Shown: positions 1 to 64,000 of the stretch, one piece after another
How the letters are laid out: every line of letters starts with the position of its first letter
Position numbering within the stretch: position 1 is the stretch's first letter
Origin: an uncultured Oleiphilaceae bacterium
Lineage (GTDB): Bacteria > Pseudomonadota > Gammaproteobacteria > Pseudomonadales > Oleiphilaceae
DNA length: 64,000 bases
Reading direction: 5' to 3'
Assembly: GCA_913060665.1 (NCBI GenBank)
Contig: CAJXUY010000012.1
Location: forward strand, 1 to 64,000
Notes under the pieces: model-generated
The model's database searches: none
The model's input: the letters and a program-made list of their open reading frames with translations, nothing else
What the model was told of the DNA's origin: nothing
Made by a program: the position numbers and the translations under genes

Positions 1-190
1 GTAGTAAGTTTTTCCCACGAAAGTGGGGATGATCGGTAAGATTGATTTGCTGTAGAGTAATATTTTCCTACGTATGTAGGGATGAACGGTAAGAATGTTT
101 TGCTGTAGTAAGTTTTTCCCACGAAAGTGGGGATGATCGGTAAGATTGATTTGCTGTAGTACAGTTTTCCTACGTATGTAGGGATGAGTA
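1..190. repeat. Tandem array of four palindrome-cored units resembling a CRISPR array
   Basis: Four units run from the left edge with palindromic cores at 14-27, 67-80, 118-131 and 169-182, a period of 51 to 53 bases. Two core versions alternate: CCCACGAAAGTGGG and CCTACGTATGTAGG. The second differs from the first by paired changes that keep a 5-bp stem around a 4-base loop. Each core sits in about 28 bases ending GGGATGAACGG or GGGATGATCGG, which resembles a type I-E CRISPR repeat. The linkers (about 23 bases, all containing TTTGCTGTAG) are nearly identical, so they are not acquired spacers. No cas gene is visible and the array continues off the left edge. The last unit is cut short after its core. 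Confidence 0.85.
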
Positions 191-193
191 CAC

Positions 194-228
194 AAAAAAC
201 AAAAGGTCTTAATAGGCCTTTTGTTTTT
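194..228 (-). terminator. Intrinsic terminator of the AlpA-type gene
   Basis: An 11-bp stem (AACAAAAGG on one arm, CCTTTTGTT on the other) with a 10-base loop is followed on the minus strand by a T-rich stretch. It overlaps the stop codon of the AlpA-type gene and separates it from the repeat array. Confidence 0.7.
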
Positions 229-415
229 CTAATGAAATAATATCCTCTGTCCTGTCACCAACACCACGCTCGTCAATTTCACTATCAACCCACCCAACAG
301 CACGAGCACCTAGTGATATTTGTTCTGGAAACTGCCCCTCTGAAATGTATTTATAAATAGTTGAACGACCTAGCCCAGTTGTCTTCATCACTTCTTTCAA
401 TCTCATTATTCTCAT
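209..415 (-). CDS. AlpA-family helix-turn-helix regulator
   Basis: A 68-residue protein with the AlpA/MerR-like DNA-binding layout: a helix-turn-helix near the N-terminus (GLGRSTIYKYISEGQFP) followed by the strand-turn that normally ends in a W-x-x-x-E/D segment (VGWVDSEID). AlpA proteins are small regulators of excision or integrase genes in prophage-like islands. The ATG at 415 is preferred over an upstream GTG because AGGTG lies 6 bases before it. The gene stands alone; its usual integrase partner is not adjacent, so what it controls here is unknown. It supports the view that this end of the window is mobile DNA. Confidence 0.8.
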   Translation of the reverse strand: MRIMRLKEVMKTTGLGRSTIYKYISEGQFPEQISLGARAVGWVDSEIDERGVGDRTEDIISLEKQKAY

Positions 416-609
416 TTTTAACACCTGAAATTAGACTTAATAGCACTACAGTTATTCCGGATAATAATTGGCAAATAACTCTCTTTAAACGGTTAAGGTA
501 AAGTCATCTAGCACACCCAGAAAAACCTTTATCTCACATAAATAGTTACAGTTTGCATTTCTCTCTCTACTGGTAAAGTCATGATTCCTTAATTAACAGG
601 AGATAACCA

Positions 610-918
610 ATGACAAACCGAACCACAACCTATGACTACGACACATCTCGCTGGATACAAGAAACAGGCTGGCCGACTCACAAACAGGATATAACTGAGG
701 CGGTTAGTATTTATGCAAAATGGAAGGATATATCACCTCGCTGCCCATTTACTGGAGCCCTTGATGATGATCTGTTGATAGAGATGATTATTAAAAAAAT
801 GAAGTACCTACACCCACACTCAGATAGGGATGCCTATGTTATTTCATCAATACTGATTATTCAGTCTGCATGCTTTGCGCGAAGAGAGGGGGTTTCTGTA
901 AAGTCATATACAGCATAA
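610..918 (+). CDS. Hypothetical protein, 102 residues
   Basis: I do not recognise this protein. It is a soluble, mixed-charge product with no signal peptide or membrane segment, with Trp-rich start (SRWIQETGW) and a mainly helical C-terminal half. The start is well supported: CAGGAG lies 7 to 8 bases before the ATG. A strong hairpin follows the stop. It is a single-gene unit in island DNA between the AlpA-type gene and other orphan genes. Confidence 0.6.
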   Translation: MTNRTTTYDYDTSRWIQETGWPTHKQDITEAVSIYAKWKDISPRCPFTGALDDDLLIEMIIKKMKYLHPHSDRDAYVISSILIIQSACFARREGVSVKSYTA

Positions 919-921
919 ATG

Positions 922-965
922 TTGCGCTCCTCTAAAGAAGCTATTTTGGATTTAGAGGTGCGCAA
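922..965 (+). terminator. Hairpin after the 102-residue gene
   Basis: Two 15-base arms (922-936 and 951-965) pair with a single mismatch around a 14-base loop directly after the stop codon. There is no clean T-run, so this could be a terminator or an RNA-stabilising hairpin. Confidence 0.5.
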
Positions 966-1024
966 GAACGAAATAGTAAAAGTGCAGCTATTTTAAGTTT
1001 AACTCGTCTTCCGGTGACACATAA

Positions 1025-1546
1025 TCAACAAAGGCTCACCGAATCACGCAAGAGTATTTTCTCTTCAATGTCATCCATTTTTTGATCATCACCCAGTGCG
1101 ATAGCTGCCATTTTATCAATAAATAATGATTTCCCAGGATATTTCTTAGAAAAGTCTATCCAGCAATCAATTATCATTTCCTGAGCAGCATCTAGCGCAT
1201 TCTCGAACTGAATTCGTGTTTTAATCGTACGAATATCAATAATAGCTCTACCAAACAGCATTCCATAAAACAGCCACCCGACAGGCGTAAATTCTAGCTC
1301 CCCTCCCCTAGTAATCGTCAACTCTGACTCATCATTGTCTGGGTCTATCTCAGACAACTGCTTTTGCATAAGAGCTGTGTACTGAGCCTCGCTCGCTTTA
1401 TGTTCTGCATAAGTTTTAACAGAATCAATATCCACACCTATTTGATTAAACATAAGGCGGTAAATTCTTCGTCCTTGTGCAGTATACCTAATAACCCCTT
1501 CGAATAACTGATATCGTCTGTATATATGAAAGTCTGTAATATCCAT
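1025..1546 (-). CDS. Hypothetical protein, 173 residues
   Basis: I do not recognise a family. The product is predicted soluble and largely helical, acidic in the middle (a run with DPDNDESE near residues 69-76), with one moderately hydrophobic stretch (GWLFYGMLFGRAIIDI). AGAGGG precedes the ATG at a good distance. It stands alone between other orphan island genes. No catalytic motif is visible, so no function is assigned. Confidence 0.55.
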   Translation of the reverse strand: MDITDFHIYRRYQLFEGVIRYTAQGRRIYRLMFNQIGVDIDSVKTYAEHKASEAQYTALMQKQLSEIDPDNDESELTITRGGELEFTPVGWLFYGMLFGRAIIDIRTIKTRIQFENALDAAQEMIIDCWIDFSKKYPGKSLFIDKMAAIALGDDQKMDDIEEKILLRDSVSLC

Positions 1547-1753
1547 GATCCCTCTCTAAACATTTGGTTTTCGCACCTCACGATACCAGGTGTGAAAAAT
1601 ATGCAAGCAAGAGACCCCCTACCGGTACAGATAGAATTTAAATGAAGGGTTATTAACTCAAATAAGGTTAGAAAGAATGAAGGTGGTTACACCTACTAGG
1701 TTAACCATTCGTTTGTATCGCCCCATTTACCTCTGATATATCATCAAAGACTA

Positions 1754-1960
1754 TCAAAAATATATAAACAAATAAGCAATACCAATCAACACCAATACAG
1801 CTAGCGCAGCACTGCCAGAATCCAAAAAATCTTCAACTTTCTTCCCGCACATAGGGCACCACGAAGCTCTGGGCACCTGGTTTTCAAATGTCAGTCTTGG
1901 TACTACTCGTCTTTGACAGTTTGGACATATGACTCGATCATCCTGGTAATTATCCATCAT
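1754..1960 (-). CDS. Small zinc-ribbon protein with one C-terminal membrane segment
   Basis: A 68-residue protein. Two Cys pairs (CPNC near residue 12 and CPMC near residue 36) form a zinc ribbon, and the last 20 residues are a hydrophobic helix (AALAVLVLIGIAYLFIYF), predicting a tail-anchored protein with a cytoplasmic zinc ribbon. AGGAG lies just before the tandem ATG codons at 1960 and 1957. Such small ribbons are common in mobile islands, but no specific role can be read from sequence. Confidence 0.65.
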   Translation of the reverse strand: MMDNYQDDRVICPNCQRRVVPRLTFENQVPRASWCPMCGKKVEDFLDSGSAALAVLVLIGIAYLFIYF

Positions 1961-2218
1961 TCATCTCCTAAAAGCTCAATGATAGATAATCTAGAAATTA
2001 TGCAAGCTACTATTAAGCTTAATGGTGAGTTGTATTTCTGTACCTTTATGATGTTTATTAATACTTCACTATTCTAGGTGTACACTTCTCCCGAGAATTA
2101 GCGATTAGCTATACTGTAAAGCTACGATTATTTTGATTAGCCCAGTTGAGTACAGCCTACCTATTAGCTACAGTAGGAGTACCTTCCAACTTCATCAATA
2201 ATATAAATAGTAAAGAAC

Positions 2219-4096
2219 ATGGATTTCATTACATATAAGAGTCTAGTTACCTCCCTTACTCACGGGAAGAAGTTACCTGATGCCGTTTACCTACACCAGT
2301 GTTCATTAGGTCAAGTAGATGAAATTCTTGCAGATCTTACACTCCGTATTGCTAGCGCACTTAAAATAGAAGATGGGGAGTGGAATATTGTTAAGTACTA
2401 CAAACGAGACTATAAACTTGCATTGCTAAACTACCCTACATTTTTTGATTATGCCTACCCAAGCCTCCATACAAGCTTCACAATTGATCTTGCAAAACTA
2501 TCCCTAAGAAAAGCATCGTATAAAAAATCAGATAACCCCCCAATTCTTCACAGAAAAGAAACATTTTTACCTTCAAATCATGAGGCAGTTACCTTATTTA
2601 AATCCTTTACTGAGGAAGGCGAACGCTTAGGTCTGTACGAAAATTCTCGAACTATTGGGTTTAAAAAAAATTGGGAAAGATTAATATCTAACAAAGGCTA
2701 TTTTATTGATGAAGAAGGCCATATAAAACCTAAAGCAGAGACCTCTCCAGAAGAAGTCTCGTCTCAAATAGCTGTTAATGGCGAAATTGACAGACATAAA
2801 ACGGCAATAGATCGAAACCAACTATCACAGCCGATGCAAATTTTAGCTAAACATAATTACTTTGACGGTAATTGGTCAATTCTCGACTATGGGTGTGGAA
2901 AAGGTGACGACTTAAGGGAGCTAGAAGCACACGGCCTTAATATTTCTGGCTGGGACCCTGTACATAACCCTGAAGGGGGATTATCTAACAGTGACATAGT
3001 GAATTTAGGATTTGTCTTAAATGTAATTGAAGACAGAGAAGAACGTACCGAAACTCTAAATAGGGCTTGGGAATATTCAAACAAGCTTCTCGTAGTGTCC
3101 GTCATGGTTGCTGGTGAAAGCGTAATTAGTCAATTCCAACCTTACAAAGATGGCATAGTCACCAGTAGAAACACCTTCCAGAAGTACTATTCTCAATCAG
3201 AAATACGTAGCTATATTGAAACAAGCCTCCATGAGAATGCTATTGCCGTTGGACAGGGTATCTTTTTAGTTTTTAAGGATAAGTTAGAAGAGCAGCAGTT
3301 TTTATCTGATCGACAGCATATTCGTCGAGATTGGCAACAAAAGACTAAGAGAGAAATAAAAACTCGTGAGCCTGCACTTAAGAAAGACTTTATTGATAAG
3401 CACATAGAAATATTTACTGATTTTTGGGAAACATCTTTAGAACTTGGACGAATACCCGCTAACAGTGAGTTCGAATTTTCAGAGCAATTACGCCGTATAG
3501 CAGGATCTCACATTAAAGCCCATGAAGCGCTTAAAAAACACTTTGGAGATGCATTGTTTGAAGAGGCACATAAGTCTAGAAAACAAGATCTTTTAGTCTA
3601 TTTTTCACTTGGTTTATTCGAAAAGCGTAAAACTCAAACTAAGATGCCTGATAGCCTCAAACGTGATATCAAAGCATTTTTCAGTTCATACAATGCTGCT
3701 ATAGATGAAGCTAAAGAATTATTATTTTCTGTGGGCTCTAATGAGATCATATTTGAGGCCTGTAATCAGGCTTATAAAACACTTCAATGTGGGCATATAC
3801 AAGAAGGTCATAGCTATACTTTTCACAAGAACTATTTGGGAGACCTCCCCCCCGAGTTAAGAGTTTATATCGGTTGTGCAACACAGTTATATGGAGATAT
3901 AGATGATATTCATCTTATCAAAGCACATATGCGATCAGGCAAGGTTAGCCTGATGCGCTATGATGACTGGAGTAAAGATACGCCAATGCTTGTAGAACGA
4001 ATTAAAATCAAACTACGCGACCAAGATATTGATTTTTTTGATTATGGCGAAAGGTTTGAACCTTCACCACTAATAGATAAATACAAATACATGTAG
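2219..4096 (+). CDS. DNA phosphorothioation-associated putative methyltransferase
   Basis: A 625-residue protein resembling the family named DNA phosphorothioation-associated putative methyltransferase (dnd_rel_methyl). The N-terminal stretch begins with the GKKLPDAVYLH segment I associate with this family. A Rossmann SAM-binding motif is visible near residue 222 (ILDYGCGKGDDLRELEAHG), then an acidic strand end (GWDP), followed by a long helical C-terminal region of unknown role. It converges on the phosphorothioation effector operon, which fits the family's known linkage to dnd/ssp loci. Whether it methylates DNA or another substrate is not known. The ATG at 2219 has only a weak ribosome site. 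Confidence 0.8.
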   Translation: MDFITYKSLVTSLTHGKKLPDAVYLHQCSLGQVDEILADLTLRIASALKIEDGEWNIVKYYKRDYKLALLNYPTFFDYAYPSLHTSFTIDLAKLSLRKASYKKSDNPPILHRKETFLPSNHEAVTLFKSFTEEGERLGLYENSRTIGFKKNWERLISNKGYFIDEEGHIKPKAETSPEEVSSQIAVNGEIDRHKTAIDRNQLSQPMQILAKHNYFDGNWSILDYGCGKGDDLRELEAHGLNISGWDPVHNPEGGLSNSDIVNLGFVLNVIEDREERTETLNRAWEYSNKLLVVSVMVAGESVISQFQPYKDGIVTSRNTFQKYYSQSEIRSYIETSLHENAIAVGQGIFLVFKDKLEEQQFLSDRQHIRRDWQQKTKREIKTREPALKKDFIDKHIEIFTDFWETSLELGRIPANSEFEFSEQLRRIAGSHIKAHEALKKHFGDALFEEAHKSRKQDLLVYFSLGLFEKRKTQTKMPDSLKRDIKAFFSSYNAAIDEAKELLFSVGSNEIIFEACNQAYKTLQCGHIQEGHSYTFHKNYLGDLPPELRVYIGCATQLYGDIDDIHLIKAHMRSGKVSLMRYDDWSKDTPMLVERIKIKLRDQDIDFFDYGERFEPSPLIDKYKYM

Positions 4097-4222
4097 AGCT
4101 CTAATTCTTTAAGGCTCCACATTCTCTATTATTAAGTGTAAATAAATAGATTCTACTAGTCAGTTATGTAGTTTACTCTGGATTTATACAAATAAACTCT
4201 TATAAAAAATCATATTTCGCCC

Positions 4223-4723
4223 TTAAAAATCTACATCAATTTCTTCAGGATTGTCAGCCTTGTTTTGTAATCTTTCATTTACAAGAACTTGTTCGAATAT
4301 TTTATTTGCTAAGGTATCTACACCAACATGATCTCCAGGGTTTTCATCCAGCCACAATTGAATTTCTTCTAAACCGGCATTGCAATACTCTTCAAAGATT
4401 GTAATTGAAGCAGGTAAGTTATCATCTTTTAAGCAAGTTCCATTTTTTTCTGTCATAAGTGCTAATAAGTAGATAAATGCATCTTTTTGATCAGTACCAT
4501 AGGTTTCTAAAATAATAGAGATTCCATCACTACCCAAAGGTTGCCTTTTACCCTTTGAATAACCGACCATCGCTGCAAATACCATTAGATATTTAATCCG
4601 TAAAAAAATAGCCTTATTTCCATCTTTATCAAAACATAACTTATCGACTAAAGGCTCATGCTTTCTATCACGCTTTACCGGTAGTTTTTTCCAAGCTTGT
4701 TTATCTATATTTTCACTAAACAT
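4223..4723 (-). CDS. DNA phosphorothioation-associated protein 4 family
   Basis: A 166-residue protein with the pattern of the dnd_assoc_4 family: an N-terminal basic segment, the FAAMVGYSKGKRQPL core near residues 49-63, then a helical stretch with IFEEYCNAGLEEIQ near residue 108. Family members occur almost only beside phosphorothioation genes; their biochemical role is unknown. It overlaps the end of the DndD-like ATPase gene by 8 bases, so the two are probably translationally coupled. It is the last gene of the effector operon. Confidence 0.7.
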   Translation of the reverse strand: MFSENIDKQAWKKLPVKRDRKHEPLVDKLCFDKDGNKAIFLRIKYLMVFAAMVGYSKGKRQPLGSDGISIILETYGTDQKDAFIYLLALMTEKNGTCLKDDNLPASITIFEEYCNAGLEEIQLWLDENPGDHVGVDTLANKIFEQVLVNERLQNKADNPEEIDVDF

Positions 4724-6749
4724 AAGAACCTACCTTTTCCAATACTGTACGATCTACAGTTTGTCCATAACGTACAGTCTCATACTCTTTATCCAAAATA
4801 TTTATTGAGTCGTGACTTTTACCCTTAGCTTCAGATGTTTCTTCTAAAACCATATTGTATTCGGCACCAACTTTCTCTCTTATATTTTGCTCAACTGTGC
4901 CTTCCCAATGACTTGAAGATAAAAGAAAAACAACCTGCTCTACAGAGTCAGGAATTGCTTTAGCTACATGTCCTTTGTATTTATTATCCAAGTCACCAAA
5001 AGGTGCATCAACAACAAATGGAGCTATCGCACCTGGTGTTAAAATCTGCCCTTGTGCATTTTTTCTTTCTCTAGATAGTTCTATTAGTGAAGAAATAAAA
5101 GTTAAACTTAATAATAATGCCTGACCATCACTCTCAGGTACGATGTCATTCTTTGTATCAACTAAACGAATATCAAAGGTGACAGGGTTTAATTTCGCGG
5201 TATAGTCTTGCCTAACAAACTGTTTTAAGTATTTATTAACTTTTTCAATTATTCTCAACTCGACATCTTTCTCAGACTTAGAAAGTGTTGACTTTAGAAC
5301 TTGCTCTACTTTTTCGGAAAAAGTCACCAAATCTTGAAACTTCTTAACTTCAGAAGAGAAAGTATCAAGTCGACTTAACTCTCCTTTTTTTAAAGTTAGA
5401 TTCCTGTCATCATTTTCAATTAACATCACAGCTCTTTCAGATGCCCTTTCATCTTGAATCAAATTATTTCTAGCTCTATTTCTCTCATTTTCGAGACCTT
5501 GGATATCTTCAAGGCTTTCAGCACCTTTAATTTGAATATTTAACTCGTCAAGATCATTCTTTAGCTTACTAATGGCAGCTTCAGAGTCCGATAGCATTTT
5601 AATATTACTAGAAAATCTACTTTTAGCCTTTATAGAATCGTTTTTAATCGAAGTTAATTGCGATCTTGCCTTACGAATTCTATTTTCTAACATAGGATCA
5701 GCAGCTTGCTTGAGCATATCTTGAATACGGCTAAAAGCTTCAGTGCCTGGATTAATATCACTACCACAAATACAAGTACTCGCCTTTAAAATATCTGTTA
5801 CCAATTGCTCATTATATGGGGCAGGGACAGTTCCTTTGTATTCCGCTTCATCAATAAAATCTAATGCTAACCCTGATAATTCAAATCCAAAAACCGTTGT
5901 AGCAAATTCTGAAACCAATGAAATTTTTTCTTTTTGTGCGTTAAATAAAAGGCTTTTCTCTCTTGCTAATTGAGATTCTGTAGACTTCCTTTGGTTATGG
6001 ATTTGTTTAATTACAGCACTGTCAGAGTTAGATAATTTGTCGTCAATTTCCTTCAACTTTTCACGATACAAATTTATAGCTTTGGCAAACTTTTGTAGGT
6101 TCTCTTGATTTCTTTCTTTGCTACTTTCAAGTGACATAATCTCATTCTGTAGCTTAGATAACTGTCCTGATTTATCTGCATTAGAAAAAGACCTCTGATA
6201 TTCTTTTTTAATCTGTTGGATGTCCCTTACAGCCATTTCTGCAATAGTAAATCCTAATATTTCTCTTACTGCTGTTTTTACAACCGAGTCACCTTTAGAA
6301 CCAGACATTTTGCCAATGCCTTCACCTTGGAAAAAAAAGTACTTTGCCATATCCTTTGGAATTACTGAATTAATAAATGAATTAGGCTTATCTACTTCTG
6401 TATATGAGTCATTTATAACTTTGAACACTCTAAAAACCTGACCATTCAGCCCAACGGCTCTTTGGACTAAAAAGACTTCTTCTTTATCGTCTTCAAATTC
6501 AATTGAAACACTATAACTTCTAGCGTTCTCTTTTTTTGCAATTTTATTGAGTAAGGCTTTCGGGTCTTTAAAGTTGTTGGTTGTTATCTCATAAAAACAC
6601 CATAGTATTGCATTTAGAAATGCTGTTTTACCTGTACCGTTCTCAGCATGGATTAATGTTATATTTTTGGTTTTACTAGTTGAAAAAATTATACTTTGTT
6701 CTCCATAAAACTGGCGAAAGTTCTTCAGCTCAACCTTTCTAAACTTCAT
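4716..6749 (-). CDS. DndD-like SMC-type ATPase of the phosphorothioation effector operon
   Basis: A 677-residue ATPase of the SbcC/Rad50/SMC type. It has a P-loop near residues 35-42 (AENGTGKT), a long coiled-coil centre from about residue 180 to 500 interrupted by a Cys-x-Cys segment near residue 325, and a C-terminal signature/Walker B/D-loop region (FVVDAPFGDLDN). The layout matches DndD and related phosphorothioation proteins. The position after the PLD-helicase gene suggests it belongs to the restriction or effector arm (SspFGH-like) and not the modification arm. The ATG at 6749 is chosen because AAGGTGG lies 5 bases before it; an upstream GTG has no such site. It overlaps both neighbours. 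Confidence 0.75.
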   Translation of the reverse strand: MKFRKVELKNFRQFYGEQSIIFSTSKTKNITLIHAENGTGKTAFLNAILWCFYEITTNNFKDPKALLNKIAKKENARSYSVSIEFEDDKEEVFLVQRAVGLNGQVFRVFKVINDSYTEVDKPNSFINSVIPKDMAKYFFFQGEGIGKMSGSKGDSVVKTAVREILGFTIAEMAVRDIQQIKKEYQRSFSNADKSGQLSKLQNEIMSLESSKERNQENLQKFAKAINLYREKLKEIDDKLSNSDSAVIKQIHNQRKSTESQLAREKSLLFNAQKEKISLVSEFATTVFGFELSGLALDFIDEAEYKGTVPAPYNEQLVTDILKASTCICGSDINPGTEAFSRIQDMLKQAADPMLENRIRKARSQLTSIKNDSIKAKSRFSSNIKMLSDSEAAISKLKNDLDELNIQIKGAESLEDIQGLENERNRARNNLIQDERASERAVMLIENDDRNLTLKKGELSRLDTFSSEVKKFQDLVTFSEKVEQVLKSTLSKSEKDVELRIIEKVNKYLKQFVRQDYTAKLNPVTFDIRLVDTKNDIVPESDGQALLLSLTFISSLIELSRERKNAQGQILTPGAIAPFVVDAPFGDLDNKYKGHVAKAIPDSVEQVVFLLSSSHWEGTVEQNIREKVGAEYNMVLEETSEAKGKSHDSINILDKEYETVRYGQTVDRTVLEKVGSYV

Positions 6750-6948
6750 TTGAACCACCTTGCTTTACAGCCCTATTTATTTCTTCTCTAATTTTCCCTA
6801 ACCTCTTCACTGAGCTTTCATCGCCATAAAAAGACTGCCGCTCGATGTTAACTAACTTCCTAGCGATTTCATGGTACTTGTCTTGAGGCTTATTTGCTTC
6901 TTTCTCAGCATCTAATAACTGTTTCTTAAATTCGTCATGTGAAGTCAT
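6739..6948 (-). CDS. Small protein wedged between effector helicase and SMC ATPase
   Basis: A 69-residue, highly charged, probably helical protein. Its start overlaps the end of the helicase gene by 14 bases and its end overlaps the SMC ATPase start, an arrangement that argues for a real, co-translated subunit. I recognise no domain. By position it would be the small middle member of an F-G-H style effector set, perhaps a bridging subunit; that is inference from gene order only. Confidence 0.6.
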   Translation of the reverse strand: MTSHDEFKKQLLDAEKEANKPQDKYHEIARKLVNIERQSFYGDESSVKRLGKIREEINRAVKQGGSNEV

Positions 6949-9082
6949 AAGTTAATCCGTGCTCCTCAATTATTTGTTCTATTTCCAATTTATTTACTGC
7001 CAATAATGCAAAATCATTGATTCTTTCAGCTTCTGATAGTTTCAATTTTTTTGAAGCAGGCCCCTCGTTTGCCGGTAAAACTACAAAATCATAGATTGTA
7101 GATAAGTGCTTGTTTTCTGACTTTCTTAAAATTCTTCCTCTGCGCTGCACATATTGCCGAGGGTTTTTGGTACTTGCCAAAATATAGGCAGTTTTACACG
7201 CAGGTACGTCAATACCTTCATCAAGTACCTTCATAGCAACTAAAGCGTCTATGGTTTTGTCTTTAAAAGCGGACATCAAAAATTTTCTTTCACTTCTTGA
7301 TACCCCTCCTGTAAATTGAGAGGTTTTCCAGCCATTTTCATTTAATACTTTAGACACTTTATCAATAACTTTTATATCTTCTTCCTCAGTATCTCCATAC
7401 GGTTTTCCTTCACCTGCATAAAAAAGTGTATGGCTTTTATTGTCATCACTAATTTTGGCTGTTAATTCTGAAAGTTTTGACAGTTTATTTTGAGCAGAAC
7501 CCAGTAAACGGCTTCGTTGTCCACAACATATTGTAAGATTCGCCCTATCTTGCTGGCTTAACCCTGAACTTTGCCGTTTAAGCATAATTTTCGTTATTTT
7601 ATGTGAAAGTTCTTCATATTTTTCCTGTTCTTCAACGGTGAGATAAATAGGAATAATATGATATTCGTATGGGGTTAATACCCCATCATGTATCGCATCA
7701 TCTAGGCCATAAGTCGCAATAACATCGCCATAATAAGAAAGTAAACGCTGTTTAGCATCATTAGGAAAAGGGGAGTCTATTTCGTCATCATCACTTCGAA
7801 AAGGGGTTGCAGATAGTCCCATTCGATAATATGCTGCAGGCAATGCAGCATTAATGTTTTTGGAGCCATGATTATGACACTCATCGCCAATAATCATTAA
7901 GGAACTACTATCAATTGAGGAAACTAAAGATTGAAAAAGTGGAGATACTAGAGTTCTATTTACTACAACTGCGGCACAAAAATCACTTACTCCAGCTTTA
8001 AAATAATTAACTTGATTTTCAAATGATTCCGCCCACGAGCTTTTAGAATCAAAACACTCATGGGCAGTTATACCAAATAATCTTAAGTTCTCTATCCACT
8101 GAATAGCTAATTCAACATAAGGTACGGCGACTATCAAGAATAGTTGCTGCTGTTTTTGCTTCTTAGCTTCAAAAATTTTCACTGCACCATAAATTGACGT
8201 GATTGTTTTTCCTGATCCAGTCGCTAGCTTTAAAATCCCTTTAAAGCTATTGCTCTTCCATGACGCCAAAGCTTCTCGTTGATGGTCATATATATTAAAT
8301 GTGTTACTTCCAATTTTAATTGGAATAAAGGGGTCTAACTTAGCGAGATTACGTTCACGTGCCTCAATCTCTTCTTCAAATTCATTTTCTACGCTAAAGG
8401 TACTACTTTTATCTTTTGCATTATTTGATATTTTTTCGTATGTTCCTGACGGTACATCTAAAGTTACCACTTCAGTCTCTTCATTTAGCCAAAGTCTATT
8501 AAACCCGTTAATAAACTCATTTCCGTAAGCTGAAAAGATTTGCTCATCCCAGCTTTTATAAACACTTATTGATTCAGCATTAAGGGTGGCGACCATACCA
8601 TGTGGAGTTTCATTAGCGGAGCCTTGAAAAACAACAACATTACCGTCCTGATCTCTAAAAATTCCAATTTTCTCGTGGTACATCCCCGCCCTTCGTAAGG
8701 CAAATTTAATTTCTAGTCTCCCGGAAGCGATTAGCCAAGAAAGTAATTCTAGTCGGGGGTGCGCATTGTCAGAATTAATTAATATTTCTTCTAGCTTAGA
8801 AGATAGGTTTAAGGTTACTTCCTTTAAAAGCAAACCATGCTTTACTGCTTCGAATTCATCATTTGAAAGAGGGTGACCTATTATTAACCTCATATCCCCA
8901 TTTGAAAGAATTAATTTACTTAAACCCTTTAAGCTCATAGCTAGAATCTCCGAAGAGAAATAACCTACAGCCCGGTCGTACGATACCGAAACTGATAGTG
9001 ATTTTTTGTAAAAATCACTATACAGATCATCTTTACCTGTACGGTAAACATTCTTTAAGTTAAGACTTTTCAGTGATGACAT
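6935..9082 (-). CDS. PLD-nuclease/SF2-helicase restriction enzyme of the phosphorothioation system
   Basis: A 715-residue protein resembling the DNA phosphorothioation system restriction enzyme family. The N-terminal part carries one phospholipase-D-type motif (YHEKIGIF near 135, GSANET near 154). An SF2 helicase follows: Walker A LATGSGKT near 285, a DECH box near 400, SATPFR, and the arginine-finger motif QRRGRILR near 645. It probably translocates on and cuts DNA lacking the phosphorothioate mark. The start at 9082 is chosen because GGGAG lies 4 bases before it; upstream ATGs at 9103 and 9148 lack a site. It is the first gene of the effector operon, separated from sspD by about 250 bases that should hold its promoter. 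Confidence 0.8.
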   Translation of the reverse strand: MSSLKSLNLKNVYRTGKDDLYSDFYKKSLSVSVSYDRAVGYFSSEILAMSLKGLSKLILSNGDMRLIIGHPLSNDEFEAVKHGLLLKEVTLNLSSKLEEILINSDNAHPRLELLSWLIASGRLEIKFALRRAGMYHEKIGIFRDQDGNVVVFQGSANETPHGMVATLNAESISVYKSWDEQIFSAYGNEFINGFNRLWLNEETEVVTLDVPSGTYEKISNNAKDKSSTFSVENEFEEEIEARERNLAKLDPFIPIKIGSNTFNIYDHQREALASWKSNSFKGILKLATGSGKTITSIYGAVKIFEAKKQKQQQLFLIVAVPYVELAIQWIENLRLFGITAHECFDSKSSWAESFENQVNYFKAGVSDFCAAVVVNRTLVSPLFQSLVSSIDSSSLMIIGDECHNHGSKNINAALPAAYYRMGLSATPFRSDDDEIDSPFPNDAKQRLLSYYGDVIATYGLDDAIHDGVLTPYEYHIIPIYLTVEEQEKYEELSHKITKIMLKRQSSGLSQQDRANLTICCGQRSRLLGSAQNKLSKLSELTAKISDDNKSHTLFYAGEGKPYGDTEEEDIKVIDKVSKVLNENGWKTSQFTGGVSRSERKFLMSAFKDKTIDALVAMKVLDEGIDVPACKTAYILASTKNPRQYVQRRGRILRKSENKHLSTIYDFVVLPANEGPASKKLKLSEAERINDFALLAVNKLEIEQIIEEHGLTYDFT

Positions 9083-9334
9083 GAAACTCCCACTAGTTGT
9101 CATATCAAGGTTCAATTTTTTACTTGATAATATTTTACTCAAAACCATCAGAGCTTTATTATCGGACAGAGTAAACACCAATAAATACACCGATAGTTTA
9201 TAAAGCTACAAAGCAGTCAACACTTAAAATTTATTAATTAAAGCAACTGCTTAAACACAAAATATAAATGTCATTTTTTATTTAATAACAACGAGTTGCA
9301 TATCAACACACCCGTTAAGAAATCTTCACTATGA

Positions 9335-10195
9335 TTAAAGTGAACAGATCAAACAAGCTTGATCTTCTGGATCATCATCATCCTGCCCCTTCAAAATATC
9401 CTGCCAACGACCACTACTATCTGATGACTTAGCGATGATTCCTTGTTCTTTTTCTCGTTTCTCTGCTTTTGCTACAAGTTCATCTAAAGAACCCTGGGAA
9501 CTCCAGGTATAGCCGTAACCACCAACATCAATAACACCATCTTTCCAATCAAATTTTTCACGAGTTCGCTGCTCAAAAGCTTTTGCCTTTTCGAACAATT
9601 CAGGGTGATTACGCTTTAAGCCAAGCCACTCATCCTGTCTTTGGAAGAAGCAAAAGTAGCAACCAGAGCGAGAGCGCCACTTGTAGTACTCTGGTATGCC
9701 TACTGTATCTTCAAGCATTCTGAATATATCTGCTCGAACAAGCCCATCTTCTATAAAAGGAAATACAGCCTTAATCGTCTCTTTTCGACTGATATAACCT
9801 TCCCGGTTCTCATCAGCTCGAATACCTACATATGAAATTACTGCATCATCACCTACAAAAGCTTCGAATGGCTTGATTTTCATTGACTGAGTACACCAGC
9901 GCTGCTTTGCTGAGGGTAAGTATTCATTATGAATTTTGAGCCATTCTTCAAATCCTTTGTCACTTCCTAAACGTAAAATAGGCTTGCCGAGGTAAGCTTC
10001 CAGCTTATCTAGAAACTCATAAATTTCTTTTAGTTCGGCTCCTGTATCTGTGAAGAAGTATTCCACTTTTTCATGTATTTCTGGGTAATGATCCTTTATA
10101 TAAATAGCTAATGCAGCACTATCTTTCCCACCGGAAATACCCACTACGTGCCTATATTTCGGGTCATTTATATGTTTCGAAAATGATTCACTCAT
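9335..10195 (-). CDS. sspD: SspD-like PAPS-reductase-family ATP pyrophosphatase
   Basis: A 286-residue protein of the PAPS reductase/N-type PP-loop family. The PP-loop SGGKDSA is at residues 21-27. Cysteines are found at W-C-T (near 103), in CYFCFF (near 179) and in CLIC at the C-terminus, consistent with metal or sulfur-transfer chemistry. It is much shorter than DndC (usually over 400 residues), which fits SspD better. It overlaps the large ATPase gene by 8 bases and so is coupled to it. In SspBCD systems this protein activates DNA for single-strand phosphorothioation with sulfur delivered by a cysteine desulfurase. No desulfurase lies nearby, so a housekeeping IscS-type enzyme probably serves. 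Confidence 0.8.
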   Translation of the reverse strand: MSESFSKHINDPKYRHVVGISGGKDSAALAIYIKDHYPEIHEKVEYFFTDTGAELKEIYEFLDKLEAYLGKPILRLGSDKGFEEWLKIHNEYLPSAKQRWCTQSMKIKPFEAFVGDDAVISYVGIRADENREGYISRKETIKAVFPFIEDGLVRADIFRMLEDTVGIPEYYKWRSRSGCYFCFFQRQDEWLGLKRNHPELFEKAKAFEQRTREKFDWKDGVIDVGGYGYTWSSQGSLDELVAKAEKREKEQGIIAKSSDSSGRWQDILKGQDDDDPEDQACLICSL

Positions 10196-13100
10196 TGGAT
10201 ACCCCCTTTAACGACTCTGAACTATTATTTGTAGGCGTTTTAGTTTCTTTGCTCTGGCGATAAGTTCTTAAAAACGAGTCAACTGTTTCTGCTAGTACGG
10301 CTAGCCTGAGCTCTTCATCAGGTAAACCTGTTAATACTTTTTCTATTGAATCTCTAACTTCACTTAGTGCGGAGCTACTTTTAGGATCTACAGCAACAAC
10401 CTCATCTAGAAACCCTTCCCCCTTCTTCACACTTCGTAAGAGATATACATCAAAATCTCCATCAATTTTGGCCGTACAGTCCTTTTCATGTAAACGAAGT
10501 TTCTCAAGATCAATAATCCTTCGGGTCAAATCATTCAAGCGGTATTCAGCCGTGTCCTGATCACTATCAAGCCATTTATCACTTGGTTTATGTCCAAGAA
10601 ACATCAAAACGTTCTTCAGCCAATCGTTGTCTGACCCAGTGTTTTTAGTAACATGCATAACGAAGGCTCTCAAGCCTTGGCTATCCACTGTATAGTTTTC
10701 AAGTCCATGACAATTTACAGAAACAATTTTTCGTAGTTCTGCTAATGAGAGCTTCATGTCGACATTGAAAGCTTGTGATAGTAACTCCTTCTGCCTATCC
10801 AGCATTGTTTGATAAGCGTTATTCAGTTCTCGTAATGACTCTTTTAATTTACCTGAAAATTCTTCACATTTATTTTCATCACCATCTAAAGCAGCTTGAT
10901 CAAAGCCTAAAGCTTTGGGTAATGCACTAAATAGGAGTTGCTCAGGAGATTTTGCTAAGTTAAATGCAGCTCTGATATCTATAGCCTGCTTTGATAATCC
11001 CCTTCGTGTTTTTTGGGTATATTGAGGCAAGCCTCCCATAAAGTTTGCTAACGGCTTTGCCAGCTGAAGCAAAGTGCGTTCTTCACTGTCACCATGAATA
11101 ACCTGAGAGTATTGTTTAAATATAGAAGCTCTCATGCCAGAAATACGGAAACGCTGAAAGCTAAACTCGTCTGGTCGCTTAACAAACTGCTCTAGCATCT
11201 CTTTAGTGAAATACGGGGCATAACGCCTCTTTTCATATAACGCTAGCTCATGCTGGTACACAATATATACAGCAACGTATAAAATTGGCAGTACACCAGC
11301 CTTTACGCCGTAAGGAGGGGCTATAAGTTCCGCATTTAGATCTGCAAAAGACTTAGCTTCTTTTTCTGTACTATCCAAAAACTTATCAATTCTGGCCCAT
11401 ACATGACGAATATTACTATGGTCATTATTCTCAAATGTCGTAGGCTGAGAAAAGCCCCAACCATTTAGCTCTTCACTTGGTTGATGCACTTTAGTTGCCA
11501 ATAGCAACGCACGATAAATAGCTTTCTCTGCCGGAAACTTTTCAATGCCTAAATCTTTCTCTTTAGCATTTTCGAGCATCGCAACCAATAATTTATTTCT
11601 TGCAGCATTTGCCTGAGCAGATGGTTTATCTCGATTTACCAACTCATTATAGATACGTGGCGACTTTGTATAAACGGACTCTAGGGCGGATGATAGAGAG
11701 TGTTGAAGCTGGCGTTTATTTCTAATAACTAATTTTTTATTAGAATGGTACCATTCACTTTCTTCCGGCCTATCCACAAGATTTTGCAATAGAGAGTCCG
11801 CAGATTGCTCAGAAGCAGTATACCGATCATCAAACTCTTTTTTAGCCACGGGGTCGGCATTCAGTTCTTGCCTATTTGAAAGAACCCGGCTTAAAGATAA
11901 GGTTTCTGACATTGCCTCCCTAAGTTGCATCCCGCTTAGACAAAGAACAACAATATCTAATTTTGAGTAATAATTAATGGCTGCTTTCTTAAAAAGCGCT
12001 TCATCATCTTGAGCAGAGGCAAGATAGAAAATAATTCTCGCTTCTTCACCTTCGGTAGGTAATGATTTGTAATTTTGCGCATCAACAAAAACAGGCACAA
12101 AGTAACGTAGTGTCCCATTTTTAATAGTGTATTTACGCGCGACAATGGGAAGCATGGACTTTGCGCTGTTTAGCTCATCTGCCAGAGAGAAATTGCCTAA
12201 ATTGTTTAGTTCCTCTTGTACTGCCGCTTCTAAATCAAAATCACTCCCCTGCCATACTCTGTATTCACCACTAAAGTGTCGATAAGTAATAACTGATTGA
12301 CTAGTAAGAGTCTCGATAGCCTTTTCAAAAAGCACTTTAGTTTTAAAGCAGGACTCCAAAATCGAGCTAGAGGCTTTAAACCCTCCTTTCCCACCGATGA
12401 TATTAAGAATACCAATGGTTTTTAGCAAATTAACCGTATCTTCATCCACATCACCCAGCCGCTCTATAGCCGTTACTACCTCTGCCCACCTGCGATGCGT
12501 AAGATAATCCCCCATAACCGCTGGCTGATTAGTAATAAAGTAATCATATATATGATGCGGTAGGACAAAATCACCTAAGCACTGCAGCTTAACTAGCATA
12601 TCGTGAAGACCAAAATCTTCATGGCTTCCTAAGTAACTAAATAAAGTTCGTTCATTTTGAGCTACCTTCTGACACAGCAATGGCAGTAAAAGAGCACTCA
12701 CTGGATGTAACGGATAGCACCCACTAAAAAGCTCTCTAGCCTCTGAATGATTTAAAGCCCCAGGCAGTGCATTCTGGCCTTCAAGAATCGTAATAATTTC
12801 ATCAGTAATTTTCGATAAAGTTATACCTTCTTTCGAATTCAGATTGTGATTAAATGCGGCAGAGACTACTCTCAGTACTTGCTCTGCAGACTCTAGAAAA
12901 GGTACCTCTTCAAAACGCCCTTGAACTTTAGACCATTCACTTTTAAGGCTTTCTCCTAGCCCTTTTGCATATTGTTCAAATGACTGATGTAAAAGCACAA
13001 ACAAAAACAAGTTTACTTTTGATCCTTTGCAGGCGTGCTCAGCTAAGGCCTGTAATAAATAGATGTCATTAGCACCGTAATGCCTGGCTTCGTACTCTAA

Positions 13101-13697
13101 GAACTTACCTAGCTCATCTATAATGAGCATAATTCCAGAACAGCCTTTTTTCTCAAGCTGCTCTTGCAAAGACTTCATCAAACTTACAATTTCTGTTGTT
13201 GATATCGCCTCTTGAGTAAGAGTGTCCTTAAGTTGAATTAGTATCTTGGGATTTTTACCCTTACTCCCTTTCCAATAGTTAGCTGCAGCATCACACATTC
13301 CTTTAACAATGCGTTTTCCTAGTGGTTCAGGTGCACCGGTTATTAAAACTTTTAAGTAACCTTCGGTTTTAGTTTCCTCTGTGAATTGCTCCCCCAAACT
13401 ATCATTTACTTTTGTAAGAATATTTCGTGCTTCACAACTTGTAGCTTCATTCGGGCCAGACAAGAGGTGCGATAAAAAAACTGAAAAGGAAGACTTCCCT
13501 GAGCCATAAGGTCCAACCAACGACCAAGCTCTAGGCGCCTGCTGTTCGTGGAATGCTTCTGATACTTTAGTAAGAGTACGAAGAGCTCTAGAAGTTGGTA
13601 TATATGCTCGAACAACCTCAATGGAGTTTGCATCACGCTCAAGGTTGATCGAGCGAGTATAGTGCGTATTAACACCAATTTTACCTATTAAACTCAT
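10188..13697 (-). CDS. sspC: SspC-like large P-loop ATPase
   Basis: An 1169-residue ATPase. Walker A is at residues 62-70 (GPYGSGKSS) and a Walker B-like run is at about 189-197 (IMLIIDELG). The rest is a very long helical region without other motifs I can name. Size and position between a DUF4007 gene and a PAPS-reductase-type gene match SspC, the ATPase of single-strand phosphorothioation. The large BrxC-type ATPases of BREX look similar, but no pglX, pglZ or brxL is present. It overlaps sspB by 4 bases and sspD by 8, so the three form one tight operon. Confidence 0.75.
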   Translation of the reverse strand: MSLIGKIGVNTHYTRSINLERDANSIEVVRAYIPTSRALRTLTKVSEAFHEQQAPRAWSLVGPYGSGKSSFSVFLSHLLSGPNEATSCEARNILTKVNDSLGEQFTEETKTEGYLKVLITGAPEPLGKRIVKGMCDAAANYWKGSKGKNPKILIQLKDTLTQEAISTTEIVSLMKSLQEQLEKKGCSGIMLIIDELGKFLEYEARHYGANDIYLLQALAEHACKGSKVNLFLFVLLHQSFEQYAKGLGESLKSEWSKVQGRFEEVPFLESAEQVLRVVSAAFNHNLNSKEGITLSKITDEIITILEGQNALPGALNHSEARELFSGCYPLHPVSALLLPLLCQKVAQNERTLFSYLGSHEDFGLHDMLVKLQCLGDFVLPHHIYDYFITNQPAVMGDYLTHRRWAEVVTAIERLGDVDEDTVNLLKTIGILNIIGGKGGFKASSSILESCFKTKVLFEKAIETLTSQSVITYRHFSGEYRVWQGSDFDLEAAVQEELNNLGNFSLADELNSAKSMLPIVARKYTIKNGTLRYFVPVFVDAQNYKSLPTEGEEARIIFYLASAQDDEALFKKAAINYYSKLDIVVLCLSGMQLREAMSETLSLSRVLSNRQELNADPVAKKEFDDRYTASEQSADSLLQNLVDRPEESEWYHSNKKLVIRNKRQLQHSLSSALESVYTKSPRIYNELVNRDKPSAQANAARNKLLVAMLENAKEKDLGIEKFPAEKAIYRALLLATKVHQPSEELNGWGFSQPTTFENNDHSNIRHVWARIDKFLDSTEKEAKSFADLNAELIAPPYGVKAGVLPILYVAVYIVYQHELALYEKRRYAPYFTKEMLEQFVKRPDEFSFQRFRISGMRASIFKQYSQVIHGDSEERTLLQLAKPLANFMGGLPQYTQKTRRGLSKQAIDIRAAFNLAKSPEQLLFSALPKALGFDQAALDGDENKCEEFSGKLKESLRELNNAYQTMLDRQKELLSQAFNVDMKLSLAELRKIVSVNCHGLENYTVDSQGLRAFVMHVTKNTGSDNDWLKNVLMFLGHKPSDKWLDSDQDTAEYRLNDLTRRIIDLEKLRLHEKDCTAKIDGDFDVYLLRSVKKGEGFLDEVVAVDPKSSSALSEVRDSIEKVLTGLPDEELRLAVLAETVDSFLRTYRQSKETKTPTNNSSESLKGVSNE

Positions 13698-14611
13698 GCT
13701 GCAACCTCCGAATTCTCAGTTGCGTAATGTTTCTGAAGCCAGGTTTCCGGCTCAATAGCTTGTATTTGGTAGAGTTGGTGTATTCCTGCAGTTTCACGGA
13801 TTTCATAACAACCTGGGTTATCATTTATCAAACACTCCAGCTTAGTTATAAGATCACTTTCCGTAAGCCTAAAGACAGAACCTGGCGCGGCATATTCATC
13901 TCTGCTATACATAAGCTCTTCAACAGGAATAGACACAACCTCTTTACTTTTCATGAGTTGTGATACAGCAAACCCAACAATAGACACAGGTAATCCAGGC
14001 CTTGCCATAGGTTTGCACTGGTAACTTTTCGCGCTACTCCCTTGATTTATCAATCGCAGCAAAGAAAGAGGTGAATCAAGTGCCTCTTCTATGGCTGCGC
14101 GAGAGTTTATCTTTACTTGGTTATACATCCGAGGAATAAGAGCTGCATCATTCTTTAATGTTGAAGGAGAAACCTTTGCCTTAGCATTTTCTTTGACCCA
14201 ATCACTCAGTGCTGTAGAAAGCTCTTGAGCAGTAAATTCTGGTTTGTGATATTTATTAAAGAACCAATACCAGGAAGTAGAAAGTTCAGCGTTAGTAGCC
14301 AACAGCCAATGCACTAACCAAATAGTAGCTTCATCCTCAAGATACGGGTCAAACCCACTTTCTTCATCAAAGATGAGATTTCCAATAGGTAGCAACCGAG
14401 TATCTGTAGCTGACATCAACTGGCAGGCGCGCAGCCAATACTGAATTGATGCCACCATATTCTTACCAACTCCAAGCGTAACAGTAGCTTCATCGTCTTT
14501 GAATATATTGGCATTCTTCTGTACAGCCTGTATACCTTTCGATAACCAGCCATAACGGAGTGCAAAGGTTTCATGACGGCCAAAAGCTGTTTTACCAGGA
14601 TTAAATTTCAT
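13694..14611 (-). CDS. sspB: SspB-like DUF4007 protein (candidate DNA-nicking subunit)
   Basis: A 305-residue DUF4007 protein beginning MKFNPGKTAFGRHETFALRYGW, the characteristic start of the family. DUF4007 proteins next to a PAPS-reductase-like gene and a large ATPase correspond to SspB, reported as the nicking component of single-strand phosphorothioation. The ATG at 14611 is preferred to the one at 14647 because it begins at the family start and follows GAGGTGA at about 9 bases. It overlaps the RHH gene by 11 bases, suggesting coupling to that regulator. No catalytic motif can be named by eye. Confidence 0.8.
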   Translation of the reverse strand: MKFNPGKTAFGRHETFALRYGWLSKGIQAVQKNANIFKDDEATVTLGVGKNMVASIQYWLRACQLMSATDTRLLPIGNLIFDEESGFDPYLEDEATIWLVHWLLATNAELSTSWYWFFNKYHKPEFTAQELSTALSDWVKENAKAKVSPSTLKNDAALIPRMYNQVKINSRAAIEEALDSPLSLLRLINQGSSAKSYQCKPMARPGLPVSIVGFAVSQLMKSKEVVSIPVEELMYSRDEYAAPGSVFRLTESDLITKLECLINDNPGCYEIRETAGIHQLYQIQAIEPETWLQKHYATENSEVAA

Positions 14612-14807
14612 CCGATGTATCACCTCTTTTAGTGGAAATTTCTCCAAATGACATCACCAACTGTCCCCTCCCCTCTAAGAACGTTTCAACATTGCCCAGA
14701 AACCAACTTTTCAAACTTTTACTTTCTTTAGACAATGCTTCATACAACTCTTGTTTAAGTTCAGGTTCAATCTCAATAACTATCCTACCGCTCTTGCCAA
14801 CACTCAT
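14601..14807 (-). CDS. Ribbon-helix-helix regulator heading the ssp operon
   Basis: A 68-residue protein with the ribbon-helix-helix pattern: a short beta strand (GRIVIEIEP), then two helices (ELKQELYEALSKESKSLKSWFLGNVETFL). It is the first gene of the sspBCD operon and overlaps sspB. A perfect 15-bp inverted repeat lies 10 to 43 bases before its start codon, the expected place for autoregulation. RHH proteins of this size are usually repressors or antitoxins; no toxin partner is beside it, so a repressor of the defence operon is the best reading. DndB plays a regulatory role in dnd loci; an RHH in this position in an ssp locus is not something I know as described. Confidence 0.75.
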   Translation of the reverse strand: MSVGKSGRIVIEIEPELKQELYEALSKESKSLKSWFLGNVETFLEGRGQLVMSFGEISTKRGDTSDEI

Positions 14808-14816
14808 AACTCATCC

Positions 14817-14850
14817 CATGTAACATAACATATAGATGTTATGTTACATG
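14817..14850. promoter_or_regulatory. Perfect 15-bp inverted repeat, probable RHH operator of the ssp operon
   Basis: Two 15-base arms (14817-14831, reading CATGTAACATAACAT, and 14836-14850) are exact reverse complements around the 4-base centre ATAG. Inside each arm TAACA and the related TAACAT repeat. It lies just before the RHH start codon on the minus strand and would overlap the promoter or leader of the sspBCD operon. Confidence 0.75.
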
Positions 14851-15478
14851 AAACACCAAATTAATACTGTTGCTTTCAATACTCTCGCCAACAGTAATTA
14901 CTCTAATATGCATCAGCTCAGCGACTCACAACTTATAGCCTACCAATCAAAACGACAAAATATGTCGTCAAAATACAAAAACTTCAATTAATTTATACTT
15001 CCCCCTAATCTAATACAAAGGAGATAAACAGGCATAACCCCCTCCTATTATGGGTAATAACTAAGTATTTATAATGAGTTATATCAAACGTAAAGGTCTG
15101 GAGCTACCCAGAAGTTGAAAGAGCAACATCAATCTAGCAGTTAATTCTATAAACCATCAATTTGCTAGATTGATAATGCACTTAATATTGTGATGGAGAT
15201 GAATAATTAGGCTCTGGATATTTAGATATATACCAGGTTGTTAATTTGCACCCCAAATCAAACCAAACCAACCAAAACAGCAATAAACACTTAAAACAAT
15301 TCATATTTAATCAATATATTTGTCATTGAATGCCTTGAATTTAATGCCTACCACGAATCCAGCTTATAAAAAGTCTATTTAGTGCCTTAATACGCAACCA
15401 TATAAAACTTTGACCCTGTTGAAAACCCATACAGTAGTTCTTGTTAACTCAACACAACTAATTAACAGGACATATACT
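14851..15478. other. Long intergenic region before the DUF3987 gene, with inverted repeats
   Basis: About 630 AT-rich bases without a convincing gene lie between the divergent ssp operon and the DUF3987 gene. A 6-bp inverted repeat (ACGACA/TGTCGT, 14952-14968) is present. A perfect 12-bp inverted repeat with arms ATCAATCTAGCA (15128-15139) and its complement (15163-15174) has a 23-base spacer. A run of CCAAA-type repeats occurs near 15250-15290. With a primase/helicase-like gene downstream this could be a replication or regulatory region, but that is inference. Confidence 0.5.
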
Positions 15479-17320
15479 ATGGAAAATAACGGAATAATAG
15501 AGCTTGAAGAAGCCGAGCTCATCACTCAAATATCAGGCGTTAATTCTGGCATAATTTTAAAGGGTCTGGCTTACGCAACCCAAACTGGGGATAGAGTGTG
15601 CATTTGCGAATGGGCCAGCAGCGAAGAAAACTATCTATTTGGTGATGCACAAGATGCATTAATTTATCTTGCTGAGTATTGCTATGATAAAGATCTGCCA
15701 GTGTTCAAAAATTCATCTCAGATTACAGCATCTATAAAGGACGAACGGCTTAAAGAACAGATAGAAAGCTTATACACCTTAGACTGCTCTATTAAGGATA
15801 TGGTTAAGCTTTCTACATATATAAGCTCTAGCAGCGTGCCTCCTCAAGAAAAACACGACCTAGTTACAGCCTCAATTGATTGGCAAAAACCAACCCTCAT
15901 AAAAAACAGACTATTGCCTGTTGAACCATTTAATTCAGACCTATTACCAGAACCTCTAATTGACTGGATTGCAGACATATCTATGCGTAAAAACAACGCC
16001 CCTATCGATTATGCAGCGGTTACTGTAATGGTCGTTTTAGGAATGCTTATTGGCAAGAAAATCTTAATACATCCAAAAAAATATGATGACTGGTTGGTTG
16101 TTGTTAACCTTTGGGGATGCATTATTGGCCGGCCGTCAATGCTGAAAACACCAACCCTAGACGATGTACTAAAATCACTTAAAGACTTAGAAAGAGAATC
16201 TAAGAAATTATATGAGGAGGATTTAAAACACTTTACAACAGAAGCAAAACTTAACGATTTAGAGAAGAAAGACGCCGAGCAGAAAGCAGGGAAAGCTATA
16301 AAAACTGGCAACCGTGCTGAAGCTGAACGACTGTTAAAAGAGGCAAATGAAAGCACTCCGCCTACACCGACAAGAAAACGGTACCTAGTGAATGATGCCA
16401 CCATAGAAAAAATGGGTGAACTATTATCTGAAAATCCAAATGGATTATTGATCAACAGAGACGAGTTATCAGGGTTTCTATCCACTATGGATCGTTCAGA
16501 TAAAGCGCAAGACAGGGCTTTCTATCTTGAGGCATGGAATGGGACAGGTAGTTTTACTTATGATCGTATAGGCCGAGGCACCATAGATATAGAGAGCTCT
16601 ATTGTTAGCTTAATAGGGGGGATACAGCCAGGTAAATTGCTTGCATATATGAAATCTATGTTTGACGGTTCTGGTGATGATGGATTGATACAACGCCTGC
16701 AGCTGATGGTTTTTCCTGATATAGGGGAGTTCATGCATATCGATAGATCTCCTGACCAGGAAGCTAAACGTAAAGCTTATAATATATTCACCACCCTCGC
16801 TGAAATACCTGAAAATGATGAAAGCAGGGTTTTACGTTTTTCCCCAGAAGGTCAGCATATTTTTGATGAATGGTATTCAGAATTCATTCCTAGACTGAGA
16901 GATGAATCTTGCCATCACCTAGAAGCGCATCTTAGTAAATATCCGTCATTAATGGCCAGCCTTGCTCTAATCATTCACATAATAGAGGACGGTGTTGTTG
17001 ATGGCGTATCAGGGGATGCTGCATTGAAGGCCATTGCTTGGTGCGAGTACCTTGAGAGCCATGCCAGAAGGGTTTATGGGCTTGCGAGTAACACACCTCA
17101 AGGGGCCATAACTTTATTGTCAAAGCTCAAGAGCCTTAACAACCCATTCAGGGTAAATGACTTCAACAATAAGGGCTGGTCAGGCTTAAAAAACGCTTCA
17201 GAAATACATCCAGCAATAACAACCTTATGTGAGCTTGGTTATCTTCACCCTGTGACCGAGAAAACAACTACTCGACCAAAAACACTCTATTACATCAACC
17301 CTGATATTTTAGAGGATTAA
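15479..17320 (+). CDS. DUF3987 (YfjI-type) island protein, helicase/primase-like
   Basis: A 613-residue DUF3987 protein. A degenerate P-loop appears near residues 216-223 (GRPSMLKT), then a charged helical insert, then the family's INRDELSGFL segment near residue 325 and SLIGGIQPGKLLAYM near residue 380. The family is common in prophages, satellites and integrated islands and is thought to act in replication, though this is not proven. The ATG at 15479 follows ACAGGA at about 8 bases; a TTG start at 15410 would add 23 residues but has no good site. It is followed immediately by a second gene, forming a two-gene operon. Confidence 0.75.
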   Translation: MENNGIIELEEAELITQISGVNSGIILKGLAYATQTGDRVCICEWASSEENYLFGDAQDALIYLAEYCYDKDLPVFKNSSQITASIKDERLKEQIESLYTLDCSIKDMVKLSTYISSSSVPPQEKHDLVTASIDWQKPTLIKNRLLPVEPFNSDLLPEPLIDWIADISMRKNNAPIDYAAVTVMVVLGMLIGKKILIHPKKYDDWLVVVNLWGCIIGRPSMLKTPTLDDVLKSLKDLERESKKLYEEDLKHFTTEAKLNDLEKKDAEQKAGKAIKTGNRAEAERLLKEANESTPPTPTRKRYLVNDATIEKMGELLSENPNGLLINRDELSGFLSTMDRSDKAQDRAFYLEAWNGTGSFTYDRIGRGTIDIESSIVSLIGGIQPGKLLAYMKSMFDGSGDDGLIQRLQLMVFPDIGEFMHIDRSPDQEAKRKAYNIFTTLAEIPENDESRVLRFSPEGQHIFDEWYSEFIPRLRDESCHHLEAHLSKYPSLMASLALIIHIIEDGVVDGVSGDAALKAIAWCEYLESHARRVYGLASNTPQGAITLLSKLKSLNNPFRVNDFNNKGWSGLKNASEIHPAITTLCELGYLHPVTEKTTTRPKTLYYINPDILED

Positions 17321-17324
17321 TGTG

Positions 17325-18002
17325 ATGGGTAAATACGCAGATAAATTAAAACAGCGAATAATAGCTAAACGAGCAGGTACCCACGTGATAAATTCTAAAA
17401 ATATAGATTTATCGGGTTTATCGGGTACCACTAACAGTGTTCTGAATAAAAATAATATAGATTTATCGGTTTTATCGCCTCCCCCTCAAAGCATTCTTAA
17501 TAAAAGAAAGTTGATAACGCTTGTTGATGTTCTTGCTGGCACTCAATTTAATGAGGCAATGGTCAATGATGGAGTAGCACGTTTTATGCAACCATTTGAT
17601 GAGCACGACATATGTGATATTGAAGAAGGCCGACTTAGTAGAGAGCAAGTCTCTGGTTATTTAGATTTATGGATCACTCAGAATGATGAATTATTCAAAA
17701 TATTAAAAGATCTACAGCCTGCTCAACAAGACATTAGTGAAGCATTCAATATTACTGATGAACTGGCTATGCAGGGGATATCAAGCCCACGAGGTGATTA
17801 CCTTTATATAACAAAGAAACTAGCCAACTACCCACTCAGCAAGAAAAGAGAAATATTAAAAACTTATGCCGCTGCCTGGTTAGATGCATGTATAGACGAG
17901 CCAGTAACATCCAAGAAAGCTAATGCAGGTAGACGGACTGCTAATATATGGTTAAGAACTGAAAACTTTTTATCTGATAATGCGCATAGACCTACCCGAT
18001 AA
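17325..18002 (+). CDS. Hypothetical partner of the DUF3987 protein
   Basis: A 225-residue protein whose start lies 5 bases after the DUF3987 stop, with AGAGGA as ribosome site. I recognise no domain. Residues 20-60 contain an internal duplication (NIDLSGLSG... and NIDLSVLSP..., each followed by a V/I-LNK segment). At the DNA level this is part of a set of GATTTATCGG repeats that recurs inverted over the stop codon, so this stretch may be conserved as DNA and not as protein. A DNA-binding or replication-accessory role is possible. Confidence 0.6.
   Translation: MGKYADKLKQRIIAKRAGTHVINSKNIDLSGLSGTTNSVLNKNNIDLSVLSPPPQSILNKRKLITLVDVLAGTQFNEAMVNDGVARFMQPFDEHDICDIEEGRLSREQVSGYLDLWITQNDELFKILKDLQPAQQDISEAFNITDELAMQGISSPRGDYLYITKKLANYPLSKKREILKTYAAAWLDACIDEPVTSKKANAGRRTANIWLRTENFLSDNAHRPTR
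17406..17427 (+). repeat. Iteron-like repeat, copy 1
   Basis: A 22-base element, GATTTATCGGGTT then TATCGGGTA, inside the start of the 225-residue gene. It matches the inverted copy at 17993-18014 at 21 of 22 positions. Confidence 0.7.
17460..17477 (+). repeat. Iteron-like repeat, copy 2 (partial)
   Basis: An 18-base partial copy, GATTTATCGGTTTTATCG, 54 bases after copy 1. It is the exact reverse complement of 17997-18014. Confidence 0.7.
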
Positions 18003-18014
18003 AACCGATAAATC
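17993..18014 (-). repeat. Iteron-like repeat, inverted copy 3
   Basis: The reverse complement of this 22-base stretch matches copy 1 with one change and copy 2 exactly over 18 bases. It spans the stop codon of the 225-residue gene, so the gene is bracketed by inverted copies about 570 bases apart. Confidence 0.7.
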
Positions 18015-18168
18015 TCTCTTGACTACTCATCAAGTAATAATCGAACGCAGATAATAGACAGCCTAAAACAACGACTACTTAACAAAGTTGGCAATATAAT
18101 TTCATTGCCTAACCGTTAACAAATATAATATATATCCAATAAAATCAATCGTTCACAACGGATGTGAA

Positions 18169-18888
18169 ATGAATATTAATATATTTGAGTTTCAGAAGGA
18201 ACTCAAAAGTCTGTCGCCAGATGAGTCTACTGAAGTTCTTTTTCAACAATTGAATAACCTGGGGTTTAAAAACTGCACCGTTCTCGCTCTACCAAAATGT
18301 ATTGGCCTCTCACTAACGGGTAACCTCTGGCTACATACTCAATTTAACACATACCTTGAAGACTTATTTAGAAGCGATCTATGTTTCTACGACCCTGTTT
18401 TTAAATATTTTATTGATGGGAACAGGGATCCATTTTTGTGGGGGAGACACAACTTCAAGGGTAAAGACAAAGTTATGGTTAATTTATATAAACTTTGGGG
18501 TGCAACAAACGGCCTAGTAATCCCTTATTATTGCACTAATATAGTTGGCATATTATGTACATGTGCTCCTGGAAACGAGCAAGACCATGATGAACTATTA
18601 CTAAAACAAGGCTCAAATGTAGTAGCCCTGGGAAATATGTATTTCCAGCATATCGACATCAATGGCGCTGTCGATGAAATGTATCAAGAAAAGGGTCTTT
18701 CAGATAAAAGTATTACCTACCTGAAATTAAAAGGGGCTGGTCTCCTAGACAAACAAGCTGCAGATCAGCTAAACATATCCCTCGATGGTATTTCCTATTA
18801 TAAAAGACAGATAAAAGAGAAGTTAAAAATTCGAGATGTTAATGACGCAGCTATCATTGGAGCATCTCAAGGGTGGATAAAAATATAA
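18169..18888 (+). CDS. LuxR-type solo transcriptional regulator
   Basis: A 239-residue LuxR-family regulator. The N-terminal autoinducer-binding-type domain (about residues 15-160) keeps the Asp-Pro of the ligand pocket (FYDPVF, near 71) and a Trp in FLWG (near 89). The C-terminal helix-turn-helix (residues 178-239) has the layout LSDKSITYLKLKGAGLLDKQ...LNISLDGISYYKRQIKEKLKIRDVNDA. No luxI synthase is present in the window, so it is a solo. An 18-bp palindrome lies 12 bases after its stop and before a lipoprotein gene, its likely target. A remnant of a second copy lies at 23.3-23.4 kb. Confidence 0.85.
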   Translation: MNINIFEFQKELKSLSPDESTEVLFQQLNNLGFKNCTVLALPKCIGLSLTGNLWLHTQFNTYLEDLFRSDLCFYDPVFKYFIDGNRDPFLWGRHNFKGKDKVMVNLYKLWGATNGLVIPYYCTNIVGILCTCAPGNEQDHDELLLKQGSNVVALGNMYFQHIDINGAVDEMYQEKGLSDKSITYLKLKGAGLLDKQAADQLNISLDGISYYKRQIKEKLKIRDVNDAAIIGASQGWIKI

Positions 18889-18900
18889 CGTGCGCCCTAC

Positions 18901-18918
18901 ACTACAAGTTCTTGTAGT
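18901..18918. promoter_or_regulatory. 18-bp palindrome between luxR and lipoprotein gene, lux-box candidate
   Basis: ACTACAAG-TT-CTTGTAGT is a perfect 8-bp inverted repeat, the size and symmetry of LuxR-family operators. It sits 74 bases before the lipoprotein start. The same palindrome with longer arms recurs at 23288-23309 before another lipoprotein gene. Confidence 0.7.
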
Positions 18919-18991
18919 CGACATTTCTTGCATTATTTTTCAAACTGTTAGGGTTATAGGACTCAACAATTGAAACAGCAAGGAAGATAAA

Positions 18992-20470
18992 ATGAACGCA
19001 AAAATTAGTACACTTATTCCAATTTTCACGATATTTATAACCGCCTGCAGCGGCGGCGGCAGTTCAGACTCTCAACCAGCCACCACATCAAGCGCTAATC
19101 TAGTTACTGAAACCAGCGCTAGCACTGAGCGTCTACTGTTTATTGATAGACCATCATCCGGCTCATCACTGCGAGATATTTACTCTGTTAACCCTCAAAA
19201 TACGACAGATAAAATTCAAAAACTAAATATTGAACAATTTGTTCAATACGCCACCTTTCCAAGCCTACCTATTGATGGAAGTACCACTGTTCATGCTATA
19301 GCGTGGATTAATGAGAATACTTTATGGGGAGCAGATTCTTTATCAGAGTCTCCATATAAACTCGCCGAATCAAACATCATAGAAGGCACCTGTTCTATAA
19401 GATTTAAAACAACAATTTTTGATGGTGCTCATAATATAATTTTACTTAAAGATAACGGTGAAAATGGAATATGTAATGATGGCGATGACAATTACTACAG
19501 CGTTAATATCAACCGTTCAACGCCACAAAATCTCACTGCATTACCTGACGAAATTGTGTCAGGGTTAACCGGTGGTATTTTTGTTTCGAACACGACGCCT
19601 GACACTTATAGCACATTCATAGATAGCAACAATAAACTCGCCATCTTTAATCAAACAACCTTATCGGTGACTAGTCGATACGATATAACATCAAATATTC
19701 AATGGGGGCCAAACGCCAACGGGGTGAATTATGTGATTTTTGAAAAGAAGCTGTATGAAGTGCCTTTTAATGAATTTGTTAATGGTAGTTATACATTTAC
19801 CAGTGGGTATGATGTTGGTGATGGTGGCTATAGGCTCCTGACTGTTGATACATCAGTATTTATAGCGACACCAAATAGTTTATTCGAATTTGATACAATA
19901 AATAAATCTTTACATGAACGAGCCGTTCTTTCTTTTGACGAGACAAGTATTGTTAGTATTTCAGACGATAGCGCCTACTTAATTAATAGCGTTGGTAACG
20001 AATCATATGTTTACTCCTGTGACCTAGAAACAGGGAGTCTCACTGAGATAATGAGCTCCAGTGACAGGTATTTTTCTATATTTCACCGTGATAATAAGTT
20101 ATGGGCATCAGACTATTCGACCGCTTCTTTGTATGACATAGCCACTGAGGTTACAACCACAATAGATGATGGAAAGTTTTCATTTGTAACCTCTGCGGAT
20201 TCCATTGATGTTGCACTCATCAAGAAGCCAGTATTTGATGGTGTGCAAACAATTGATGGGTATGTTGCAAAATATGACACTTTTACAGGTCAACAAACCC
20301 TGAACTATGGATCATATTCAACGCCGTACGTATACCTTGGTTGGAGAGGTGACCCATACCGTTTGGCCGTCGATCACGATTACTATAAGCTTTATCAAAT
20401 TAATTTTGAAGAAGCTGATTCACTAGATGAAATTTTCGAATCAACAGGCGTTATCACTATACCTTTTTAA
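18992..20470 (+). CDS. Secreted lipoprotein controlled by the LuxR-type gene (candidate)
   Basis: A 492-residue protein with a lipoprotein signal: a hydrophobic stretch ending FITAC, with Cys near residue 19, then a Gly/Ser-rich linker. The mature part is rich in beta-strand patterns with repeated D/N-G turns and short WINENTLWG-like blades, suggesting a beta-propeller. I recognise no named family. AAGGAAG precedes the ATG. It follows the LuxR-type gene and its palindrome and shares a 100-base promoter region with the lipoprotein gene at 22587-23216. Confidence 0.65.
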   Translation: MNAKISTLIPIFTIFITACSGGGSSDSQPATTSSANLVTETSASTERLLFIDRPSSGSSLRDIYSVNPQNTTDKIQKLNIEQFVQYATFPSLPIDGSTTVHAIAWINENTLWGADSLSESPYKLAESNIIEGTCSIRFKTTIFDGAHNIILLKDNGENGICNDGDDNYYSVNINRSTPQNLTALPDEIVSGLTGGIFVSNTTPDTYSTFIDSNNKLAIFNQTTLSVTSRYDITSNIQWGPNANGVNYVIFEKKLYEVPFNEFVNGSYTFTSGYDVGDGGYRLLTVDTSVFIATPNSLFEFDTINKSLHERAVLSFDETSIVSISDDSAYLINSVGNESYVYSCDLETGSLTEIMSSSDRYFSIFHRDNKLWASDYSTASLYDIATEVTTTIDDGKFSFVTSADSIDVALIKKPVFDGVQTIDGYVAKYDTFTGQQTLNYGSYSTPYVYLGWRGDPYRLAVDHDYYKLYQINFEEADSLDEIFESTGVITIPF

Positions 20471-20675
20471 TTCAGAGCCTCAGCAACCAGTTCCAACAAC
20501 AATTAAACCAGTCATCTTTCCACATATGATTAAGGCCAAAGTAGTACTTTTGCTCTGGCCTTATTTAACAACAATTGATTATTGCCCAAAGCATGAAATT
20601 CACGACAAAAAGAACAACTTATAAAAGCTGATAAATCATTATTCTGACAGTTCCAAACTTCAAGTGGCGCATATC

Positions 20676-21395
20676 ATGTCAGAACAAAATTTAGATACAG
20701 CTAATCAACTCATATCAAACCTAGCGCTAAGCGACGAGTTTTCAAGCCTTAATGCGACAAAACTGCACCTTCATGAAGAAATCCATACTTGGTCGGGGCG
20801 TATTCAGCGCGAGACAACAGCTTCTTTTCAAGCGTTAAAAATGGACTTTGATAACTGGCGCACAGAGCGTAATAATCAAGTTGAGCCTTACGAGCTTCTC
20901 TATCTCACACCAATGCTTAAATATGTAAATGACGGAGATACCCCCTATCATTACTATACGTGGGGCCGTCTCGTGAATAGTAATTACCTCAAAAGGTCTG
21001 GCCAAAAAGGTGATTGGAAGGCGCGAGAAATATCTAAGCGTGGAGCACAATTCACCAAAAATGATTTTAAACGTGCTCTCAATAATGCCAACGTTAACTC
21101 TCTGGATAAGATTTTAGAAGCTGAACATGCCTTAAGGCTTCTGCGCCAGCAAAGCGAGCTGGTCGTGAAAATGCGTTCCGTCAGTCGTGCCCTTCGCCCT
21201 AAACAAGAACTCCAATTATTGCTTGGTAAAAATGGTGTGAATGATTGCACAGGTGCGGATATTGAGAGGCTGAACGAGCTGCAATCACAGCTATTAAGCG
21301 GCCAATTTTCAGGGGACCCTCTGGGATTACCAAAGTCAAAAAGCCTAGTCAGTTTTGCAGAACAAAACGCAAAGCCTATCGTTGATGAGTTTTAA
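20676..21395 (+). CDS. Hypothetical protein, 239 residues
   Basis: I do not recognise this protein. It is soluble, helical and strongly charged, with several Trp residues in the first half (HTWSGRIQRE, DFDNWRTERN) and a basic central part. The ATG at 20676 is preferred over a GTG 12 bases earlier; neither has a strong ribosome site. It lies alone between the lipoprotein gene and a large inverted repeat. No function is assigned. Confidence 0.5.
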   Translation: MSEQNLDTANQLISNLALSDEFSSLNATKLHLHEEIHTWSGRIQRETTASFQALKMDFDNWRTERNNQVEPYELLYLTPMLKYVNDGDTPYHYYTWGRLVNSNYLKRSGQKGDWKAREISKRGAQFTKNDFKRALNNANVNSLDKILEAEHALRLLRQQSELVVKMRSVSRALRPKQELQLLLGKNGVNDCTGADIERLNELQSQLLSGQFSGDPLGLPKSKSLVSFAEQNAKPIVDEF

Positions 21396-21433
21396 CGTTA
21401 TGAACTCTGCCACTCACACAAAATACCACTGGA

Positions 21434-21536
21434 ATTTGCAGAATAAATAGCTAGTGAAGTAAGTGTTTTTTATGCCGTGATTGATTTAAAGATAATTCAA
21501 ATGGTCTGCTATTACTTGTCTATTTATTCTGCAAAT
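21434..21536. repeat. 103-bp element with perfect 17-bp terminal inverted repeats
   Basis: Arms ATTTGCAGAATAAATAG (21434-21450) and its exact complement (21520-21536) bound 69 bases of AT-rich sequence. The stem can extend imperfectly through an AAGTAA/TTACTT pairing. There is no ORF inside. It could be a MITE, the remnant of an insertion sequence or a long hairpin. Confidence 0.6.
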
Positions 21537-21614
21537 ATCAGACTACTTTTTATAGAGTGCTACACAAATTTATTCATAATTTGCATAAAGATAGGATATC
21601 TGTAAATACAGGAG

Positions 21615-21665
21615 TGGGATGATGAGTAGAATAACAGTTAATCTACCGGTTGGTTCATCATCCCA
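21615..21665. repeat. 11-bp inverted repeat near the end of the minus-strand lipoprotein gene
   Basis: Arms TGGGATGATGA (21615-21625) and its complement (21655-21665) enclose 29 bases. It follows the stop of the 292-residue lipoprotein gene on the minus strand and may act as a terminator hairpin, though no T-run is visible. Confidence 0.4.
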
Positions 21666-21687
21666 AATCAAAGATGATAGGCTAACT

Positions 21688-22566
21688 CTAAGGTGTCGCT
21701 TTAATAGCGCTATAGGTTGGTATAACAAATAAATTAACTTTATGATTATTTAACACCAAAGGCACTTTATCTACATAAAGAAACTGGTAAAACCATGAAG
21801 GCATGTGATTCGCAATTTCAAAATATGTTTTATTAATGTCCTCATCCCTTTTAAGGGGAAGCATATTAGATCTTCCCACTATATGATAATAGAGTTTCTT
21901 ACTAGGGAAAGGGGTATCATCTGTTAGCCAAGTTTTACTTTGGTCAACAGAAACCCCTCCTCTAATAGGGAAATTATTGCCCAAAGACTTTTGTTTTGCA
22001 TAAATATTTTTGGAATCAATGTATACGTCTGAATTTGTATAAAAACTTATATAAGTTGTATCGTTATACCGTTTTATCGGCGTTTCAATATTGTCGAACT
22101 CATCGCCTGTAACCTTTCTAACAGCCTGAACATAACTATTTAATACGAGTTCTTCGGCTTCACGTTTAGATGACACAATATCGCTAGGTACCCAAGCGTG
22201 TATCGTTTTATTTAGTACCACATTGATATAACGCTCATCTCCACCTATAAATGCATTTAACAAAAACATTGCGCCTAAGCCAGAAGAGTTGATATGGAAA
22301 CTGCTTGGTAAGGACGCGCCATTTGTTAAAATGTCAGCCCCCATTAAGGCTGATGTAATGGGAGATCCAGAATCAATACCATTACTCCCTTTATCAGCAT
22401 CAGTTGGGGGTACATCCTTAAAATACCCAGCTTGACCTGATATCATCATCACCTTCATAGCTAATGACATGCTCTGGTTGTCGCCAATGTCATATCGAGT
22501 TGGTTTACCTGAGCAACCAGACAGAATAAGTATCATGATCACTAAGGTCGATAGTTTTAGTTTCAC
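21688..22566 (-). CDS. Hypothetical lipoprotein, 292 residues
   Basis: The N-terminus is a lipoprotein signal (MKLKLSTLVIMILILSGCSG, Cys near residue 18), so the product is probably anchored in an outer or inner membrane leaflet. The mature part has no motif I recognise. It lies 20 bases after the 209-residue lipoprotein gene in the same direction, so the two probably share the palindrome-linked promoter at 23288-23309. Confidence 0.6.
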   Translation of the reverse strand: MKLKLSTLVIMILILSGCSGKPTRYDIGDNQSMSLAMKVMMISGQAGYFKDVPPTDADKGSNGIDSGSPITSALMGADILTNGASLPSSFHINSSGLGAMFLLNAFIGGDERYINVVLNKTIHAWVPSDIVSSKREAEELVLNSYVQAVRKVTGDEFDNIETPIKRYNDTTYISFYTNSDVYIDSKNIYAKQKSLGNNFPIRGGVSVDQSKTWLTDDTPFPSKKLYYHIVGRSNMLPLKRDEDINKTYFEIANHMPSWFYQFLYVDKVPLVLNNHKVNLFVIPTYSAIKATP

Positions 22567-22586
22567 CTTATATTCCTTTATGAGAA

Positions 22587-23216
22587 TTAATTAAATCGTA
22601 TATAACCAATGCTGACCAAATCACAACCTTGGAGTAGAGAGCACACCTCTGATTTTATTTCTAGTGTTATCGGCAGGGTTGAGAATAAGGCTGTGAGGTC
22701 CGTTGTTGAGGTTGCCGCATAGGTAGGTAAGGTTGCTGGTTTGTGGCAGGTTATTATATGCTCAGTGCTGTATTTACATGTAGCACTTGATTCTAATGTT
22801 TCGGCGATGGGGTTTGCATTCAATGCAAATATGCTCGTATTAGAGCTACCTTCAGATAGAAAGAAAAAGTTATCAGAGAATAATGCTACATTAGCTGAAA
22901 TTGACCACCCGAGGGTGAATCCATCTTCGCCAGGGTAGACATCTAAGGGGCTTTCAGAGGAAGTGCCTTCAAGAATTTTTGTTTCAAAATTATCTGTTAT
23001 ACCGATAGAGTTTATGTGGATGTTAGGATTGTTATCTTCAATATATAAAAGTTTGTAAACGTTGTTTGTTTCTTCTGCTTGTTGTGTTGTATTTGCTTGC
23101 TCTGTAGCTTTTGTATCGTCTCCTGAGGGAGATGAACTCGAGCTTCCACCACCGCATGCTGCCAGTGAAAGAGTAAGCGTGATAGGTATAATATAAGCGC
23201 ACTTTAACTTCGTCAT
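22587..23216 (-). CDS. Lipoprotein paralogous in promoter to the LuxR-linked one
   Basis: A 209-residue protein with a lipoprotein signal ending SLAAC (Cys near residue 21) and the same GGGSSS-type linker as the 492-residue lipoprotein. The mature part contains KLLYIEDNN, comparable to RLLFIDRPS in the larger protein, but is far shorter, so it may be a truncated relative. Its upstream region, including the palindrome and the segment ending AATTGAAACAGCAGGGA, closely matches that of the larger gene. It heads a two-gene lipoprotein operon. Confidence 0.6.
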   Translation of the reverse strand: MTKLKCAYIIPITLTLSLAACGGGSSSSSPSGDDTKATEQANTTQQAEETNNVYKLLYIEDNNPNIHINSIGITDNFETKILEGTSSESPLDVYPGEDGFTLGWSISANVALFSDNFFFLSEGSSNTSIFALNANPIAETLESSATCKYSTEHIITCHKPATLPTYAATSTTDLTALFSTLPITLEIKSEVCSLLQGCDLVSIGYIRFN

Positions 23217-23287
23217 GTAAACATCCCTGCTGTTTCAATTATTGAGTCCTAGAACTCTAATAGTTTGAAAAACAAAACAAGGAATGT

Positions 23288-23309
23288 CCACTACAAGAAC
23301 TTGTAGTGG
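23288..23309. promoter_or_regulatory. 22-bp palindrome, second lux-box candidate
   Basis: CCACTACAAG-AA-CTTGTAGTGG is a perfect 10-bp inverted repeat. Its core equals the palindrome at 18901-18918. It lies 72 bases before the 209-residue lipoprotein gene and directly after the luxR remnant, repeating the layout of the intact locus. Confidence 0.7.
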
Positions 23310-23315
23310 TAAGGG

Positions 23316-23420
23316 TTACGTTATTTTTACACCCGTCATCGGAGATGCATCAATGACCTCATCGTCATTAACATCTCGTATTTTGAGCTCTTCTTGAAAC
23401 TCAAATATTGGATTCAAGAT
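23316..23420 (-). pseudogene. Internally deleted luxR remnant
   Basis: On the minus strand, 28 codons read EFQEELKIRDVNDDEV... and end in a stop. The first part matches the N-terminus of the intact LuxR-type protein (EFQKELK) and the rest matches its C-terminus (LKIRDVND). About 200 codons in between are missing, and a frame change separates EFQ from any start codon. The junction lies at the short shared segment E-L-K/K-L-K, suggesting deletion by recombination at a microhomology. Confidence 0.75.
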
Positions 23421-23643
23421 TAAGTTTGTTCCCCCTGCTCTAACCCATATCTAAGATAAACAACCCTCGTCAAGTCGATTTATACCTTATATCTACCTCA
23501 TACTGTTATTAAGTTTAAAAAACGCCGAAATACGTCATTAATAGCTACAAAAGGCAAGTTCATCTGATGCTCTAATAGCTACATGCAGACGAGGTCATGC
23601 ATATAAACATAAATCAATATCTATATATTAAAGGGTAAATTCT

Positions 23644-23814
23644 ATGAATTGGGTATTTCTTAAAAAGTATTGTGAGTTGTCTGGTGAGAGCCGTGACTCA
23701 TTTAATTCGAAACGCAAGCGTGGGCTAGTTGCACAAGGAAAACATTACCGCAAAGCCACTGATGGTCGCATCTGGGTCAACATTAAGGAGATGGAAGAAT
23801 GGGTAGAAAAGTAA
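23644..23814 (+). CDS. Excisionase-like protein, copy 1
   Basis: A 56-residue protein (MNWVFLKKYCELSGES... ending EMEEWVEK) of the small winged-helix excisionase type: a short helix, basic central stretch (KRKRG), a Y-x-K-A loop and a C-terminal E-x-W segment. It is closely similar in layout to the protein at 24764-24934, including the preceding 60 bases. In the second copy the integrase starts inside the last codons of the gene. Here the same overlap leads instead into an unrelated 116-residue reading frame. Confidence 0.7.
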   Translation: MNWVFLKKYCELSGESRDSFNSKRKRGLVAQGKHYRKATDGRIWVNIKEMEEWVEK

Positions 23815-24149
23815 TGAAATCACCAATTGCAGCAGCAAATATAACTTGGAACAAAGTTTATACCGAAGATATTCCCTTGGAACTTTTAGAACATTTTGGG
23901 AAAGCCGTTACTATCGCATCTGAGAACTCAGGGGCAAGAGAGAGAATAATTCGCTCTTGCATTCTTTGTTGTATTTTCCAACACGATTTTGTTTTGACTC
24001 AAACAGATTTAACACTCCTATCTATTGAAAGTATTTGTTTAATACGTGCAGTGTTAGAAGTTTCATACTACGGAGATATTAAGTTTCTGATAACAAATTT
24101 TGACGTGGTTTTTAACCCGATACTGAAGGATTACATTCTGATCACATAA
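23799..24149 (+). CDS. Hypothetical protein occupying the integrase position of module 1
   Basis: A 116-residue frame that begins MGRKVMKSPI, matching the integrase start MARKVNKMPV of the second module, but then diverges completely. It may be a chimera made when the first integrase gene was lost, or a different gene fused to the conserved start. The remaining sequence is hydrophobic in patches (CILCCIFQHDFVL) with no motif I know. Expression would depend on the preceding excisionase-like gene. Confidence 0.45.
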   Translation: MGRKVMKSPIAAANITWNKVYTEDIPLELLEHFGKAVTIASENSGARERIIRSCILCCIFQHDFVLTQTDLTLLSIESICLIRAVLEVSYYGDIKFLITNFDVVFNPILKDYILIT

Positions 24150-24763
24150 CCCAAAAAGGGGATCTATAACTAATTGCCTTGAGCTAATGGTTTGTATCAT
24201 TCAGGGCAACCCTCTCAGAGGTATTTATACAGCTTTCTCGAATGGTGTCTTTTCTCGCAACCACTCGAGATTTCTCTAAATATTTTGTTGCAGAGCAGCT
24301 AGGATTAAAGTCTTTTAAGTATATATAAGATGTATTCCATAAACCCCAACAAAGCAGTGCCCAGTAGTAAGTTTTGATAACCGAAAACTGAACTTAGCCA
24401 GTATGTAATAACAGACACTGAATCAAGCTCATTCACATATAAATCAACATTCAATTACCCCTCCCAAACAGCCCATAACACTTATTTTAACAAGCATATT
24501 TAAGTTATGTTGTTTATCTACTTTTAGATGTTCATGTTAAACAATATTGGAAGCCAGTCAGATATCCCAAGATTGCACGCAATTTAAGCCAGTCAACCGT
24601 TTGGCAAGCATCATTTTTGAAAGAATTCCATTTAATTTAAAAGGTTACGTTTTTCGACATTATAAGAGAGAAACCCCCTCCCTACTCAATGCTCTAATAC
24701 CCACATGCAGACAAGGTCTTGCATATAAACACACATCTATAAACTGTTCATAAAGGCAATTTA
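24150..24763. other. Intergenic region between the two excisionase modules
   Basis: About 610 AT-rich bases with no convincing gene. A 9-bp near-perfect hairpin (24174-24209, TTGCCTTGA against TCAGGGCAA) follows the 116-residue frame. The last 70 bases (from about 24690, GCTCTAATACCCACATGCAG) repeat the sequence before copy 1 (from about 23578) with a few changes and probably hold the promoter of the xis-int pair. An attachment site may also lie here, but I cannot identify one. Confidence 0.5.
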
Positions 24764-24934
24764 ATGACTTGGATATTACTCAAACAATATTGTGAACTGA
24801 CCGGCGAAACCCGAGAGGGTTTCAACTTAAAACGTCGTCGCGGATTAATCGCGGAGCACAAACACTATTGCAAAGCCGCTTACAACAAAATTTTAATCAA
24901 CATGCAGGAGATGGAACAATGGCTAGAAAAGTAA
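24764..24934 (+). CDS. Excisionase-like protein, copy 2
   Basis: A 56-residue protein (MTWILLKQYCELTGETREG... ending EMEQWLEK) similar to copy 1. It overlaps the integrase gene by 16 bases, so the two are translationally coupled, a usual arrangement for a recombination directionality factor and its integrase. Substitutions between the copies are spread evenly, indicating an old duplication or two related elements. Confidence 0.7.
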   Translation: MTWILLKQYCELTGETREGFNLKRRRGLIAEHKHYCKAAYNKILINMQEMEQWLEK

Positions 24935-26127
24935 ACAAAATGCCTGTTGGCGTGACAGATAGAAACGGAATATTGCAGATAGCATTTTCACTGAACGGAC
25001 ATGAATGTCGCCAATCTTTGGGTATTCCAGTCAAAGATAACTTGAAATACGCGTCAAGTAAGCGCAGTGAAATACTATTATCTATAGAAAAGGGTAAGTT
25101 TTCCTGGACTGAATTCTTTCCAAATTCTAAGCAAGCAAAAGCTGAGATAGCTGTGCAGAACCCAGCTGGCGATTTACTCCTCAAGGATAACCTTGAGGAG
25201 TTTTATGAACGCCATGAAGGACCGCGTCTTGCGGCTTCAACCAACAAGGCAAACAAAAAAGTGCTACTGCAGCTAATTACTGAATTTGGTGATACGCCTA
25301 CTATGGAACTCAAGCCTTCTCGTATTGCAGCATTTGTGCAAGCGCGCGCTAAAATTGTCAAAATGAAAACTGTGCGCAATATACTCACCCCACTAAATAA
25401 TATGTACAAAGAAATTGAAAAAGATTACGGGCATGCAAACCCAGTTAAGAAAGTTGATCTGAGTCTTTACTACTCCAAGAAAATTAACGACGAACGCCAG
25501 GCAAATAAGGATGAAGATGGACAAACAATCAACCCTTATACGGGCGCACAAGTCAGTAAAATTATTAATTGCGCCGAGGGCCAAGTTAAAAATTTGATTC
25601 AGTTTAAGTTTTATACTGGTGTAAGAACAGGTGAGGTCATCGCCTTGCGCTGGAGCGACATAAATCTAGAACAGGGAACAGCAACTATTTGTCGCTCAAT
25701 CTCCGTAGATGTGGAGTCATCAACTAAGACGGGTGAGCGAAGAATCCTTAGACTTCTACCAAAGGCGATTGAAGCGCTAGAAAATCAAATCGAGCACACA
25801 AAAGATTTGGGAGAGTTCGTGTTTCATGATCCCAGTAAGGGTGAACGTTGGAAGGATGACCAAGCTATTCGAAAGAAAGCCTGGAAGCCGACCGTAACTG
25901 CTGCTGGCGTAGGGTATCGAAAACCCTACCAAGCACGTCATACCTACGCGACACTATTACTGATGGGAGGAGAGGATGAACGCTTTGTGGCCAACCAATT
26001 AGGGCATAGTAGCCTTGAAATGATTCATCGCCACTACGGCCGCGTTTTGCCTGACAAAAATAACCCTCAGAACTACAAACTCCGCAATAACTGGGATTCG
26101 TTTGAGGAGGCTGACAAGAATAGCTAA
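24919..26127 (+). CDS. Phage-type tyrosine recombinase (integrase)
   Basis: A 402-residue integrase. An N-terminal SAM-like arm domain (residues 1-180) is followed by the catalytic domain: first Arg in TGVRTGEVIALRW near 235, H-x-x-R in ARHTYATLLL near 335, and the Tyr in HRHYGRV near 372. The start at 24919 is chosen because it overlaps the excisionase gene exactly as in module 1; an in-frame start 17 codons upstream would lie within that gene. The catalytic residues are present, so it is probably active. Its attachment site is not identified. Confidence 0.85.
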   Translation: MARKVNKMPVGVTDRNGILQIAFSLNGHECRQSLGIPVKDNLKYASSKRSEILLSIEKGKFSWTEFFPNSKQAKAEIAVQNPAGDLLLKDNLEEFYERHEGPRLAASTNKANKKVLLQLITEFGDTPTMELKPSRIAAFVQARAKIVKMKTVRNILTPLNNMYKEIEKDYGHANPVKKVDLSLYYSKKINDERQANKDEDGQTINPYTGAQVSKIINCAEGQVKNLIQFKFYTGVRTGEVIALRWSDINLEQGTATICRSISVDVESSTKTGERRILRLLPKAIEALENQIEHTKDLGEFVFHDPSKGERWKDDQAIRKKAWKPTVTAAGVGYRKPYQARHTYATLLLMGGEDERFVANQLGHSSLEMIHRHYGRVLPDKNNPQNYKLRNNWDSFEEADKNS

Positions 26128-26163
26128 CGATGAAAGGACATTACTTGAGTTTATAATATCTAA

Positions 26164-26190
26164 AATAGTTAAACCGTTGGTTTAACTATT
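26164..26190. terminator. 12-bp inverted repeat after the integrase
   Basis: AATAGTTAAACC, loop GTT, then its exact complement, 37 bases after the integrase stop. The stem is AT-rich with no long T-run, so this may be a terminator or a protein-binding site. Confidence 0.5.
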
Positions 26191-26449
26191 GCTTATTCTC
26201 AACTGCTTTAAAGACAACTTTGTTAATTTGCGCTTAAAACTGGGCTCTTGAATGTCTGTTCACTTTTATTGCCTGTTCATTAATGAACAAGGCCAGCATA
26301 CTTCAAATACTACATCTACACTTACGATTGCCAGCCTTTAATATGACACCTGTAGTTACCATAAAAACAAAATATGATAACCATAGTGACCACACAATAA
26401 TTTTCGTGTATTTCTAGATTCTTGCCCTGATCGCAGGGGGAAATTAAGC
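26191..26449. other. Intergenic region with a 16-bp palindrome
   Basis: No gene is seen. A perfect palindrome TGTTCATTAATGAACA lies at 26274-26289. The rest is AT-rich without other clear signals. This is where a HipA toxin gene would be expected to follow the HipB-like gene, but none is present. Confidence 0.4.
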
Positions 26450-26767
26450 TCATAACTTATCTCCTAACAAGCCTTGCCACGGATCGTCTGATAAGCTTTT
26501 CGACCCACGTTCGGTGTGTTGAACAACTACGTTGGGTGACTCACTATCAAGAATTGCTTGTACAGCATTTAATTTTTCTTTAGGTATGAGCATTAGCTCG
26601 CTATTAAGACCTTTAGCAACTAACTCCAGCGTATCCAACCTCGGGTTTCCTTTAGATTCCAACCGCTGATATTGCTGACGAGACATGCCGAAACGCAACA
26701 TCATATCGCTTTGCTTAAACGATAATGCAAGCCGGCGTTTTTTTATTGTCTGAAGTAAGGAGCTCAT
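26450..26767 (-). CDS. Orphan HipB-like XRE-family regulator
   Basis: A 105-residue protein with an XRE helix-turn-helix at residues 8-60 (RRLALSFKQSDMMLRFGMSRQQYQRLESKG) and a short C-terminal tail (DDPWQGLLGDKL) like that of HipB-type antitoxins. The toxin normally encoded downstream is absent; intergenic sequence and the integrase follow. A 14-bp symmetrical site (26769-26782) directly before the start may be its own operator. It could be a leftover antitoxin or a stand-alone regulator. Confidence 0.7.
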   Translation of the reverse strand: MSSLLQTIKKRRLALSFKQSDMMLRFGMSRQQYQRLESKGNPRLDTLELVAKGLNSELMLIPKEKLNAVQAILDSESPNVVVQHTERGSKSLSDDPWQGLLGDKL

Positions 26768-26768
26768 A

Positions 26769-26820
26769 ATTTGTAAACAAATATATTGCTTTTTAAAGAT
26801 TAAGAAACATATTAGTTTCT
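26769..26820. promoter_or_regulatory. Symmetrical sites upstream of the XRE gene
   Basis: ATTTGT-AA-ACAAAT (26769-26782) abuts the XRE start codon, and AGAAAC-N6-GTTTCT (26803-26820) lies upstream. Both are in the divergent region shared with the tacA-tacT promoter and are plausible operators. Confidence 0.5.
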
Positions 26821-26946
26821 ATTTATATAGTAGGCAACAGGTATGTTTCTTTTCTCTACCCCCCACTCAGAATCAGCCTAATTGACAAAAGGCACCGTTT
26901 TGACGTACATTAATATTATCCTATCTCGACTACCAGGGTATACACC

Positions 26947-27234
26947 ATGAGCAACGCAGCACAAACTCAAAATGACAGGATTAACCTCCGTCTAAAACAT
27001 AGCGCCAAGCTAATGCTTGAACGAGCTGCTAGCTTCGAAGGTCAAACCATCAGTAAGTTCGTGTTGAGTAGCGCTTTGGCCAATGCCGAAAAGACAATTC
27101 AGGAACATGAAGTCATGAGCTTGAATACCCAAGATTCAGAAACCTTCTTTAATGCACTTGCTTCACCTGTTCAATTTAATAATAAGTTATCTGCGGCCCT
27201 GGAAGAGCATGATGAGCGTGTAAGCAGAAAATGA
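26947..27234 (+). CDS. tacA: TacA-type (DUF1778) antitoxin
   Basis: A 95-residue DUF1778 protein: an N-terminal ribbon-helix-helix (RINLRLKHSAKLMLERAASFEGQTISKFVLSSAL) followed by an extended C-terminal tail that wraps the toxin. It overlaps the acetyltransferase gene by 4 bases (ATGA), the standard layout of TacA-TacT pairs. It probably represses its own operon. Confidence 0.88.
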   Translation: MSNAAQTQNDRINLRLKHSAKLMLERAASFEGQTISKFVLSSALANAEKTIQEHEVMSLNTQDSETFFNALASPVQFNNKLSAALEEHDERVSRK

Positions 27235-27731
27235 CTAATTTCAAAAACCTTGTCATTTGCGCTCTGGACAACACTCACGACAGGCCTGCTTTTCAGTGTG
27301 GTAATGATCAGTTAGACCATTACCTTAAGAAACAAGCTAAACAAGATATTAAGAGACGAATTAGCAGGATCTTTATAGCAACACTTCCAGAAGAACCTTC
27401 TACCGTTGTGGGGTATTACACTTTAAGCTCCTTATCAATTGAACTAGATCAGCTACCTGAAGAAACCAAACGAAAATTACCCAAGCATCCTATTCCTGGA
27501 GCTCTAATAGGCAGACTAGCCGTTAGCAAAGACGCGCAAGGCCAAGGTATCGGGAGACTACTTTTGGCTGACGCCATTAAACGCACCTTAGCTGTCAGTC
27601 AAGAAATAGCAATTTATACGATGGTAGTTGATGCTATTGATAAACAAGCCGCTAGTTTTTATCGACAATACGGTTTTTCTACTTTAGTCTCTCATGAGAA
27701 TCGGTTGTATTTACCACTTAAGTCATTATGA
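27231..27731 (+). CDS. tacT: TacT-type GNAT acetyltransferase toxin
   Basis: A 166-residue GNAT enzyme. The acetyl-CoA site appears as LAVSKDAQGQGIGRLLLADA near residues 98-117 and the conserved Tyr in SFYRQYGF near 145. Enzymes of this group acetylate aminoacyl-tRNAs and stop translation. Length and gene order are normal, so the toxin is probably intact and held in check by the antitoxin encoded before it. Confidence 0.88.
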   Translation: MTNFKNLVICALDNTHDRPAFQCGNDQLDHYLKKQAKQDIKRRISRIFIATLPEEPSTVVGYYTLSSLSIELDQLPEETKRKLPKHPIPGALIGRLAVSKDAQGQGIGRLLLADAIKRTLAVSQEIAIYTMVVDAIDKQAASFYRQYGFSTLVSHENRLYLPLKSL

Positions 27732-27783
27732 TATTTCTCAAAGTGGGGAACTGAATCGGCGTCTAACAAAGATCATTTAAACC

Positions 27784-27833
27784 CTACGCTTCGACTCTGT
27801 CGAACCAATACTTTGAAGGACTCAGCCAAAAGT
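27784..27833. repeat. Short dispersed repeat, copy A
   Basis: About 50 bases starting CTACGCTTCGACTCTGTCGAA and ending CAGCCAAAAGT match 42578-42628 at most positions. A 5-bp hairpin (TTCGA/TCGAA) lies inside. Both copies follow a gene end, as REP-like elements do. Confidence 0.6.
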
Positions 27834-27924
27834 ACAGAATAGATCTTAAATTCGCACAATATTCGCACACCAGAATCCAACTATTAATTTATTCCTTTAA
27901 TAACAGCTAGTTACAAGTCGTGAA

Positions 27925-27954
27925 CGGCGCATTCGATCCCCGCCGTCTCCACCA
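27925..27954 (+). other. Displaced 3' end of a tmRNA or tRNA gene (attachment site)
   Basis: The sequence contains a T-arm-like ATTCGATCCCCGCC followed by GTCTCCACCA, the 3' end of tmRNA or tRNA with encoded CCA. No complete RNA gene fits in the 190 bases before it because tacT lies there. It is therefore an att copy left by an island that inserted into the RNA gene, most likely ssrA given the P4-type integrase directly downstream. Confidence 0.7.
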
Positions 27955-27982
27955 AACAAAGGTCCATTAAGGGCCATATAAG

Positions 27983-28023
27983 ACCCGCAAAGCCTTTAAA
28001 ATCAAGCTTTAGCGGGTTTTTTT
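27983..28023 (+). terminator. Intrinsic terminator after the att site
   Basis: ACCCGC plus AAAGC pairs with GCTTT plus GCGGGT across a 12-base loop and is followed by a T-run. It looks like the original terminator of the RNA gene whose 3' end lies just upstream. Confidence 0.75.
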
Positions 28024-28066
28024 ATGTCTATAGCGTCCATTAGTGTCCGATAAAATCCATGACTTT

Positions 28067-28115
28067 TAGTAACACTCTTAGTAACATCACCTTAATGTTA
28101 CTAAGAGTGTTACTA
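28067..28115. promoter_or_regulatory. 21-bp perfect inverted repeat enclosing the integrase start
   Basis: Arms at 28067-28087 and 28095-28115 are exact complements around a 7-base loop; the inner part reads CTTAGTAACAT against ATGTTACTAAG. The last base is the A of the integrase ATG, so an RNA starting upstream would fold the start region into a very stable hairpin. As DNA it is also an operator candidate for autoregulation by the integrase or a host factor. Confidence 0.75.
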
Positions 28116-29365
28116 TGGCTCGTAGAACCCTCCCACTATCCGACACTCAAATAAGCAAGGCTAAGGCCAAAGAAAAGGAATACAACCTTTCAGACGGTGA
28201 AGGTTTGATGCTTAGAGTTAAGCCTAATGGCTCCAAACTATGGCTATTCAATTACACCCGGCCTTTTACTAAAAAACGAGCGAACATAAGTTTCGGTACT
28301 TATCCTGATTTATCTTTAGCAAAAGCACGAAAGAAGAAAACAGAAGCAAGAGGGCTACTTGCTCAAGATATAGATCCAAAAGAGCATAGAGACGACCAGG
28401 CAAGACATTCAGAAAAAGCCAATAACAACACCTTCAGGCACGTAGCACTGCAACATCACGAAGTTAAAAAAACAACCATAAGCACTGACCATGCGAACGA
28501 TATATGGCGCTCGTTGGAACTTCACCTATTTCCTAAACTAGGCAACATTCCTATCCATAAACTGGACGCACCTAGAGTCATTGATGTTCTCAAGCCTATT
28601 TCTGCTAAAAGCCTAGAAACTGTAAAGCGTCTATGCCAGCGCATAAATGAAGTGATGGTTTATTCGACAAACACAGGGGTAATACATCACAACCCGCTCA
28701 CAGGAATTAGTAAAGCATTTGAAACACCAGAAAAGAAGAACATGCTGACAATTAAACCTGACCAGCTACCCGCTTTAATGAGAAATCTCAGCAAAGCCAG
28801 TATAAAGCTGACCACGCGCTGCTTAATAGAGTGGCAACTTCACACCATGGTTAGGCCAAGCGAAGCTGCAGGAGCTCGGTGGGACGAAATGGACATAGAC
28901 TCTGCCCTATGGAATATCCCAGCTGAAAGAATGAAAAAGAAACGTCCGCACACTGTACCTCTGACACCTCAAGTACTCGCGTTGCTAGAAGAGATAAGGC
29001 CCTTAAATGGTCGTTCTGAGTACATTTTTACAGGTGACAGGAACTTCAACAAACCAACCAATAGCAGCACCGCGAACATGGCACTGAAGCGCATGGGTTA
29101 CAAAGGGATATTGGTAGCCCACGGATTAAGGTCTCTAGCTAGCACCACTTTAAACGAGCAAGGACTTGATTCAGATTTAATTGAAGTCTGCTTAGCCCAC
29201 GTTGACAAAAACGAAGTAAGAGCAGCTTATAATCGCGCTGAGTATATAGAAGCACGCAGGGAGGTGATGAACTGGTGGAGTTCGCATATAGAAAAAGCCG
29301 CTGAAGGGAATATGAGCTTAGCGGGAGCCACAAGTAATAAGAAAATAATGATCAAGCAAATCTAA
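28115..29365 (+). CDS. P4-type tyrosine integrase (DUF4102 N-terminal domain)
   Basis: A 416-residue P4-type integrase. The DUF4102 domain covers about residues 1-90 (YNLSDGEGLMLRVKPNGSKLWLFNY, SFGTYPDLSLAKAR). The catalytic domain has the first Arg in MVRPSEAAGARW near 250, H-x-x-R in HGLRSLASTTL near 344, and a C-terminal AHVDKN...AAYNRAEY with the Tyr near 371. Such enzymes insert islands at tmRNA or tRNA 3' ends, and an att copy lies 160 bases upstream. Little follows the gene before ordinary chromosomal genes resume, so its island may have collapsed. Confidence 0.88.
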   Translation: MARRTLPLSDTQISKAKAKEKEYNLSDGEGLMLRVKPNGSKLWLFNYTRPFTKKRANISFGTYPDLSLAKARKKKTEARGLLAQDIDPKEHRDDQARHSEKANNNTFRHVALQHHEVKKTTISTDHANDIWRSLELHLFPKLGNIPIHKLDAPRVIDVLKPISAKSLETVKRLCQRINEVMVYSTNTGVIHHNPLTGISKAFETPEKKNMLTIKPDQLPALMRNLSKASIKLTTRCLIEWQLHTMVRPSEAAGARWDEMDIDSALWNIPAERMKKKRPHTVPLTPQVLALLEEIRPLNGRSEYIFTGDRNFNKPTNSSTANMALKRMGYKGILVAHGLRSLASTTLNEQGLDSDLIEVCLAHVDKNEVRAAYNRAEYIEARREVMNWWSSHIEKAAEGNMSLAGATSNKKIMIKQI

Positions 29366-29420
29366 ATCATTAAGATTATTATTCTCAACTAGATTTAAAT
29401 ACTTAAATTGAACTCGGCTG

Positions 29421-29588
29421 TTAACGGTAATGTAAAACTGACCCACCTGAGGCAAAATATCCACTCTTTACTCCGTAGATCATGCGATAGCCAACATAGC
29501 ACAGCCCAACCATAAGCGGTTCATCTAGTGTTACATGCATATCAAATAGTGGGGCCAGTGCTGGATAAGTGTTTGTTATTTTGCTCAT
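29421..29588 (-). pseudogene. Truncated DUF3237 gene
   Basis: The 55-residue frame begins MSKITNTYPALAPLFDMHVT and has the start of a DUF3237 protein (PLFDMHVTLDEPLMVGLC...), whose members are normally about 150 residues. Similarity stops after GYFAS, and a new sequence beginning GGGTCAGTTTTACATTACCG leads to a stop. The gene overlaps the GST gene by 4 bases, so it was the third gene of that operon. The break lies close to the P4-type integrase and looks like an insertion or deletion scar. Confidence 0.65.
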
Positions 29589-30289
29589 GATAAATCTTTG
29601 CCCCAAGCCAACTTGCTCATGCCTCTTTGAACGCCAGGTCGCTTCTGTAGTTTTTGCATCCAACTAGCCACATGTTGGAAGTCTTTTTCAAGATTGCTAT
29701 TCAATGCCTTAAGACCAGCCCAAGCTGATTCGATCCAGGGATAAGAGGCGAAATCTGCGATGGATAGCTCTCCAGCAATGTAGTCACTATCTCTCAGAAC
29801 ATTGTTAAGGACACCCAATAGTCGAAAGCTTTCTTTACTAAAGCGTTCTATGGCCTGAAAGTTAACTTCTTTTGACCGGGTTTGAGCTAGATAGTTATTA
29901 AGGTAGCTTTCATCTTTAGCCAACGCTGAAGCGAAGTGTGAGAAGTTCCCTAGCGCCGGCCCAAGTCCACCGGACTGCCAAAATAACCATTTGATGACCC
30001 GTACTCGGTGGGCAGGTTCGGTGGGTAGGAACTTACCATTCTTTTCTGCGAGATAAAGTAATATTGCTCCAGTTTCGATAATGGGCTCAAGATTATTATG
30101 CTTATCAACTAAATCTGAGTCTAATAAAACAGGGATTTTACTGTTTGGGTTTAGTCCTTTAAATTCTGCACTGAACTGCTCTTGTTTCTCGATGTTGACT
30201 GGTTCGATCGTATACTCAGACCCACACTCTTCAAGCATGATGGAAATTTTTCTAGCATTCTGTGTTGACCATGTTAGTAAGCTAAACAT
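29585..30289 (-). CDS. Glutathione S-transferase family protein (YfcG/YghU-like)
   Basis: A 234-residue GST. The N-terminal thioredoxin-like domain has the T-x-N-A-x-K pattern (STQNARKISIMLEE) and the cis-Pro segment NSKIPVLLD near residue 50. The helical C-terminal domain contains the N-capping SIADFASYPW near residue 180. Related enzymes handle glutathione disulfide or conjugate small electrophiles. It overlaps the SnoaL-like gene by 8 bases, so the operon probably acts on one small molecule. Confidence 0.85.
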   Translation of the reverse strand: MFSLLTWSTQNARKISIMLEECGSEYTIEPVNIEKQEQFSAEFKGLNPNSKIPVLLDSDLVDKHNNLEPIIETGAILLYLAEKNGKFLPTEPAHRVRVIKWLFWQSGGLGPALGNFSHFASALAKDESYLNNYLAQTRSKEVNFQAIERFSKESFRLLGVLNNVLRDSDYIAGELSIADFASYPWIESAWAGLKALNSNLEKDFQHVASWMQKLQKRPGVQRGMSKLAWGKDLS

Positions 30290-30746
30290 AACTTTCCTCC
30301 ATGTTTTTGAAGGTTATGTATGAATTAATCGTTTCCTGAAATTCATCCTCCGAAATACCGGAACGCCTGCATATTAACCCTGCGTCCATGTGAAACACCT
30401 CCTTGCTGATGCGATTGTCGCTGAAATGAAATTCAAGGAAGACGGGAATAGTAATTTTTGGTGTTGTCTTGCCTGGTATATGAACGCTTAGTGTCACGGT
30501 AGCGGTCGCTAACATTAGCAATCCGTTGATTGCGTAATCCTCTAGAGTTACCTGATAATCTGGAAACAAAAGAAAAAATAAACCCAGTTGCTTTTCGACT
30601 TCTTCACAGCCAACTGCTGCTGCTTCAAAGCTGGGTGATATCAATTCAACTTCTGGATGATAAATTTCTAGTGCTGCCAGCACATTCTGCTCACTCTTGA
30701 CCCTCGCAAGCTCATTTACTAACGCTTTCATTTCTTTTTCGTTCAC
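30282..30746 (-). CDS. SnoaL-like (NTF2-fold) protein
   Basis: A 154-residue protein with the cone-shaped NTF2/SnoaL fold pattern: an initial helix, EIYHPEVELISPSFE, then FPDYQVTLEDYAI and a final strand FHMDAGLI. Members act as small-molecule cyclases, isomerases or binding proteins. It is first in the operon with the GST and the broken DUF3237 gene and is divergent from a GlxA-type regulator. The substrate is unknown. Confidence 0.75.
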   Translation of the reverse strand: MNEKEMKALVNELARVKSEQNVLAALEIYHPEVELISPSFEAAAVGCEEVEKQLGLFFLLFPDYQVTLEDYAINGLLMLATATVTLSVHIPGKTTPKITIPVFLEFHFSDNRISKEVFHMDAGLICRRSGISEDEFQETINSYITFKNMEESYV

Positions 30747-30867
30747 GGGAGAACCTCTTTGTGTTCGTCATTTTCGAAGCAATAGATTATCGACCCAATC
30801 TCCATGTAAAAAGAGTCTAACAAGGCCACATAAAGGCCATATTGGATATTTTTCTTAAATGTACATT

Positions 30868-30886
30868 TAGACCTCTATAGGGTCTA
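30868..30886. promoter_or_regulatory. Inverted repeat in the GST/GlxA divergent promoter
   Basis: TAGACC-N7-GGTCTA, preceded by the palindrome AAATGTACATTT (30857-30868) and followed by another TTAGACC. It lies between divergent starts and is a candidate binding site for the GlxA-type regulator. Confidence 0.5.
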
Positions 30887-30957
30887 ATTAGACCATTCTA
30901 AATGCCTGCGCTCTTGTGATAGGATTTGATGTAATTTAACCAAGAAGAAGTGTAACT

Positions 30958-31977
30958 ATGAGAGTTGGGATAGTCGTCACTGAGCGCTGCCAAGCATCGA
31001 GTTTGCACACCACTATCGACCTTATAATTGCAGCAAACTATGCGTTTCAATCCTATTTTTCTTCTAGTACACCTTTGTTTCAGTATGAGGTTATTGGACT
31101 CAAAACCTCGACAAAGGCCTATAGCGGAAGCGTGGTCTGTGGTATCACGCCAATAACAAAATATAAACGGCCTGAGATTGTTATATTACCGGGTGCTTTT
31201 GAATCAATTCTGACAGCTGATCAGGCAAAAAGTCAGCTTTCCAAATTAGCGCCTTTGATCAAGATACTACAAAAGTGGCATTCAGAAGGGACTGTCATCG
31301 CGAGTATCTGTACGGGCAATTTCATTATTGCTTCGTCTAGCATCGCTAATGGCCGACCATTAACCTGTCATTGGATTTCCGAAAAAGCTGCAGCTCTGCT
31401 TTATCCCGAAGAGCAGTTTGTGAGCGACAAACTGATTATTGATCATGGTGATATTGTCAGTGCAGGCGGAGCGATGGCTACCGCTCAATTAGTACTCTAT
31501 CTCGTTAGTCGTTTTCACAGTCGAGAATTGGCACTCGCCACTGGGAAGCTAATGCTAGTAGAGCTAAATTTTGATTCACAGAGTCGCTTCGCAATATTCC
31601 GCCCCAACCACAAACACGGTGATGCCTTGGTTTTAAAATTACAGAAGCACATTGAAAAAGCTTATTCTGAAGGGTTAGACCTAACGGATTTCGCTGTTAC
31701 AAACCTTATTGGAGGAAGACAACTTAGCAGGCGTTTCAAGAAAGCAACGGGAGAGACGCCACTCAGCTATTTGCAACTGTACAGGGTCGAACAAGTTAAG
31801 ATTGGATTAGAGACAACTAACAATCCTGTAAACACCCTTATATGGGGTGTAGGATATGAAGACCCTACCTCGTTTAGACGTTTGTTTAAGCGCCTAACGG
31901 GACTAACGATGAAAGAATATCGAAACCGATTTTCTTCATTTACAAGTCGCCGATATGCAAAGTTTAATGCTCAGTGA
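30958..31977 (+). CDS. GlxA-family (DJ-1/PfpI plus AraC) transcriptional regulator
   Basis: A 339-residue regulator. The DJ-1/PfpI-like domain covers about residues 1-190 and keeps a Cys in the nucleophile-elbow position (SICTGNFIIAS, near 121). The AraC-type double helix-turn-helix spans about 230-330 (GGRQLSRRFKKATGETPLSYLQLYRVEQ, SFRRLFKRLTGLTMKEYRNRF). It is divergent from the SnoaL-GST operon, its most likely target. Confidence 0.88.
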   Translation: MRVGIVVTERCQASSLHTTIDLIIAANYAFQSYFSSSTPLFQYEVIGLKTSTKAYSGSVVCGITPITKYKRPEIVILPGAFESILTADQAKSQLSKLAPLIKILQKWHSEGTVIASICTGNFIIASSSIANGRPLTCHWISEKAAALLYPEEQFVSDKLIIDHGDIVSAGGAMATAQLVLYLVSRFHSRELALATGKLMLVELNFDSQSRFAIFRPNHKHGDALVLKLQKHIEKAYSEGLDLTDFAVTNLIGGRQLSRRFKKATGETPLSYLQLYRVEQVKIGLETTNNPVNTLIWGVGYEDPTSFRRLFKRLTGLTMKEYRNRFSSFTSRRYAKFNAQ

Positions 31978-32161
31978 GGAAGGAATAGTCTATCTTGATA
32001 AACAGCAAGAGAAGGAAAACAAACAGGGGGCGCTGCCATCCGATGGGATCCGGAGGGTACGACCCTGTACCGCCATGTTGTCAGCCTAAGGAAAAAACAG
32101 ACTTAAAATAGTAGCCCATACAAGTGCTGCACGCGATTTTCGTCGAGAGCGTAGTCTCAAC

Positions 32162-34003
32162 CTAGCCAATAGTTTCTTTAATTGCTTGTGCCACTTGGCT
32201 TGGGTGCGTCAATTGGGGATTGTGACCCGCTCCTGCAATTTCCACTACACGCTGATTTGTTTCAGCTAGTAGCGGGTCTTTTTCCCCTGCAATCAACAAC
32301 ACGGGAATATCAAGCTGCTGCAATAATTGACTCATGTGCTCTCTATGCTTTTGCTTTCCTGCCAACGCCAAGTTTTGAAAAATACTACTTCTTACGGAAG
32401 GACGTGTTAACGCGTATTGCGAGTTTGCTACCGCAGCATGCTTCATGCCTTGAGGGTGTAAGCCCGAAGTAATTTTGTCGTAGTTGATAAATTTTGAAAA
32501 TAGCTTCATCAACCATGCTGATCGAGATAACCATCCTGGCCGGCCTTGCAGAAAGTAGGGTGATATCAGTACTAAACCTTTTACTTTATCTGGTGCCGAG
32601 AGTGCATACTGCAGCGCAAGACCCGTACCCAATGAATGACCAACCAACACCGCAGGATCGTCAATTAAGCTGTCCAACCAATCATAACTCTGAGTTAACT
32701 TACCACCAGAACGACCTAGTCCCGGTAAGTCTGGGACGATGGCTGAAGTGTTTAACCTGGTGATCATGTCATGCCAGCTAAGCCCCTCCAATGGCAAGCC
32801 GTGCAAACAAACCAACGAAGTCCTTGACGAAGACTTATCTTCTATATCGTTTCTTGATTTGCCATCTACTCTACGATAATTACGTACATAAACCCCTTTA
32901 TGATAGCCCCCTGAAAGTCGAAAGTTTGGTGTTTCAAGGCTTTCTATTTGAGCTAGATGACCAAAACCTTGATTAACCAGGGAATCAATCCAGCCTTCTA
33001 TATTCGTGACTGGGGCCTGCTCACAGATTCCCATTTTCGCACTGAGTTGTTGAGTACTAGTAACGTCGTAACTATCATCCGACAAGAACGAAAGCGTTTC
33101 TTTTGATCCAGGCATCAGTTTCTCGGGCACTCTTTTCAGTACACTCACAGGCACAGAATACTTGGGCGTCTTTAGTCCCATATGATTTGCAAAGCTATTG
33201 ATTAGCTCGGGCAAAGTCGGGGTGTTCTCGTCAAGCAACCAGTACTGTTGACCGATAGACTCATCGAATTCAAACACTCGTGCCGCAAACTCAGCAACAA
33301 AGTCAACATTTGTTAGAGGCACAAAGGTTCTATCGTTTCCTGGGATAGCAGCTAACTCACCATTGAACATTTGCTCTACAATTTCTGCTACCCCAACAAA
33401 TTGACGAGTGTCTCCAGTGGTACTATCACCAATCACTGTGGAGGGATTCAGAGCGGTCCATGGGATATTCAGCTGATCAGCCTTTGCAATAATATTTTTA
33501 TGGGCGATTAGCTTTGAAGCCTCATAGGCGCCAAGCGACTGATAGAGCTCCCGTTCGGAGAGTTTGCCTGCACTGGCTACACGATACCCTCCAACCCACA
33601 AGAAGCGCTCCAGCTTATCTAGCCCGGATAACCAGTCTAATAAGTTAAGACTACCATCCACATTTTGCTGATGGGCTGTTTTGTTTTCTAAACCCCAAGA
33701 GAAAGCTGCTGCCAAATGATAGACCACCTGTATATCGCGACCACCATTCGGAAACTCACTTTCCAATTCGACGACTTTTTCCAAATCAAACTCAACTACT
33801 TCCAGCTTGTTTTTGATATCTCTTGATTCTTCAAGACGCCCCATGATATCGGCAACATAGTCCGCTTTCCTCTGCTTCGCATGGCGCATAGCTGCTGTTA
33901 CATGGTGGCCTCTATTTAACAGGGCCGCCACTAACCAGAACCCAATAAAGCCGTTGGCACCAGTAACAAGAATTCGTTTAGGTGAAGTTGTCTGTTTCAT
34001 CAA
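32162..34003 (-). CDS. Fused NAD(P)-dependent epimerase and alpha/beta hydrolase
   Basis: A 613-residue two-domain protein. Residues 8-345 form an extended SDR with the GANGFIG nucleotide motif (16-22) and the Y-x-x-x-K pair in YEASK (160-164). Residues 395-613 form an alpha/beta hydrolase with HGLP (401), the nucleophile elbow GHSLG (455-459), an acid in GEKDPLL and the catalytic His in GAGHNPQ. The domains normally occur as separate proteins. A TetR operator lies just upstream and the tetR gene is next to it, indicating control by that repressor. A two-step conversion of one lipid- or terpenoid-like substrate is possible but unproven. Confidence 0.85.
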   Translation of the reverse strand: MMKQTTSPKRILVTGANGFIGFWLVAALLNRGHHVTAAMRHAKQRKADYVADIMGRLEESRDIKNKLEVVEFDLEKVVELESEFPNGGRDIQVVYHLAAAFSWGLENKTAHQQNVDGSLNLLDWLSGLDKLERFLWVGGYRVASAGKLSERELYQSLGAYEASKLIAHKNIIAKADQLNIPWTALNPSTVIGDSTTGDTRQFVGVAEIVEQMFNGELAAIPGNDRTFVPLTNVDFVAEFAARVFEFDESIGQQYWLLDENTPTLPELINSFANHMGLKTPKYSVPVSVLKRVPEKLMPGSKETLSFLSDDSYDVTSTQQLSAKMGICEQAPVTNIEGWIDSLVNQGFGHLAQIESLETPNFRLSGGYHKGVYVRNYRRVDGKSRNDIEDKSSSRTSLVCLHGLPLEGLSWHDMITRLNTSAIVPDLPGLGRSGGKLTQSYDWLDSLIDDPAVLVGHSLGTGLALQYALSAPDKVKGLVLISPYFLQGRPGWLSRSAWLMKLFSKFINYDKITSGLHPQGMKHAAVANSQYALTRPSVRSSIFQNLALAGKQKHREHMSQLLQQLDIPVLLIAGEKDPLLAETNQRVVEIAGAGHNPQLTHPSQVAQAIKETIG

Positions 34004-34026
34004 TTTACTCCATTCCGCGCCTATTA

Positions 34027-34040
34027 ATAGACCGGTCTAT
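34027..34040. promoter_or_regulatory. TetR operator before the fusion gene
   Basis: ATAGACCGGTCTAT is a 14-bp perfect palindrome 24 bases upstream of the fusion gene. The same core occurs at 34643-34654 before tetR. Confidence 0.8.
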
Positions 34041-34062
34041 ATATTAATTTATAAAAAAAATG

Positions 34063-34632
34063 CTAAACCAATCTGTCCGTTATGGATTCACTTGCCCATG
34101 ATAAAGAGGTCGTATCGCGATTAACCTTTGCTAGAGTTAAAGCTCCCTCTATCGTCGACAAGACTATCGAGGATTCTCGTTGAGCGTTCTGCGTAGTAAG
34201 ACCAAATAGTTGCAATCCATTCGTGATACTTGCCAACCATAAATGATATGCCGCTTTGCAGGCGTCACGGACTTGTGGGTGATCGTCCGCTACCTCGAGT
34301 GCAACCGTGGTTACCGGGCAACCTTTGCGATACCCCGATTCAACCAACCTCTGTGTGAGCCCTGTAATTATCATATCAATGGCCTGGGGAGCACCTTCTG
34401 CCGTCTGAAATGCCTGATTGATCATTTGGTCAATCAATTCTGCTCCATTAGCTATGGCCATGGCTACGATTTGGTCTTTGCCTTCCGGAAAATGAAAATA
34501 TAACGACCCCTTGGGCGCACCGCTGGCCTTGATAATCTGCTGTAATCCTGTATTATGGAAGCCTTGAAGTTCTATCAGCCCTAAGGTAGCCGTTAGGATC
34601 TTTGTACGTGTTTGCGCGCCTTTAGATTTCAT
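34063..34632 (-). CDS. TetR-family repressor
   Basis: A 189-residue TetR protein. The helix-turn-helix is at residues 8-50 (RTKILTATLGLIELQGFHNTGLQQIIKASGAPKGSLYFHFPEGK), followed by a helical ligand domain. It resembles the LmrA/YxaF group, and AGACCGGTCT is the sort of operator such proteins bind. Copies of that palindrome lie before this gene and before the fusion gene, so it probably represses both. The ATG at 34632 is used; an upstream TTG is less likely. Confidence 0.88.
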   Translation of the reverse strand: MKSKGAQTRTKILTATLGLIELQGFHNTGLQQIIKASGAPKGSLYFHFPEGKDQIVAMAIANGAELIDQMINQAFQTAEGAPQAIDMIITGLTQRLVESGYRKGCPVTTVALEVADDHPQVRDACKAAYHLWLASITNGLQLFGLTTQNAQRESSIVLSTIEGALTLAKVNRDTTSLSWASESITDRLV

Positions 34633-34642
34633 AATCAAATAA

Positions 34643-34654
34643 TAGACCGGTCTC
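34643..34654. promoter_or_regulatory. TetR operator before its own gene
   Basis: TAGACCGGTCTC carries the AGACCGGTCT palindrome, matching the site at 34027-34040, 11 bases before the tetR start. Autoregulation is expected. Confidence 0.75.
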
Positions 34655-34819
34655 TATATTATGTAAAGACTTAGTTTGAGGTACACCCTCGTTAAATGAA
34701 TTTAATGAGGTCTGATTAAAGATATTTCCTTGGCTGCACCAGGTAAACGGGAGGAAGCATCTACTTTAATACTTTCAGAAAATGAAAACTATTTAGACCT
34801 GAAGAGGATTGAACACAAC

Positions 34820-35650
34820 CTATAAGGCGACTTGAAGTAACATTCGCAAACCAGTGATAAGCAGCACAACCGCAAAGATTTTCTTCAACTTAGTCGCATC
34901 CAACTTTGCTGCTAACGATGCCCCCACAGGTGCGAACAATACAGTGAGAGGCACAATACAAACAAAGCCAATAAAATTAACTAACCCAAACGTGCCCACT
35001 GGGGCGTCGCTTGGTGTACTACCAAGAACCAGCATGGTCACCGCACCGGGTAAGGAAATAATTAACCCGATTGCGGCTGCGGTACCAACGGCTTTATGAG
35101 CTGGATAGTTATATAAGGTAAGCAGTGGAACGGAGATAGTTCCACCACCAATACCAACCATTGAACTGAAAAAGCCAATGGATGAACCCATAATAGTTTG
35201 CCCCCCTTTGCCGGGTAGCTCTTGAAGCAATGCTGATTTTCCTGCTCTGAAGAGCATATTCAAAGCGGATAAAGTCGCAATCACACCAAACAACACCGTA
35301 AGCCAAGTACCATCAACGCGGGTCACTAACCAGCTCCCCACCAACACACCAACCAAAATGAACACAGCCCAACGTTTGAGCAGGTCAAAATCCACATTCC
35401 CCTTCTGGTTATGAGAGCGTATTGAGCTAATCGATGTGGGTACGATCGTGGCCAATGAGGTGGCGGTCGCAACCGCCATGGCAGACTCAGGCGAAACACC
35501 AAAGCTTTGAAATAGAAAAAATAGCACAGGCACAATAACGATACCCCCGCCAACACCGAGCATCCCAGCTAGAATACCCGCAAAAACACCTGTCACAAGC
35601 AATGCTGAAAAGGTCGTAAGGTTATGTATTACAAACTCTATGATACTCAT
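34820..35650 (-). CDS. TauE/SafE-family sulfite or sulfonate exporter
   Basis: A 276-residue membrane protein with about eight hydrophobic segments and the two family-typical glycine-rich repeats (GMLGVGGGIVIVPVLFF near 30 and MVGIGGGTISVPLLTLY near 160). The family moves sulfur-containing or organic anions. Its start overlaps the mesD stop (TAATG), so it belongs to the methionine-synthase operon, which fits a sulfur-related role. Confidence 0.85.
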   Translation of the reverse strand: MSIIEFVIHNLTTFSALLVTGVFAGILAGMLGVGGGIVIVPVLFFLFQSFGVSPESAMAVATATSLATIVPTSISSIRSHNQKGNVDFDLLKRWAVFILVGVLVGSWLVTRVDGTWLTVLFGVIATLSALNMLFRAGKSALLQELPGKGGQTIMGSSIGFFSSMVGIGGGTISVPLLTLYNYPAHKAVGTAAAIGLIISLPGAVTMLVLGSTPSDAPVGTFGLVNFIGFVCIVPLTVLFAPVGASLAAKLDATKLKKIFAVVLLITGLRMLLQVAL

Positions 35651-36729
35651 TATTGATTACTTCTATTGTTAAAAAGATTCTTATAAAACTCGTTAGGCTT
35701 TTTAGGCCGCAGCTCTCTTCTAACGATCTCCGCACCGGCGCGCAAGGCGTTGAGTTTGTCTCGTGCGATTTGACGAGATAACGGCGCCATACCACAGTTA
35801 GTACATGGGTATAGCTTGTCGGCATCAATATATTTCAACGCACCTCTAAGTGTTTCAGCTACTTCTTCAGGTGTTTCTATATTATCAGTGGCGACATCAA
35901 CCGCCCCTACCATCACTTTTTTACCTCGAATAAGTTCAAGTACTTCAAGGGGTACGCGGCCGTTATGACATTCCAATGAAATAATATCGATGTTTGACTT
36001 TTGTATAGCAGGGAACGTCTCTTCGTACTGACGCCACTCTGAACCCAAGGTCTTTTTCCAATCCGTATTAGCTTTGATGCCATAGCCATAACAAATATGT
36101 ACTGCGGTTTCGCATTTAAGCCCTTCTATGGCTCTTTCTAAGCAGGCAATACCCCAATCATTGACCTCATCTATAAAAACGTTAAATGCAGGCTCATCAA
36201 ATTGGACAATATCTACACCTGCTGCTTCTAGCTCTCTTGCCTCTTCGTTTAAAGCCTTGGCAAATTCCCAAGCTAGTTTTTCACGACTTTTATAGTGGTC
36301 ATCATAGAGAGTGTCCACCATCGTCATCGGCCCCGGTAGCGCCCATTTAATCGGTTGTTTAGTTTGCTGACGCAAGAACTTAGCGTCTTCGACAAATATC
36401 GGCTTTTGGCGGCTCACGGCCCCCACAACGGTCGGCACACTGGCATCATAACGATTGCGGACCCTCACGGTTCTGCGGTTTTCAAAATCAACCCCACTTA
36501 GATTCTCGATAAATGTCGTCACGAAATGTTGTCGAGTTTGTTCGCCATCACTGACAATATCGATGCCGGCGAGTTCCTGCTCTTGCAACGTCACTCGCAG
36601 AGCATCTTGCTTTCCCACGACTAATTCATCACCTTCTAATTTCCAGGGCGACCAAAGCTTTTCGGGCTCAGCTAACCAAGAAGGCTTGGGTAAACTACCT
36701 GCCGTTGAGGTGGGTAATAATATATTCAT
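35650..36729 (-). CDS. mesD: MesD-type folate-independent methionine synthase (MetE-like core)
   Basis: A 359-residue protein corresponding to the catalytic C-terminal half of MetE only. Zinc ligands of the family are visible in VHICYG (near 214) and in CTNCGM (near 323), and an Asp-Glu-Pro substrate motif appears in FDEPAF. The N-terminal half of MetE, needed for folate handling, is missing. Next to a DUF1852 gene this matches MesD, described in aerobic bacteria such as Acinetobacter as needing MesX and oxygen. The ATG at 36729 follows AAGGCGA; an upstream TTG is rejected. Confidence 0.82.
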   Translation of the reverse strand: MNILLPTSTAGSLPKPSWLAEPEKLWSPWKLEGDELVVGKQDALRVTLQEQELAGIDIVSDGEQTRQHFVTTFIENLSGVDFENRRTVRVRNRYDASVPTVVGAVSRQKPIFVEDAKFLRQQTKQPIKWALPGPMTMVDTLYDDHYKSREKLAWEFAKALNEEARELEAAGVDIVQFDEPAFNVFIDEVNDWGIACLERAIEGLKCETAVHICYGYGIKANTDWKKTLGSEWRQYEETFPAIQKSNIDIISLECHNGRVPLEVLELIRGKKVMVGAVDVATDNIETPEEVAETLRGALKYIDADKLYPCTNCGMAPLSRQIARDKLNALRAGAEIVRRELRPKKPNEFYKNLFNNRSNQ

Positions 36730-36754
36730 AATCAAGTTCGCCTTATTTGATTAA

Positions 36755-37747
36755 CTAAGCTGCAAAATTTGATGAAGGACTGTTTTCAGACCACTGTTTT
36801 AGGACAGTTTGATAGGGTTTAATAAAGTTTTCCTCAGCAAATTTCCCTTGTTTAATCGCTAGCTGATTGCGCTCTTCTCGATCATAAACAATTTGAGTCA
36901 AAGAGTGATTAGAGTCTTTTAAGTTTGGTTGATAGCGATTTCCTGCCACTGCATTAGCATTATAAATCTCAGGTCTATAGATCTTTTGGAATGTCTCCAT
37001 CGTGCTGATAGTACTAATCAGTTCAAGATTGGTGTAGTCACTCAATAAGTCCCCAACAAAATAAAACGCCAATGGAGCAACACTATTTGGCGGCATGAAA
37101 TAACGCACTTCAAAGCCCATTTTCTTGAAATATTGCTCCGTCAAAGACGACTCATTTGGCAGGTATTCGATACCTAGTACGGGGTGGTGATTATCGGTAC
37201 GATGATAAATTTTGTTATCTGACACGCTCAGACATATCACTGGAGGTTTATTGAAATTCTCTTTGTAAGTATCTGAATAGATGAAATCCTTGAACAATTT
37301 CCCATGTAAGTCACCAAAGTCGTCAGGAATGCTGAATTGAGTTTGATCTCTATTATGGTCAAGCAAGAGCACGCTGAAGTCATAATCTCGTACGTAAGAG
37401 GAAAAATTATTCCCTGCAATCCCTTCAATGCGTTTGTTTGTTAAGTGGTCAACAATATAGGTCTTTAGAATTTCAATGGATGGGAAGTGTTGGCCATTAC
37501 CTTCAATATCCAAATCAACAGAAATGATTTCAAGATCAATAGAGTAACGATCCCCTTTTGGATTATCCCAATTAACCAATGCATTGAAACGACTATCAAC
37601 CATTCTCAAAGCATTACGTAAGTTCTCTTGACGACGCTCCCCTCTCGCCAAGTTAGCGAAGTTGGTCGTCATCCGCGAACTATCAGAAGGCTGATAATTT
37701 TCGTCGAAACGAACGTTCTTAATCCTGTATGTAAAGCCTTTATTCAT
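36755..37747 (-). CDS. mesX: MesX (DUF1852), partner of MesD
   Basis: A 330-residue DUF1852 protein (opening with KGFTYRIKNVRFDENY, then TTNFANLARGERRQENLRNAL). DUF1852 occurs almost always beside a MetE-core protein and was shown genetically to be needed for MesD function. The reaction it carries out is not known to me. It is first in the operon mesX-mesD-tauE, and the upstream region carries an inverted repeat and a divergent MetR-like gene. Confidence 0.85.
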   Translation of the reverse strand: MNKGFTYRIKNVRFDENYQPSDSSRMTTNFANLARGERRQENLRNALRMVDSRFNALVNWDNPKGDRYSIDLEIISVDLDIEGNGQHFPSIEILKTYIVDHLTNKRIEGIAGNNFSSYVRDYDFSVLLLDHNRDQTQFSIPDDFGDLHGKLFKDFIYSDTYKENFNKPPVICLSVSDNKIYHRTDNHHPVLGIEYLPNESSLTEQYFKKMGFEVRYFMPPNSVAPLAFYFVGDLLSDYTNLELISTISTMETFQKIYRPEIYNANAVAGNRYQPNLKDSNHSLTQIVYDREERNQLAIKQGKFAEENFIKPYQTVLKQWSENSPSSNFAA

Positions 37748-37814
37748 GATGACCTAGTCTCCTGTGTAAATGCAGTTCCGTTTAGAGCTGCATATATTTA
37801 TACCGAGATCACCA

Positions 37815-37862
37815 CATGAATAAAATTGATTTTATTTAATTGATCCATGAGATTTATTCATG
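37815..37862. promoter_or_regulatory. Inverted repeat in the mesX promoter region
   Basis: Arms CATGAATAAA (37815-37824) and TTTATTCATG (37853-37862) are exact complements with 28 bases between them. TGAA/TTCA half-sites are the elements MetR uses. A related segment (TGAATATAATTAATTGATAC) occurs at about 38879-38898 upstream of the flavin reductase gene. Confidence 0.55.
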
Positions 37863-37911
37863 AAACAAATAAAATAGGGGGTTGAAGGTATTTAAGGCGT
37901 TATATATAAAC

Positions 37912-38817
37912 TCAAATATGCACCTCTTCTGACGCTTCATAACTACTAGCCAAATCGATAAACGCATTGAGATACTCAATATCATCATCACCTTCGCGTG
38001 TACCCAAATAGATCTGTTTTGAGATACCTTCTTTACCTAAACGCACCACAGCTAAAGGTAGTTTTGTACAATATTCTTCTGCCAACCAACGAGGCAAGGC
38101 AGCAATACCACGACCACACGCGACCATTTGCAACAATATTTCGGTGGTTTCGCTAGTCTTATGATACTTGGGCACAACCCCTTCTGGAGTAAGAAACTGG
38201 GTAAATATATCAAGCCTGTCGGTGGCAACAGGGTAAGTTAGTAAGACTTGGTCGCGTAAATCTTCAGGTTCTACATACGAACGGCCAACTAAGCGGTGAC
38301 TCAGAGGAACAACCAAAACCTGCTCGTAATCAAATACAGGCGTAAAACTGAGACCGCTCTTATAGAATGGATCCGGAGTCACCAGAAGGTCTATTTCATA
38401 GTCCAGTAAAGCCCCAACACCGCCAAATTGGAATTTCTGCTTTACGTCCACATCAACATCAGGCCATGCACCCAAAAATGGAGAAACCACCTTCAATAAC
38501 CACTGATAACAAGGACTACACTCCATACCAATTCGCAAAGTACCACGTTCTCCTTGAGCAATCTGCTTCAGCTTCTCTTCGGCATGATCGAACAAGGGAA
38601 GTACACGTTTGGCGATATTGAGAAGATAGCGACCGGATTGGGTAAGCCGCAAACTGCGCCCTTCACGTAGCCAGACGGTAGTCCCTAAATTATCTTCCAA
38701 TTTTCGAATCGTATGACTTAGAGCAGATTGCGTAACACACAACTCCTTAGCAGCTGCGGTCAATGAGCCGTACTCTTCAACTGCGTGAACAACTCTAAGG
38801 TGGATACGTTCAATCAT
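37912..38817 (-). CDS. MetR-like LysR-family regulator
   Basis: A 301-residue LysR protein with the N-terminal helix-turn-helix (LTAAAKELCVTQSALSHTIRKLEDNLG) and a co-inducer domain that follows MetR closely (RIGMECSPCYQWLLKVV, TYPVATDRLDIF). MetR senses homocysteine and activates methionine synthase genes. It lies between mesX and the flavin reductase, so it probably controls mesX-mesD-tauE and perhaps the reductase. Confidence 0.82.
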   Translation of the reverse strand: MIERIHLRVVHAVEEYGSLTAAAKELCVTQSALSHTIRKLEDNLGTTVWLREGRSLRLTQSGRYLLNIAKRVLPLFDHAEEKLKQIAQGERGTLRIGMECSPCYQWLLKVVSPFLGAWPDVDVDVKQKFQFGGVGALLDYEIDLLVTPDPFYKSGLSFTPVFDYEQVLVVPLSHRLVGRSYVEPEDLRDQVLLTYPVATDRLDIFTQFLTPEGVVPKYHKTSETTEILLQMVACGRGIAALPRWLAEEYCTKLPLAVVRLGKEGISKQIYLGTREGDDDIEYLNAFIDLASSYEASEEVHI

Positions 38818-38898
38818 ACTAGTGTTCTCTATACATAGTTAGGATCTCTGAAAATGGGTGTTCAACGCGAACAACACATGAATATAATTAATTGATAC

Positions 38899-38919
38899 GT
38901 GAAAATATACCATTTTCAC
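38899..38919. promoter_or_regulatory. 8-bp inverted repeat upstream of the flavin reductase
   Basis: GTGAAAAT-N5-ATTTTCAC lies in the region divergent from the metR-like gene and carries TGAA/TTCA half-sites, so it is a candidate MetR-like site. Confidence 0.45.
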
Positions 38920-38970
38920 TCATCATTAAAGTGCATTACGCTTTCTAGGCTGTTTACCACTACCTCAATT

Positions 38971-39771
38971 ATGGCTTTGTATATGAATAGAGTTAAAACG
39001 CCCCCCACTCCATCAATCGTCTCCCATTACTGCAACGTAATAAGTTCAACTCGCTTAAGTATTAATACATTTGAGATTGAACTACATGCACCTAGGGGAA
39101 CAGTTCTACATTACCAAGCAGGTCAATACTTACAGCTCGCTTTAAATTTAAAGGGAGATGGGCAACTCCAATCACTATCTTACTCCATTGCTAATAGCTT
39201 CAACCCTGAAAAACCAGAGCGCCTACAACTTTTCATTCAGACTGGGGGTGAAACAGCGGATAAGGTTTTGAAACACCTTTTGGAACAAAGGGAACGCAGC
39301 CGACCTATTAAAGTGGTAATGGCAAAGGGACTTGCATTTTTACAAACAAACCTTAACGTTCCCCATTTATTGATTGCGGCTGGCTCGGGTATTTCCAAGA
39401 TTAAATGCCTAACTGAAGAAATTCTAAAACAGAGACCCGATGCAAATGTTGATATTTACTGGTCGAATAAAAATATCGATGACTTCTATCTCCTCGACGA
39501 ATTCCAAAGCTGGGTTGATAAAAACGAGAACCTTGGGTTTATACCAGTCTTAGAGGCTTCAAACACAGAGTGGTCAGGTCGTTCAGGTTACCTCTATGAA
39601 GTGATCGAAGAGGATTTTGACGATCTAGATGGCACTCAAGCTTATCTATGCGGTTCACCACAAATGGTATACGGAACAATAGATAAGCTCAAAGCGAGCA
39701 GACTCAAAGAGCACAACTGCTACTCAGATGTTTTTGAATATGCGCCACGAGATCAAAAGGAAGCGATTTAA
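38971..39771 (+). CDS. NAD(P)H-flavin reductase (Fre/LuxG type)
   Basis: A 266-residue ferredoxin-reductase-fold protein. An FAD/flavin-binding region contains QSLSYSIANS (R-x-Y-S-like) near residue 75, and an NAD-binding region begins at LLIAAGSGISKIKCL near 130 and ends with YLCGSPQMV near 228. These enzymes supply reduced flavin. The position next to the oxygen-dependent MesD system suggests that it feeds reduced flavin to it; this is inference. A GTG start at 38899 would add an unlikely 24-residue leader inside the inverted repeat. The choice between 38971 and 38983 is uncertain. Confidence 0.75.
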   Translation: MALYMNRVKTPPTPSIVSHYCNVISSTRLSINTFEIELHAPRGTVLHYQAGQYLQLALNLKGDGQLQSLSYSIANSFNPEKPERLQLFIQTGGETADKVLKHLLEQRERSRPIKVVMAKGLAFLQTNLNVPHLLIAAGSGISKIKCLTEEILKQRPDANVDIYWSNKNIDDFYLLDEFQSWVDKNENLGFIPVLEASNTEWSGRSGYLYEVIEEDFDDLDGTQAYLCGSPQMVYGTIDKLKASRLKEHNCYSDVFEYAPRDQKEAI

Positions 39772-39787
39772 ATAATTGCTTAGCGAA

Positions 39788-40021
39788 TCAGCTTTGAGCC
39801 ACCGTATCTTTCGGAAAGTGAGGTTCGGTGGGCTCGGCTAAACCTGACTTAAGCTCAAGCAAACAATGATGACATAAACAGCCTTGCCAATGTTCTGAGA
39901 TAAAAGCTATTTGTTCCCTCGATAGGTGGACCTTACTGCAATGACAGATAGTGATCGACCCCATTTTGCATTCAAACGGTGATCCGCAACGAGGGCACTT
40001 TATTTCTTCATGATTGGGCAT
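39788..40021 (-). CDS. Cysteine-rich CWC-family protein
   Basis: A 77-residue protein with CPRCGSPFECK near the start, CHCSKVHLS in the middle and CLCHHCL near residue 48, plus W at position 45, which is the cysteine-rich CWC pattern. It probably binds zinc. It is the only gene directly downstream of the cobalamin riboswitch on this strand, so its expression may be B12-dependent, or it may have replaced the original target. Confidence 0.75.
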   Translation of the reverse strand: MPNHEEIKCPRCGSPFECKMGSITICHCSKVHLSREQIAFISEHWQGCLCHHCLLELKSGLAEPTEPHFPKDTVAQS

Positions 40022-40174
40022 AGTTCTTTTTCAACGCGTTTAGACTACGATTAAAGAGTCCTTCGCTAGAAAATATCACCAAAAACAGCGCAAGAAGAGG
40101 CAAACAGCAGACACCTGCTTAAAAAGCTCAACTAAGAACTGCCTTTTGATACCTTATGTTCGCGAAGGCATGAA

Positions 40175-40202
40175 AATTTATCTGTCAGGCGACAGATAAA
40201 TT
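40175..40202 (-). terminator. Hairpin directly after the cobalamin riboswitch
   Basis: A perfect 12-bp stem (AATTTATCTGTC with its complement, 4-base loop) begins 6 bases after the B12 box on the minus strand and is followed by TTTTC. It is a likely terminator or anti-terminator partner of the riboswitch. Confidence 0.6.
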
Positions 40203-40207
40203 GCTTT

Positions 40208-40375
40208 GGCAGGTCTTCGGACTCAGGGGCGATTTTAATTTCCTACGGCGACGGCTTCCCGAAATTCACTTCAGTGCCTCGTCTTGATGTGACATCACAC
40301 ATCAAGCATGTCGCTTTCGTTCCCCATTACCGCTGCGCGTCAGTTCTGGATTTTCACCAGATTCCCTCTTAGCAC
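40208..40375 (-). ncRNA. Cobalamin riboswitch
   Basis: On the minus strand the sequence carries the pieces of the cobalamin aptamer in order: GAGGGAATCTGGTGAAAATC, a CCAGAACTGACGCGCAGCGG core, a middle with CACTGAAGTG and GGGAAGCCG, and finally the B12 box AGTCCGAAGACCTGCC (40208-40223). A strong hairpin follows. The only gene downstream on the strand is the CWC protein 190 bases away; no cobalamin transport, biosynthesis or metE-like gene is in the operon. Confidence 0.88.
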
Positions 40376-40420
40376 AACCCGATCGAATACTTTGAAGTAT
40401 TAACTTAGTAGGCGTGAACC

Positions 40421-40456
40421 AATGCCAAATCAGAATATATATTCTGATTTGGCATT
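40421..40456. repeat. 36-bp perfect palindrome
   Basis: The stretch is identical to its own reverse complement over all 36 bases, beginning AATGCCAAATCAGAAT. It lies upstream of the riboswitch, in a gap between that transcript and the divergent secreted-protein gene. It could be an operator, a cruciform site or a bidirectional terminator. Confidence 0.8.
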
Positions 40457-40664
40457 GCAACCATAGAGCTAGAATCAAGCCCTTTCAAAACCCAACAAAT
40501 TCATCATAATGATCTAGAGAGGCACAGGGCTTCCCCTTTTTGATTGTAGCTCCATAAGGTGCCTACAAATCCAAGGGCGAATCAGTGTAAAATTAAATAT
40601 CACCTGCCCATGATGTAGCCAGAGGCCCATTTTAAATTAAAGGAATTTACCTAAAGGATTAAAC
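40457..40664. other. Intergenic sequence before the secreted repeat protein
   Basis: The remaining 208 bases hold no gene and no clear structure. They must contain the promoter of the secreted-protein gene and the start of the riboswitch transcript. Confidence 0.4.
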
Positions 40665-42554
40665 ATGGCCGCAGCCTATTTATTTCGCTTTTTATGTCGT
40701 ATTCGTTTGCCGTTAACAACGTATGTTGGGGTATTGGTATTTTTTTCTGCTCACCTAATGGCTCAAGGGGGTAAAGAAACGCCCCCCCAAACCTCTGCAC
40801 AAAAACTCCCCTTTGGCACAACACTCTGTGCAAATGAGCGAAAAAACTGCACGTTACCCGGAAAGAACCCGGTATGGGTCTATTACGGCGCTAAAGACAA
40901 GTGGACTGGAAAACTCCTAAAAGGACAGGTGAAATGCAACAATACGACCTTTAGTGACCCAATGCGAGGCGCGAAGAAATCTTGTCGCTACCTACCAGAA
41001 GCAAAAGCAAAACCCGGTAAAGCTAAGATTGGATATGTAGACCTCAATTTCGAATTTACTGATGCGTTTCTACAGCGCTACCTTCCGCTCGTAGAAGAAC
41101 CTTTCTTAAGAACCCCCTCCTCTCCTCAAGGCGTTCTCTGTCAGCCCCAAAAGGGAATGTGCAATGCACTCGAAGGCTCATGGGTGACTGTTGGCCAGCA
41201 AGGCAAATGGGTTACTTTAAAACAAAAGGGGCTATTTCAATGTAGCTCATTACTAGGAGGTACCCGTCTTGGGCCAGGGCAAAATCAATGCTACATCTCC
41301 GGGTTTGAGTCTATTGCCCCTGCTGGTAAGCGATGCGCTAAAGAAAGGGGAACCTGCGGGCCAGCTACAGATTTTAACAGCAATAATATCGCATCGATTG
41401 GGCAGTTAGCGACAGGCTATACCATTTATTACGGCGCTGAAGATCGCTGGGTTCGAAGAGTTCGCCCTCCAGGCAGCTCAACCCCCTGCACAAACGCCTT
41501 TTTTGGCGACCCAGCTCCGGGGAAACAGAAGTCATGCCATCATACTATTTGGAAAACAACAGAACCGACTTGGACTCGTGCTCAATTTGACTTTCATCGC
41601 AAGCGCTCTAAAAGCGGTGTCCCCTGTCATCGAAAAAAGAATGGTGACACGGACTGTAATATCCTTGGACCCGCAACGGTTTATTATGGAGAGGGAAACA
41701 GCTGGATTTCGAGTGATTTAAACTTTAACGGGAAGTTTGCATGCATAGGTACTAACTTTCCTTTTGACCCTGCATTTGGCAAAGCTAAAACCTGCTATGT
41801 CGACCAACCCGATATTCTCAGCTTAAAAAAACCTGAAGGCTTTGCGATTCCAGAAAAAGAACTGCAAATGTTTATCACGTGGTCTGTAGGAGAAATGGCC
41901 CGACAAGATTCACCTGCATGCTGGAAAATAGCACGCCCTCCAAAAAACAATCAATGCTCTCGCGGGTCTTATTTTGACGGAGCCAGCACCTGCTGGACTG
42001 ACTGTGACTATGCAGGGGTTCATGACACCGACTGCGCGGCTATGTGTACAAAGTCCACCAGCAGCTGCGTTGCTGAAACAGCTAATATGGTGGTTTCTTC
42101 AGTTTCCCTGCTAGGTAACATCGTAGGTGCAGGCGCTGCGGTAAAAGGCATTAAAACTAGCGCAAAAGCAGCCAATAAAGCCAATGACATGGGTAAGAGA
42201 GCACAGGTTATTCAGGACATTGCCAGAGTTGGAAACAAGGTCGCCGCAAAAACCCAGTCACGTTTGCGCAAACAACTGTCTAGCTGGGTTTCAAAAACAC
42301 AGAACCGATATAAAAACGTTAAAAAAACCTATGACAGAGCAGATGACTATCGCAAGAAGGTAGAATTTGAAGCTTATGTATCACGCCGCATTGCAAAAGA
42401 GCTAGTGTATGGCGAATTGAATCAAGACCCCAACGCACGAGAAGTTTTAAAAGACATCACATCTGGATTATCGATTGTAGACCCCACCGGCATTACGGAT
42501 GTGATGGATGCATTCAACAAGCCACTATGTGAGGCTGCGCCACTGAACTTTTGA
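40665..42554 (+). CDS. Large secreted protein with four Cys-rich repeats
   Basis: A 629-residue protein with a signal peptide (hydrophobic core about residues 17-31, cleavage after HLMAQ or nearby). Four related Cys-containing repeats lie at about 51-112, 157-214, 222-294 and 319-381. Each follows the scheme G-x-x-C ... C ... (W/I)-x-Y-Y-G-A/E ... C-x-N-x-x-F ... D-P-x-x-G-x-x-K-x-C, like extracellular carbohydrate- or surface-binding modules. The C-terminal 240 residues begin with a Cys-rich segment (SPACWKIARPPKNNQC...CAAMC) and end in a helical, basic domain with DPTGITDVMDAFNKPLC. I recognise no catalytic site. It stands alone; a toxin, lectin or matrix protein is possible. Confidence 0.7.
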   Translation: MAAAYLFRFLCRIRLPLTTYVGVLVFFSAHLMAQGGKETPPQTSAQKLPFGTTLCANERKNCTLPGKNPVWVYYGAKDKWTGKLLKGQVKCNNTTFSDPMRGAKKSCRYLPEAKAKPGKAKIGYVDLNFEFTDAFLQRYLPLVEEPFLRTPSSPQGVLCQPQKGMCNALEGSWVTVGQQGKWVTLKQKGLFQCSSLLGGTRLGPGQNQCYISGFESIAPAGKRCAKERGTCGPATDFNSNNIASIGQLATGYTIYYGAEDRWVRRVRPPGSSTPCTNAFFGDPAPGKQKSCHHTIWKTTEPTWTRAQFDFHRKRSKSGVPCHRKKNGDTDCNILGPATVYYGEGNSWISSDLNFNGKFACIGTNFPFDPAFGKAKTCYVDQPDILSLKKPEGFAIPEKELQMFITWSVGEMARQDSPACWKIARPPKNNQCSRGSYFDGASTCWTDCDYAGVHDTDCAAMCTKSTSSCVAETANMVVSSVSLLGNIVGAGAAVKGIKTSAKAANKANDMGKRAQVIQDIARVGNKVAAKTQSRLRKQLSSWVSKTQNRYKNVKKTYDRADDYRKKVEFEAYVSRRIAKELVYGELNQDPNAREVLKDITSGLSIVDPTGITDVMDAFNKPLCEAAPLNF

Positions 42555-42577
42555 TAGAGGTCTTGCAAACCTCCACT

Positions 42578-42628
42578 CTACGCTTCGACTCTCTCGAAAT
42601 AGGATGTTGAAAGGCTTCAGCCAAAAGT
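42578..42628. repeat. Short dispersed repeat, copy B
   Basis: About 51 bases, starting CTACGCTTCGACTCTCTCGAA and ending CAGCCAAAAGT, match copy A at 27784-27833. It follows the stop codon of the secreted-protein gene. Confidence 0.6.
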
Positions 42629-42745
42629 GATCATGGCTGACCCTTTTGATTCCGCCTAAGGCTTACCTCAATCAAATGGTATAATGACAGATAGCATAGA
42701 ATAACAGCCCGCCCTTTTCTAACCACCAAAGACTATCTAATATTA

Positions 42746-42762
42746 ATGATATATTGTAACAT
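42746..42762. promoter_or_regulatory. Candidate Zur box upstream of zur
   Basis: ATGATATATTGTAACAT agrees with the enterobacterial Zur consensus core (ATGTTATAATATAACAT) at 14 of 17 positions. It lies 56 bases before the zur start, suggesting that the zur-hisI-cobW cluster is regulated by zinc. Confidence 0.65.
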
Positions 42763-42817
42763 AAATAACTTAACAACGGACCCATCGTTAATCAAATACT
42801 AGCTTGAGATAAGAAAA

Positions 42818-43279
42818 ATGGACAACGTAGAAACCATTATCAGCCATGCCGAACGATACTGTACCAATCACGGTTCTCGATTAACAACTAAACGAAAGCG
42901 AGTACTGGCATCACTAGTGAAATCAGAGAAAGCGCTTTCTGCTTACGATTTAATAGCGCTATGTGAGCAGTCGTTTGGGGAGAAAATTCCCGCCATGTCG
43001 GTGTATCGAATTTTGGAGTTTCTTGAAGCAGAGAACCTTGTACACAAGTTAAATTTGGCGAAAAAGTATGTCGCTTGCTCTCATATCACGTGTGACCACG
43101 ACCATGGTGTTCCGCAATTTTTGATTTGCGGAGAGTGTAACCACGTTAAAGAGATCAGCATTAATAAACAGACGATAACAGAGCTACAAAAAAATGTAGC
43201 TCACGCAGGCTTTCAACTGGTTAGCCCTCAGTTAGAAATGAACTGCATTTGTAATAGCTGCGCAGCGAAAGCCGCTTAA
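42818..43279 (+). CDS. zur: Zur-type Fur-family regulator
   Basis: A 153-residue Fur-family protein. The N-terminal winged helix (LTTKRKRVLASLVKSEKALSAYDLIALC) is followed by a dimerisation/metal domain with HITCDHDHG (near 91), CGEC (near 105) and CICNSC (near 144). The two C-x-x-C pairs and linkage to hisI and a COG0523 GTPase fit a zinc-sensing Zur. It is first in a zinc-homeostasis cluster. Confidence 0.85.
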   Translation: MDNVETIISHAERYCTNHGSRLTTKRKRVLASLVKSEKALSAYDLIALCEQSFGEKIPAMSVYRILEFLEAENLVHKLNLAKKYVACSHITCDHDHGVPQFLICGECNHVKEISINKQTITELQKNVAHAGFQLVSPQLEMNCICNSCAAKAA

Positions 43280-43366
43280 TAGATAAGAGGAAGTTGTAGT
43301 GAGAACGGCTCGAGGCATAACCGGCTAAATTTCAATCGGTTTATCACTGCTAAACACAACATTATT

Positions 43367-43792
43367 ATGATTCGCGATTATTTTCTCAAACTTGAAACAC
43401 ATGATACTAAACGACCGATTGAGTTAACAGAAGTCATTGAGCAACTTGCATTTAATCAACAAGGGTTGATTCCGGTCATCACGCAAGATGCCACCAGTCA
43501 CGCAGTGCTCATGATGGCATGGATGAATAAAGACGCTGTTCTTCAGACCCTTGCCACTAAACGCATGACCTATTGGTCCCGAAGCCGAAATGAGCTGTGG
43601 GTTAAAGGTAAAACAAGTGGCCATATACAAAGCCTTGTTTCAATGTCATTCGATTGTGATGGTGACGCAGTACTATGCCAAGTGAACCAAGTAGGTGCCG
43701 CCTGCCATACAGGACGTAAAGATTGTTTCTATCTAAATGTCGATATTGAGAACGAACAGATTAATGTATCGAATGATACTCCTGCCCATTAA
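43367..43792 (+). CDS. hisI: Phosphoribosyl-AMP cyclohydrolase (HisI-type), zinc-cluster paralogue
   Basis: A 141-residue HisI protein. MMAWMNKDAV near 46, the zinc/metal Asp cluster SFDCDGDAVLCQV near 91, and the zinc Cys segment ACHTGRKDCFY near 111 are present. HisI is a zinc enzyme of histidine synthesis, normally in the his operon. Here it lies between zur and cobW, so it is probably a second copy used when zinc is scarce. No strong ribosome site precedes the ATG. Confidence 0.88.
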   Translation: MIRDYFLKLETHDTKRPIELTEVIEQLAFNQQGLIPVITQDATSHAVLMMAWMNKDAVLQTLATKRMTYWSRSRNELWVKGKTSGHIQSLVSMSFDCDGDAVLCQVNQVGAACHTGRKDCFYLNVDIENEQINVSNDTPAH

Positions 43793-43822
43793 ACACCGAA
43801 TGAATGATATAGAGTTAATTCA

Positions 43823-44851
43823 ATGAGCACTAAGAATGAAGTGGTACAACCGGTCCCCACTAATGTCATCACAGGATTTTTGGGCGTAGGAAAGACATCT
43901 GCTATTTTGCACTTGCTCAAAAACAAACCTTCTGACGAACGCTGGGCGGTACTGGTTAATGAGTTTGGTGAGATTGGCGTTGATGGTAGTTTAATTGAAG
44001 GCCAACACTCACAACAACAAGGAGTCTTTATACGAGAAGTGCCGGGTGGTTGCATGTGTTGCGCAGCCGGTTTACCGATGCAGGTGGCACTGAATCAGTT
44101 GCTGGCCAAAGCCAAGCCTGATCGTTTATTAATTGAACCCACAGGGCTGGGCCACCCAAAAGAGGTGCTGGAATTACTGTCAGCCAGTCACTACCAAGAT
44201 ATTCTGTCACTCCAAAAAACACTCACGTTAGTCGATGCACGTAAGCTGTCAGATACGCGCTATACCGAACACGATACCTTTAATCAGCAGATAGCGATAG
44301 CAGATACCGTCGTCGGCAATAAGACCGACCTATACGGAGGTGAAGATAACGCCAAATTAGCAAACTACATCAAGCAGCATGGCCAACCCTTTGTGAACAT
44401 CATATTTACACAACAGGGAGAGGTAGAGCCATCTCAACTAGACGGCTCAACATCCGTTAGTGTCTTAGCATCACACCACCATCATAACGCTGAAAAAAAA
44501 TCACAGCTTTCGGACCTCCCCATTCCTGAATCTGGTTTCATCAAAGCGGTTAATGAGGGAGAAGGTTTTAAAAGTATCGGCTGGCGTTTTGCGCCGGATA
44601 AGGTATTTAATCACGGTAAACTCTATGCATTTTTAACCGGTATAAATGCGGAGCGAATGAAGGCGGTATTTATTACTGATGTTGGAATATTTGGCTACAA
44701 CCTAACCGCTGATGCATTAACCGAAATAGAGTTGGACGACTGCATGGAAAGCCGTATTGAAATTATATCTTCTGCCATCAATGACTCGTTAGAAACTCAA
44801 ATACTCGACTGCCTTGAAGTCTCAGCAATAAACTTGAGCGTCTCACACTAA
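43823..44851 (+). CDS. COG0523 (CobW/ZigA-type) GTPase metallochaperone
   Basis: A 342-residue G3E GTPase. The P-loop is GFLGVGKT (18-25), the metal-binding C-x-C-C motif is in GGCMCC (75-80), the base-recognition motif is GNKTDL near 170, and a His-rich loop (SHHHHNAEKK) is near 215. The C-terminal CobW domain is complete. With Zur and HisI next to it, zinc delivery under limitation is the likely role; the name CobW is historical and does not imply cobalamin synthesis here. Confidence 0.88.
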   Translation: MSTKNEVVQPVPTNVITGFLGVGKTSAILHLLKNKPSDERWAVLVNEFGEIGVDGSLIEGQHSQQQGVFIREVPGGCMCCAAGLPMQVALNQLLAKAKPDRLLIEPTGLGHPKEVLELLSASHYQDILSLQKTLTLVDARKLSDTRYTEHDTFNQQIAIADTVVGNKTDLYGGEDNAKLANYIKQHGQPFVNIIFTQQGEVEPSQLDGSTSVSVLASHHHHNAEKKSQLSDLPIPESGFIKAVNEGEGFKSIGWRFAPDKVFNHGKLYAFLTGINAERMKAVFITDVGIFGYNLTADALTEIELDDCMESRIEIISSAINDSLETQILDCLEVSAINLSVSH

Positions 44852-44992
44852 CCTCCCCTACCGGATGATATGATTAAGCTACTTTAATTAAATCACATGG
44901 AGTGACTTAGACGTATTATCCATTGCAAGGGGGTTCAGAGGCTTTGCGACGAAAAAGCAGTCAGTAAAACAATACCTAATACTAATGTGTAT

Positions 44993-47314
44993 TTATTGAT
45001 CGTAAGCGCTTAACCACTCAATCAACACATCTGGTTTAACAGGCCTTGATAAAAAGTAACCTTGAATATGATCACAATTCATTTCTCGTAACATGTTAAG
45101 TGATGCTTCGTTTTCGACGCCTTCAGCCACCACCGATAGTCCAAGCTTGTGGCTCAGTTCAATGGTAGAACTAACGATCTGTTGGTCTTTTTCAGACTGG
45201 TCTAATTCCAGAATAAATGTTTTATCGATCTTTAACTCATCAATCGGCAGCTGTTTTAGCTTTCCTAGTGATGACTGACCGATACCATAATCATCCACCG
45301 ATATTTGAATACCCAGTCGCTTTAGTTGGTTTAAGCGGCTAATAACCAAGTCTTCATTGGTCATAATGTCACGCTCGGTCAATTCGAGGGTGATCAGGTT
45401 TGGGTCTACCCGATAGGTGTCGATTTTTTGAAATAGAAAATCAATAAAATCTGCATGTACAATATCTTGCGCAGAAATATTAATCGCGACTTTAAGCTTA
45501 ACGTCTGACGCTAACCAAGCTGCTTGCTGCTTTAGAACACTATCCAATACCCAGTGGGTCAGCTTTATAATCAAGCCAGACTGTTCGGCTAAATCGATAA
45601 ACAGTTCGGGTGATACAAACGTTCCGTCAGCCTTAATCCAACGAATCAGTGATTCAACTTTTTCTATTTTTTGAGTCTTTAAATTAAGCTTGGGCTGATA
45701 AACCATAAACAACTCTTCAGTCGTTCCAGCCATCACCTCTCGTAAATATTCAACCAAGCTTAAGCGCTCTAAATAGGCTTCATCCTCACCTTCTTTATAC
45801 AACCTAAACTGCCGATGTTCGCTTTTTGTTGCATCTAGCGCGATGGTTGTTCTTCTTACGAGCTCTTTAGCACTATTACCTTGAGACGGATAGAGACAGG
45901 CACCGACTCTAAAATTTAGGTTTAGCCGCAAATTGTGCACCTGAACAGGCGATTTCAGCTCTACAACAAACGCCTCAATCAGTTGCTCGTAAGCGCACTG
46001 ATCGTCATAAGGAATAGCAATGAAAAACTCAACACCCGATAACCTACCCGCAATAGGCTGCCTGTCACTGTAAAAACCACTAATACGCTTAGCAACAGCC
46101 GACAGCGCAAGATCACCCATGTCAGAGCCCAGTGTGTCATTGATGCGTTTGAAGTTCCTGATATTTACGCTCATAACAAGTAACTTATTCTGACTTTCAC
46201 CCTCGCTTATTTGTATATAGCTAGATAAAACATCAATCAAGGTAGAACGATTATACAAGTCTGTAAGCGCATCGTGCTCAGCCTGATAACTGATTTTGGT
46301 TTCACGTTCGAGAACCTGCTGCCCCATTTTGACAAAGCTATCGTAAACATCATTAACCTCTAGGCTGCCTTTTATATTCGCCTTATTGGTTTGGTAATGC
46401 CCTTCAGCAAAGGCATTGGCAAGATCGGTCAAATTGTTCAGTGGACGAGTTAAACTTCTCGCCAGAAAACTGCTAGCCACAACCGCTAAACAGATGATAA
46501 AAATAGACAACACGAGAATGGTCATTAGCAGTTTATCAAGCTCTTGGTAGCTTGGAGAAAGGTCTGCTGACAACAGAGCAAAATACTGATCGCCTTGAAC
46601 GCTGTTGACCCCTACACGCTTGTTTTCAAAAGCCGTTCGCTCCATGAACAACCATGCGGTTGTTGTTTTATTAAGTCCTGAGTCTTCAGTGTTCAACGGC
46701 CTTTCAAAGGTTGATATAAGACGTTCGTCATTATGATAAAAACTAATATCAACAGCCGTGAGACGCTTTAATTCATTAACAAATACCTGGTCGATTTTGA
46801 AGCCGATAATCGCATAACCGATTATACGTGGAGCTTTCACCGGCAATACAATAAGCTGGTATAGAGCAGCATCCACTTCAGCAAGTTGGGTTTTGTTGGT
46901 GTTTAGTTTTATGGCATTAAGACTCGACCTGAACTCAGGATTGTTTAGCAATGCATCCTCATTTGAAGAGATTAATTGACCCTCGGTATCGGTTAGAATC
47001 ATTAGGCTCGCATTAATACGAGCACCTTGATTCTGCAATACACTCTCAATGGTGCCTTTATCTTGTGTTGCAACGGCTTGTTTAAATCCAAAGTCGGCAG
47101 TTAACACTTTCGATGCCGTCACAAGCAGATCTTCTTTTGCCTTGAGGTACTCTTTAAGCACGTTCTCAGCATTACTAATTCGCTGATTAATCTGCTGCTC
47201 ATTAAACCTAACGGTATTCCACAGAGATACGGTCAACAAACTAAAGGCCGTTAAAACAACCAGAGCAACGCAGAGCAACGTTACCTGTTTATACAGTGTA
47301 AGTTTAGAGGTCAT
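44993..47314 (-). CDS. Membrane sensor with degenerate GGDEF and intact-looking EAL domain
   Basis: A 773-residue protein. A first membrane segment (about 12-30), a periplasmic sensing region, a second segment (about 265-290), HAMP (to about 340), GGDEF (about 345-510) and EAL (about 520-770) follow in order. The GGDEF signature is SGVEF, so cyclase activity is unlikely. The EAL motif reads ESL, but the other catalytic residues are present (NISAQD, LELTE, VDDYG, LKIDK, AEGVE, IQGYF), so it is probably a c-di-GMP phosphodiesterase. It is the second gene of an operon with a cupredoxin-like protein. Confidence 0.88.
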   Translation of the reverse strand: MTSKLTLYKQVTLLCVALVVLTAFSLLTVSLWNTVRFNEQQINQRISNAENVLKEYLKAKEDLLVTASKVLTADFGFKQAVATQDKGTIESVLQNQGARINASLMILTDTEGQLISSNEDALLNNPEFRSSLNAIKLNTNKTQLAEVDAALYQLIVLPVKAPRIIGYAIIGFKIDQVFVNELKRLTAVDISFYHNDERLISTFERPLNTEDSGLNKTTTAWLFMERTAFENKRVGVNSVQGDQYFALLSADLSPSYQELDKLLMTILVLSIFIICLAVVASSFLARSLTRPLNNLTDLANAFAEGHYQTNKANIKGSLEVNDVYDSFVKMGQQVLERETKISYQAEHDALTDLYNRSTLIDVLSSYIQISEGESQNKLLVMSVNIRNFKRINDTLGSDMGDLALSAVAKRISGFYSDRQPIAGRLSGVEFFIAIPYDDQCAYEQLIEAFVVELKSPVQVHNLRLNLNFRVGACLYPSQGNSAKELVRRTTIALDATKSEHRQFRLYKEGEDEAYLERLSLVEYLREVMAGTTEELFMVYQPKLNLKTQKIEKVESLIRWIKADGTFVSPELFIDLAEQSGLIIKLTHWVLDSVLKQQAAWLASDVKLKVAINISAQDIVHADFIDFLFQKIDTYRVDPNLITLELTERDIMTNEDLVISRLNQLKRLGIQISVDDYGIGQSSLGKLKQLPIDELKIDKTFILELDQSEKDQQIVSSTIELSHKLGLSVVAEGVENEASLNMLREMNCDHIQGYFLSRPVKPDVLIEWLSAYDQ

Positions 47315-47336
47315 ATTCGCTTAGAATTCAGAAAGG

Positions 47337-48002
47337 TTAATGATCATATTCCAATACATTATGTAAGGTTTTTCGAGGTTCCGGCGCCTGAAGCGAAAGC
47401 GCTATTTCAAAGACCTGATTACCGTCGCCCGATGGGGTTAGATTGTCTCGCTGAACAATTGTAACCGTCATATGACCACCTGATTGATACGGGTGCCATA
47501 CTTTTACACTCTGATAGATAAGGTTTGGGTCTATGAATGCCAACCCCTCATCATTAGTGACCTCAACGTATTCAGTTTTTGCCACATAGATATACCCCAC
47601 CATGGAGTCGTGAATGTTGCAGCCAAGCACTACAATACCTGGTTTTTCAAATGTTAAAGGGTCGTTGGGTTGACCTGAATATAGTTTCAACTCAAAGGGT
47701 TTAGCAGGTGAGAAAGAGTAAACATGGTGTCGAATATTATCGCTATTCGGAAAACTCACATCATCATTAGCCTTTATAACCAACAACTCAGGTACAAATT
47801 GTTTGTTAATTTGGTCCATCACCACAGGTTGATTTTTATCGACTATTGGAGAACTGCCTTCTACCTCCGTTAGCTCTATAACCGCGCCTTTAATCGGCGT
47901 GCCATTCTGGTCTAAGATGAGAAATGTGTCTGCAAAAACGCCTCGACTGAGCCAACATAAAAGAGCAAATACTAACTGAATACTACGAAGATGAAACACC
48001 AT
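47337..48002 (-). CDS. Secreted cupredoxin-like (methylamine-utilisation-type) protein
   Basis: A 221-residue protein with a signal peptide (cleavage near GVFA-D, residue 25) and a plastocyanin-type fold. The copper-site segments are NIRHHVYSF (near 108) and VLGCNIHDSMVGYIYV (near 145). Proteins of this type are often encoded together with a periplasmic-sensing GGDEF/EAL gene, as here, and may present a copper or redox signal to it. It lies 22 bases before the GGDEF/EAL gene. Confidence 0.8.
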   Translation of the reverse strand: MVFHLRSIQLVFALLCWLSRGVFADTFLILDQNGTPIKGAVIELTEVEGSSPIVDKNQPVVMDQINKQFVPELLVIKANDDVSFPNSDNIRHHVYSFSPAKPFELKLYSGQPNDPLTFEKPGIVVLGCNIHDSMVGYIYVAKTEYVEVTNDEGLAFIDPNLIYQSVKVWHPYQSGGHMTVTIVQRDNLTPSGDGNQVFEIALSLQAPEPRKTLHNVLEYDH

Positions 48003-48283
48003 ATAAACCTATTGCATGACTCAAGAAAGAAGAGGGGGTTACTTCAGTATGGCACAGAGCGTTTATTTGGCAAAAATGTCGCATTTGAGGCGAATGAGAA
48101 ATGGATCAAATTCGATAGCAGCCTACTCAAACCACCAACTATAAACGGCAACCAATTTATCAATTGATAAGCCAGACAAGCTATTTATCATGTTAAATTC
48201 TACATACAGTACTATTGCTATCAGTTATTTCATCAATAACTTGAATTGAACAGCCAACTAAACATTGTGATACATGGGGTCTT

Positions 48284-48991
48284 ATGAAAAAGCACACATG
48301 GTTTCAGCTTGAAGAACACTCTGAAGTGTATTTTGGTCAATACATTGTGCCGAACTTTATGTCCAATTCCATTGCAATTAGAACTTCAGAACACCATTGG
48401 ATTTTAATTAGCCCTGGCGAAAAAATGTTAGCAGAATGGATTGAAAGATGGAAAAATCCTGAGACCAAAATCAGTATTATTTTGCCAAATTCGTTCCACT
48501 ACATGGGGGTTAACGCTTGGCTAAAGGTGTTTCCTGATGCCCTCCTCTATGCTAGCCAGAAAGCAAAAAAGCGGTTGCTCAAAAAAGGGTTTCACGGCAT
48601 CTTGGAACTAGAAAGTAACCGGCCTGAGCTGCCGAAAGGGTACGACGTGTTAATTCCACCAGGTCATCGTGGCGGTGATATATGGATTTCAAAACAAGGA
48701 CATAACAATAACAACCTTTGGATTACCTGCGATAGTTTTTTAAACTATGACAGGGTTTCAAACCAGCCCGTAGCACGAGCACTACAAGCCATTTTAGGTG
48801 CAGCACCTGGGCTAAAGATCAGTCAGGTAATTAAATGGTTACTGCTAGATGGAAAAATGAAATTTAAACCTTGGGCTTTGAGTCAGCTAGAGAAGGATAG
48901 ACCGAGTATATTAATACCCAGTCATGGCGAGGTTGAACATGATGTTGCGCTTACTGAAAAACTGCGGGAGTTAATAATGCTCAGGCTATAA
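48284..48991 (+). CDS. Metallo-beta-lactamase-fold-like protein (DUF4336-type) lacking metal site
   Basis: A 235-residue protein. The order of segments (ISPGE, LPNSFHYMG, VLIPPGHRGGDIW, LWITCDSF, LIPSHGE) follows the metallo-beta-lactamase fold, but the H-x-H-x-D-H zinc motif is missing (SFHYMG instead). It is thus likely non-catalytic or a divergent member. It is a single gene with no clear partner. The preceding 280 bases show no convincing signal. Confidence 0.6.
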   Translation: MKKHTWFQLEEHSEVYFGQYIVPNFMSNSIAIRTSEHHWILISPGEKMLAEWIERWKNPETKISIILPNSFHYMGVNAWLKVFPDALLYASQKAKKRLLKKGFHGILELESNRPELPKGYDVLIPPGHRGGDIWISKQGHNNNNLWITCDSFLNYDRVSNQPVARALQAILGAAPGLKISQVIKWLLLDGKMKFKPWALSQLEKDRPSILIPSHGEVEHDVALTEKLRELIMLRL

Positions 48992-49012
48992 CTCGCAACT
49001 CATAGACTGGTT

Positions 49013-49372
49013 TTAATCGCAAACCGATAGAATCAGTTTAGTCATCGAATCCAATGAGCCGATATGAGGGACTATATCAATAGATTTATCAGGCCATTTA
49101 TCCATCGCTTTCGCTACTTCATGGGGTACATCCTTTGCCACATGTGTACCCGCTGAGAGGAAATAAGGCAATACCAACAACTCTGAAGCACCCGCCTTAT
49201 AGCAACCGTCAATAGCCTCTTCTATAGATGGAGAAGCAAGCTCCAAAAACGCTATTTCAACGCCGCTAAAACCTTCAGGTAAGTTCTTTTCTACTTTAGC
49301 CGCCAGCATCTTTACTTCTTCGTTTGATGCTTGACGCCGACTACCATGAGCCACGATTACTAAACATTTCAT
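49013..49372 (-). CDS. cbiX: Sirohydrochlorin chelatase, short form (CbiX/SirB-like)
   Basis: A 119-residue single-domain chelatase with AHGSRRQ near residue 8 and the second metal-binding segment LPYFLSAGTHVAKDVP near residue 85. The short CbiX form works as a dimer and inserts cobalt, or iron in SirB, into sirohydrochlorin. The His residues are present. It stands apart from any siroheme or cobalamin operon. Confidence 0.85.
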   Translation of the reverse strand: MKCLVIVAHGSRRQASNEEVKMLAAKVEKNLPEGFSGVEIAFLELASPSIEEAIDGCYKAGASELLVLPYFLSAGTHVAKDVPHEVAKAMDKWPDKSIDIVPHIGSLDSMTKLILSVCD

Positions 49373-49467
49373 GCTATTTTCTCAAAAATTTAATTTTGGT
49401 CGTGTCCACCTGATATGGCTTTCAGGTGATCACTGTTCGTTTATTCGTAATTACCCTAGGTTTTAGT

Positions 49468-50361
49468 TTATTGTTTTAGTAAATCTGAGAGCGCTATTTT
49501 TAAGTCTGGAAAGGTATATTCAAACGATGCTGCCAGCAACTGCGTCGGCTGAACACGCTGACTCCCTAGAAGCAACGCTGAAGACTCACCCAGCAATAAT
49601 TTCAATACCACACCGGGCATGGGCAGTATTGCCATACGGTTAAGTGCTGATGCCAGCTCATTGGTAAACTGCTGATTACTAACAGGCTTCGGTGCCACCA
49701 TATTAACGGCACCGTTGATGTTTTTAGTATTTAACAAAAACGCCATAGCCTTCACCATATCGTTTATATGAATCCATGACATAAATTGACGACCATCTGC
49801 TATCCGCCCTCCTAAGCAAAGTTTAAAAGGAGTTAACATTTTTGCTAAAGCACCACCTTTTCGGTCAAGCACGATGCCCGTTCGCAAATAGACGAGTCTT
49901 GTATAAGGTTCAGCCTGCTTTGCAGTGGCCTCCCATTGCTGACAAACAGATGTGGCGAAATCATGCTGAGTCGCTATATCACGCTCTGTAATATCAAAGT
50001 CACCATGATCTCCATATAGCCCAATAGCCGAACCACTTAGGAACACTGAGGGAGGGTGCTTACTTTCACGAAATAGATCCACTAGGTGCTGGGTGACATC
50101 CCATCGACTATCGCAGATAATGCGCTTTTGTTTATCTGTCCAACGTTTATCAACTATGGGTTCACCGGCTAAATTAATAACTCCATCAAACGCATCTAAA
50201 TTATCTAGCTCAGACAGGCTATCTAATAGTATCACCGAATCAGGCAACTGCTGTCTGGCCTTCTCCTGAGAACGAGTCACCACCGTATAGTGATGCTCGG
50301 TGTATGTTTGTATAAAGTGGTTCCCGATTAAACCTGTACCGCCTGTTATCAAAAGCTTCAT
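49468..50361 (-). CDS. TIGR01777-family NAD(P)-binding protein (SDR39U1-type)
   Basis: A 297-residue extended SDR-like protein of the TIGR01777 type with MKLLITGGTGLIGNHF at the start, a VINLAGEPI segment near 62, an SGSAIGLYGD motif near 108 and a C-terminal DUF1731-like tail (VQPTQLLAASFEYTFPDL). The function in bacteria is not established. The ATG at 50361 follows GGAGG and matches the family start; a longer frame to 50421 would overlap the merR gene. It lies downstream of the MerR-type gene in its usual cluster. Confidence 0.85.
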   Translation of the reverse strand: MKLLITGGTGLIGNHFIQTYTEHHYTVVTRSQEKARQQLPDSVILLDSLSELDNLDAFDGVINLAGEPIVDKRWTDKQKRIICDSRWDVTQHLVDLFRESKHPPSVFLSGSAIGLYGDHGDFDITERDIATQHDFATSVCQQWEATAKQAEPYTRLVYLRTGIVLDRKGGALAKMLTPFKLCLGGRIADGRQFMSWIHINDMVKAMAFLLNTKNINGAVNMVAPKPVSNQQFTNELASALNRMAILPMPGVVLKLLLGESSALLLGSQRVQPTQLLAASFEYTFPDLKIALSDLLKQ

Positions 50362-50390
50362 ACCGCCTCCGCGTGTTAGTCGATCTAGAG

Positions 50391-51263
50391 TCAACGAGCC
50401 TGAACTGCTACACGAAGACATTGATCCAAATCGTTAAAAACCTTTCCCTTACTTTCTAGACCTGCCAACAAACCTGCCGTTCCTACCAGCATCAGATTAT
50501 CACTTGAACTTAGCAACTGAGCAGCCCTCTCTGCTTCATGCTGACGCCATTGTCCATCTTGATAGAAAACACACAGTGAGTCTGGGCATTTTTGAGTTAT
50601 TTCGCTGCACGCATCCATGCCAAAGGGCCGTGTAATCAACTGTACTTTTAAGCCCGTATCTGAAAGCTCCATCGCCATTAAAGCCAATCGCCAAAGCGGA
50701 GTATTGTCACCACAAAACAGCATCAATGGAGACTGGTGTCCATTAGCCACTTTAGCACTAAGCCGCAGAACGGTATAACGAACCAATTCACTCTCTACAA
50801 ACAGCGTCGTAGCATTTTTATTTTCAATCTGCGCTAACGCTTCAAGTGTTGGCTCAATTAATCGCTCACGACAAACGTTAGGCGGGTAATTTAAAAAGTA
50901 CTCATCGATAAGGTGCTCGATTCGGCTCGATGAGAACGCCTGAATAGCATCGACAAGTTTAACAATTGGCTCGGCCCAGGTATCAGTCTCATCATAAACA
51001 TCTTCATCACCACCTTCAGCTAGCAGGTTTTTCACCTTTCCTAGAGGAACGCCACGCGCAACCAATGCCAGAATTTTCTCGACTGTGGCCACATCACTAT
51101 CTGAGTATAAACGGTGTCCTTTACTGGTTCTCTCCGGTGTCAATAGCCCATAGCGCCTCTCCCAAGCCCTGATGGTTACGGTGTTTACCTTAGTTCGAGC
51201 ACTCAACTCTCGAATAGGGAATCTAGTCAGTTCATGTTGATATTCTTGCTGAGACATACGCAT
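50391..51263 (-). CDS. MerR-family regulator with B12-binding-like C-terminal domain
   Basis: A 290-residue protein with an N-terminal MerR helix-turn-helix (IRELSARTKVNTVTIRAWERRYGLLTPERTSKGHRLYSD) and a long C-terminal region (about 90-290) that follows the layout of the MlrA/CarH/LitR group, where a cobalamin-binding domain gives light sensing. I see no clear cobalamin-binding D-x-H-x-x-G, so light response is uncertain. It is divergent from the FAD oxidoreductase gene, with symmetrical TTGTACAA sites between. Confidence 0.8.
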   Translation of the reverse strand: MRMSQQEYQHELTRFPIRELSARTKVNTVTIRAWERRYGLLTPERTSKGHRLYSDSDVATVEKILALVARGVPLGKVKNLLAEGGDEDVYDETDTWAEPIVKLVDAIQAFSSSRIEHLIDEYFLNYPPNVCRERLIEPTLEALAQIENKNATTLFVESELVRYTVLRLSAKVANGHQSPLMLFCGDNTPLWRLALMAMELSDTGLKVQLITRPFGMDACSEITQKCPDSLCVFYQDGQWRQHEAERAAQLLSSSDNLMLVGTAGLLAGLESKGKVFNDLDQCLRVAVQAR

Positions 51264-51316
51264 TTCGCTCTTATAACCACATCCTACATTTACGCTAATT
51301 ATTATACAAACTTAAT

Positions 51317-51344
51317 AATTGTACAAGATAATAGTTGTACAATT
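51317..51344. promoter_or_regulatory. MerR-type operator in the divergent promoter
   Basis: AATTGTACAA-N8-TTGTACAATT is a perfect 10-bp inverted repeat, each arm itself containing the TTGTACAA palindrome. Weaker versions (CGTATAAG...CTATACAA and GTGTACAAG) follow up to 51392. The position between the merR-type gene and the oxidoreductase gene fits control of both. Confidence 0.75.
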
Positions 51345-51412
51345 AATTTTAACGTATAAGATAATACCTATACAAATATTTAAAGTGTACAAGTATTAAT
51401 AAGGGTAGAGTC

Positions 51413-52504
51413 ATGAAAAACGCAACGATAGATGTCGCTATAATTGGAGCAGGAACTGCAGGGTCTATAGCTGCCAACCAACTAACAACTGCAGGTTTAC
51501 ACTGCTGCATAGTAGAAAAAAGTCGCGGTTTAGGTGGTCGCTGCAGTCGAAGAGGCATACTCGATGGCTTCAGTATTGACCTAGGGGCACCCAGTTTCTC
51601 TCTGCCTTACACAGACCACCCTAATATTATGAATAACATAAACCAATGGCTTGAATCAGGTTTTTTGAGGGAGTGGCTGTTTAACTCAAGTGACTTTAAA
51701 GCCCAGTCACCCGCGATGAAGAAGGTAGAACTCTGCGGCACCCCTTCTATGAATGCTTTCCACCGTCACCTTGTAGAAGGCGTTGATTGCTTAACACAAC
51801 GCCATGTGGATCAATTACAACACAAAGAAGGGACATGGCAACTGCTGGACAAGTCAGCGCAACTGATCATCGAAGCTAAAGCCGTTATTGTTACGGCACC
51901 TGCCGAACAGGCATATCACCTATTAGCCCCGTTTGATCTCACGGGTCTGCATGAACAACAGCCTAACCCTATACTCAGCGCATCAGAATCAAGTCTACCG
52001 CAATATGTCTGCGCAATCGCCTTTGATCAACCTCAAACACAGTTATACGACGTATACTCGGGTAAGCATTCAGTATTTTCAAAAGTAATCAGGGCTAATA
52101 GCAAACCTGCACCAGACCACTCTGACACAAAAACACCAGAAATATGGATTCTGCACAGCACCTATGATTGGGCTAAGCAACAACATCAAGATGCAGAGAT
52201 CACGGCTAAAAAAATGGCCCGGTTGTTTTGCCAACACTTCAACATTCCTGAATTAGACACCCTGCATGCCTTAAAAGTTGTCGCGAGCCACTATTGGCGT
52301 CTCGCTGATCATGATCATTCCATCATCAAAAATAGTTTTGCTCTACACCATACAAATAAACAGCCATTTTTATGGGACGAGAAGCTAAAGCTAGGATGTT
52401 GCGCAGACTGGCTTTCAGGTGGCGGAATAGCAGGCGCGATCAACAGCAGCCAAGAACTGTGCAACCATATTACTTCACAGCTAAAAAAGAGGTACAACGG
52501 ATGA
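51413..52504 (+). CDS. FAD/NAD(P)-binding amine-oxidase-like protein
   Basis: A 363-residue flavoprotein with the N-terminal dinucleotide motif (IIGAGTAGSIAANQL) and the GG motif (RGLGGRCSRRG) near residue 43, and a C-terminal FAD-binding segment (LGCCADWLSGGGIAGAINS) near 335. Proteins of this type sit in light-responsive MerR/photolyase clusters and resemble RenL/YyaL-type oxidoreductases; the substrate is unknown. It overlaps the next gene by 4 bases (ATGA). Confidence 0.8.
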   Translation: MKNATIDVAIIGAGTAGSIAANQLTTAGLHCCIVEKSRGLGGRCSRRGILDGFSIDLGAPSFSLPYTDHPNIMNNINQWLESGFLREWLFNSSDFKAQSPAMKKVELCGTPSMNAFHRHLVEGVDCLTQRHVDQLQHKEGTWQLLDKSAQLIIEAKAVIVTAPAEQAYHLLAPFDLTGLHEQQPNPILSASESSLPQYVCAIAFDQPQTQLYDVYSGKHSVFSKVIRANSKPAPDHSDTKTPEIWILHSTYDWAKQQHQDAEITAKKMARLFCQHFNIPELDTLHALKVVASHYWRLADHDHSIIKNSFALHHTNKQPFLWDEKLKLGCCADWLSGGGIAGAINSSQELCNHITSQLKKRYNG

Positions 52505-53514
52505 AGCATCACACGATTATCGCAACCGATCAACGCACTGATAACACCATAGAGCTCTCAACCGTACCTTCTAAGATTAACATCGGTTTGAGCGCTTGCC
52601 TCGCAGGTCATGAGGTTCGTTATAACGGAGGCCACACTCAATCACGGCTATGTCTTGATATTTTAAGCCAGCATTTTACCTATAAGACATTTTGCCCAGA
52701 GGTGGCCGCAGGGTTTAGCACCCCTAGACCTACCATGCGACTCACAGGCAACCCAAATAAGCCTAAGTTATCATTCACGACTGATGACCCTGTAGACTTA
52801 ACCAACCAACTAACCGATGGTTTTAAGGATAAACTCGCCCAGTTTGAATCACTTGATGGCTATATTCTTATGAAGAACTCACCTAGCTGTGGGTTAAGCA
52901 GAATAAAAGTGTATCAGGAAAATGGTTATCCACATGAAACAAAGGTGTCAGGATTATTCGCCAACGCATTGCAAAAACAATATCCCTTAATGCCAATTGA
53001 GGAAGAAGGCCGTCTACACGATGCAAAGCTATTTGAGAACTTTGTTCTGCGAGTTTATGCCTATCATCACTTTCGCACAGACGTTTTAGCCACGCCGAGT
53101 ATGGGTAACCTCATTGGTTTTCATAGTCGATATAAATATGTACTTATGGCCCATGATCAAAATGCATATAAAAGCCTGGGTCAACTATTGGGTAAAGCTA
53201 AGAAGCCAGATATGACCGTTCTCGTAAACCGATATTTCGAACGGTTTATGTTGGCACTATCAAAACCCGCCAGCAAAAAAAACCATACCAACACCCTACT
53301 GCATATTTTAGGCTACTTACGAAAATCAATTCCTTCGCAGGCTAGGCAAAATATTGCAGACGTTATCATTAAATATAATCAGGGCGTGCTACCATTGATT
53401 ACGCCGTTAACACTGCTAAAGCACTATCTAGATCAATATGGTTCGGCGTATATTCGTAATCAGCGCTATCTAGCGCCCTACCCTGAGTCATTAGGTTTGG
53501 CTAATCAGCTGTAG
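52501..53514 (+). CDS. DUF523-DUF1722 protein (YbgA-like)
   Basis: A 337-residue protein. DUF523 covers about residues 30-170 (IGLSACLAGHEVRYNGGH, CPEVAAGFSTPRP, KNSPSCGLSRIKVY) and keeps the conserved cysteines. DUF1722 (YbgA) covers about 200-330 (FHSRYKYVLMAHDQNAYKSLGQLLG). The fusion is normal for the family and is typically encoded beside phrB photolyase, which is absent here. A role in iron-sulfur or thiouridine chemistry has been suggested for DUF523 domains. The ATG at 52501 overlaps the preceding gene. Confidence 0.85.
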   Translation: MKHHTIIATDQRTDNTIELSTVPSKINIGLSACLAGHEVRYNGGHTQSRLCLDILSQHFTYKTFCPEVAAGFSTPRPTMRLTGNPNKPKLSFTTDDPVDLTNQLTDGFKDKLAQFESLDGYILMKNSPSCGLSRIKVYQENGYPHETKVSGLFANALQKQYPLMPIEEEGRLHDAKLFENFVLRVYAYHHFRTDVLATPSMGNLIGFHSRYKYVLMAHDQNAYKSLGQLLGKAKKPDMTVLVNRYFERFMLALSKPASKKNHTNTLLHILGYLRKSIPSQARQNIADVIIKYNQGVLPLITPLTLLKHYLDQYGSAYIRNQRYLAPYPESLGLANQL

Positions 53515-53536
53515 TGAGAGTAGTTTCATAATACAT

Positions 53537-53620
53537 CCTTGATTCCGGTCGTACCTCCCTGCATCACGGCTACGGCCTCAGAGCCCTTGTAGCCGTGATG
53601 GAGTGAAAACGGAATCAAGG
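53537..53620. repeat. 84-bp cruciform-forming element after the DUF523 gene
   Basis: An outer 11-bp perfect inverted repeat (CCTTGATTCCG, 53537-53547, with 53610-53620) encloses an inner 12-bp one (CATCACGGCTAC, 53562-53573, with 53589-53600). It may be a terminator or a MITE/REP-like element. Confidence 0.65.
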
Positions 53621-53695
53621 GAATGGCGACACGTGACATCAACGCATAATTGATTTATAACATCTCAATCTTTTTCTGTTATCAAGGACTTAATA

Positions 53696-54463
53696 ATGAA
53701 AAAACTATTCGTCGCACTTCTATTGGTAATCGTTGCTCTCGGTGGTGCCGCTTATTACTACCTAGGGAACATTAACTCTATCGTCAAAGAACAAGTTGAG
53801 AAACACGGTTCTAACGCACTACAAACCACCGTTAAGGTGGGTGGCGTTAATATTAAACTACTGGATGGTTTTGGAGAAATTACGGGGTTCTCAATCGCTA
53901 ACCCTAAAGGCTTTAGTTCCGCAACCGCCATCGGGTTTGATACCGTTAGACTCGATATTGGAACTGAAAACATCACTGAGATGCCTATCGTCATTGAAGA
54001 AATTCTAATCGATTCCGTATCGACACTTTACGAACTAAACGCTCAAGGACAAGGAAACCTAAACGCCCTACTCGATCAAATAAAATCGCAGAGTGGCGAC
54101 AAGTCATCAAGCACTAACGAGCCCGCAAGTGAGCCTTCAAGCAGCTCTGATATTCGCTTGGTGGTTAAGAAACTGGTCGTTCAAGATACCCAGTTAGTAC
54201 TCGACCTGACAGCGCTGGGCCAAGAACGATACGATGAAACGCTACCTACCTTCGCCATTCAAAATGTTGGCGGCACCAACGGGTTACCTCCTGAAGAACT
54301 AGGACAAGCGATTGCTAAAACCATGCTAGATAAAATCATCAAGCAAGCAAAAGAGAAACAAGAACAAAAGCTAACCGCTAAAGCGAAAGAAAAGCTCATG
54401 GAGCAGCTAGATGAAAAAGATCAGAAAAAACTTAAGGGGTTCCTGAATAGCTTTGGTAACTAA
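53696..54463 (+). CDS. Membrane-anchored AsmA/DUF748-like protein
   Basis: A 255-residue protein with an N-terminal membrane anchor (KKLFVALLLVIVALGGAAYYYL) and a periplasmic region with the AsmA-like pattern VKVGGVNIKLLDGFGEITGFSIANPKG near 48-75. This is followed by a Ser/Pro-rich linker (residues about 130-150) and a Lys/Glu-rich C-terminus. The family is linked with envelope or lipid transport, but this short version is of unknown role. It stands alone between two hairpins. Confidence 0.6.
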   Translation: MKKLFVALLLVIVALGGAAYYYLGNINSIVKEQVEKHGSNALQTTVKVGGVNIKLLDGFGEITGFSIANPKGFSSATAIGFDTVRLDIGTENITEMPIVIEEILIDSVSTLYELNAQGQGNLNALLDQIKSQSGDKSSSTNEPASEPSSSSDIRLVVKKLVVQDTQLVLDLTALGQERYDETLPTFAIQNVGGTNGLPPEELGQAIAKTMLDKIIKQAKEKQEQKLTAKAKEKLMEQLDEKDQKKLKGFLNSFGN

Positions 54464-54483
54464 AAACTAGCACCATCAATAAT

Positions 54484-54509
54484 TATAGGGTGCGCCTGCG
54501 TACCCTATA
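54484..54509. terminator. Hairpin after the AsmA-like gene
   Basis: TATAGGGT and its complement ACCCTATA enclose 10 bases. A second hairpin with arms AAGGGCTCT/AGAGCCCTT (54516-54537) overlaps the end of glrR. Together they separate the convergent genes. Confidence 0.55.
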
Positions 54510-54522
54510 GACTATAAGGGCT

Positions 54523-55866
54523 CTATTCAGAGCCCTTAGGTTTAGTCTTGGGTTTAAACTGAGTCGCTTCGATACCATATTTTGATAGCAGTTTATAAAA
54601 GTCTGTCCGATTCCGTTGGGCTATTTTGGCGGCATTAGCAACATGGCCTTCTGTCATCGTCATCAACTTATTCAAATAGTTACGCTCAAATTCTGATCGT
54701 GCATCACTGAACGAAGGCAAATAATCCGCCTGACGTTCTAATGCTTGAGCCACAAGCGAAACCGGTATAATGGGTGTAGTCGCAAGCGCTAATGTCTGCT
54801 CTACAACATTGATGAGCTGCCGAATATTGCCTGGCCATGGCGCAGCAATCAACATCTGCATTGACTCTGGGGAGTAGCCTTTAATTTTGCTACTTTTCTT
54901 TCGGTCAAGTAAAAAGCGTACTAACGCAGGAATATCTTCTGCGCGTTCTGCCAGTGTGGGAATTTTCAGTTTAACGACTTTCAAACGGTAGTAGAGATCT
55001 TCTCTAAACCTTTGGTGCTGCATCGCTTCTTCAAGGTTAAAGTGGGTCGCCGATAATATCCTTACATCAACGGGTATCGAGCGTACACTCCCTACAGGAC
55101 GAACCTCTCGATCTTGCAGTGCTCTCAATAGTTTTACTTGTAATGTCGTAGGCATATCACCTATTTCATCAAGAAACAACGTGCCGCCGTCAGCGGCCAA
55201 AAACAGGCCAGCATGCTCGCTAATAGCGCCTGTAAAGGCACCTTTAACATGCCCAAACAACTCTGACTCTAACAAATGCTCAGGCAATGCTCCGCAGTTA
55301 ATCGCAATAAACGGTTTATTATGCCGAGGGCTGGCTTTGTGGATCGCCCGCGCCAGTAGTTCTTTTCCGGTTCCACTAGGGCCTGTTATTAATACACTTA
55401 CATCACTTTGAGCGACCTGATGTGCCTGCCCCAGCAAGGTTTCCATAGCCTCATTGTTGGTGACTATTTCAGAGCGCCAGACCTCGTCTACCTGAGATGT
55501 TTGTTGTAGCGCTTCTCGAATTGAAGATAAGAACTCATCACGATTAATCGGTTTTGTTATAAAACTAAATACGCCCTGTTGAGTGGCCGCAACCGCTTCA
55601 GGAATAGACCCGTGAGCGGTCATGATAATAACCTGCAACCCGGGCTGGAGTTGCTGAATTTTACCAAATAGCGCTAGGCCGTCTATCCCCTCCATTCTTA
55701 AGTCAGTGATCACAAGATCAACTCTTTTTTTAGCGATCCATTGCAGTGCCGACTCACCACTATCGACACAATCGACCTGATAATTCTCGGTTTCCAACCG
55801 CATCGATAGTAATCTCAACAAACTAACGTCATCGTCCACTAACAGTATTTGAGGAGAACGTTTCAT
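54523..55866 (-). CDS. glrR: GlrR (QseF) sigma-54-dependent response regulator
   Basis: A 447-residue NtrC-type regulator. The receiver domain (1-120) keeps acidic residues and phospho-acceptor Asp at about 55. The AAA+ domain has a Walker A GPSGTGKE near 162 and the sigma-54 contact GAFTGA at 209-214. A Fis-type helix-turn-helix ends the protein (HVANAAKIAQRNRTDFYKLLSKYG). It overlaps qseG by 4 bases. Two TGTC-N10-GACA sites lie upstream of the operon, next to a sigma-54 promoter candidate for an EF-hand gene. Confidence 0.9.
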   Translation of the reverse strand: MKRSPQILLVDDDVSLLRLLSMRLETENYQVDCVDSGESALQWIAKKRVDLVITDLRMEGIDGLALFGKIQQLQPGLQVIIMTAHGSIPEAVAATQQGVFSFITKPINRDEFLSSIREALQQTSQVDEVWRSEIVTNNEAMETLLGQAHQVAQSDVSVLITGPSGTGKELLARAIHKASPRHNKPFIAINCGALPEHLLESELFGHVKGAFTGAISEHAGLFLAADGGTLFLDEIGDMPTTLQVKLLRALQDREVRPVGSVRSIPVDVRILSATHFNLEEAMQHQRFREDLYYRLKVVKLKIPTLAERAEDIPALVRFLLDRKKSSKIKGYSPESMQMLIAAPWPGNIRQLINVVEQTLALATTPIIPVSLVAQALERQADYLPSFSDARSEFERNYLNKLMTMTEGHVANAAKIAQRNRTDFYKLLSKYGIEATQFKPKTKPKGSE

Positions 55867-56426
55867 GGTGATACCTCAGGGTCGACCTTCACTGAACGCG
55901 CTTTCATGCGGTGTTCTATATTGGTCAATGCTTCTATCTTCTTCTCTAATTCTGCATTCTCGCCAGCTTGACTTTCAATAGTTTTGTTTTGCTCGTCGAT
56001 TTGGCGTTGCAGTAGAACCACCGCTGACTTTCGTTTTTGCAACGTCTGATTAAGCTTGAGAATGTAATCTATAAGCTCATCTGATTGACACCCATTGACT
56101 CCGTCTTCGCTCAACGGCAGTTGGTTAAGTATTAAATCTTCAGCTTCTCTCAACTCTCTATAGCTTGCGTCGCTATGGGTCAATAAAATAGCCCGCAACG
56201 AAACCTGCTCTATATTTTCAGGCTCTTCAACGGTACTAAGCGCCTCCACCCTTAACTCAGTCGATAATAGAAACGTACCAACCCAATCTTCTGTGCGTAA
56301 ATCAACCTCACAATTAGCCACTTGCGTTTCAACAGCCGTAGGAGCGTGCCCCAGCACATGCGGATAGTGACTACAAGCAGTTAAGTTAACGACTATTAGG
56401 CCCATAAAAAAAGCGTTAAATCTCAT
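55863..56426 (-). CDS. qseG: QseG-like lipoprotein
   Basis: A 187-residue lipoprotein (signal ending LTAC, Cys near residue 18) with a coiled-coil C-terminal half (LQKRKSAVVLLQRQIDEQNKTIESQAGENAELEKKIEAL). The position between the kinase and regulator genes with 4-base overlaps matches QseG, which helps control the kinase in enterobacteria. The sequence is divergent from QseG, so the name rests mainly on position and layout. Confidence 0.75.
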   Translation of the reverse strand: MRFNAFFMGLIVVNLTACSHYPHVLGHAPTAVETQVANCEVDLRTEDWVGTFLLSTELRVEALSTVEEPENIEQVSLRAILLTHSDASYRELREAEDLILNQLPLSEDGVNGCQSDELIDYILKLNQTLQKRKSAVVLLQRQIDEQNKTIESQAGENAELEKKIEALTNIEHRMKARSVKVDPEVSP

Positions 56427-57946
56427 GTAATATTTACCTTTCTATCTTGGGAGGCTTTACTTGAATGATGCTCAGGCTCTTCATTAGAAACCTCATAAGA
56501 ACAATCCTTTGATACCAGCGGCATCTGTAATTGAAAGCAAATCTCTGCCTGAGGGTGGCTCACTAGGTGTAAACTGCCGCCGTGCATTAGGGCATACTCC
56601 TTTGCGACCGATAAGCCAATACCAGAGCCTTTAATGGTGCCTGATCGAGGTTGGCGACCTTGCTCAAAAGGCAGAAAAATACGTTCTTGGTCTTCTTCAG
56701 GTATCGCATTGCCATGATTCGCAATTTGCAGTATTAACTCGTGCTCAGTGGCCCTCCAGCTAAGCCACATTCTTGATGGAGGCAGACTGTAATAGGTTGC
56801 GTTAGATATCAGGTTTCCGAGCAACGTACGCAGTTTAACTTTGTCTGCATTGAGCTGCAGTGGCGCGCCATCTAAGCAGTAATGGAGGTCTGCACGCTGG
56901 ATATCCAAGCGATGCTCATGCAACACTTCATCCACTAATTTACGTAAATCAAACTGACTTACTAAGATGCTGCGTTGATACTTCAACCCATTAAAGTCGA
57001 GCAGATTTTCAATGATTCGCTGCAGCTGCAACCCTTTGTCCTGCAATATCATCACGATTTCCCGCTGAGAGTCAGTCAAAGGCCCCAGTATCTCTTCTTC
57101 CATGAGGTCCGCACCTTCACGAAGACTCGCAAGCGGTGTTTTGAGCTCGTGAGACATCTGCCTGATAAAGCGTAACTTCTGCTCCTCAAGGGCCTGCAGT
57201 TTTGATTGTAGCCAATGAAGTTTTTCCCCTAGGTTATTGAGCTCTCGGGGCCCATAAACTTCAAATTTTAACGGTGCTTGTCCTGAGCCCAACTGCTGGA
57301 TAATTTCCTCTAATCGGTGTATCGGTCGTATAATCAAAAACGTAAACAATACACTCATGACAATACTAAGTGGCACCAAACTGACGCCCTGCCATAGCAA
57401 CCTTGACTTAACCGACGCCGCATCAGCCGCTAACTGTTCAGACTTCAATTCAATAAGGTGCTGTATTTCTTGAACCAGTTGTTGTGTATGAGTCGAGAGT
57501 AATTCAAAGTCGGCGAGGGCGCTTTCATAAGTCGCAGAATCATAAGGCGCGTCACTCAATGTATCGATTAAACGGTGGGCACTACTCGTCAGTTTATTGC
57601 AAAGCACCAATAGGTTTTCAGAAAGGTTTTCTTTACAAACGCCCTTAAGATCCGCATTAAATCGCGATTCCGTCACTTGAAAGATGCCTTTTAACTTAGG
57701 GTCACCCAGTACCTGATATTGTCTTGCTGAGTGTTCCATATCTAGCACAATTTCGGGCAGGCTTTGGCTGCTTTTAGCCAGCGATGCAATTTCAAGCGTT
57801 GCCACACGCCCTTTCATCGAAACACTCTCTAGTGCCTGCATGGCTTGTATCAGCAATGCACCGAGCGGCGTCAATACCAAAACAAACGAGATGACCACTA
57901 ATTGCAGCAATGAACGAGGACGAAATAACATGACAGGTTTCTGCAT
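56423..57946 (-). CDS. glrK: GlrK (QseE) sensor histidine kinase
   Basis: A 507-residue kinase with two membrane segments (about 12-36 and 186-206), a periplasmic sensor region, HAMP, and HisKA with phospho-acceptor His at 266 in QMSHELKTP. The ATPase domain is complete: NLISNATYY, EEDQERIFLPFEQG, GSGIGLSVAKEY. It is first in the glrK-qseG-glrR operon. It answers envelope or host-type signals in enterobacteria; the signal here is unknown. Confidence 0.9.
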   Translation of the reverse strand: MQKPVMLFRPRSLLQLVVISFVLVLTPLGALLIQAMQALESVSMKGRVATLEIASLAKSSQSLPEIVLDMEHSARQYQVLGDPKLKGIFQVTESRFNADLKGVCKENLSENLLVLCNKLTSSAHRLIDTLSDAPYDSATYESALADFELLSTHTQQLVQEIQHLIELKSEQLAADAASVKSRLLWQGVSLVPLSIVMSVLFTFLIIRPIHRLEEIIQQLGSGQAPLKFEVYGPRELNNLGEKLHWLQSKLQALEEQKLRFIRQMSHELKTPLASLREGADLMEEEILGPLTDSQREIVMILQDKGLQLQRIIENLLDFNGLKYQRSILVSQFDLRKLVDEVLHEHRLDIQRADLHYCLDGAPLQLNADKVKLRTLLGNLISNATYYSLPPSRMWLSWRATEHELILQIANHGNAIPEEDQERIFLPFEQGRQPRSGTIKGSGIGLSVAKEYALMHGGSLHLVSHPQAEICFQLQMPLVSKDCSYEVSNEEPEHHSSKASQDRKVNIT

Positions 57947-58030
57947 ATTGAACTGTGTAAGTGTTCGTTAGTTTAATGCGAGTTAATGCCACCACCTAAT
58001 CATTAAGACAATTTCTCGTCGAAAAATAAA

Positions 58031-58050
58031 GTGTCGCAAATACAAGACAC
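58031..58050. promoter_or_regulatory. GlrR-type upstream site 1
   Basis: GTGTC-GCAAATACAA-GACAC fits the TGTC-N10-GACA consensus of GlrR exactly, with one extra matching base on each side. It lies between glrK and the EF-hand gene. Confidence 0.75.
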
Positions 58051-58096
58051 GTAACCTATTGTTTTATATTAACTAGCGAGTCATATAAAAACAAAG

Positions 58097-58114
58097 CGTC
58101 GCAAATATGCGACA
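58097..58114. promoter_or_regulatory. GlrR-type upstream site 2
   Basis: CGTC-GCAAATATGC-GACA differs from TGTC-N10-GACA at one base. It shares the GCAAATA centre with site 1 and lies 66 bases nearer the EF-hand gene. Confidence 0.7.
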
Positions 58115-58198
58115 TATAACACTCTAAAACACCGTCCATACAAATAAAAACAACGCCAAAACAATCTAACACATTGAATAGTATGAATTAATTATTAT

Positions 58199-58214
58199 TG
58201 GCATCTTATTCGCT
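58199..58214 (+). promoter_or_regulatory. Sigma-54 promoter candidate of the EF-hand gene
   Basis: TGGCATCTTATTCGCT has GG and GC at the exact -24/-12 spacing of sigma-54 promoters, with one mismatch in each half of TGGCAC-N5-TTGCT. It is downstream of the two GlrR sites and 73 bases before the EF-hand start, which has AAAGGAG as its ribosome site. Confidence 0.7.
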
Positions 58215-58286
58215 AAATAACAATACAGTGAGTTGAGGTTTCTCAAACTCTTGGATGTTGTAATGATATTATAAAGGAGAAAGATT

Positions 58287-58622
58287 ATGGCTATTCGTAC
58301 TATTTTGGCAGCACCTGCTGCAGCCACTGCACTATTTCTATCCCTCAGCACAGGCGCTATTGCTGAAGGCATGACAAAAGAAGCTGTTCCAATTGATTCT
58401 AAATTTCAGGAAGAGTTTTCAGTACTGGATAAAGACGGTAATGGGACGTTAACACAGGAAGAAGTTAGCATCAGTCCAGAGCTTGCAAGCGCATTTGTAG
58501 AGTTAGACGCTAATAGCAATGGCGATATCGATATGAGTGAGTACGTGCTTTATCACAGTCCCGCAACCGCTGCTGGTAACCCAACGCCTCCAACAGATTT
58601 AGACGCTACACAAGCAAACTAA
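58287..58622 (+). CDS. Secreted EF-hand calcium-binding protein
   Basis: A 111-residue protein with a signal peptide (cleavage near AIA-EG, residue 27) and two EF-hand loops: DKDGNGTLTQEE (48-59) and DANSNGDIDMSE (74-85), both with the expected acidic ligands. It probably binds calcium in the periplasm. The promoter region carries GlrR sites and a sigma-54 promoter candidate, so it is probably controlled by the divergent glrK-qseG-glrR system, which is not a target known to me. Confidence 0.85.
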   Translation: MAIRTILAAPAAATALFLSLSTGAIAEGMTKEAVPIDSKFQEEFSVLDKDGNGTLTQEEVSISPELASAFVELDANSNGDIDMSEYVLYHSPATAAGNPTPPTDLDATQAN

Positions 58623-58767
58623 TACAGTCACCAATGAAGCGCCCCTACCGCTTAATTGGAGTTTAATTTCGTTTTCAGCACACCCCTTTTATACTGTCTT
58701 GACAAGCCCCCCTTACAAGGCAGTTTTTTATTTTTTTCTTTGGGCGCATAGCTCTAAAACAATAGTT

Positions 58768-59994
58768 CTAGGCTAAAGGAAAGGTAAACATAACAGTATG
58801 GCTATTGTTCGCTTTATGCTCTCTCAGTGTAACCCCATGGGCATTTAACACTTCGTTAACTATATCGAGCCCAAACCCCACAGAACCGTAGACTTTTCTA
58901 TAGCTAATATTTTCAGCCTCGTTGCTTACATCAACACTATTGACCACTTTTAATTCACATTCGCCGTCTTTATCAACAGCGCTCAATAAAACCACGCCTC
59001 CCTCCGGCGAGTATTTGACGGCATTAATCAGCAAGTTACTCATAGTTTGTTGCATCCGGTTGGAGTCGCATTCGATGTTTAGGGAGGGGTTACAGTTATA
59101 TTCAATCGTAACATTCGAACCTTCAATGAAATGAGCGACTGATTTTACCGTTTCTTCCAGCATTAACTGTGCGGAAACAGTACTCTTATTCAGGGTGATT
59201 TTTCCGGTTCCTAGTGCTGCATATTCGAGAATGGTTGATACAAACTCAAGCGCTTTCTCGGCTGGGTCGACCAACGTACTAACGATACTCTGCAACCTCT
59301 CCTTGGTAACCCCCTCTCTCATTCCCAGTTTGGCAAGACTAATAATCGAACCTAACGGACTTCTCAAATCGTGAGCAACATAGCCCACAAGTCGTTTCAT
59401 CCGTTCATTTAATGCAATTAGCTTCTCATTCTTGCTACGGAGTAGTATAAAAGCACCAATTGAGTTCGCCATCAACTTAATTAAGTTATGCTCATGAGCC
59501 GAAAAACCTCGCGCCCTTGGTTTAGTTGAGGTGAAATTGAACGTCCCAAACAGCTTATCTCCCACAAAAATAGGCGCGGATAAATAAGCCTCTAGTTTGA
59601 GGTTCTGGTATACAGGGTGGCAATTCATAAAATCTAACTTACCGACTTCAGGAAAACCCAACACCTGATTGCTACGAACAACTTCCCGACAATAGGTGTC
59701 ATTCAAGTCAAATATCTGATCTTTTTGCAATACATCCAATGGACTTACCACATCACACACACGGTAAGTTCCATCGTTTTTAATTTCACTCACAATACCT
59801 GTTTCTAAGCCAAATACATCTATACCGGCAATCAAGTACTCTCTGATCAGGTCATCAAAACTCTCAAATTTATCGGCCGTTAACAGGTGAATGCGCGTGA
59901 GGTTATTGAGCATCGCTCGTAGTTGCTCGACCTCTGGTACAGTTTCGTCCATATCAAGGTAGAGTTGATCTTCTACAAAAGGAGGGTATTCCAT
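58768..59994 (-). CDS. GAF-domain sensor histidine kinase
   Basis: A 408-residue soluble kinase. The N-terminal GAF domain (about 25-180) is followed by HisKA with the H-box VAHDLRSPLGS near residue 210 and an ATPase domain (SNLLINAVKYSPEGG, SVGFGLDIVNEVLNAHG). No membrane segments and no response regulator gene lie nearby, so it probably senses an internal small molecule and acts on a regulator encoded elsewhere. Confidence 0.85.
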   Translation of the reverse strand: MEYPPFVEDQLYLDMDETVPEVEQLRAMLNNLTRIHLLTADKFESFDDLIREYLIAGIDVFGLETGIVSEIKNDGTYRVCDVVSPLDVLQKDQIFDLNDTYCREVVRSNQVLGFPEVGKLDFMNCHPVYQNLKLEAYLSAPIFVGDKLFGTFNFTSTKPRARGFSAHEHNLIKLMANSIGAFILLRSKNEKLIALNERMKRLVGYVAHDLRSPLGSIISLAKLGMREGVTKERLQSIVSTLVDPAEKALEFVSTILEYAALGTGKITLNKSTVSAQLMLEETVKSVAHFIEGSNVTIEYNCNPSLNIECDSNRMQQTMSNLLINAVKYSPEGGVVLLSAVDKDGECELKVVNSVDVSNEAENISYRKVYGSVGFGLDIVNEVLNAHGVTLREHKANNSHTVMFTFPLA

Positions 59995-60139
59995 AAACCA
60001 AGCTCCGCAAATCCTTTAACAATCATAAAACTATAGCAGTAGGACGTTATTTCATACAATTAATACCGTTAAACACTATAAGTTGTTGATGACTGGTAAA
60101 GCAGGTGTGCTCACCCGATGCTATAAATGTGTTCAGCAA

Positions 60140-62077
60140 TCAACCACGATGAAGCTCTACCCAAGTCTTAATATCAGAGAAACGATACTGCTCGAGTGCA
60201 GCAAAGCCCGTTAGTGAACGGGCTTTTAGTCGCGTAAAAACAGGGGTAGTAAGCCCGCATAAAAAGCGGCTCACCAACACGGTAGAAACTGAGTCACCTA
60301 ATTTGTTAATAATACTTTGGCTTAAGTGTGCAAAGTTATACTGCTCAAGAGGCGGTAGTGCTGGCAGTGGTGGTAGGCGTGCCGGATCACCCGCACAAAC
60401 AGAACAATGACCACAGTCTGCCTGCAATTGGTGATCGGCAAAGTACTCAGAAAGCTGTCGACTTAAACAGGTCCCACTGGTAAAAAATGCGACCAACTGA
60501 TGAATACGATCAATTTCACTCTGCTCTTTAGTACGAAACCGCTCAAACAGGGACGCAGCTAATGCAGACTGATCAAAGTGAGGGGTTACCACATCATAAA
60601 CTTGAGTCATTTGTTTAGTCTGCAGCTCAATCATGCCCTGTTCATCAAGATACCCCAATGCAGTCAGTGCTCGCCCTCTATCACTTGGATAACACTGGTT
60701 AAGCTGCTCAAAATTCACCGTCGCCCAAGTTCTAGCTTTATCAGATGACTCAATAATCGCATTAACGAAGTCCTGACGCTCACCGTTAAATCGTGCTATA
60801 ACATCTTCTTGTGGCTGCAAGAACTTGTATTTATATTCTGCAAAATAGCTATAAACCGGTTTGATAATGTTAGAGATTTCGAGATAGACCAATAATGTTT
60901 TAAGGCTTAGCGGTCGTATATTGGATTGATTCGACAGGCTATTGAGCAGTATCTCCCACTGCTGTGCTCCCTGAGACGTACATTGAACAATCTCAGTTAA
61001 TACATAGTTAATGGCCGATAACTCCGGGGTGTCACCGTAAACAAAATTCTCAAGGACATTGAGGTTATCCCCGTTAGCCAGTACTAAGCAATCTGAAGGC
61101 AGACCATCACGGCCTGCTCGGCCTATTTCCTGAGCGTAGTTTTCGATAGATTTCGGCAGGTCGTAGTGAGCTACAAAACGGATATTACTCTTGTCGATCC
61201 CCATACCAAACGCGATGGTCGCGACAATAAGACCCAGCTCACCCGCCATAAACTGACGTTGAATCAACTGTCTACGCTCACTATCCATGCCAGCATGATA
61301 CGCCTGGGCGGGAATGCTCTGCTGTCTGAGCTGCTCTGCCACTTGTTCAGCCGTTTGTTGCAGTGTGACATACACAATACCAGACTGCTGAACACGGCCA
61401 CTGAGCCACTGAGCCAAATATGCAATTTTGTCGTGAGACTTTACCCCTTGAACAGCCAAGTTAAGGTTCGAGCGGTAAAAGCCTGTTAGGGTGATGTCAT
61501 TGGAATCAATCCCAAACTTTTGCCCCATATCCTGAATGACTTGTGGTGTCGCGGTAGCCGTTAAAAGAAGCGTTTGTTTAATATTAAATGCTTGACGATA
61601 CTGTGGAAGCTTGAGGTAGTCAGGTCTAAAATTATGCCCCCACTCTGAAATACAGTGAGCCTCATCAACCACTAACAAAGAGATCGGCACCTGACTCATA
61701 AAGTGCCGAAAACGTTCATTATTCAAGCGTTCAACTGAGACCATTAGAATCTTTATCTGCCCTGCCCGAACTCCGTTCATGACATTGACAGACTCTTCCC
61801 TGCTCTGCGTTGAGTCAATACTCGCGGCTTGAATGCCTTTTTGTGCCAGAAAAGCCAACTGGTCTTGCATTAACGCCAATAAAGGAGACACCACCAACGT
61901 GAGGTGCGGCAAATGCAACGCGGACAGCTGATAGCATAAAGACTTACCTGAGCCCGTCGGAAATATGGCCGCAGCACTTCTACCCTCAGCAATCGCGTGA
62001 ACCACTTCCGACTGACCCGGACGAAAAGACGCAAAGCCAAAATGCTGTTGCAATAATGTGTGTAAATCAGCGGTCAT
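60140..62077 (-). CDS. recQ: RecQ-family ATP-dependent DNA helicase
   Basis: A 645-residue RecQ. Motif 0 and Walker A (FRPGQSEVV, FPTGSGKSLCYQL), a DEAH box (VVDEAHCISEWGHNFRPDY), the motif VI region (QEIGRAGRDG) and the zinc-binding cysteines (CLSRQLSEYF...CGHCSVC) are present. A clear HRDC domain is missing; the C-terminus ends with a WH-like segment. It unwinds DNA in recombination and repair. It lies 25 bases before the DUF2956 gene on the same strand. Confidence 0.88.
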   Translation of the reverse strand: MTADLHTLLQQHFGFASFRPGQSEVVHAIAEGRSAAAIFPTGSGKSLCYQLSALHLPHLTLVVSPLLALMQDQLAFLAQKGIQAASIDSTQSREESVNVMNGVRAGQIKILMVSVERLNNERFRHFMSQVPISLLVVDEAHCISEWGHNFRPDYLKLPQYRQAFNIKQTLLLTATATPQVIQDMGQKFGIDSNDITLTGFYRSNLNLAVQGVKSHDKIAYLAQWLSGRVQQSGIVYVTLQQTAEQVAEQLRQQSIPAQAYHAGMDSERRQLIQRQFMAGELGLIVATIAFGMGIDKSNIRFVAHYDLPKSIENYAQEIGRAGRDGLPSDCLVLANGDNLNVLENFVYGDTPELSAINYVLTEIVQCTSQGAQQWEILLNSLSNQSNIRPLSLKTLLVYLEISNIIKPVYSYFAEYKYKFLQPQEDVIARFNGERQDFVNAIIESSDKARTWATVNFEQLNQCYPSDRGRALTALGYLDEQGMIELQTKQMTQVYDVVTPHFDQSALAASLFERFRTKEQSEIDRIHQLVAFFTSGTCLSRQLSEYFADHQLQADCGHCSVCAGDPARLPPLPALPPLEQYNFAHLSQSIINKLGDSVSTVLVSRFLCGLTTPVFTRLKARSLTGFAALEQYRFSDIKTWVELHRG

Positions 62078-62102
62078 ATTCTTTAGAGCCTTATCAAAAC
62101 AG

Positions 62103-62441
62103 TTAGAGCCTAGTGGTCAGAATATAAGCGATAAACAGAGCCCAAGACGTTAACAGTAAAACCCAGGGTAAACGTGGTGTTGTTTCGCTAGCCATTTCAA
62201 GAGGTAAGTCGTGCTCTATCTCATGCATTGTATTAGCGGCTTTTTTAAGTCGTTTATTAAGCTCCCGAGACTTAGCTTTATGCTGTTTTTTATAGTGATC
62301 GATACCCTTTTGAATACCTTGAGCAATTAACTTCGTCTGCTCTTTAGTTTGCCCAGGTCTTTGGGTCGCACGAGCCGCTTTCATTGCTTCTTCTTGAGTC
62401 TTTTCAGAGACAAGCGTCTGCTTTTTTGAGTATTTAGCCAT
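62103..62441 (-). CDS. DUF2956 membrane-anchored protein
   Basis: A 112-residue protein of the DUF2956 type. Its basic N-terminus (AKYSKKQTLVSEKTQEEAMKAARATQRPGQTKEQ) is followed by a helical segment and a C-terminal membrane helix (LPWVLLLTSWALFIAYIL). The family is found in marine gammaproteobacteria and has no known function. It lies just before recQ in the same direction and may share its transcript. Confidence 0.82.
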   Translation of the reverse strand: MAKYSKKQTLVSEKTQEEAMKAARATQRPGQTKEQTKLIAQGIQKGIDHYKKQHKAKSRELNKRLKKAANTMHEIEHDLPLEMASETTPRLPWVLLLTSWALFIAYILTTRL

Positions 62442-62610
62442 CGAGTATTCTGTTCCGTCGAGGTCACTAAGATAGGTTTCTTTGTAGATATATTAACAGA
62501 GAATAATTGTACCCTGTGATTTAATCCAAGTAGAATCAGTATTTGCATAACACCTGCATTTGTGAGCCTTAACACTCATAAAACCAGTGATCTAACAATA
62601 AGAGAGTGTC

Positions 62611-64000
62611 ATGCCACAAAAAATGCTTGATGGCGCCAAAACACCAGCCTCATTTCGATCACTATTATCATTTAATAATTGGTTTTGGCCGTTTTGCCTG
62701 AGTGAAAAGTTCAAATTTGCCTCTAAAGTCGCCTTAAGCCTAGCATTGGCATATCTAATACAAATGGCCATGGGTTGGCCACAAGCATCAACAGCAGCCA
62801 CTACCGTCATGCTGATTGCTTCAATTAGTAGTCAACGAGAGTCTTTAGCAAAAGGAACTTTCCGGGTAATAGGTACTGTTATAGGGGCCGTTATTGGGCT
62901 TCTACTCGTAGGGCTGTTTGCTCAAGACCGGCTGCAGTATATGTTAGCGGTATCGATTATCGTCTCAATTGTCTTTTATATTCGCAATGCCTACACAAAA
63001 GACCCCACTCTTTTTATGCTCACTGGCGTGATGATTTTAATGATGTCCAACGGAGGCAATGCGGATGGCGCGTTTCTGTACGGTGTTGATCGGGCATTTA
63101 TGACCGCGTTCGGTGTTGTGATTTATACGTTGGTAAGTGTTTTCTTGTTTCCCTCAAAAGCAGAACAAAATCTCAAACAGCTTGCAAACGACCTCAGTAC
63201 GCTACAACTCAAAGTTTTCAAACGCATAGCGGCCAATGGCAATGACGATCATTATGATAGCGATCAGGGTCAGGATAAAACTAACGACAGGCTATTAATA
63301 CAGCAACTCTATGGTGCTCAGGACGCGCTGGAAGCACGCTACGAGTTACTGCGTAGCGAGTACACCGATCTCACAGTTTATAAAAATGAATGGGGCTCAG
63401 CCCTATACTACTATAAAAAACTTACTCAACTTTTAGTATCCGTGGCAGAAAATAATGACGTAGAACATCTTGATAGATCAAAGTATATAGTCGATTTCAC
63501 CCAAACAATTTCAAACCTTGAGTCGCTATTTGAGTCAACGCAATCAGCATGGAATCTAGAAGAAAAAGCATCATCTCAAACGGAAAATCAAGACATTAAG
63601 CAGCCTCTAAGCGTCAAATACCATAAAGAAGCACTCGATAGCGGTTCTCATTTTCAAAAAGGCAGCATTATCACCTTCGGCTATCTTTTGAACTCACTGC
63701 AAGAAACCCTATCAAACCTTGTAGAGATTATCCGCTGCATAGACTCTACAACAGCGCTGGAACCCTGCAAAGAACCGCCGACGGATAAACCAGGGATGTT
63801 TTTATGGTGGGATGCAGAAAATGCCAAAACAGCGATAAAGGTATTTGTGAGTTATTGGGCAGCTGCCATTTTCTGGATCTACTTTAATCCTCCGGGTGGT
63901 TATAGCTTTGTTATTTTTTCGACTATTTTTATTTCGCTTCTCTCGTTTTTACCCGTCCACCCAGTGCTGCTGTTGGTACTGTTTACGTTTGGGTTTCTGT
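62611..64000 (+). CDS. FUSC-family membrane transporter, 5' part
   Basis: The frame from ATG 62611 continues to the right edge, giving the first 463 residues. The N-terminal block of about six membrane helices (AYLIQMAMGWPQAS, GTVIGAVIGLLLVGLF) contains the FUSC pattern. A cytoplasmic region with QQLYGAQDALEARYELL follows, and a second helix block begins near residue 405 (AIKVFVSYWAAAIFWIYF). Such proteins export aromatic acids or other compounds (AaeB/YccS type). The frame is open at the edge, so it is partial. The ribosome site (AGAGAG) is weak. Confidence 0.82.
   Translation, partial: MPQKMLDGAKTPASFRSLLSFNNWFWPFCLSEKFKFASKVALSLALAYLIQMAMGWPQASTAATTVMLIASISSQRESLAKGTFRVIGTVIGAVIGLLLVGLFAQDRLQYMLAVSIIVSIVFYIRNAYTKDPTLFMLTGVMILMMSNGGNADGAFLYGVDRAFMTAFGVVIYTLVSVFLFPSKAEQNLKQLANDLSTLQLKVFKRIAANGNDDHYDSDQGQDKTNDRLLIQQLYGAQDALEARYELLRSEYTDLTVYKNEWGSALYYYKKLTQLLVSVAENNDVEHLDRSKYIVDFTQTISNLESLFESTQSAWNLEEKASSQTENQDIKQPLSVKYHKEALDSGSHFQKGSIITFGYLLNSLQETLSNLVEIIRCIDSTTALEPCKEPPTDKPGMFLWWDAENAKTAIKVFVSYWAAAIFWIYFNPPGGYSFVIFSTIFISLLSFLPVHPVLLLVLFTFGFL

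Follow-up and report, generated by a model that had tools for sequence, protein, structure and literature searches.

A ribbon-helix-helix-type protein and its proposed ATGTWACAT operator as a probable self-adjusting throttle on varied DNA-modification operons

Described repressors of defence and modification operons

Known controllers of restriction-modification (R-M) systems mostly belong to one helix-turn-helix (HTH) family, and the R-M C proteins have an Xre-type helix-turn-helix fold. The BrxR/CapW regulators are larger, WYL-domain proteins. They are reported to occur with diverse defence systems (PMC9122601, PMC9122588). RptR is described as a repressor of type I R-M operons, 79 residues long, with an all-alpha four-helix fold and TAGCTA sites (PMC12255303); the text of that paper mentions neither RHH nor Ssp. 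For DNA phosphorothioation, DndB is described as an autorepressor of dnd operons that is said to sense ATP (PMC9239217), and SspE has been called the DndB equivalent (PMC10853773). Two ribbon-helix-helix (RHH) proteins are also described as controlling their own promoters. RelB autoregulates its operon through the operator core [A/T]TGT[A/C]A, with half-sites of 12 bp that tolerate no spacer (PMC2812701), and Omega of the epsilon-zeta system is a repressor whose affinity is set by the number and orientation of the repeats in its own promoter (PMC3874152).

The locus compared with these systems lies in a window of 64,000 nucleotides, the whole stretch of DNA that was analysed, from an uncultured Oleiphilaceae bacterium. 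Its regulator belongs to a probable RHH family that resembles RelB/DinJ (E. coli RelB) in a putative N-terminal RHH unit, a weak profile match of some members and the nearest, though non-significant, structure. The RelB operator core also resembles the ATGTWA of the family. Unlike RelB/DinJ, however, the family has no adjacent RelE-type toxin gene, since the next genes are ssp genes, methyltransferases or others (sspB in the window), and its modules lie mostly 5, 9 or 14 bp apart, whereas the 12-bp half-sites of RelB are free of spacers. Like RptR as reported in PMC12255303, the regulator would be a small autorepressor that is encoded by the first gene, is conserved with defence operons and has several short palindromes in the promoter that it controls, but RptR is all-alpha where the present model has two helices, uses TAGCTA rather than ATGTWACAT and serves type I systems. 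Kinship with RptR was ruled out on fold and site. Omega differs in that it controls a toxin-antitoxin system and not DNA modification. DndB offers a phosphorothioation operon that is negatively controlled by its own product, but it is a different protein. The simplest reading is negative autoregulation by RHH dimers bound in arrays, in parallel with RelB, Omega and RptR. Among the matches listed, with subscription literature mostly outside the search, no paper described this family or a control of ssp by an RHH protein, and no account was found of how Ssp phosphorothioation operons are regulated.

The regulator gene and palindrome of the window

The operon of the window is encoded on the minus strand. 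Its first gene (14601-14807; start ATG at 14807, stop codon at 14601-14603) specifies a 68-residue RHH-type regulator, called from its open reading frame (ORF), the family alignment and weak profile matches. The next gene is sspB (DUF4007; 13694-14611, minus strand; Pfam PF13182, E 6.9e-81; PADLOC SspB). Its best start, judged from the sequence, is the ATG at 14609-14611, which gives an 11-nt overlap with the RHH ORF; a longer version with a TTG start is in the ORF list. The original prediction of an RHH-type first gene coupled to sspB agrees with this layout, with the RHH label itself weakly supported. With sspC (10188-13697, minus strand; PADLOC SspC, 1459 bits) and sspD (PAPS reductase-like; 9335-10195, minus strand; PADLOC SspD, E 6.4e-102), the SspBCD phosphorothioation module is present in full and in order by PADLOC models.

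The ssp genes are followed on the same strand by a likely effector, a PbeA-type PLD/SF2 helicase (6935-9190; PADLOC PbeA, E 5.1e-247; TIGR04095 at 405 bits, below the cut-off of 600), by a DndD/PbeC-like ABC ATPase (4716-6758; TIGR03185, E 3e-41, under cut-off) and by DNA phosphorothioation-associated protein 4 (dnd_assoc_4; 4223-4723; TIGR04062 at 75.5 bits, cut-off 74.25). PbeD has been described as the cognate of DndE (PMC10853773), and dnd_assoc_4 is probably this PbeD/DndE cognate, an equation that we infer. Of a PbeABCD module, the window therefore holds a clear PbeA, the DndD-like ATPase and dnd_assoc_4, with no pbeB gene assigned. Past the end of the operon, the plus strand encodes a DNA phosphorothioation-associated putative methyltransferase (2219-4096; TIGR04096, 606 bits), and an ORF at another locus, L017:15258-17165, has by eye a similar start.

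The perfect 15-bp inverted repeat that had been noticed just before the RHH gene was found again at 14817-14850. Its arms (14817-14831 and 14836-14850) are complementary at 15 of 15 positions, are separated by 4 nt and end 9 nt before the RHH ATG. The core on the minus strand reads ATGTAACAT-AACAT-CTAT-ATGTT-ATGTTACAT. In the proposed RHH operator, two 9-bp near-palindromes of the form ATGTWACAT, 23 bp from centre to centre, flank the inner half-sites AACAT and ATGTT. The centre of the gene-proximal module (14818-14826) is 15 nt before the ATG, and that of the gene-distal module (14841-14849) is 38 nt before it. A promoter scan returned none on the minus strand near the palindrome, and a scan by hand gave weak candidates only.

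By itself the palindrome is unremarkable, given that longer perfect inverted repeats occur elsewhere in the window, with arms of 21 bp (28067-28115) and 19 bp (40420-40457). Shuffles of the 602-bp intergenic region gave perfect repeats whose arms reached 10 bp or more in 30 of 1000 cases and 12 bp or more in 5 of 1000, and for the window alone at least two ATGTWACAT copies appeared in 22 of 100 shuffles. The remarkable feature of the palindrome, on comparison of sequences, is its conservation. The paired-site pattern has one match in the 4.39-Mb genome of the organism, that of the window itself, and no claim is made for a regulon beyond this locus, since a reversed control also gave one match.

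The protein was compared with profile and structure collections. The window protein has no significant match to any Pfam, NCBIfam, PHROG or PADLOC model. Of 44 family members, 10 matched a RelB/DinJ model with E values no higher than 0.1 and a best of 5.5e-4, the window protein not among them; models of the RelB, ParD, HicB and Arc-like kinds were matched by one or two members each, and equally weak matches to unrelated families occur too. An AlphaFold2 monomer of the window protein places helices at residues 15-27 and 32-47 behind an extended N-terminus, with no strand modelled (mean pLDDT 73.5; 89-93 in the block of residues 11-40; a low-confidence tail). The nearest solved structure is RelB (4fxe_B), at a non-significant E of 3.0 and Z of 4.1, and VIA-align aligned three chains, with Z 4.1 for RelB and 2.4 for 2mdv. 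The family profile had no meaningful match among solved structures, and Foldseek against viral models gave a best E of 0.67, with 1 of 42 rows named RHH/CopG (E 2.7). The weak profile matches, the helix pattern and the non-significant RelB structure agree on a single RHH unit and weakly suggest membership of that family. The alignment and the model give one unit of about 50 residues and a short tail. No DndE model was among the matches of family members, and a tandem second RHH unit is absent. Among the matches of the 44 members (E up to 0.1, with many PHROG matches nameless) no model was named Xre or HTH, and the modelled fold has two helices.

The search of the genome collection required a start of the type M[SA][IVK]G[NKS]SGR, so that the constancy of those residues in the 44-row alignment partly reflects the query. 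R8 and V10 are invariant in that alignment and E12 is nearly so. These three residues would presumably face DNA, by an alignment with CopG.

A shared site before varied modification genes

Among 390 genomes from the same order, 7, that of the window included, carry relatives of the window protein, at 8 places. A profile built from eight RHH proteins then gave 42 loci in a named genome collection and 6 in viral contigs. In the class it matched 7 of 369 genomes, again including that of the window. The loci were gathered by the RHH protein only, and upstream DNA was never a criterion. Copies dropped as identical were L045 and L079 (to L044) and L078 (to L041); L033, L038 and L055 were dropped as lying on the same contigs as L007, L008 and L011, and the weak class-search matches L072-L074 were left out. 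Two class-search loci, L069 and L070, were added to a set of 51 to give the 53 that were kept, which are not 53 independent events since some are near-copies. The window RHH protein had no match among plasmids, neither it nor the window SspB had one among viral contigs, and the RHH protein of L076 had none in a phage collection.

The original prediction had named loss of the palindrome in relatives as a refutation, and the comparison did not refute it. It is the 9-bp module that persists: an exact ATGTWACAT occurs within 120 bp upstream of the RHH gene at 41 of the 53 loci, and one with at most one mismatch at 52. For the set of 51, exact modules within that distance number 39, against a shuffle mean of 0.26 and a maximum of 2 (200 sets), and at one mismatch or fewer the count is 50, against a mean of 4.5 and a maximum of 10. 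ATGTAACAT also came top of an unbiased 9-mer ranking of the upstream DNA. L069 and L070 have two exact modules apiece, and L048 has a site only at two mismatches. Across 50 loci there are 42 exact copies (at 38 loci). All of them fall in the 7.5 kb made up by the 150 bp ahead of each RHH gene, and the remaining 739 kb has no copy; composition predicts 7.5 over the same loci in all. Copies with at most one mismatch occur at 10.0 per kb upstream of RHH genes versus 0.13 per kb elsewhere. The lack of exact ATGTWACAT from the 739 kb outside RHH promoters, where simple composition would give about 7.5, may also point to avoidance.

The sites differ in arrangement. Modules are single, abutting or in tandem AACAT arrays (L031, L064), at varying distances from the ATG. 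In pairs that include an exact module, the centres are 5 bp apart in 26 cases, 9 bp in 13 and 14 bp in 18, with other spacings at 3 or fewer; the 5-bp class consists mostly of AACAT/ATGTT half-sites with two mismatches. The 23-bp spacing of the window is rare in the family (2 pairs). A change of repeat number in the AACAT pentamer arrays of L031 and L064 could tune or switch expression.

Site and protein can also be compared with loci that have sspB only. SspB (PF13182) is present in 15 of the 390 genomes and the RHH protein in 7; five genomes are common to both, with the genes adjacent each time (hypergeometric P 8e-7, or 1.5e-5 without the genome of the window). Upstream of 12 sspB genes that lack a recognisable RHH gene, an exact site was found at none and a one-mismatch site at one (L094), when 350 bp were scanned in 11 loci and 450 bp in L103. 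The last was used in place of L102, which holds just the 3' part of a split gene. L097 has no site; an apparent broken RHH tail, seen by eye, precedes its sspB, and a VapBC-like pair lies upstream.

The genes headed by the module fall into several classes: ssp at 19 of the 53 loci, DNA methyltransferases at 25, an ATPase or deaminase at 3 and no assignment at 6 (L029, L047, L056, L057, L066 and L069), which leaves nine loci without a recognised modification gene. A regulator specific to ssp was therefore ruled out, as many operons for DNA methyltransferases have this module at their head too. All 19 ssp loci have sspB, and sspC and sspD wherever the contig or stretch extends far enough. The first possible start of sspB overlaps the RHH ORF in 14 of the 16 ssp loci measured, and in L067 a truncated RHH gene lies 1.3 kb before sspB. 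L066, a truncated RHH gene near RTX-like genes, was counted outside the ssp group. By eye, methyltransferase-like and PLD-type proteins lie downstream in L069. The methyltransferases are of the N6/N4, Eco57I, D12 or C5 kinds, with 17 called by Pfam, 7 by clustering with those and L048 by tblastn; in L058 the gene begins 671 bp downstream, and L044 has a convergent RE_Alw26IDE restriction gene. At two loci (L027:8001-9371 and L061:1876-3423) an N6/N4 DNA methyltransferase carries the RHH unit as an N-terminal fusion and the module is upstream, such that these enzymes may repress themselves. The ATPase, headed at L063 and L065, is YobI-like, and the protein headed at L062 is of deaminase type.

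At L018:6855-9534, and likewise at L040, L042, L046 and L060, a convergent gene pair follows two methyltransferase genes. It encodes a 4Fe-4S-domain protein of about 335 residues and a second protein, about 560 residues long at most, which has no Pfam match in L018 and is in pieces in L042 and L046. The pair is possibly an unusual restriction partner.

Plasmid homologues before N-6 DNA methylases have the site exactly (L081, L082) or with one mismatch (L084). Three others, L083, L085 and L086, have no site at one mismatch or fewer. L085 and L086, with L105, form a more divergent RHH branch that heads plasmid DUF499-DUF3780-DUF1156 systems annotated as anti-phage, and in this branch ACGTTAC/ACGTAACGT-like (ACGTWAC-like) repeats, seen by eye, replace ATGTWACAT. 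When 2 kb of the E. coli plasmid form served as the query, 28 of 5426 E. coli genomes covered 80% of it or more, and 1300 matched at least a part. On a tree of the RHH proteins (47 columns; 9 of 41 inner branches well supported), the ssp and methyltransferase labels cluster: each takes 5 changes, where shuffled labels take 12.7 and 14.9 on average.

Probable autorepression, its alternatives and a possible link to replication

Protein and sites go together, and the comparison strongly supports the part of the original prediction that held the locus to be autoregulated through the palindrome. Such control would not be a speciality of ssp, given that methyltransferase operons have the module too. 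The best reading of the sequences is an unnamed RHH family of autorepressors, mainly on DNA-modification operons, and the RHH protein of the window is probably a dedicated autorepressor of its own operon. It would dimerise via its N-terminal strand, GRIVIEI, and the dimers would sit side by side on the ATGTWACAT modules and AACAT/ATGTT half-sites of 14817-14850. Bound dimers would block transcription of RHH-sspBCD, possibly including the pbe-like genes behind, and the overlapping start would tie the output of SspB to that of the repressor. Expression would be high without repressor and would then settle at a low steady level. Since other genes of the collected loci have no exact module before them, the target of the protein seems to be its own operon.

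A palindrome with a perfect 15-bp repeat, a 4-nt loop and a distance of 9 nt to the ATG would form a hairpin if transcribed, and it could be read as an RNA element of the 5' leader (a hairpin, terminator or attenuator) rather than as a protein site. The terminator scan, however, lists none at the palindrome, and the conserved unit is the 9-mer, in single, abutting or tandem layouts at variable distance from the ATG. Conservation of the 9-mer across several arrangements ruled out the hairpin or terminator as the main reading, and it is most improbable. The RHH protein could instead be an activator, or an activator-repressor, that times modification against restriction as C proteins do. For C proteins, binding at their own promoters and regulation of R-M genes are reported (PMC3874152, PMC6237814), and the operon of the window contains both modification and effector genes. 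This role is unlikely, as exact modules in the 50 loci are confined to the 150 bp upstream of RHH genes and convergent restriction-type genes have none, and the RHH regulators Omega and PaaR are said to be strictly repressors (PMC3874152).

Another possibility is that the protein works chiefly with the modification enzyme, as a subunit or an antitoxin-like partner after the manner of DndE or RelB, and that DNA binding is a side role. DndE is described as two RHH domains that are part of the phosphorothioation machinery (PMC10853773), 10 of 44 members match RelB/DinJ weakly, and two loci have RHH-methyltransferase fusions. Against such a partner, the protein has one RHH unit and no DndE match, the enzymes downstream are of unrelated kinds, sspB loci without an RHH gene exist and the conservation of the site calls for DNA binding, which together make it quite unlikely. 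Under autorepression, the RHH protein would throttle the methyltransferase alone where the restriction gene is convergent, and in the window it would throttle modification plus any effectors on the same transcript. Since the site of the window precedes modification and effector genes alike, this would be dosage control of co-transcribed genes and not a modification-first timer. The suggested role in setting up modification after transfer could follow from the absence of the repressor in a new cell.

The tail of the protein suggests, speculatively, a link to replication, a lead and not a result. QLVMSF (RHH codons 49-54; 14646-14663, minus strand) resembles a clamp-binding motif, and a Q-x-x-[LM]-x-[LF] or QxxL[FL]-like stretch sits 14 residues after W35 in many members. 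The relaxed pattern occurs in 28 of 55 members, 25 of the 28 at one position. Shuffles of the tails (2000), which ignore relatedness and use a pattern set after the sequences had been viewed, give it in 2.3 members on average and in 9 at most. The relaxed pattern is found in 13 of 18 ssp-linked members and 15 of 37 others. Strict QxxLF occurs in 4 of 55, and the QLVMSF of the window is an approximation to it. QxxLF and QLSLPL are described as sliding-clamp-binding motifs (PMC12309361, PMC3836487), with a consensus given as the pentapeptide QL[S/D]LF or QxxLF and a hexapeptide of the QL[SP]LPL type; QTSMAF, nearest in pattern to QLVMSF, binds the clamp very weakly (PMC12309361). The controller could read DNA replication if clamps left behind the fork titrated or remodelled the repressor via its tail, which would release the modification genes in time with new, unmodified DNA; this is improbable as it stands. 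The clamp would be an added layer, since members without the tail motif keep the operator, and a structural role for the QLVMSF-type stretch is a possible alternative. If the link is true, a portable module of RHH protein, operator and clamp would pace both phosphorothioation and methylation systems.

The protein and palindrome are probably, to judge from sequence comparison, a self-adjusting throttle on varied DNA-modification operons. A repressor family with a readable operator, common to ssp, methyltransferases and fusions, would mean that modification systems exchange a common throttle. The combination of RHH gene and ATGTWACAT is a search key for uncharacterised modification or defence operons, and the RHH-operator module offers a compact test bed for how the dose of modification may be held safe.
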